From positions 1 through 25,357 of the IMG/VR virus record IMGVR_UViG_3300035701_000264: a stretch of 25,357 nucleotides of DNA; one strand, given 5' to 3'. A program made the translations under genes and the position numbers. Shown here piece by piece: positions 1 through 25,357 of the stretch. This DNA is from a virus. Under the pieces are notes generated by a model, which ran no database searches, had not been told where the DNA came from, and saw only the letters and a list, made by a program, of their open reading frames with translations. How positions within the stretch are numbered: the stretch's first letter is position 1; each line of letters begins with the position of its first letter.

Positions 1-1
1 T

Positions 2-466
2 GCGCAGATGTGGATTCACCATGTGATATACGCCTACCCTGATGACGACGGCATTGGTCGGTATGGCGGCCTTGAAGGTACAATTCTTCAGATTTACGGG
101 TGGGAACGCGGACGTGGTCCAAAACCAGGACTAGCAAACACTTTGCAATTGGCGCATCTGACCAAGGGACTCATACCTGTTAGTAACGTAGTTACTAATG
201 ACCAAGTTATCCTTACGTTTGATGTTGGTCATCCATCTCCGGGAGTAACAGTTCGGCGCGTGTTTACTTGGATGGCCACAAGCAAAACGAAAACGGTAAA
301 TCTGCCGTGGTTGCGTGACCTTTATGGGAATTCAATCTCCCCGACGTTTTTGACTGACTCTGTAGGATGGTACGAAGTGACCAATGCATTTGCTAGAGGC
401 GGGCTCATCGGTAAACTGCCAACTGTTCGTGTCAATCCTCTAACAGCAGCCAATCCTTCATGGTGA
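2..466 (+). CDS. C-terminal part of a glycoside-hydrolase-like protein (5' end outside window)
   Basis: The reading frame is open from the left edge, so the internal ATG at 8 is probably not the true start. The peptide around it (AQMW) aligns with residues inside the longer downstream protein (MQMW). The remaining ~150 residues match the C-terminal ~110-140 residues of the gene at 523-2676: shared GPKP, LTxGLxP, VxTNxQVIxTF, RxFTW, LxDxYGN and LTDxVGxYxxTN. This is therefore a tandem paralogue whose catalytic part lies upstream. The segment looks like the accessory beta-domain that follows a clan GH-A barrel; that fold assignment is inferred. Base composition is G+C-rich (33 of 60 bases in 61-120), unlike the phage genes further right. 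A polysaccharide-degrading role is inferred only through the paralogue. Confidence 0.7.
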   Translation, partial: AQMWIHHVIYAYPDDDGIGRYGGLEGTILQIYGWERGRGPKPGLANTLQLAHLTKGLIPVSNVVTNDQVILTFDVGHPSPGVTVRRVFTWMATSKTKTVNLPWLRDLYGNSISPTFLTDSVGWYEVTNAFARGGLIGKLPTVRVNPLTAANPSW

Positions 467-522
467 TTATTATGAACACGTCACAGCTCCATCTAATCCA
501 TAATAGTTGAGATAATTTTTAT

Positions 523-2676
523 ATGAATATAATAAAACGATACCTTGCATATCTTATAATAGTCGCTCTGCTTACCTTTGTTGGTAATGCACAAGCGGTA
601 ATTTACTCTGTGATAACCAACACAGGAACTTTCACCGTGTCAGTGACACTTGACACCACCGAAACCAACGTCCCAATCAATCATATGATTCTCGGATCAA
701 CCCAAACGAACGTAGTGGTTGGTGATGATGGCACAACGCTGTATATTGCTCGCTTTTCGGCATGGACGACGAATGGCGTAACGAATCTGCCGTTTTCTGG
801 CAGAACTCTGTTTGACGCCCAGACCAATAGAGTTTCGTCGTTGACCACCAACAAATCGTATTGGAACGAGTCGCGCGACGCGTCGATGGGCGACTTTAAT
901 CGCTGGTATCCAGGCAACAACCCAACGAATTGGCTGGCAGCAGCGGTTTCGGCCATCAACGGCACGACCGTTCTTTGCTGGCAAAATTCTATGGTGCGAA
1001 CTGGAATGTGTCGGATTGCGAAGCGCGATACAGGTATGTATAAAGCGGGGGAGACTGTAGATTTAATGAGTCAGGACAACTCGGCCTTAACGGTCTACAC
1101 CGTCATTACGGGAAAGTGTCACACTGTTTTTTCTGGTGCTTCCCCCGCGGCAATAACAAATCTTCCCGTTGGTTTTTACTTTGCAGAGAACAGCGATGAT
1201 CGGATCCAGTTTATTGTCTTGCCCGCAAATTATCTTCCGGCGCCATGGTTTATGACAGAAGGCCCGATCGCGGCGGGTGAAGTCGGGACGATGGTTGGTA
1301 TCTTTACCAATATGAACCCGTCAATTCTGCGGATTCATTACGGCCACAATTGGTCAACTCTTCAAACAAATGGTGTTCCTGCTGGCGAAGACCCCGCGAC
1401 GTGGGATTGGAATTACTGTGTTCCTGGTAACTGCGGGCCGCATATGGAAGATTCGATCAACTATCTGCCTAATGGAATTACCAATGCTGGCTCAACCAGA
1501 GAAATCATCCTTCATGCTGAGTCGGCACCCGTCTATTACGCGACGAACACTTGGGCGGAGTTCGCACGCGGTTGGACAAACTATGTCGGCGCGCTGATGA
1601 CTCATTTTAAGACGCTGGCTGACCAAGGCCGGGTTTATCTGGAGATTTTGAATGAGCCGTGGTATGAGACACAACTGAACTCGCCCAATCTCAAAGTTCG
1701 GATACCATTCGACGCGACTGGCTGTCCCACAATGGATTGGGGCGACCCTGATTGTGGGCAAGCCTACACCAACTGGCTGAATCGGATTTGCGATCTTGTC
1801 GAGACGACCATGTATGTGAAGGCAGCCCTTAACAGTAATGTTAAAATCTATACTCCCTCAACGGTATCTGCCTATTTAGATCTATTTCGCATGATGGGGA
1901 CGCGGGGTCTGACGAATCGAATGGCGGGCATCTCTTTCCACGACGGCGACCTAGATAATGCCCCCGTTGACTTCTACTACCCGTGGTGGGAAGCCTATAA
2001 ATCTTGGGCGTTTACTCCATATACCACTCATGTAGCTTATGTGCAGGCTATTTCAGCTACTATGGGTACTGTCCCGTTGTTCGTGGATGAAACTGAGTAT
2101 AGTGCCCGGTCAGCGACTCTGGATACCCCTTATAGCAAAGTTCCCACACATCGCTATAATGGGTCGGGCATAGATTGGCATACAGGGGAACAGAGATTGA
2201 TAAAAAATGCACTGATTTTACTTGCCTATAATATGCAGATGTGGAATGGCAATATGAACATTATTGGCTGGCCGAATGAGTCTCCTCCTTACACTGACCT
2301 AGAACAGAGTTGGAATCAGTTCTCTGGATTTGAAGTGGGTCATGGTCCAAAACCACAGACTGGCGCAATATTTATGTTAGCAACATTAACTCGTGGGTTA
2401 AAACCTCTCGATTTTGTAATTACTAATAGACAAGTTATTGTTACATTTAAAGCTCATAATTCAGTTCCAGGAATATCCATTAAACGCATTTTTACTTGGG
2501 CAGCAGAGGGTGAAACACAATCTGTGTCGTTACCATCATTGAAGGATATTTATGGAAATAAATTGTCAACATCAATTCTTACTGACACTGTTGGGGTTTA
2601 TGATATTACAAATTTGGTGGGACGCAGCGGAATTGCTACATATGTTATAGATCCTGTAATTTCTCCTCTTCCGTGA
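523..2676 (+). CDS. Secreted glycoside hydrolase-like protein, probable clan GH-A
   Basis: This 717-residue protein starts with a typical Sec signal peptide: positive MNIIKRY, a hydrophobic core LAYLIIVALLTFVG, and a likely signal peptidase I site after NAQA (residue 25). The catalytic region carries LEILNEPW (N377-E378-P379), the acid/base signature at the end of strand 4 in clan GH-A barrels. It also carries FVDETEYS (E523 or E525), a plausible strand-7 nucleophile 145-147 residues later. This supports a retaining glycosidase acting outside the cytoplasm; family and substrate cannot be named. The C-terminal ~110 residues are shared with the truncated gene upstream. The first ~1650 nt are G+C-rich (35 of 60 bases in 901-960) while parts of the 3' end are AT-rich (15 of 60 in 2401-2460). 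No Shine-Dalgarno precedes the ATG. In a phage it could be a capsule/exopolysaccharide depolymerase or a cargo gene taken from a host. Confidence 0.72.
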   Translation: MNIIKRYLAYLIIVALLTFVGNAQAVIYSVITNTGTFTVSVTLDTTETNVPINHMILGSTQTNVVVGDDGTTLYIARFSAWTTNGVTNLPFSGRTLFDAQTNRVSSLTTNKSYWNESRDASMGDFNRWYPGNNPTNWLAAAVSAINGTTVLCWQNSMVRTGMCRIAKRDTGMYKAGETVDLMSQDNSALTVYTVITGKCHTVFSGASPAAITNLPVGFYFAENSDDRIQFIVLPANYLPAPWFMTEGPIAAGEVGTMVGIFTNMNPSILRIHYGHNWSTLQTNGVPAGEDPATWDWNYCVPGNCGPHMEDSINYLPNGITNAGSTREIILHAESAPVYYATNTWAEFARGWTNYVGALMTHFKTLADQGRVYLEILNEPWYETQLNSPNLKVRIPFDATGCPTMDWGDPDCGQAYTNWLNRICDLVETTMYVKAALNSNVKIYTPSTVSAYLDLFRMMGTRGLTNRMAGISFHDGDLDNAPVDFYYPWWEAYKSWAFTPYTTHVAYVQAISATMGTVPLFVDETEYSARSATLDTPYSKVPTHRYNGSGIDWHTGEQRLIKNALILLAYNMQMWNGNMNIIGWPNESPPYTDLEQSWNQFSGFEVGHGPKPQTGAIFMLATLTRGLKPLDFVITNRQVIVTFKAHNSVPGISIKRIFTWAAEGETQSVSLPSLKDIYGNKLSTSILTDTVGVYDITNLVGRSGIATYVIDPVISPLP

Positions 2677-2720
2677 CATTATTTCATTGCGATAATATAT
2701 CAATTAAAACACATAAAACA

Positions 2721-2731
2721 TTATATTTATA
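2721..2731 (+). promoter_or_regulatory. TTATATTTATA element, 7 nt before the start codon at 2739
   Basis: An 11-base AT-rich element identical to those before 12471 and 15549. No Shine-Dalgarno lies between it and the ATG. It may be a promoter -10-like element giving a very short leader, or an A/U-rich translation element. The role is inferred from position and recurrence only. Confidence 0.35.
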
Positions 2732-2738
2732 GGCATAT

Positions 2739-4820
2739 ATGTCTTTATCATTTAATTCTGAAATCTTCACGGGTTCAATAACAAACTATTGTATTAGCGG
2801 TTCTGTTAGTGGGCCGTTTACTGGTTCAATTAATGGTTTTACTGGCAGTCTTACAAATTTTAATGGTATTATAAGTGGATATATATCAGGAAGTTATGCG
2901 TTATCATCTAGCCAGTTTGTTGTTGAAAAACGAAGAGTATTACAACGAAGTCTTTTAAAGTTTGATTTAACTGAGATTTCCAAGTCTGTTACCACAGCTG
3001 AGATAGCTAATCCTAAATTTATATTAAATTTGAAAACCACGGATGCTTCAGCGTTGCCCCTTACATATAAAATATATTGTTATCCGTTAAAATGGCCATG
3101 GGAGATGGGAAATGGTATATATGCATTTGGTGGAAGTGAGGCGGGTGTAAACTGGGTATTTACAAACTGGCCGGATACTTCAAGTGTGTGGTATCCAAAC
3201 ATTGATACATCATATGTTCCGGATGAGAATTATTTGGATTATCCGTCTACTGCATCATTTATGATGGGCGGTGGTCAGTGGTATTATATTGTACCACCAA
3301 ATTTTATTTTTCCATCGTCAAGTGTTCAAACCACATTTTTTGATACACCAGCTTCTACTTTTGAATCGGTATATTCTTCAAGTTTACAGACTAATTTGAC
3401 TTCTAGTTTTTATAGTATATTAAGTTCAAGTTTGAATTCTGTGCTGACCAATGCCCAATTAACAAACGCGAATATACAAAACTCATATACATTCTTATTA
3501 AATTTAACGGATTCAATTTATAACAATGTAACATCAAGTGTAAATGCAACTACAGATCCATCGTCAAGTCTTGAAGTAAGTGCTAGTGTTTGCTTTTTAT
3601 TAGCACTTTCTTCTAGTTTACAATCATCTTTATATCCGGTGCAATTTTCCAGTTCATTTGCGTCAGCTTCATATTCTTATATTTTAACGATATCAAGCAG
3701 TTTGTCTAGTTCAATATACAGCGAATTATATGCAAAATTAAATCAACTGGGAGCAACAAATTTGTCAAATAGTCTTGTTGCTTTAACTGCATATAATTTC
3801 TACACTAATTACTATAATAGTTTATTTCAAGAATTAAGTACTAGTTCAAATCATTGCTTTGTATTAACATCAAGTCTTTCTCAGTGTGATCCGAAATATG
3901 CGGGAGCATATGCGGAATATTTAAATACTTCTAGTTTACTAGCAGGACTGAAAACTGAATATTTAGGATTTGTATTAGCTGATATATCTCCGTATATATT
4001 GTCTAGTTCCACAGCGGTTTTACAAACACAATTTTCTTCAAGTATTTTTAACGCATTTTCTTCTAGTTTTATGTCATATTTTAACGCGGGTATACAATCG
4101 GTGGAAAATTACACTTATAATCAAACCACTGGTAGCACGCCAAGTTATTATGTGTCTAGTTATTTTTCTTCGTTACAATCATCTAGTTCATTGATATGTT
4201 CACAGAGTTTTGATTATTATCAAAAGTCAGATATAAAGATGGACATAACTAATATTTGTAAGGCTTGGATGGCGGGAGCGGTACAAAATGCGGGTCTTAT
4301 TCTAATAAGTTCAGAAGAAATAGCAAATGGTGATACTAACGGAAAATTAAAATTCTTTTCTAAAGAAACCAATACGATATATACTCCATATATTGATGTT
4401 CAATGGGATGATTCATCATTCTCAACTGGAGAGCTTGCTCCTATAACTTCAAGTGCTGGAATAGCTGTTTCTATTAAGAATTTAAAGAAAGAATATAAGT
4501 TTGGTTCGATGGTTAGATTTGATATATTTTCAAGGGATTTGTATCCAAAAAAATCATTTTCCAGATTACAAACTGTATATTTAGACACAAAATATTTGCC
4601 TACTTCCAGCTATTATGCTATTAAAGATATGGAGAGCGATGAAAATGTTGTAGATTTCGATAATTATAGTAAATTAAGTTGTGATGAAAATGGAAATTAC
4701 TTTAAACTGGATACTACTGGTCTACCTCAAGAAAGATATTATAAGGTTTTGATAAAAGTTGTAACGGATAATTTTACCGAAATATATGATAGTAATGCTA
4801 TATTTAAAATTGTAAGATAA
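2739..4820 (+). CDS. Virion structural protein with DNRLRE-like domain and long Ser-rich insertion
   Basis: The 693-residue protein has three parts. Residues 1-190 include RRVLQRSLLKFDLTEI, the feature of DNRLRE-like beta domains, followed by YPLKWPWEMGNGIYAFGG. Residues ~190-490 are a Ser-rich, Leu/Phe/Tyr-spaced stretch of many SSSL/SSSF units, possibly helical. Residues ~495-693 resume a beta-rich part: MDITNICKAWMAG, GKLKFFSKETNTIYTPYIDV and a C-terminus ending in AIFKIVR. From memory, the flanking parts resemble structural proteins of marine T4-like phages, where they lie closer together; this was not checked. Its stop overlaps the next start (TAATG), suggesting translational coupling. 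It is probably part of the tail or a fibre; no enzyme motif is visible. The start at 2739 follows a TTATATTTATA element. Confidence 0.65.
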   Translation: MSLSFNSEIFTGSITNYCISGSVSGPFTGSINGFTGSLTNFNGIISGYISGSYALSSSQFVVEKRRVLQRSLLKFDLTEISKSVTTAEIANPKFILNLKTTDASALPLTYKIYCYPLKWPWEMGNGIYAFGGSEAGVNWVFTNWPDTSSVWYPNIDTSYVPDENYLDYPSTASFMMGGGQWYYIVPPNFIFPSSSVQTTFFDTPASTFESVYSSSLQTNLTSSFYSILSSSLNSVLTNAQLTNANIQNSYTFLLNLTDSIYNNVTSSVNATTDPSSSLEVSASVCFLLALSSSLQSSLYPVQFSSSFASASYSYILTISSSLSSSIYSELYAKLNQLGATNLSNSLVALTAYNFYTNYYNSLFQELSTSSNHCFVLTSSLSQCDPKYAGAYAEYLNTSSLLAGLKTEYLGFVLADISPYILSSSTAVLQTQFSSSIFNAFSSSFMSYFNAGIQSVENYTYNQTTGSTPSYYVSSYFSSLQSSSSLICSQSFDYYQKSDIKMDITNICKAWMAGAVQNAGLILISSEEIANGDTNGKLKFFSKETNTIYTPYIDVQWDDSSFSTGELAPITSSAGIAVSIKNLKKEYKFGSMVRFDIFSRDLYPKKSFSRLQTVYLDTKYLPTSSYYAIKDMESDENVVDFDNYSKLSCDENGNYFKLDTTGLPQERYYKVLIKVVTDNFTEIYDSNAIFKIVR

Positions 4821-5743
4821 TGAGCGACAACTTAAATAAATTTAATGTAGATATATCAAGTTTCAGAAATGATTCTTTGATTTATGTTTATAGTTTTGAT
4901 TCTGTTGGTAATTTGTTTTTTAAAGATAGTGGTGAAATTTTTAATCAAACCTTTTTGAAGAAAAATAATTTTAATTATTCTTATGATGAAACCAAATTAT
5001 CCCAATTTTATACTTTAGATTTTGAAGAATTTCTTCCTGGAGCAGCATCTGATGCGCCTTCTGTAGATTTTTCTGCGTTGGTAAGTTCTTTAAATGACCA
5101 AGTACAATCATTACAAGATCAACTTTCTGCGGTGGGAATAGATTCTGCTGTAGTAGCTGATTTAATTGCTAATTCTAATAATGCAAGAGATGTTATTATC
5201 TCTTTAAGAATACTTTTGGGTCAAGGTACAACTGAAGCGGATTTTTCTGAAGAATTTCCATATTTACCATTGAACGCTCCTGCGCCGGCAACGGGTTCGA
5301 GAGAACCAATTGTATTTCCCACAGGATCGGCGCAGATTTCTGCTAGTAATCCATTAGCCATATTCGATTTGAATTCAGATTTCATATTGGATAAAAAAGA
5401 AATTAAGAATATACAGCAGCAATATAAGATAGGAAATCCTGTTTTATTGGACACTTTAAAAAGGAAAGACAATACACTTCCGCTTTCCAAGACTGATTTA
5501 CAGTTTATTATTGACACATTTTACAGAAATGTAGCAAAAATAGAGACAAAAACATCATTGTTATCAAAATTTGATGTGGATGGTAATTTTATGTTGAGTA
5601 AAAAAGAAATAAAGACATTAAAGAAACAGTATAAGATAGGAAATCCTGTGGTCACTTCTTTTAATACTGATGGCAAGAAAGGCCTTTCTAAAACAGAATT
5701 ACTTACTCTTGAAAGGGCTATATTAACCCCTCCGTCATCATAA
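4820..5743 (+). CDS. Putative virion-associated protein with degenerate EF-hand loops
   Basis: A 307-residue protein whose start overlaps the preceding stop by one base. The N-terminal ~85 residues are unrecognised. Residues ~90-113 (FSALVSSLNDQVQSLQDQL) look like a short coiled coil, possibly for oligomerisation. A proline/alanine-rich linker follows. The C-terminal third holds three EF-hand-like loops starting at D183 (D-x-N-x-D-x-x-x-D-x-x-E), D252 (D-x-D-x-N-x-x-x-S-x-x-E) and N282 (N-x-D-x-K-x-x-x-S-x-x-E). The segment after loops 1 and 2 is duplicated: KKEIKNIQQQYKIGNPV and KKEIKTLKKQYKIGNPV, 69 residues apart. Loop 1 lacks the usual glycine at position 6 but has good acidic positions, and loop 3 is weak. 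Calcium binding is likely for at least one loop. Context places the protein in the virion. The family is not recognised. Confidence 0.6.
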   Translation: MSDNLNKFNVDISSFRNDSLIYVYSFDSVGNLFFKDSGEIFNQTFLKKNNFNYSYDETKLSQFYTLDFEEFLPGAASDAPSVDFSALVSSLNDQVQSLQDQLSAVGIDSAVVADLIANSNNARDVIISLRILLGQGTTEADFSEEFPYLPLNAPAPATGSREPIVFPTGSAQISASNPLAIFDLNSDFILDKKEIKNIQQQYKIGNPVLLDTLKRKDNTLPLSKTDLQFIIDTFYRNVAKIETKTSLLSKFDVDGNFMLSKKEIKTLKKQYKIGNPVVTSFNTDGKKGLSKTELLTLERAILTPPSS

Positions 5744-5778
5744 AAGTTTATAATATTTGATATATATTACTGGCCGTT

Positions 5779-8700
5779 ATGTTACCATTTAATATATTAG
5801 AAGAAAAAGCAAATCAAGTCAACAAAATTAGTTATTTGTCTGCACTTGAAAGTTCTACGGTTTTGCTTAGCGATACCAACGAATTGTTTTTTGGAAATGA
5901 TGAAAATAGTAAAATTTATTTTGGCTTATTTAACAATAAGCAAGAAAAGATTTCATTTTCAATCATAACCGGTTCACACATACCACAAAATGTTCAATAC
6001 AGATATGAAGATATAGATGGAAATATTTTCATAGATCAATTTTCTTATTACAAAAATAATTTTATACAAGACAAAGAAAAAAATCTTTTGATTGATATAA
6101 GTGAATCAATTAAAAGTGCTGGCAATACATCTTCTGATGTTTTCTATGTTTTGATAGATCCTATTATTGATTTATTTTCTTTTAGTTCTTCACTTTTAAT
6201 AAAGGAAATAAGTAATTCTAGAAAAGAAATCAAATTGGTTAAAAACTTTTCTCAAGAAAATGTAAATAGTACCGTTACACTTTCCGTTGAGGGTGAACAG
6301 ATTTATCTAAATGGTTCTACTGAGGTCAATCTATTAAAAGGAATTGTATATAATATAAATGTATTAGTTCCAACTGATAATTTTGAGAAAATTGCTTTTA
6401 GTTTGACTCCTGATGGTGCGTTGTTTGTTGGTGGTGTCGCATACACAAAAAATATATTATACAAAACATCAAGAGGACAAATTGTATTAGATGCAACCGA
6501 TGAAAGTTTTCCATCCGTTTTATATGTTTACAATAACACCTTTACCAATTCTGGTGTAAAAATTAATTTCTTGGATAAGATAGATGATGCGGTTCTAAAA
6601 TTAAACACTGAATTTTTAGCATTAGACGCGAAAAACTTTTTATACAAAAGAATCTATCCATCTATGGATTATTATTTGTCTTCGTTTAATTCTAATAGAG
6701 CATTAAATACTGCCAAAAAAGAAAATGCAGAAAAATTAAACTCATTGTATACTTTATTTAATTTAAAAAGTGAAAATCAGTTGTTTGATTTGATTAATAC
6801 GATATATTACGGAGAATCATTTTTTGATAATAAACTAAGAAAGCAAATAAAATTTACTGGCATCAAAGAATACATCCTGAATCATATAAAATTTAATTAT
6901 GAATTTATAGGTGATTATGCTGAATTATCCTCTCAAATAAACGCAATAAATGTATATACTGTAGATAAATGGCTGTTGTTAATCAACCCCAATGCAACGC
7001 AAACATATTCGGATATAAAATTATACTCTGATAGTTTGTCTTTTTTAACAAATTTATTTAATAACTTTTTATTGCTATCGCAGATTTTTCTTAAAGCGGA
7101 CTATATAGAAAAATTTCATTCTCCATTGAAAACCGCGCTTCATTTTGATGAAGAAAATATGGCATTGTTGTTGAATTCTAGGGTGGATTATTCAGATCCG
7201 GCCAATTTGGAATATGTTGTAAAGCTTAAAGATCCTCTATCAGATGCTTATGATGTTGGTACAGTTTGTGGCGCAGTTAATATTTCTATTGAACCATTTT
7301 TTCAAAAAATTAATTATGCACAGTTAATTCAAAAGAAGGGTATAAGATTATCTGGACCAAATTTTTCAATAAATATAAGTGATAAAACATCTCTTGATAA
7401 AGTTACAAAATATTACACGGCAGAAGAACTAAATGCTGATTATAATGTAAATAATGAAATTTTATTATCAAAAAACATAAAACAATTTAACATAGACTAT
7501 ACAGATTTTTCCAATTTTGTTGTGTTTTCTTCTGCGCATATTCGTGTTAAAATATTTGAAAATAAGATAATTAAATTAACATTGTTGGAACAAGATATTT
7601 TAGATTTGGCTAAAGCGGGAAATATCCCACCAATTTATACTCAAGCAGATGGTTACAATAATACAATACAATTGAATGTGTATGGCGACAAGTTAGAGCA
7701 AAAGAATGATATTATTAATTCATTTGATTTTTATGAGTCATATCTTTACGAACAATATATTGCTGGGAATTTTGTTTATGACATAAATACCAAAAAATTT
7801 ATTGAGCCAGCTGATGTTGGATTATCTAATCCAAGGATATCAAATTATATAGATGAATTAGAAACAAATGCAATACAATACGATAGACAAAATCGAGACA
7901 GTTTAATCAGTAATACTCCAGAGTTTATTTCTGCAAATTCTGATAATGATGAATATTTGAAGTTTTTAAGTATGGTTGGTCATCATTTTGATAACATTTA
8001 TCTTTATATTGCAAATTTTAATTTATACAGAGAAATTGGAAGTAATATAGACGATGGTTTGAGCCGTGGATTGTTAAATAACATTCTAAATTCGTTTGGC
8101 TTTAAAATTCCTCCAAGTCTTTCTGGAAATAGTGATGAAGCAGATATTACAAATACATATTTGTCAAATACATACAATTCTGGATCTTACGAGTTTTCGT
8201 TGGATGATAGAACTAAAATAATCTGGAAAAGAATATTAACTAATCTTCCTGTTATATACAAATCAAAAGGTACCCAAGAGGCTATAAAATACATTTTGTC
8301 TTGTTATGGTGTTCCAAGGAATTTGATACAAATAAAAGAATTTGGCGGTGGTTATAATAGGCCTATTATTGAATCGTGGAATGATGTATCTACAAATGTT
8401 TATTTGTTGGAATTTACGGGCAGCAACGATGAATATGTAAAGATAAAAGACATTATACCTCATAAATCGGTTGATTTTAAATTCTGGCTTAATACAAGTA
8501 ATTATAGTGATAAATCTATTGTTCAGTTGTTATCTAGATATAATGTTAGTGGTGATCAAGTATTTTCTTTGGGCATTATAAAGGAAAAAGAAACACTGGG
8601 ACGGGTTTATGTTATATTTAAATTAGGAGGGGATGAGTTTAAATATGTAACCGATCAATTTTATTTACTTTCCGACGACATAATTGGAGTATTATTTAGA

Positions 8701-10560
8701 AGAAATTTGATTGATTCGAATTTTGAAAGTGTTATTGATGAAGGTATTATACCAACACAATATGATATTTTGGTGTGTAAAAGAAGTAATGAGTTGACCA
8801 CCGATTCATTTCAGTATTCATTTTATCTTTCTTCGTCATTTAACACCATTTTTGAAATTAATAACTTTAATATTTTTGGAAATATTACATCATCGGTTAC
8901 AGGGAGTGGAACATTCTTAGATATTAATTCGATAATACCAGGATATTCTGTTAAAAACTTTATCGGTGCATTAGATAAATTCTCATATAATCTATCTCCT
9001 ATATCAAATAATACATTTTATACAAAAAACAGAAACATATATTCTTATTACGATGGAAGTCCATCATCTAGCTATGTGAATTCTGTCTTTAACTTTGATT
9101 TGGGTTATCCAATTGATATTAGCGTAAGTTCGTCTACGGCAAATGGATTTTTGGTTTATAATAACAATATCAACTATTCTTATTTAACCGCATCATTGTA
9201 TAATTTTGTTGGTAGTAATTATACGGAAATATTTAATACATCTAGTTGCATGTCACAATCTGTGACGATATTTCCATATCAAACAAAGGATTTTGAAGCT
9301 ACAATTAAATATGATGTAAGCGGAGTAGGACCATCTAGACTTGAAAATGTAAAAATAAACAGACATTATGAAACTAGAGTAGATAATACGCTTTCACCAC
9401 ATTCTTCAGTTTCACAAAAAGAATCTCAGAATTATTATGAAGATTCCAACAAACTTGGAATATTTTTGGCGCCTACCGATGAAAGAAACAAAGATATATT
9501 GGATTTTTACGGAGACACTAACATTATATCGTCGGTAGCTTATCCCGAAGATAGATATTCATCTAATTTTCGCTATAAGTCCTTTAGACTTTTAAGAAAT
9601 GATTTTTACAATTATGCTAACAAATATAAGGTATTATTTAATGAGTTGTTTGCAATTTATAACATTTATGTTGACAGAAGTATATTTGAAACATTAAAGA
9701 ATGTATTTCCAGCGCGAAATAAAGTATATACTGGATTATTAATTGAACAAACAATTTTGGAAAGAACAAGAATACCAAATCTTCCACCATTTGTTGATAA
9801 CATCAATGTGCCGACGGGTTATATAGACCTTCGGAATATTATAAATCATATCAATGGTGGAGAATTTACAAATTTATTATCAACGAATTCAAAAATGATA
9901 AAATATCAATATGATGATTCATATGTGGAAAATAATTATTATGGCTTCTCAGATATTAGTGACACTCCTGACAAATATCAACATGGTCTTTTCATAGAAT
10001 CTGGAAGTGGTATAACTCAATATGATTCTGATTATTATTATGTATATCTGGTTGATGTTCCACTAAAAGTTCATTACACAGATAGAATGAATTTATTGGG
10101 TACATTGGAAAAAACTTTTAAACGCGTAGAATTAGTAGAAACAGCATCGGCTTTTAATGCTTCTCCACCTCCTAATTATACTTTATATTATAAAAACTAT
10201 TACAATAACACTTCGTTTAAACCATTGTCTTTTAGAAAAGAGGCTTATCCAAATTTTAATACTAATGTATTTGTTTCACCTTCGCCTTCTTGGACGGTTA
10301 AATCAAGACAAACAAGTATAACAACAATAAATCAATCGAGAAAAACAGATAGAAGCCCGATAATATCAACTGGAACTGGTGGCGTGATTAATACTGGTCA
10401 AGTAGGTTCGACCAGTAATGTCGGTGTAACTACAACGGGTGGTGGTGGGTCAGCTATAATTACAGGTGGGGGAACGGCTGGTACAGGCGGTTCAACTGGT
10501 GGAACAACCACCACGCCAATTGGAGTGGCTAGTAGCCCAACTCCTACAATTGTGAGATAA
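5779..10560 (+). CDS. Large virion structural protein, probable tail/baseplate, with LamG-like domain
   Basis: A 1593-residue protein. Residues ~725-775 (LSMVGHHFDNIYLYIANFN, then GLSRGLLNNILNSFGF) and ~817-858 (RILTNLPVIYKSKGTQEAIK, then LSCYGVPRNLIQIKEFGGG) resemble conserved segments I associate with large tail/baseplate-type proteins of environmental phages. Residues ~873-1115 look like a LamG/concanavalin-type beta-sandwich, beginning VYLLEFTGSNDEYVKI. Residues ~1295-1335 carry IFETLKNVFPARNKVYTG followed by LLIEQTILERTRIP, another conserved-looking block. The last ~65 residues are a Gly/Thr-rich low-complexity tail. No catalytic motif was found. It is the largest gene in the window and lies in a run of structural genes, so an assembly or scaffold role in the tail is the best inference. 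The exact baseplate counterpart cannot be named. No Shine-Dalgarno precedes the ATG. Confidence 0.6.
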   Translation: MLPFNILEEKANQVNKISYLSALESSTVLLSDTNELFFGNDENSKIYFGLFNNKQEKISFSIITGSHIPQNVQYRYEDIDGNIFIDQFSYYKNNFIQDKEKNLLIDISESIKSAGNTSSDVFYVLIDPIIDLFSFSSSLLIKEISNSRKEIKLVKNFSQENVNSTVTLSVEGEQIYLNGSTEVNLLKGIVYNINVLVPTDNFEKIAFSLTPDGALFVGGVAYTKNILYKTSRGQIVLDATDESFPSVLYVYNNTFTNSGVKINFLDKIDDAVLKLNTEFLALDAKNFLYKRIYPSMDYYLSSFNSNRALNTAKKENAEKLNSLYTLFNLKSENQLFDLINTIYYGESFFDNKLRKQIKFTGIKEYILNHIKFNYEFIGDYAELSSQINAINVYTVDKWLLLINPNATQTYSDIKLYSDSLSFLTNLFNNFLLLSQIFLKADYIEKFHSPLKTALHFDEENMALLLNSRVDYSDPANLEYVVKLKDPLSDAYDVGTVCGAVNISIEPFFQKINYAQLIQKKGIRLSGPNFSINISDKTSLDKVTKYYTAEELNADYNVNNEILLSKNIKQFNIDYTDFSNFVVFSSAHIRVKIFENKIIKLTLLEQDILDLAKAGNIPPIYTQADGYNNTIQLNVYGDKLEQKNDIINSFDFYESYLYEQYIAGNFVYDINTKKFIEPADVGLSNPRISNYIDELETNAIQYDRQNRDSLISNTPEFISANSDNDEYLKFLSMVGHHFDNIYLYIANFNLYREIGSNIDDGLSRGLLNNILNSFGFKIPPSLSGNSDEADITNTYLSNTYNSGSYEFSLDDRTKIIWKRILTNLPVIYKSKGTQEAIKYILSCYGVPRNLIQIKEFGGGYNRPIIESWNDVSTNVYLLEFTGSNDEYVKIKDIIPHKSVDFKFWLNTSNYSDKSIVQLLSRYNVSGDQVFSLGIIKEKETLGRVYVIFKLGGDEFKYVTDQFYLLSDDIIGVLFRRNLIDSNFESVIDEGIIPTQYDILVCKRSNELTTDSFQYSFYLSSSFNTIFEINNFNIFGNITSSVTGSGTFLDINSIIPGYSVKNFIGALDKFSYNLSPISNNTFYTKNRNIYSYYDGSPSSSYVNSVFNFDLGYPIDISVSSSTANGFLVYNNNINYSYLTASLYNFVGSNYTEIFNTSSCMSQSVTIFPYQTKDFEATIKYDVSGVGPSRLENVKINRHYETRVDNTLSPHSSVSQKESQNYYEDSNKLGIFLAPTDERNKDILDFYGDTNIISSVAYPEDRYSSNFRYKSFRLLRNDFYNYANKYKVLFNELFAIYNIYVDRSIFETLKNVFPARNKVYTGLLIEQTILERTRIPNLPPFVDNINVPTGYIDLRNIINHINGGEFTNLLSTNSKMIKYQYDDSYVENNYYGFSDISDTPDKYQHGLFIESGSGITQYDSDYYYVYLVDVPLKVHYTDRMNLLGTLEKTFKRVELVETASAFNASPPPNYTLYYKNYYNNTSFKPLSFRKEAYPNFNTNVFVSPSPSWTVKSRQTSITTINQSRKTDRSPIISTGTGGVINTGQVGSTSNVGVTTTGGGGSAIITGGGTAGTGGSTGGTTTTPIGVASSPTPTIVR

Positions 10561-10672
10561 GAGAAAGAAAATGTGTGTTTATCTATATGTATTCATAATA
10601 GGATTGCTGGAAAAGAACAAAAAATATATAAATAAAAAATATTTTTAACACTATTTATTAAAGGAAGATTAT
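10561..10672 (+). promoter_or_regulatory. Late-promoter-like TATAAATA and strong ribosome binding site
   Basis: This 112-nt gap contains TATAAATA at 10627-10634, an exact match to the T4 late promoter -10 consensus, 38 nt before the ATG at 10673. AAAGGAAG at 10660-10667 is a good Shine-Dalgarno about 6-7 nt before that ATG, and it is the clearest one in the window. Together they suggest strong late expression of the following gene. The consensus is established for T4; use by this phage is inferred. Confidence 0.5.
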
Positions 10673-11308
10673 ATGTCATATTTGGATAATAAATCAATAT
10701 TTGTCGATGCGGTCTTAACAAAGAAGGGCAGAGAATTATTGGCAAAAAATGGAAGTCTTAATATTACATCGTTTGCGTTAGCAGACGATGAAATTGATTA
10801 TTCGTTGTTTGACCCAAATGCTCCATCGGCACAATTATCTGATATCGCGTTGGTAAACACTCCTGTTTTTGAACCAGTTGTTGACGAAACACAGGCATTA
10901 AAATTTAAACTAGTTACTTTGGATGAAGGCACAACATTTATACCAACAATAACCATTGCACAGGGAAGTATCAATATAAACTCCACCTATACGGGTAGAA
11001 TAATTATATCTCCATCCACTACACCCGCAAATTACAATTCCAATTTGGGATATACAGCTATACTTGGTAATAGCAAAGTTGGAAGTTTGATAGTGACTGT
11101 CCAAGCGCCATCATTAAATGCTGGCGCAGGAACAACGGCGGTTTTTGCTGGTGATATAAGTTCTGCAAATTCACAAACATTAATTGGTATGGAATTTGCA
11201 TTTGTTCCTTCTGCTAATTTACAAAATACAACCTCAACAACACTAACCATTATTGGAAATGAAAGTGGAGGCGGAACAACAATTGCAGTAACAGTGACGG
11301 TATCTTAA
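10673..11308 (+). CDS. Conserved phage structural protein (TKKGRELLA / FALADDEIDY family)
   Basis: A 211-residue protein. The N-terminal ~60 residues carry VDAVLTKKGRELLAKNG and ITSFALADDEIDYSLFDPN, a block I associate with small virion proteins of uncultured T4-like phages; this was not checked. The remainder (~70-211) is Thr/Ser/Ala/Gly-rich with alternating hydrophobic strands, consistent with one or two Ig-like beta-sandwiches. It ends in a strand-like TIAVTVTVS. No signal peptide, membrane segment or catalytic motif is visible. It is the only gene here with both a T4-late-type TATAAATA and a strong Shine-Dalgarno, which suggests an abundant virion component. It is followed after 13 nt by the next structural gene. 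A tail or capsid-decoration role is possible, but no specific function can be assigned. Confidence 0.65.
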   Translation: MSYLDNKSIFVDAVLTKKGRELLAKNGSLNITSFALADDEIDYSLFDPNAPSAQLSDIALVNTPVFEPVVDETQALKFKLVTLDEGTTFIPTITIAQGSININSTYTGRIIISPSTTPANYNSNLGYTAILGNSKVGSLIVTVQAPSLNAGAGTTAVFAGDISSANSQTLIGMEFAFVPSANLQNTTSTTLTIIGNESGGGTTIAVTVTVS

Positions 11309-11321
11309 AGAATTTAATATT

Positions 11322-12410
11322 ATGCCAACTTTTAAAGTATATCAACCATTTGAATCTGACGATGTAATAATCGGGAAAACTAGTAGAATTTCCAGTGGAT
11401 TTTTTCCCGATGGAGATGTATATTATTCACAATCGACATTCTTAACTTCACCATTACAGCTTCAAACTATCACTCCTGGTGGCAGTGTTTATGATATTTT
11501 AAATGGATTGTATTATACAGAAGTTTATAATGATAGTGTGACTAATTCTCAATTATTATTTAGTGTTTCATATGGTGAAGTTAATGGAAGTGGCTCTGTA
11601 TTAGGTAGTCCTGTTCTTAGCACCAAAGCAACATATTCACAATACCGAAATGTTTTACTTGGCAGTGGTGATATTGATGGTTTGTTTAGCTTTCGAACGG
11701 GTTCAGTTGGAACAAATGTATACCCAACAGGCTCAGCTATATGTATAATGAATTTTTCCGCTCAATTAATGCGGGATCAAATAGACCCAGGTCAATGGTC
11801 TGTTAATATTGGACCATATTCTTTTATTGATGAATTTCCGCTCCTAACCCCATCAGAAAGAAAAGAAAGTAGATTGGTATATGAAATTATATCCGGTTCA
11901 TTTGATTCTCTTACAGGTCAAACTATTGCAGGTTCATCGGGATACGATGCAATTGGATTATTTTATCCAAAAAGCGGAATAATGGTATTTAATGCGACAT
12001 ATCTGAATGATATAGTTGGTGTGGGGTTAATTCTGAATACTCCTACTATAGATATAAATTCTTTTCAAAAAAATGATGTAGTATTCTATAATGCTTTAAA
12101 AAATGCCGGCGGACAAATGCGAATAAGAAAATCAGAGTTTGTTCCATCTACACATTATTTTGTTAGAGTAAAAAATCAAGATTTTAATTATTCTAATAAT
12201 ATTACTTTTGCTCATCAAGAAACAGATGTATCTGGCAGTTTTAACAAGGGGGATATTATTGATTCATTGATTGCGAATCCTATTACTTATGTTACCACTG
12301 TTGGTCTGTATAATGATGTAAACGAATTGGTAGCAGTAGCAAAATTGAGCAAACCAACGATGAAATCCTTCGATAACGAGCTTCTAATTCGTATTCGTCT
12401 TGACTTTTAA
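11322..12410 (+). CDS. Putative virion structural protein with C-terminal GLYND/AVAKL module
   Basis: A 362-residue protein, mostly beta-rich, with the blocks FSVSYGEVNGSGSV, KATYSQYRNVLLGSGD and MRDQIDPGQWSVNIGP. They resemble uncharacterised structural proteins of marine and freshwater myoviruses; this is from memory and unverified. The last ~45 residues (ITYVTTVGLYNDVNELVAVA, then KLSKP and a strand ending RIRLDF) recur at the C-terminus of the next gene. That points to a shared docking or attachment module. No enzyme motif was found. The gene begins 13 nt after its upstream neighbour without an evident Shine-Dalgarno, so it is probably co-transcribed with 10673-11308. Confidence 0.6.
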   Translation: MPTFKVYQPFESDDVIIGKTSRISSGFFPDGDVYYSQSTFLTSPLQLQTITPGGSVYDILNGLYYTEVYNDSVTNSQLLFSVSYGEVNGSGSVLGSPVLSTKATYSQYRNVLLGSGDIDGLFSFRTGSVGTNVYPTGSAICIMNFSAQLMRDQIDPGQWSVNIGPYSFIDEFPLLTPSERKESRLVYEIISGSFDSLTGQTIAGSSGYDAIGLFYPKSGIMVFNATYLNDIVGVGLILNTPTIDINSFQKNDVVFYNALKNAGGQMRIRKSEFVPSTHYFVRVKNQDFNYSNNITFAHQETDVSGSFNKGDIIDSLIANPITYVTTVGLYNDVNELVAVAKLSKPTMKSFDNELLIRIRLDF

Positions 12411-12454
12411 TCTAAAATTTATATTATTCTCTTACGCAAATAAGTTAATAAATG

Positions 12455-12465
12455 TTATATTTATA
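12455..12465 (+). promoter_or_regulatory. TTATATTTATA element, 5 nt before the start codon at 12471
   Basis: Identical to the elements at 2721 and 15533. Here and at 15533 the following bases are also nearly the same (attat and attgt before ATG). No Shine-Dalgarno is present. It could be a promoter with an almost leaderless transcript or a translation element. Confidence 0.4.
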
Positions 12466-12470
12466 ATTAT

Positions 12471-15400
12471 ATGTGGTGCGATAACACAATTGCTATTGGT
12501 GGAGAATATGTAGATTATGGACCAAATTGGTTATATGACTATTGTAATACAACAGTTGACCCAATAAGCGGTTCGTTAATATTACTAGAATTAGGATCAT
12601 TGCAGTATGTTTTAACAGATATAGACAATACTTTTGTTTTTCTTGAATCCTATTTACAAAATATTAACAATCTTCCTCTTCCCTATTTTTTACTTCCATA
12701 TTACAATCAAGCTGTTAAAAACACGATTCCAACTGGTTCAACTGCGTTTCTGTTGGGATTAGAACAAGGCAGTTGGGATTTTGCTTATATTGAAGAGGGA
12801 ATAAAGGTTGATAAACGCATTTTATTTAATCCAAACAACGAACCTAGGAATGTAGATGAATCCTATAAGCGAGTTGTTTATAATCAATATAAAAATTTAT
12901 ATTATCCTGATGTCAAGGATCCTACTAAGATGCTTGGATTAGACAATTTAGACATTTTATTAGACAACAAGAATAGACTTTTATATGATGAAATTAAAGT
13001 TGTAACAATACCACAACTATATTTTGCTGACAGAATAGAAGAAAATAGTGTGGAAATAGATGAAACGGCAGGAATATCTTCCTATAAAGTCATTGATGAT
13101 GGATTTGGAAATTTAAAAGCAAAAGATATGTTTTCATTTGTCATTGACGATGTTAACAAAACTATACCGGATTCTAATATCACCATTAAAAACAGAAATA
13201 TGGGTTATTCTGTTTCTATAAATGATAGATGCGCATTAATAGGGAATCCATGTTTTGAACTAACTGGGGTGGAAGGAAATGTTCAAGTTTATAAATTTAA
13301 TTCACAAATAAGCAATAGATTTTTTTATGATGGAATATTAAAAAGAAGAACCTTTAGTATATCTGAGGCTGCGCCTTTAATAGTTAAATGTTCAGATTTC
13401 GGCAGGTCAGTAGATTTATGTAAAAATGTTGCGGCGGTTTCTTCTATATTGGCTAGATACATATATCCATCGGGCTCAAATGTAGTATATACAGACGCGG
13501 GGGTTGTAGAGTTATATAACTTAAATACTGGTTCATATGCTACACCAGCTTATGTAATTTCTTCATCTATTATACCATCCACATATGAAACAGGAAGTGG
13601 AACTTTTGGTTGGACAATTTCTTTAAATGATGAATATTTGGCGATTGGCTGCCCGCACACTTATTTGTCGGGCAGTTTATCTTCGGGTAGTTACACTGGA
13701 GCAGTATATATTCTTTCTGGAAGTATAACCACAGGGTATGCATTTCATTCACAGTTGACAGGAAGTGATGTTCCCAATGATGTATTATTTGGAAAATGCT
13801 TAAAACTTGATAAAAACTATAATAAACTTGTAGTAGGAAATGGAGATAATACATTGGGATCGGGAAGTGTTTATTTATTTGAATTAACTGGTAGTGTGTG
13901 GGAGCAAACTTATAAATTTAATCCAACAAAAACAACAGAAAATTTGAATTTCTTGCCTGTTCAACCATATACAACCATTTTAAATGACGCGGATGGGTTT
14001 GGTACATCTGTTTCAATTTATTGTTCTTCTTCAACGGATATAAAAGTTGCCGTTGGCGCTCCGTTTGATAGAACTGTTTATGAATTTAGTGGTTCAGGCT
14101 GCTATAAAAATGGGGCGGTTTATATCTACGAAAAAGAACGATGTGAAATCCATAGTGCTTCTGTATATGCCTATTCTGGTTTTGTATTTAATCAAACTAG
14201 AATTTCTGGGGATGCCGACGCGTTTAAACAAAATATATTTGGTTTTTCTGTTGATATGTGGGGCGATAAAGTCATAGCATCTTGTCCAAAGTATTTTTCA
14301 GAATATACCACCGATTATATCTATAATACCTTTTTACAACCTTTCAATTTTAATGACATGGAAGAAATAAATAATGTTGGCATGTTTTATGTGTATCAAA
14401 AGGCCGACGATGGTTGGAATGTTTTTGGCAAATACAAGACTAATAAAATTTATTCACATCCATACAATTTTTACGCTTATGCAGTTTCATTATATGAAAA
14501 TAATCTTATAGCTGGATGCCCAATTGTAGTAGTTGACAATGATAATACTGTTCCAACTAATGTTTATGTTGATGAGTTAAAATATTTGAAAAATCTATGT
14601 GGAGATTTTAATATATTTAATTTAGTGGATTATAAACAAACACATTATATTGGAAATGTGTTTTATAAAACAGGAAAAATGATAACATCAACAAGTGGCT
14701 CGGTATTTGATTTTATATTTGAATCACCTGTTAATATTTATCCTGAATATAATATATCATTTAATAGCCGACTAAAGCTTTACCAAAAAGAAATTGTATG
14801 TACTATAAATCCTGGAGAATTTAACTATAGTACTAATCCAACTTCATATACTTATGAACCATATTCTGATTTTGATTTAAACAGAAACGGAAGATTTGAT
14901 TTTGATGATTGTGATAAATTATTAAGAATTATCAACTTTAAATTTACATCAAATGAAAGGTGGTGGGAGCATTTTAATTATACAGATTCAAATGGGAATT
15001 TTATATTAGATGAATCTTTTGCTACAATCGAAGAGGTTGTTCCTTATAGTTTGTTTAAGTTTTATTTGAATAATAATAGACCGATGGATTCTAAGTTTGG
15101 GTCTGTGTCTGAAATTAATACTATGATTAATGCATACGATTCTTTGTTAGACATAAATGACGACGGCGTGGCGGATTATTTAGATGTAAATTTGTTGTGG
15201 AAGTTTTTTACAACTACACTAACAATTAATAATTATGAAGCATATCAAAACCAAAAAAGTATAATTTCAAGCCGCAATTCCTTTGATTTAATTTATGCCT
15301 ATCTATTGGAGGAAACAGGAAAAAATAAACCTGGTAAGATTTTAGATAGATTTTACAGCCGGCCTATGTCAGCTTCTGTTTCCGACACCACATCTTCATA

Positions 15401-15530
15401 TTTGGTGCCATATATAACGACAATAGGATTATATGATGGGGCAGATCTTATGGGTGTAGCTAAACTTGGGACTCCAATACGAAATCAAGGAGTATTTCCG
15501 TTGAATTTTATCATAAGATTCGACATATAA
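12471..15530 (+). CDS. Virion adhesin-like protein: FG-GAP-type beta-propeller plus dockerin-like Ca2+ loops
   Basis: A 1019-residue protein. Residues 1-240 include VVTIPQLYFADRIEENSVEI and DDGFGNLKAKD, a block I associate with environmental phage structural proteins. Residues ~244-710 contain seven repeats of the form [FMY]-[GA]-x-[SCT]-[VIL]-x-(L/I)-x(3-8)-hydrophobic-hydrophobic-G/S followed by G-x-V-x-[VIL]-[YF]. Examples are MGYSVSINDRCALIGNP, FGWTISLNDEYLAIGCP and FGTSVSIY with VAVGAP. This fits a seven-bladed FG-GAP/integrin-alpha-like propeller. After it come Ca2+ loops at D802 (D-x-N-x-N-G-x-x-D-x-x-D) and D894 (D-x-N-x-D-G-x-x-D-x-x-D), with a weaker D839 loop between them; the spacing is dockerin-like. 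The C-terminus (ITTIGLYDGADLMGVAKL) repeats the module ending 11322-12410. A receptor- or surface-binding virion role is inferred; no signal peptide is present. Confidence 0.65.
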   Translation: MWCDNTIAIGGEYVDYGPNWLYDYCNTTVDPISGSLILLELGSLQYVLTDIDNTFVFLESYLQNINNLPLPYFLLPYYNQAVKNTIPTGSTAFLLGLEQGSWDFAYIEEGIKVDKRILFNPNNEPRNVDESYKRVVYNQYKNLYYPDVKDPTKMLGLDNLDILLDNKNRLLYDEIKVVTIPQLYFADRIEENSVEIDETAGISSYKVIDDGFGNLKAKDMFSFVIDDVNKTIPDSNITIKNRNMGYSVSINDRCALIGNPCFELTGVEGNVQVYKFNSQISNRFFYDGILKRRTFSISEAAPLIVKCSDFGRSVDLCKNVAAVSSILARYIYPSGSNVVYTDAGVVELYNLNTGSYATPAYVISSSIIPSTYETGSGTFGWTISLNDEYLAIGCPHTYLSGSLSSGSYTGAVYILSGSITTGYAFHSQLTGSDVPNDVLFGKCLKLDKNYNKLVVGNGDNTLGSGSVYLFELTGSVWEQTYKFNPTKTTENLNFLPVQPYTTILNDADGFGTSVSIYCSSSTDIKVAVGAPFDRTVYEFSGSGCYKNGAVYIYEKERCEIHSASVYAYSGFVFNQTRISGDADAFKQNIFGFSVDMWGDKVIASCPKYFSEYTTDYIYNTFLQPFNFNDMEEINNVGMFYVYQKADDGWNVFGKYKTNKIYSHPYNFYAYAVSLYENNLIAGCPIVVVDNDNTVPTNVYVDELKYLKNLCGDFNIFNLVDYKQTHYIGNVFYKTGKMITSTSGSVFDFIFESPVNIYPEYNISFNSRLKLYQKEIVCTINPGEFNYSTNPTSYTYEPYSDFDLNRNGRFDFDDCDKLLRIINFKFTSNERWWEHFNYTDSNGNFILDESFATIEEVVPYSLFKFYLNNNRPMDSKFGSVSEINTMINAYDSLLDINDDGVADYLDVNLLWKFFTTTLTINNYEAYQNQKSIISSRNSFDLIYAYLLEETGKNKPGKILDRFYSRPMSASVSDTTSSYLVPYITTIGLYDGADLMGVAKLGTPIRNQGVFPLNFIIRFDI

Positions 15531-15532
15531 CC

Positions 15533-15543
15533 TTATATTTATA
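15533..15543 (+). promoter_or_regulatory. TTATATTTATA element, 5 nt before the start codon at 15549
   Basis: Third exact copy of the element. It begins only 3 nt after the preceding stop codon, so the whole 18-nt gap is essentially this element plus attgt. That positional economy favours a functional role in expression of the repeat protein. Confidence 0.4.
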
Positions 15544-15548
15544 ATTGT

Positions 15549-16115
15549 ATGATAAAAGACAACATTCTTTCGACTAATACAATCTCTCTCCGAGAGAGAT
15601 ATGCAGATTCAGCGCATTCAAAGGTTGGTAAAATAACACCAAATGAAACGCCAATATTAGGTGTTTATAATAAATCCAAAGAATCTAAATTTGTTAAGAT
15701 TTCTCCAAATGAAACCCCTATATTGGATACATTTAATAAATCAGACCATTCTAAGTTTATAAAGCATACGCCTGATGAAACGCCTATCCTTGGAACTTTT
15801 AATAAGTCAGAGCATTCTCATTTTGTAAAGCATACACCAGACGAAACGCCTATTCTTGCCACTTTTAATGCATCAGACCATTCTAAGTTTATTAAACATA
15901 CACCAGATGAGACACCAATTCTTGCTACTTTTAACGCATCGGAGCATTCTCATTTTGTAAAGCATAAGCCAGATGAAACGCCAATTCTTGCTACTTTTAA
16001 TAAATCTGGTCATTCGAATTTTGTAAAACATACACCAAATGAAACGCCTGTATTAGCTTTGTATAATTCATCGGGACATTCTACAGAAATTGACACTACA
16101 AAATATTATCCTTAA
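15549..16115 (+). CDS. Repeat protein of seven 22-residue units, function unknown
   Basis: A 188-residue protein. After a 22-residue N-terminus containing ISLRERYAD, residues 23-176 are seven exact 22-residue units, then HSTEIDTTKYYP. The consensus is H-S-[KH]-F-[IV]-K-H-[TK]-P-[DN]-E-T-P-[IV]-L-x-[TVL]-[FY]-N-x-S-x; PxETPxL and N-x-S are kept in all units. Units 3/4 and 5/6 alternate (DHSKFIKH, EHSHFVKH), indicating duplication of a 44-residue pair. The repeats are rich in His and Lys, with no Cys, signal peptide or membrane segment. I do not recognise the family. The location after virion genes suggests a small structural or accessory protein, but a DNA- or protein-binding role is equally open. 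Its stop codon overlaps the stop of the convergent minus-strand gene. Confidence 0.7.
   Translation: MIKDNILSTNTISLRERYADSAHSKVGKITPNETPILGVYNKSKESKFVKISPNETPILDTFNKSDHSKFIKHTPDETPILGTFNKSEHSHFVKHTPDETPILATFNASDHSKFIKHTPDETPILATFNASEHSHFVKHKPDETPILATFNKSGHSNFVKHTPNETPVLALYNSSGHSTEIDTTKYYP
15582..15600. repeat. 19-bp palindrome inside the start of the repeat-protein gene
   Basis: ATCTCTCTC-C-GAGAGAGAT: two 9-base arms around one central base, within codons 12-18. It is unusually G/C-containing and regular for this AT-rich sequence. It could be a dimeric protein binding site, or a chance product of the codons for SLRER. Confidence 0.5.
15615..16076 (+). repeat. Seven tandem in-frame 66-bp repeats
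   Basis: Seven consecutive 66-nt units encode the 22-residue repeats. Codons differ between copies much more than the amino acids do, for example ACGCCTGATGAAACG against ACACCAGATGAGACA. The array is therefore old or under selection on the protein. Units 3-4 and 5-6 form an alternating 132-nt pair. Confidence 0.85.
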
Positions 16116-16510
16116 AATTTTTGGATTCTAATTCTACCGCCAACATATTCATTGTAATAACTAGAATCAAATAGTGCATTGGCAAGTATTATTTGTTTCA
16201 TTTCTTCATAGTTAAGTTCAGATTTGGATTTGCGCCAATATAAAATTTCAAAGAGGAAATTATCTTTACCAATTTTTTGTATATCTTCTTGTAGTTTCTT
16301 ACAACTTCCCGTATAGGATTTCCAATCGGAGGCTTTTGTAGATCGTCGTTTGTTTACACGACCCTTTAGAGGCTTCTTGGAGACTTTAAATTTCAACAAT
16401 TTTTTGCCCAAATATTTTTTATCGTTAGTGAGATTGGTTATTTTATAAATAAATCCGATACTATTTTCCGGCGGTTCTTCTTTTACAATCCAATGGCCAT
16501 AGTCATTCAT
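16112..16510 (-). CDS. GIY-YIG-type putative endonuclease
   Basis: A 132-residue protein and the only minus-strand gene. GFIYKITNLTNDKKYLGKK (residues 19-37) fits the GIY-YIG signature: G19-F-I-Y22 and K32-Y-L-G35. A basic stretch follows (KKPLKGRVNKRRSTKASDWK), then SDWKSYTGS, GKDNF, an acidic NYEEMK and a terminal YYNEYVGGRI. This order (FIYxITN, YxGKK, DWxxYxGS, E in the last helix, YYNE) matches a small group of putative GIY-YIG nucleases I know from T4-like cyanophages. It has no extra DNA-binding domain, so it may be a stand-alone homing-type or repair-type nuclease; cutting activity is not shown. Its stop overlaps the stop of 15549-16115 by two bases within TTAA. Its start faces the primase start across 88 nt. 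Confidence 0.7.
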   Translation of the reverse strand: MNDYGHWIVKEEPPENSIGFIYKITNLTNDKKYLGKKLLKFKVSKKPLKGRVNKRRSTKASDWKSYTGSCKKLQEDIQKIGKDNFLFEILYWRKSKSELNYEEMKQIILANALFDSSYYNEYVGGRIRIQKF

Positions 16511-16598
16511 GAAAATATATAGTATTATTTTTATATAAAAAAATCAAATGGTCTTTAATATAAATCGACTAAATCAATTATCGTGGTAAACTTGTTGT
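16511..16598. promoter_or_regulatory. Divergent intergenic region between nuclease and primase genes
   Basis: An 88-nt very AT-rich gap between two divergent start codons, so it should hold promoters for both directions. Candidate -10-like AT blocks are seen on both strands (for example TTTAATATAAAT near 16554), but none is distinctive. No Shine-Dalgarno precedes either start. Confidence 0.35.
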
Positions 16599-17552
16599 AT
16601 GTTATTGCAGGAAGATATAATATCTGTTTTAAATAAAGTACTTAAACAAAAAGGACGAATTAGAAGGGGAGAAGACCTTGTATATTTTTGTCCTGCTTGT
16701 AACCATTATAAAAGAAAGCTTGAAGTAAATATATTTACTGGCAAATATCATTGTTGGGTTTGTGGCTTTTCAGGATTATCATTTAAGACATTGTTTAAGA
16801 AATTAAATGCTCCGCCGGAAGCGTATTATATAATTAAAGAGAGTTATAAACTAAAGCCTAAAGATGAAAATGAAATAGACCATTTATTTGACACAAAAGA
16901 AAAAGAACGGAATGTTGTAAATTTTTTACCAAAAGAATTTAAACCAATTTATCTTCCACAGAAATCAATAGAATATAAACATGCGATAAATTATTTAAAG
17001 AAACGCGGAGTTACAAAATTCGATATGTATAGGTATAACATCGGCTATTGTGAAATAGGAAAATTTGCAAATAGAATTATAATACCTTCATATGATTCAA
17101 ATAACAATTTGAATTTTTATTCCGGAAGAAGTTATTATGATAGTTGTAATTTTAAGTATCAAAATTGTGATTTTTCAAAGGATATTGTTGGGTTCGAATC
17201 AAATATTAACTGGAAAGAACCGATTACCTTGACGGAAGGTGCGCTTGATGCAATTGCAATACGATATAATGCTATTCCATTATTCGGAAAGAGTATGTCA
17301 GGCAAACTTAAAAAATGTATAATAGATAATGCTGTTTATAAAATTAATGTAATTTTAGATGATGATGCAATTAAGGATTCTATCAATATTTATGATCAGT
17401 TATCTTCTATGGGAGTGAAAAAGATACATATTATAGTTTTAAAGGATAAAGACCCATCAAAAATGGGATTTGAAAAAATAACAGAAGTAATTGATAACTC
17501 TGAAGCACAAACATTGTCGGATATGTTGAAATTAAAGATAAAGTATTCATAA
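16599..17552 (+). CDS. DnaG-type DNA primase (zinc-ribbon plus TOPRIM)
   Basis: A 317-residue protein. The N-terminus has a zinc-ribbon with C31-P-A-C34 and C52-W-V-C55, spaced as in DnaG/T7/T4-type primase zinc domains, which recognise the template. The C-terminal half has a TOPRIM core: ITLTEGALDAIA with catalytic-type E213, then VILDDDAIKD with D254-D-D256, the acidic pair that binds metal ions. RIIIPSYDSNNNLNFYSGR upstream matches the typical strand leading into TOPRIM. It has no helicase domain, so it would act with a separate replicative helicase not found in this window. Its role is to make RNA primers for lagging-strand phage DNA synthesis. The next gene starts 3 nt after its stop, so the two are probably translationally coupled. 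Confidence 0.85.
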   Translation: MLLQEDIISVLNKVLKQKGRIRRGEDLVYFCPACNHYKRKLEVNIFTGKYHCWVCGFSGLSFKTLFKKLNAPPEAYYIIKESYKLKPKDENEIDHLFDTKEKERNVVNFLPKEFKPIYLPQKSIEYKHAINYLKKRGVTKFDMYRYNIGYCEIGKFANRIIIPSYDSNNNLNFYSGRSYYDSCNFKYQNCDFSKDIVGFESNINWKEPITLTEGALDAIAIRYNAIPLFGKSMSGKLKKCIIDNAVYKINVILDDDAIKDSINIYDQLSSMGVKKIHIIVLKDKDPSKMGFEKITEVIDNSEAQTLSDMLKLKIKYS

Positions 17553-17555
17553 GTT

Positions 17556-20500
17556 ATGGTAACATATTTAAAAAATGACATTAAAAATTTTGTAGGGATT
17601 TTGCAGGTTGCAGATATTCATCTTAGACTTACAAAACGGCACGATGAATATCTACTTGCTTTTGATAAATTGTATTCTGCTATTAAACTTACGCCGCCGG
17701 AAACAGTTGTGGCTGTTCTTGGTGATGTGTTTCATTCCAAATCAGATTTAAGTCCGGAATGTGTAGAGTTTGCAAGTGAATTTCTTAAAGCCATTGCTGA
17801 TTTGCGTCCGACTATATTGGTGGCGGGAAATCATGATGCTACTCTTTCAAACCGAAATAGATTGGACAGTTTAACGCCAATAGTAAATGCTTTAGACCAT
17901 AAGAATTTATACTATTTAAGAGATACAGGGTTATACACTTTGGGTGACATACTATTCAATAATATGTCTATATTTTCTCCTCCCGAAGATTATATTAAAG
18001 CAAAAGATATACCAAAAATATATCGAAATAACACCAATTATCTTATTGGATTGTTTCATGGACCGGTTAATAATGCAATAACAGATATTGGCTATGTTGT
18101 CAGTAATCGCAGTATAACATTAAATACATTTGATGGACATGAAATTGTTCTTTTGGGTGATATTCACAAATATCAACTACTTCAAAGGTATAATTCAAAC
18201 AATGACAAGCCGGTTGTGGTCTATCCTGGGTCATTTGTACAGCAAAATCATGGTGAAGATGTTTCTGGCCATGGTTATGTCGTGTGGAATTTAAAAACAA
18301 AGGCTTTTAGGCACTTCGAAATACCAAATGAATATGGATTTTATACCATAGAAGTTAACAAAGGAAAATTGGTAACGGATATTAAAGATATTCCTAAAAA
18401 GGCGCGCTTAAGAATTAAATGCTTTGAATCGGTTATTATGGAAGTGAAATCGGTATTGGCGGCTATCAAAGAACACACAGATATTTCTGAGGTTACTTAT
18501 TTTAGAGTAGATGATGGCAGCTCATTGAAAAATATAATCAACACAGCGAATTTAAAATTGAGCGACATAGGCTCAGTTGATTATCAAAATGAGTTAATAA
18601 AAGCATTTTTAACCAAAAAGTTTCCTGATAAGAAAATAACCGATGAAGAATTTAATAAGGTTTTTGAAATTAATAAACAGCTTAATGCGTTAATTGAAAA
18701 AGACAATCTTGTTAGAAACATTCGTTGGCGTCCTAAGAAATTTGAATTCAATAATATGTTTAGTTATGGTGAAGGAAATGTAATAGATTTCACCAATATG
18801 AAAAATACGATTGGATTATTTGCACAAAATACCGCAGGAAAATCTTCAATACTATCAGCCTTGAGTTTTTGTATTTTTGATAAATGTGACAGAGCATTTA
18901 AAGCATCCCATGTATTAAACAGCCAAAAAATGTCATTTGATTGTAAGTTTAATTTTGAAATAAATGGTGTGGACTTTTTTATAGAAAGAAAGGGAATAGC
19001 TGATAAAAAAGGTATTGTAAAGGTTGATGTAAAGTTCTGGAAAGAGGAAAATGGTAAAATAACCGAGCTTAATGGTGAGGCCAGACGCAGTACTAATGAT
19101 ATTATAAGGGACTACCTTGGCACATATGACGATTTTATCCTAACAGCGCTGTCCATTCAAAATAATAAGGCAGGTTCGTTTGTGGATATGGGTCAAACAG
19201 AAAGAAAGGATTTATTATCACAATTCATGGGATTGACCATTTTTGACAGTTTATATCAAGAATCTGTTGATAAATTGAAGGAAATCAATGGGGAATTGAA
19301 GTCTTACAATCTTTTAGAAACGGATATCTATGAAACAATTAGAATTCTATCTGAAAAAATAGAAAAAACTGATGTTTTGTATAAAAAAGAATCTGGATTA
19401 TATGAATCATTACAAGCCGATAAAACATTGTTAAATGATAAAATCATAGAGCAAAATAAAAAATTAATTAAATTGGAGATTGATGTTCCAAAAGATGTGA
19501 ATGATTTGATTTCAAAGAAAAATGTCGTGGGGGCTAAAATCTCCAAGTATGATTATGAGATTAAAGAATTAAAATCGGACAATGAATCCTCACAGAATGA
19601 TTTAAATTCTGTGCTACTAAAGATAAAAACTTCGGTTGATAGTAATATAGACAAAAGACATGAAGAATTTGAAACTTTAAATGAAGAATTAAATCAGAAA
19701 AATAACGAATTAGAAACTCGAAAGATTGTTATCAAGTCTAAGCTTGATAAAATTAACAAATTGGAAAAACACAAATATGATCCTAATTGTAAATTTTGTG
19801 TGGATAATGAATTTGTAAAAGATGCTATTTTGGCAAGAGATACGATTGGTCAAGATAAAAAAGAAGTTGATGATTTTATAAAGGAATATGATGCGCTTAG
19901 CAGTAAAATCAAATCCACCTCTGGAATATTAGACGAATACACTACATATGAAAACGATTTGGAACTTAAAAACAGATTGGAAAATTCTGTTAAAGATACA
20001 TGCAATTCTATATTGAAATTGGAAAACTTAATGTCCGGAGAATCTAAAAAATTATCTGAGATAGAACAGAATATAATACTTTACCACCAACAAAAAGACG
20101 CTATTGAAAATAACAATGCGATTGAAAAAATCATAACTTCCATTGATGACGAAATTGATGAATTGGATAAGAAAATTAAGAATAAAAATAAAGAAGTAAT
20201 TTCTATAAATTCTGAATTGGTTTCCATCAAAAAAGACAAAGAACTTCAAGAGAAGAATGTTCAAAAAATAAAAGAATTGGAAGCGAAAAAATCTGCTTAT
20301 GAGCATTATGTTTTTGCTGTTTCTCGCGATGGTATTCCATTTGAATTGATTTCTCAAGCAATTCCTGTGATAGAACGGGAAGTCAACGAAATATTAAGTC
20401 AAATAGTAGAATTTACCGTAAACATTCAAACCGATGGTAAAAATGTAATAACTTATATATGTTATCCAGATAAAAAATGGGCATTAGAGTTATCAAGTGG

Positions 20501-20765
20501 AATGGAAAGATTTATAAGTTCGATTGCGATTAGAACAGCGTTAATCAACATATCAAATTTGCCTAGGCCTAATTTTTTGGTTGTTGACGAAGGATTTTCA
20601 GCTTTGGACGCTTCAAATTTGCCAGCATTGTCAACATTGTTTTCGGTTCTTAAAACCCAATTTGACTTTTTGATTATAATAAGCCATTTGGATGCAATTC
20701 GAGACTTTGTGGACTCAAGAATGGAGATAACTAAGGAGAATGGATTTTCTAAAATAGTGTATTAA
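17556..20765 (+). CDS. Single-chain SbcD-SbcC (Mre11-Rad50; T4 gp47-gp46-like) fusion nuclease/ATPase
   Basis: A 1069-residue protein. Residues 1-~390 are a calcineurin-like Mre11/SbcD phosphoesterase: D20-x-H22, G56-D57-x-x-H60, G91-N-H-D94, H168, then G201-D202-I-H204 where most relatives have GHxH. From ~400 the Rad50/SbcC part begins, with FEFNNMFSYGEGNVIDF and Walker A AQNTAGKSS (A423 to S431). The usual GxNGxGKS is changed at two glycines. Long coiled coils (~570-960) flank a zinc-hook C745-K-F-C748. The signature LSSGMERF (L979) and Walker B FLVVDEGFSALD (D1011, E1012) close the ATPase head. Normally these are two proteins that form a complex for processing DNA ends and recombination-dependent replication. 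Here no stop or restart separates them, giving a fixed 1:1 ratio. The gene follows the primase by 3 nt. Confidence 0.88.
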   Translation: MVTYLKNDIKNFVGILQVADIHLRLTKRHDEYLLAFDKLYSAIKLTPPETVVAVLGDVFHSKSDLSPECVEFASEFLKAIADLRPTILVAGNHDATLSNRNRLDSLTPIVNALDHKNLYYLRDTGLYTLGDILFNNMSIFSPPEDYIKAKDIPKIYRNNTNYLIGLFHGPVNNAITDIGYVVSNRSITLNTFDGHEIVLLGDIHKYQLLQRYNSNNDKPVVVYPGSFVQQNHGEDVSGHGYVVWNLKTKAFRHFEIPNEYGFYTIEVNKGKLVTDIKDIPKKARLRIKCFESVIMEVKSVLAAIKEHTDISEVTYFRVDDGSSLKNIINTANLKLSDIGSVDYQNELIKAFLTKKFPDKKITDEEFNKVFEINKQLNALIEKDNLVRNIRWRPKKFEFNNMFSYGEGNVIDFTNMKNTIGLFAQNTAGKSSILSALSFCIFDKCDRAFKASHVLNSQKMSFDCKFNFEINGVDFFIERKGIADKKGIVKVDVKFWKEENGKITELNGEARRSTNDIIRDYLGTYDDFILTALSIQNNKAGSFVDMGQTERKDLLSQFMGLTIFDSLYQESVDKLKEINGELKSYNLLETDIYETIRILSEKIEKTDVLYKKESGLYESLQADKTLLNDKIIEQNKKLIKLEIDVPKDVNDLISKKNVVGAKISKYDYEIKELKSDNESSQNDLNSVLLKIKTSVDSNIDKRHEEFETLNEELNQKNNELETRKIVIKSKLDKINKLEKHKYDPNCKFCVDNEFVKDAILARDTIGQDKKEVDDFIKEYDALSSKIKSTSGILDEYTTYENDLELKNRLENSVKDTCNSILKLENLMSGESKKLSEIEQNIILYHQQKDAIENNNAIEKIITSIDDEIDELDKKIKNKNKEVISINSELVSIKKDKELQEKNVQKIKELEAKKSAYEHYVFAVSRDGIPFELISQAIPVIEREVNEILSQIVEFTVNIQTDGKNVITYICYPDKKWALELSSGMERFISSIAIRTALINISNLPRPNFLVVDEGFSALDASNLPALSTLFSVLKTQFDFLIIISHLDAIRDFVDSRMEITKENGFSKIVY

Positions 20766-20787
20766 TAGATATATATATGTATAATAT

Positions 20788-23700
20788 ATGTCTAATGTCC
20801 GTACAATCAGTGGTACAAAATATGACCTTTTGCGTTTAAAGGTAGATATTGAAGATACCAATTATAGATCTGAGTATTTTACCGTATCAGATTTAGCAGA
20901 TACTTTGACCTCTGGAAAGACATTTTTTACCATAAATGGGTCAGATAAGTTAAAGAAAAACTCTAATATTTTGGTAGAAGTTCTGGATTCCAAGGGTACT
21001 GTCCTTTTCTATGAATTAACAAAATCCGGATATCATCTCTATCGAGACACAACCGATCTTGTTGTTGCGATAACGGTATCTGATAATATTAGTCCGGGTC
21101 TTGGAAAGATTGTTTTGGTTGGTACTACAGCCAACGGCAAATCAGTAAGATGGTCTACGAATATTAAGATTAATCCAGCATTGGATAATTCTTCTCGAAT
21201 AATATATTTAAAAACTCCTGAACTTTTCACACAAGAAGTATTATCATATGTTTTAAACGAAGCGCTCTCTACTACTATTCAAAACGATGCGATTTTATCA
21301 GGGAATGCTACTGGCAGTTCTTTATTTCCAAAAAATTATTCTGATTATGATTCTTTCTATCAAAAAGATACTTCTTTTTCTTATAAATTATACGCATATA
21401 GTATAGTATCAACTCTTGGTGTTGATAATGTTTTTGATTTGGAAAATATCAACACACCTATAGATTTATATGTAACAAAAATTTCATATTTAAACAATGA
21501 AAATAATATTGTAACACTAAATGTAAGTCTTACCCAGTCATTTTTAATACAAAGTGTAGTCAATAACAATACAGTGGTATTGAATAAACCTTTTATATAT
21601 TCATTTTCTGGAATTAATCAGATAGTTCCTGTTGTTGAATCAAAATTTATTAATAATTATGTATCTTCAACATATATTACTACTTCACAATTGATAACTT
21701 CTGCTGATCCTGATGGTGCGCCTAATCCTTCTGTATTTCAAACTAGTACTACTTCAAGCGCAAGTCTTCGTGAAGGATTTTTAGATGTAACATATAAAGC
21801 AATTAAACCATTTACTGGAAAAGCTGCTAGACATAAAATTTATCGAAGAAGTTTAAATAAATCGTCGGGTTGGACTAATATGGCTGATGAGCCATTGTTT
21901 AATACAAATATTTTAATAGATGATGTTACCGTAAATAGAGCATACAAAGATTTGGGAATCTATTATAACCAAAATCATATAAGCACATATTACTATTCAA
22001 GCTCTGCTCTTATTTCTATGTCATATGATTCATCCGTAAAACTGAATTCAATGAATGTAGTTTGCGGTGGATTGCCTGATTATAATTTAAGTCAAAGTAA
22101 TTATATAATATTAAAAAATAATAGTTCATTGCTTACATCAAACACATATAAATCTACATATGTGCCTTATGATTCTTCATCTTTTTTAACTAAAAAAGGT
22201 GCGGCGTATGACAGCAATTTTATAAAATTCTATAAACAAACAAATTATTTGTTTTCAGCAGATTTGGAATTAGCATCGTTGTCGTCATCGGCCGATGCAA
22301 AATTAATATTTTATTTAACCGGTTCATATAATTTGCCATATGTTGGCACAGAAACAGCTTATGTAGAAGGGCGTGGAATAAAATTAGCAGAATATCCGGT
22401 AAAGCGTGGTGTTAATTATGTTAAATTTAACGCTGCGGATGTTGGTTCATTATTTGCTTTTAATAATGATTTAATAGGTACTGTTTCTATAGTTCCTGTA
22501 AATTTAGCATCATTTAAAATATCTAATTGGAACATATATACTTATTCAGAATTTGGTTGTTCTCCGGATTTATATATAACTCGCATACCATTTCCAGTAA
22601 CTATTAAAAATGAACAATTTGAATTAAAATTTGAATTGCTTGATATAAATTCAAAACTTGTATATTCTTTTCCCAATAAAATAATAAATTTTGACCCAAA
22701 TGGCTATACTTTATACAAAAATATAACTTCTAATTATTCCGTTTCTTCATTGAGTAGTTCTTATACAACAACTGCAAGTTGGGCATCAAAAACTATAAGT
22801 GCATCATATGCTTTGACCAGTTCATATGCACTATCTTCAAGTTGGGCGCCAAGTTCGACAAATATAAGTTCATCATATGCTTTGACAAGTTCATTTGCTG
22901 TATCTGCAAGTTGGGCGCCAAGTTCAACATTTATAAGCGCATCATATGCTTTGACCAGTTCATATGCGTTAACAGCAACCAGTGCATCTTATGCCCCTGG
23001 TGCACCATCAATAAGCGCATCATATGCATTGACCAGTTCTTATGCGATTACATCCAGTGAATCGGGGACGGGTTATAATGGAAATAGAACTATAAAACGC
23101 AGTCCATATACCACTTTAAATGTAGGAGGTACTTCCTTGAAAGATTTTATTGAAAATTTCTTTTTTCCTTTTGTTCCCGCTACGGTGGCAATTTCAAGTG
23201 GTGGTACAACATATTATGAAACTGGTTCGAACCAAAATATTTCAGTTGTATCAACAATAACAGCTAATGATGAAATAACATTTGGTTCATCAAGTGTTTA
23301 TAGGGATTCTGCTGCTTGGAATACGACAGGTTCACCAAGTCCTTTGATTTTTACATTTACGGATACAACTATATCTTCAAGTCACACTTATCAAACTAGT
23401 ACTCAAACTAATAATAATGGTTCACCAACAGTAATAAGTTCAAACACTAAGACGGCAACTTTTATTTATCCATATTTATATGGTATGAGTGTAACAGCCG
23501 GATTGTCAGGAGTGGCATTATATACAGGACTTTCTGGAAAATCAATAACACCACAAGGCAGTAAAACATTTAATTATAGTGGAACGGCGGTATATATGTA
23601 TTTTGCATACCCAGCATCATATTCAGATTTGGTATCTATTTTAGACCCAAATAGTTTTCAAGTAATTGGAAGTTTTCAATATTCTGGGTCTGTTCCTGTA

Positions 23701-23796
23701 ACCAGTTCTGGATTGTCAACAGATTGGATGCAAACATATAAAGTGTATAGAACAACATTAGTTGCATCGCCAAGTGGTAATTTTATATTTAGTTAA
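20788..23796 (+). CDS. Tail-fibre-like virion protein with aromatic hexapeptide repeats
   Basis: A 1002-residue protein. The N-terminal ~130 residues (YDLLRLKVDIEDTNYRSEYF, KLKKNSNILVEVLDSKG, VRWSTNIKINP) look like a beta-rich attachment domain. Similar N-termini are familiar to me from large structural proteins of environmental myoviruses; this was not checked. Residues ~652-757 consist of [YFW]-A-x-[ST]-x-S hexads: SYALTS, SYALSS, SWAPSS and similar. A conserved-looking C-terminal domain starts near 785 (FFFPFVPATVAISSGG) and runs to residue 1002 with fibre-like beta strands. It lacks catalytic motifs. The same hexads fill the next gene, so both probably belong to one adhesion or fibre assembly. 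There is no Shine-Dalgarno; the start is preceded by an alternating AT stretch. Confidence 0.65.
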   Translation: MSNVRTISGTKYDLLRLKVDIEDTNYRSEYFTVSDLADTLTSGKTFFTINGSDKLKKNSNILVEVLDSKGTVLFYELTKSGYHLYRDTTDLVVAITVSDNISPGLGKIVLVGTTANGKSVRWSTNIKINPALDNSSRIIYLKTPELFTQEVLSYVLNEALSTTIQNDAILSGNATGSSLFPKNYSDYDSFYQKDTSFSYKLYAYSIVSTLGVDNVFDLENINTPIDLYVTKISYLNNENNIVTLNVSLTQSFLIQSVVNNNTVVLNKPFIYSFSGINQIVPVVESKFINNYVSSTYITTSQLITSADPDGAPNPSVFQTSTTSSASLREGFLDVTYKAIKPFTGKAARHKIYRRSLNKSSGWTNMADEPLFNTNILIDDVTVNRAYKDLGIYYNQNHISTYYYSSSALISMSYDSSVKLNSMNVVCGGLPDYNLSQSNYIILKNNSSLLTSNTYKSTYVPYDSSSFLTKKGAAYDSNFIKFYKQTNYLFSADLELASLSSSADAKLIFYLTGSYNLPYVGTETAYVEGRGIKLAEYPVKRGVNYVKFNAADVGSLFAFNNDLIGTVSIVPVNLASFKISNWNIYTYSEFGCSPDLYITRIPFPVTIKNEQFELKFELLDINSKLVYSFPNKIINFDPNGYTLYKNITSNYSVSSLSSSYTTTASWASKTISASYALTSSYALSSSWAPSSTNISSSYALTSSFAVSASWAPSSTFISASYALTSSYALTATSASYAPGAPSISASYALTSSYAITSSESGTGYNGNRTIKRSPYTTLNVGGTSLKDFIENFFFPFVPATVAISSGGTTYYETGSNQNISVVSTITANDEITFGSSSVYRDSAAWNTTGSPSPLIFTFTDTTISSSHTYQTSTQTNNNGSPTVISSNTKTATFIYPYLYGMSVTAGLSGVALYTGLSGKSITPQGSKTFNYSGTAVYMYFAYPASYSDLVSILDPNSFQVIGSFQYSGSVPVTSSGLSTDWMQTYKVYRTTLVASPSGNFIFS
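22741..23058 (+). repeat. Aromatic hexapeptide repeat region, gene 20788-23796
   Basis: Repeated nucleotide blocks close to GCATCATATGCTTTGACCAG start near 22801, 22870, 22939 and 23017. They encode SYALTS units separated by WAPSST-type units. Bases are well conserved between copies, so slippage or recombination is plausible. Confidence 0.8.
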
Positions 23797-23799
23797 TTT

Positions 23800-25357
23800 A
23801 TGTCAATAACATTAATAGATGGATTTATAAATACAGCAGCCTTACCGGTTGATTTAAAATCGGTGTGGGCTTCAACCTCCAGCTTGTATACATCCTCAGC
23901 AGGTGGATTCATATCTTCTTCATGGCGTTATGTTGGTATGACTGTTTACTGCCAAGACGCATCTTCTTCATATCAATTGATTGACGGAGTAGTCGATGCA
24001 AATTGGGTTAAACTTACCACAGGAAGCAATTATATTTCTTCTAGTTATGCCTTAACTTCTTCATACACATTAACCGCTAGTTTTGTGTCCGGAAGTAGTG
24101 GAAATGCCGCTTCCGCTTCTTATGCCTTAACAGCATCATATTTAAATCCTGGCACATATAGTATTACTTCAAGTTGGTCTAATAATTCCATATCAGCATC
24201 GTATGCTCTATCAAGTAGTAATGCAATTAGTTCTTCATGGGCTTTAACCGCCAGTTACTTTAATGATATTGACTTAACAGTACCTAGTGCTTCATGGGCA
24301 TCTTCTTCGATTAGCTCATCTTATGCTCTATCAAGTTCTTATGCAACAATAGCAACAAGTGCTTCAGCCGCGACAAGCATTACTTTTACGCCAACTACAG
24401 CATCATATGCAATAAGTTCTTCTTGGGCTTTAACCGCTAGTTACTTTAATGATGTTGACCTAACAGTGCCTAGCGCATCATGGGCATCTTCTTCGATAAG
24501 TTCGTCTTATTCTTTGTCAAGTTCCTATGCAGAAGTAGCAACTAGCGCCTCTTACGCAACCGCTTCATTCCAAACTGTGAGCGCATCCTTTGCTACGACT
24601 TCTTCATGGGCGTTAACAGCTAGTTACTTCAATGACATTGACTTAACAGTGCCTAGCGCATCATGGGCATCTTCATCAATAAGTGCTTCATATACATTAT
24701 CAAGTTCCTATGCAGTAACAACGACCAGTGCATCTTACGCTTTATCGAGTTCCTACGCAGCAACGGCAACTAGCGCTTCAACTGCAACAAGTATTACCTT
24801 TACACCAATAACGGCATCATATGCAACGACAGCTTCGGCTGCTACAAGCATTACTTTTATACCAACAACCGCATCATTTGCAACAACAGCAAGTTGGGCA
24901 CTAACCGCAAGCTATTTTAATGACATTGACTTAACAGTACCTAGTGCCTCTTGGGCATCTTCCTCAATAAGTGCTTCATATGCCTTATCAGCGTCATGGG
25001 CTCCTGATTTAACTATAACTCAAGTATCGGCTAGTTATGCCCTAACAGCAAGCTGGGCGTTAACAGCTAGTTACTTTAATGATGTTGACTTAACAGTACC
25101 CAGTGCATCTTGGGCATCTTCATCAATTAGTGCTTCCTACTCGACCACCGCAAGTTTCGCTCCAAATCAAAGCATAATGATACTTGGTTCGGGTACTTGT
25201 TCAACACAACGGAGTGGCAGTGGTAATACTGCTAGTGGTAATTGTTCGACAGTAGGTGGTGGCGTTGGTAATACTGCTAATAGTGTTTATTCAACTATTG
25301 CGGGTGGTGTCAACAACGCCGCGTATTGTACCGGACCAACAATTGGTGGTGGTTGGA
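23800..25357 (+). CDS. Tail-fibre-like adhesin, 3' end outside window
   Basis: The frame is open from the ATG at 23800, 3 nt after the previous stop, to the window edge (519 codons). The N-terminal ~75 residues (LPVDLKSVWAST, WRYVGMTVYCQDASSSYQLI) resemble the short head module that starts many phage fibre-type proteins. The next ~390 residues are almost entirely [YFW]-A-x-[ST]-x-S hexads. Five copies of a longer unit, WALTASYFNDxDLTVPSASW, are embedded among them. From ~465 the sequence changes to STxxxGxGNTASGNxSTVGGG-type repeats, like the head repeats of YadA-type trimeric adhesins and some phage fibres. A trimeric fibre ending in a receptor-binding or S74-type chaperone domain beyond the window is a reasonable inference. 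Confidence 0.72.
   Translation, partial: MSITLIDGFINTAALPVDLKSVWASTSSLYTSSAGGFISSSWRYVGMTVYCQDASSSYQLIDGVVDANWVKLTTGSNYISSSYALTSSYTLTASFVSGSSGNAASASYALTASYLNPGTYSITSSWSNNSISASYALSSSNAISSSWALTASYFNDIDLTVPSASWASSSISSSYALSSSYATIATSASAATSITFTPTTASYAISSSWALTASYFNDVDLTVPSASWASSSISSSYSLSSSYAEVATSASYATASFQTVSASFATTSSWALTASYFNDIDLTVPSASWASSSISASYTLSSSYAVTTTSASYALSSSYAATATSASTATSITFTPITASYATTASAATSITFIPTTASFATTASWALTASYFNDIDLTVPSASWASSSISASYALSASWAPDLTITQVSASYALTASWALTASYFNDVDLTVPSASWASSSISASYSTTASFAPNQSIMILGSGTCSTQRSGSGNTASGNCSTVGGGVGNTANSVYSTIAGGVNNAAYCTGPTIGGGW
24235..25130 (+). repeat. Five copies of a WALTASYFNDxDLTVPSASW unit
   Basis: Copies start at about 24235, 24421, 24604, 24892 and 25051, at spacings of 186, 183, 288 and 159 nt, all multiples of three. 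Each unit is followed by a variable number of aromatic hexads. Nucleotide identity is high (for example GACTTAACAGTACC in most copies), suggesting recent amplification. Confidence 0.85.
25186..25357 (+). repeat. GNTA/STVGGG head-type repeats, continuing past the edge
   Basis: The segment encodes repeated S-T-x-x-G-G-G-x-x-N-x-A units (CSTVGGGVGNTANS, YSTIAGGVNNAA). The period is roughly 14 residues, as in left-handed beta-roll heads of trimeric adhesins. It is interrupted by the window end. Confidence 0.65.

Follow-up and report, generated by a model that had tools for sequence, protein, structure and literature searches.

Mre11 and Rad50, when made as separate proteins, are understood to form an M2R2 complex. 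In 2011, Yoshida, Claverie, and Ogata described fusions of the two, with examples from Mimivirus, plasmids, eukaryotes, and a phage; they also placed environmental homologues on phage-like scaffolds. In that study, the fusion was confirmed in only a few long environmental R555-like sequences (PMC3175470). The same work calculated a linker of 9–12 residues from the unfused T. maritima complex, and recorded primases among the phage-like genes on the scaffolds of the environmental R555 homologues and an H-to-D replacement in motif V of Mimivirus R555 (PMC3175470). A search of the literature for biochemical data on phage Mre11–Rad50 fusions found none.

The locus described here lies in a 25,357-nucleotide stretch of viral DNA (hereafter, the window), in which the initial annotation had recognized Mre11 and Rad50 homologues in one frame. 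ORF calling returned a single unbroken ORF of 1069 amino acids on the plus strand (17556–20765; GC 31%, with 88 and 147 stop codons in the other two forward frames), and database matches confirmed both homologues within it. PHROG 100 (SbcD-like) matches residues 14–375 (E = 2e-22), PHROG 77 (SbcC-like) matches residues 270–1069 (E = 1e-53), and Pfam Metallophos, the calcineurin-like phosphoesterase family, covers residues 15–206 (E = 2e-11). In sequence searches, the C-terminal module matched solved Rad50 and SbcC chains, and a profile built from 40 fused relatives matched both Mre11/SbcD and Rad50/SbcC chains. Structural matches in the PDB comprised Mre11–Rad50/SbcCD and other SMC-like ATPases, and the top structural matches were full-length fusions of Tupanvirus, Yasminevirus, Harvfovirus, Catovirus, and others, from giant viruses and jumbo phages. 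The protein consists of an Mre11/SbcD-like part (residues ~1–380) and a Rad50/SbcC-like ATPase with a zinc hook (residues ~390–1069), both complete. Domain identity, order, and continuity were as first proposed, and the motifs are present; the limits given (residues 20–204 and 420–1012) need small corrections, since the Mre11 part, with its putative capping domain and Rad50-binding helices, extends to ~380 and the Rad50 part begins at ~390 rather than at 420.

All features of the fused gene lie on the plus strand. The Mre11-like phosphodiesterase domain (residues ~1–260; 17556–18335), in which Pfam and motif conservation in ~101 sequences place intact motifs I–V, is followed by a putative capping, or accessory DNA-binding, region (residues ~261–338; 18336–18569), recognized from the beta/alpha layout of an AlphaFold2 model; its borders are drawn from predicted secondary structure, and residues 319–332 have low confidence in the model. 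A helix-loop-helix that forms the putative Rad50-binding domain (18576–18692) leads into the interdomain linker (residues ~380–389; 18693–18722). Sequence and profile matches, the alignment, and the model define the Rad50 N-lobe (18723–19310) with its P-loop and Q-loop, which continues into an antiparallel coiled coil of predicted long helices (19311–20255) bearing a CKFC zinc hook (19788–19799). The Rad50 C-lobe (20256–20762), identified by sequence and profile matches and the alignment, completes the protein.

The five phosphodiesterase motifs were found with D, H, D, N, H, H, and (H/D)xH as metal ligands; the motif residues are D20/H22, D57/H60, N92/H93/D94, H168, and D202/H204. Likewise, the bipartite ABC ATPase set is complete, with the P-loop AQNTAGKS (423–430), the Q-loop (Q535), the signature SSGME (980–984), Walker B (D1011/E1012), the D-loop (D1018), and the H-switch (H1044), and the CxxC hook cysteines C745 and C748 are present in 102/102 aligned sequences. 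In the alignment of ~101 fused sequences, the phosphoesterase, ATPase, and hook residues are invariant or nearly so. Motif V reads GDIH rather than GHxH, with D202 in place of the first histidine. Because T5-like unfused pairs also have an aspartate at this position, GDIH need not signify a loss of activity, although metal use could differ.

The same domain order was sought in relatives and found in a single frame at 100 related viral or MAG loci besides the window, a count that includes PTm1 and one locus with an in-frame intein; the relatives stem in part from a viral contig collection with at least 592 candidate stretches, of which the best 80 were kept. The remaining collected loci ended at a contig edge, were frameshifted in the coil (L029), were masked (L105), or were interrupted by an insertion (L006). 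Cultured or complete phages with the fusion include Mel-JY01, PTm1/PTm5, pT24, PAU, and MA9V-1, and more distant fusions occur in phiXF1, phiLo, IME392, Ab1-TPeters, and Carin-5. The gene is also fused in a 735-kb phage record (L007) and, with an insertion, in the 484-kb record LR756508 (L006). R555, the GOS homologues, and the plasmid and eukaryotic fusions lie outside the collections searched. A home in bacterial genomes or plasmids was considered and rejected: the plasmid search gave no match, and in the collection of genome contigs just four loci turned up, all from MAGs; some of these, if not all, are probably viral contigs binned into MAGs. The fused gene with a primase upstream also sits on contigs L103 and L104, one assigned to an archaeal MAG and the other to a bacterial one; both are probably phage DNA binned with hosts or mistakenly. 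The fusion had initially been presented as unusual, an assessment to be withdrawn if such fusions proved common in this phage clade. They were looked for and are common; the protein is another Mre11/Rad50 fusion of the type described in 2011 (PMC3175470).

The gene directly upstream, separated by a 3-nt gap, encodes a phage DNA primase (16599–17552, plus strand; PHROG 47, E = 2e-36). Of the 100 related loci with enough flanking sequence, 98 have a primase relative upstream in the same orientation, mostly directly adjacent; the two exceptions are the 735-kb record and PTm1 (L008). This arrangement fits the phage-like scaffolds with primase genes of the 2011 study (PMC3175470), and the conserved neighbor suggests that end processing is coupled to replication.

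Based on the domains, catalytic residues, selected junction (described below), conserved fusion, and conserved primase neighbor seen in this analysis, and with biochemistry and replication role modeled on gp47/gp46, SbcCD, and Mre11–Rad50, the protein is very probably a single-chain Mre11–Rad50 (SbcD–SbcC) end-processing enzyme of a tailed phage, acting in recombination-dependent replication and repair. Two chains would dimerize via their Mre11 phosphodiesterase domains and, with ATP, via their Rad50 heads, producing an M2R2 particle; the zinc hooks may link arms of one particle or of separate ones. On binding ATP, the complex would clamp DNA and control entry to its Mn-dependent nuclease; once ATP is hydrolyzed, ends or hairpins could be nicked and resected, leaving 3′ single-stranded tails. 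As with T4 gp47/gp46, these tails would feed recombination-dependent replication and repair, and the neighboring primase, encoded on the same strand, would act in the same phase of replication. Alternatively, the protein might act mainly in degradation of host DNA or in counter-defense, given that T4 gp46/gp47 are annotated as required for both recombination and host-DNA degradation and that SbcCD-like nucleases cut varied ends. The replication primase that adjoins the fusion in nearly all of the loci points to replication instead and makes a principal role in host-DNA degradation or counter-defense improbable, even though T4 illustrates that the two roles can coexist.

The AlphaFold2 monomer model (mean pLDDT 82.6, pTM 0.45) predicts helices at residues 341–355 and 363–379, then ~10 residues with little regular structure, and the first Rad50 strand at residue 390. 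At a pTM of only 0.45, the relative placement of the domains is not fixed by the model. The position of the two helices is that expected of the helix-loop-helix through which Mre11 binds the Rad50 coil, and Q344, I348, N373, and N377 within them are conserved. The layout is that of the R555 type, with an N-terminal Mre11 and a C-terminal Rad50 in one chain, and the linker of ~10 residues fits the 9–12 calculated from the unfused complex (PMC3175470), so ordinary Mre11–Rad50 geometry is probably preserved despite the fusion. The helix-loop-helix ends only ~10 residues before the Rad50 head of the same chain begins, so assembly should occur in cis at a 1:1 ratio. Assembly in cis is the sole consequence to be drawn from the fusion itself; that the fusion fixes stoichiometry and the placement of the nuclease on the ATPase heads is plausible. 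Posttranslational cleavage into separate Mre11 and Rad50 would leave the fusion without mechanical consequence. Such a linker is exposed in principle, and phages carry proteases, yet the segment is short and conserved, with near-constant length in relatives, and no protease site was recognized in it, which renders cleavage very unlikely.

The nearest relative, from another metagenome (L001), is 79% identical and has the same architecture in an unbroken ORF. Between it and the window, pN/pS is 0.19 for the whole gene, 0.12 for residues 336–400, and 0.05 for residues 375–400, the last value resting on few changes (2 nonsynonymous and 12 synonymous). Purifying selection acts on the codons spanning the junction, and these low values, which would be expected only for a joined frame that is translated, indicate that it is selected and reflects neither chance nor misassembly. 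An internal start yielding free Rad50 was considered and rejected: a codon scan found no in-frame ATG, GTG, or TTG between codons 335 and 401, and free Rad50 is therefore not obviously also made. The fused frame is apparently intact and real. That a lost stop or a frameshift in assembly or sequencing had joined two genes, as may have happened in Listeria phage LMTA-57 (L118), whose fused ORF is owed to one A missing from a poly-A run relative to A511, is an explanation that can be given almost no credence and was rejected in view of the independent fused relatives, the junction conserved in sequence and length in their alignment, the selection on that junction against L001, and the lack of a start codon for a separate Rad50.

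LMTA-57 itself, which illustrates how an artifact or a recent mutant looks, is annotated with a fused "recombination exonuclease." In A511 and most other phages close to LMTA-57 the two genes are separate; for nearly all of these phages the match is one base longer and the annotation gives two genes. An independent fusion in this phage, which would seemingly force several origins (AU p = 5e-5), was rejected as a 1-nt deletion. In an unrooted tree of 30 proteins with long branches, the window's group and the PTm1-type jumbo phage fusions form one supported group, phiXF1, phiLo, IME392, Ab1-TPeters, and Carin-5 form a second fused group, and unfused pairs of the T4, T5, and Herelleviridae types fall outside both. 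With LMTA-57 removed, the fused proteins fall into two groups in the best tree, but the AU test does not reject a single origin of the fusion (p = 0.32). Given the long branches and the missing root, one or two fusion events may have occurred among these phages. More speculatively, a large, mostly aquatic group of tailed phages might carry the near-invariant primase–fusion pair as one replication-restart unit, and this lineage might be the reservoir from which Mimivirus-like viruses acquired their fusion; this broader proposal is tentative and, on balance, doubtful.

Candidate mobile elements were observed in and around this and related fused genes. Beside the primase in the window, and outside the complex, lies a putative GIY-YIG (SegE-like) homing endonuclease (16112–16510, minus strand; Pfam PF19835, E = 1e-30). 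GIY-YIG relatives are found close to the fused gene at 16 further related loci, and the region may therefore be a frequent homing target. On a 303-kb viral contig (L094:4992–9155), the fused gene contains a 326-aa intein with Intein_splicing and LAGLIDADG_1 matches, inserted within or next to the active-site motif III (GNHD) of Mre11. In LR756508, an insertion of ~1 kb (L006:8570–9640) splits the Mre11 module immediately downstream of motif V and carries an HNH/TnsA-like endonuclease ORF (8662–9579). This insertion is a candidate intron or other homing element; compared against Rfam, it gave no significant match and no known intron.

Elsewhere in the window, a 1019-aa ORF (12471–15530) matches FG-GAP_2 repeats, has no other match, and is probably structural, and a 66-base tandem repeat lies within a small ORF (15636–16081). 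Downstream of the fusion, long ORFs (20788–25356) with Ser/Ala-rich repeats of 69, 186, and 57 bases resemble tail-fiber proteins, and the last ORF has a weak Prok_Ub match. Four long ORFs between 523 and 10560 (717, 693, 307, and 1593 aa) had no Pfam or PHROG match, and Rfam returned nothing significant for RNA features in the window.

More generally, the overall significance of the locus is modest. The long contigs back the proposal made in 2011 that environmental sequences resembling R555 come mostly from phages (PMC3175470). A single-chain Mre11–Rad50 of 1069 residues, expected to assemble 1:1 in cis, would also be convenient for structural and single-molecule work.

Among known systems, the protein resembles the Mimivirus R555 type in having Mre11 before Rad50, a short linker, a GDxH motif V, and, as for the environmental homologues, phage-like surroundings with a primase; R555 differs in its 1351 residues and in a coiled coil described as cellular in length (PMC3175470). 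Microcystis phage Mel-JY01 (WWT39521) and LR756508 are 36–37% identical to the window protein over nearly the whole length and also have the primase upstream, but in LR756508 the Mre11 part is broken by the insertion with its HNH-type endonuclease ORF. The PHROG 35725 fusions (PTm1, pT24, PAU, and MA9V-1) share the fused order and form the sister group in the tree, although they are larger at ~1300 aa, and PTm1 is only 18% identical with no primase found upstream. T4 gp47/gp46, T5-type D12/D13, and E. coli SbcD/SbcC correspond to the fusion in their two homologous proteins, gene order, and expected chemistry, and differ from it in being encoded by separate genes that are adjacent or slightly overlapping.
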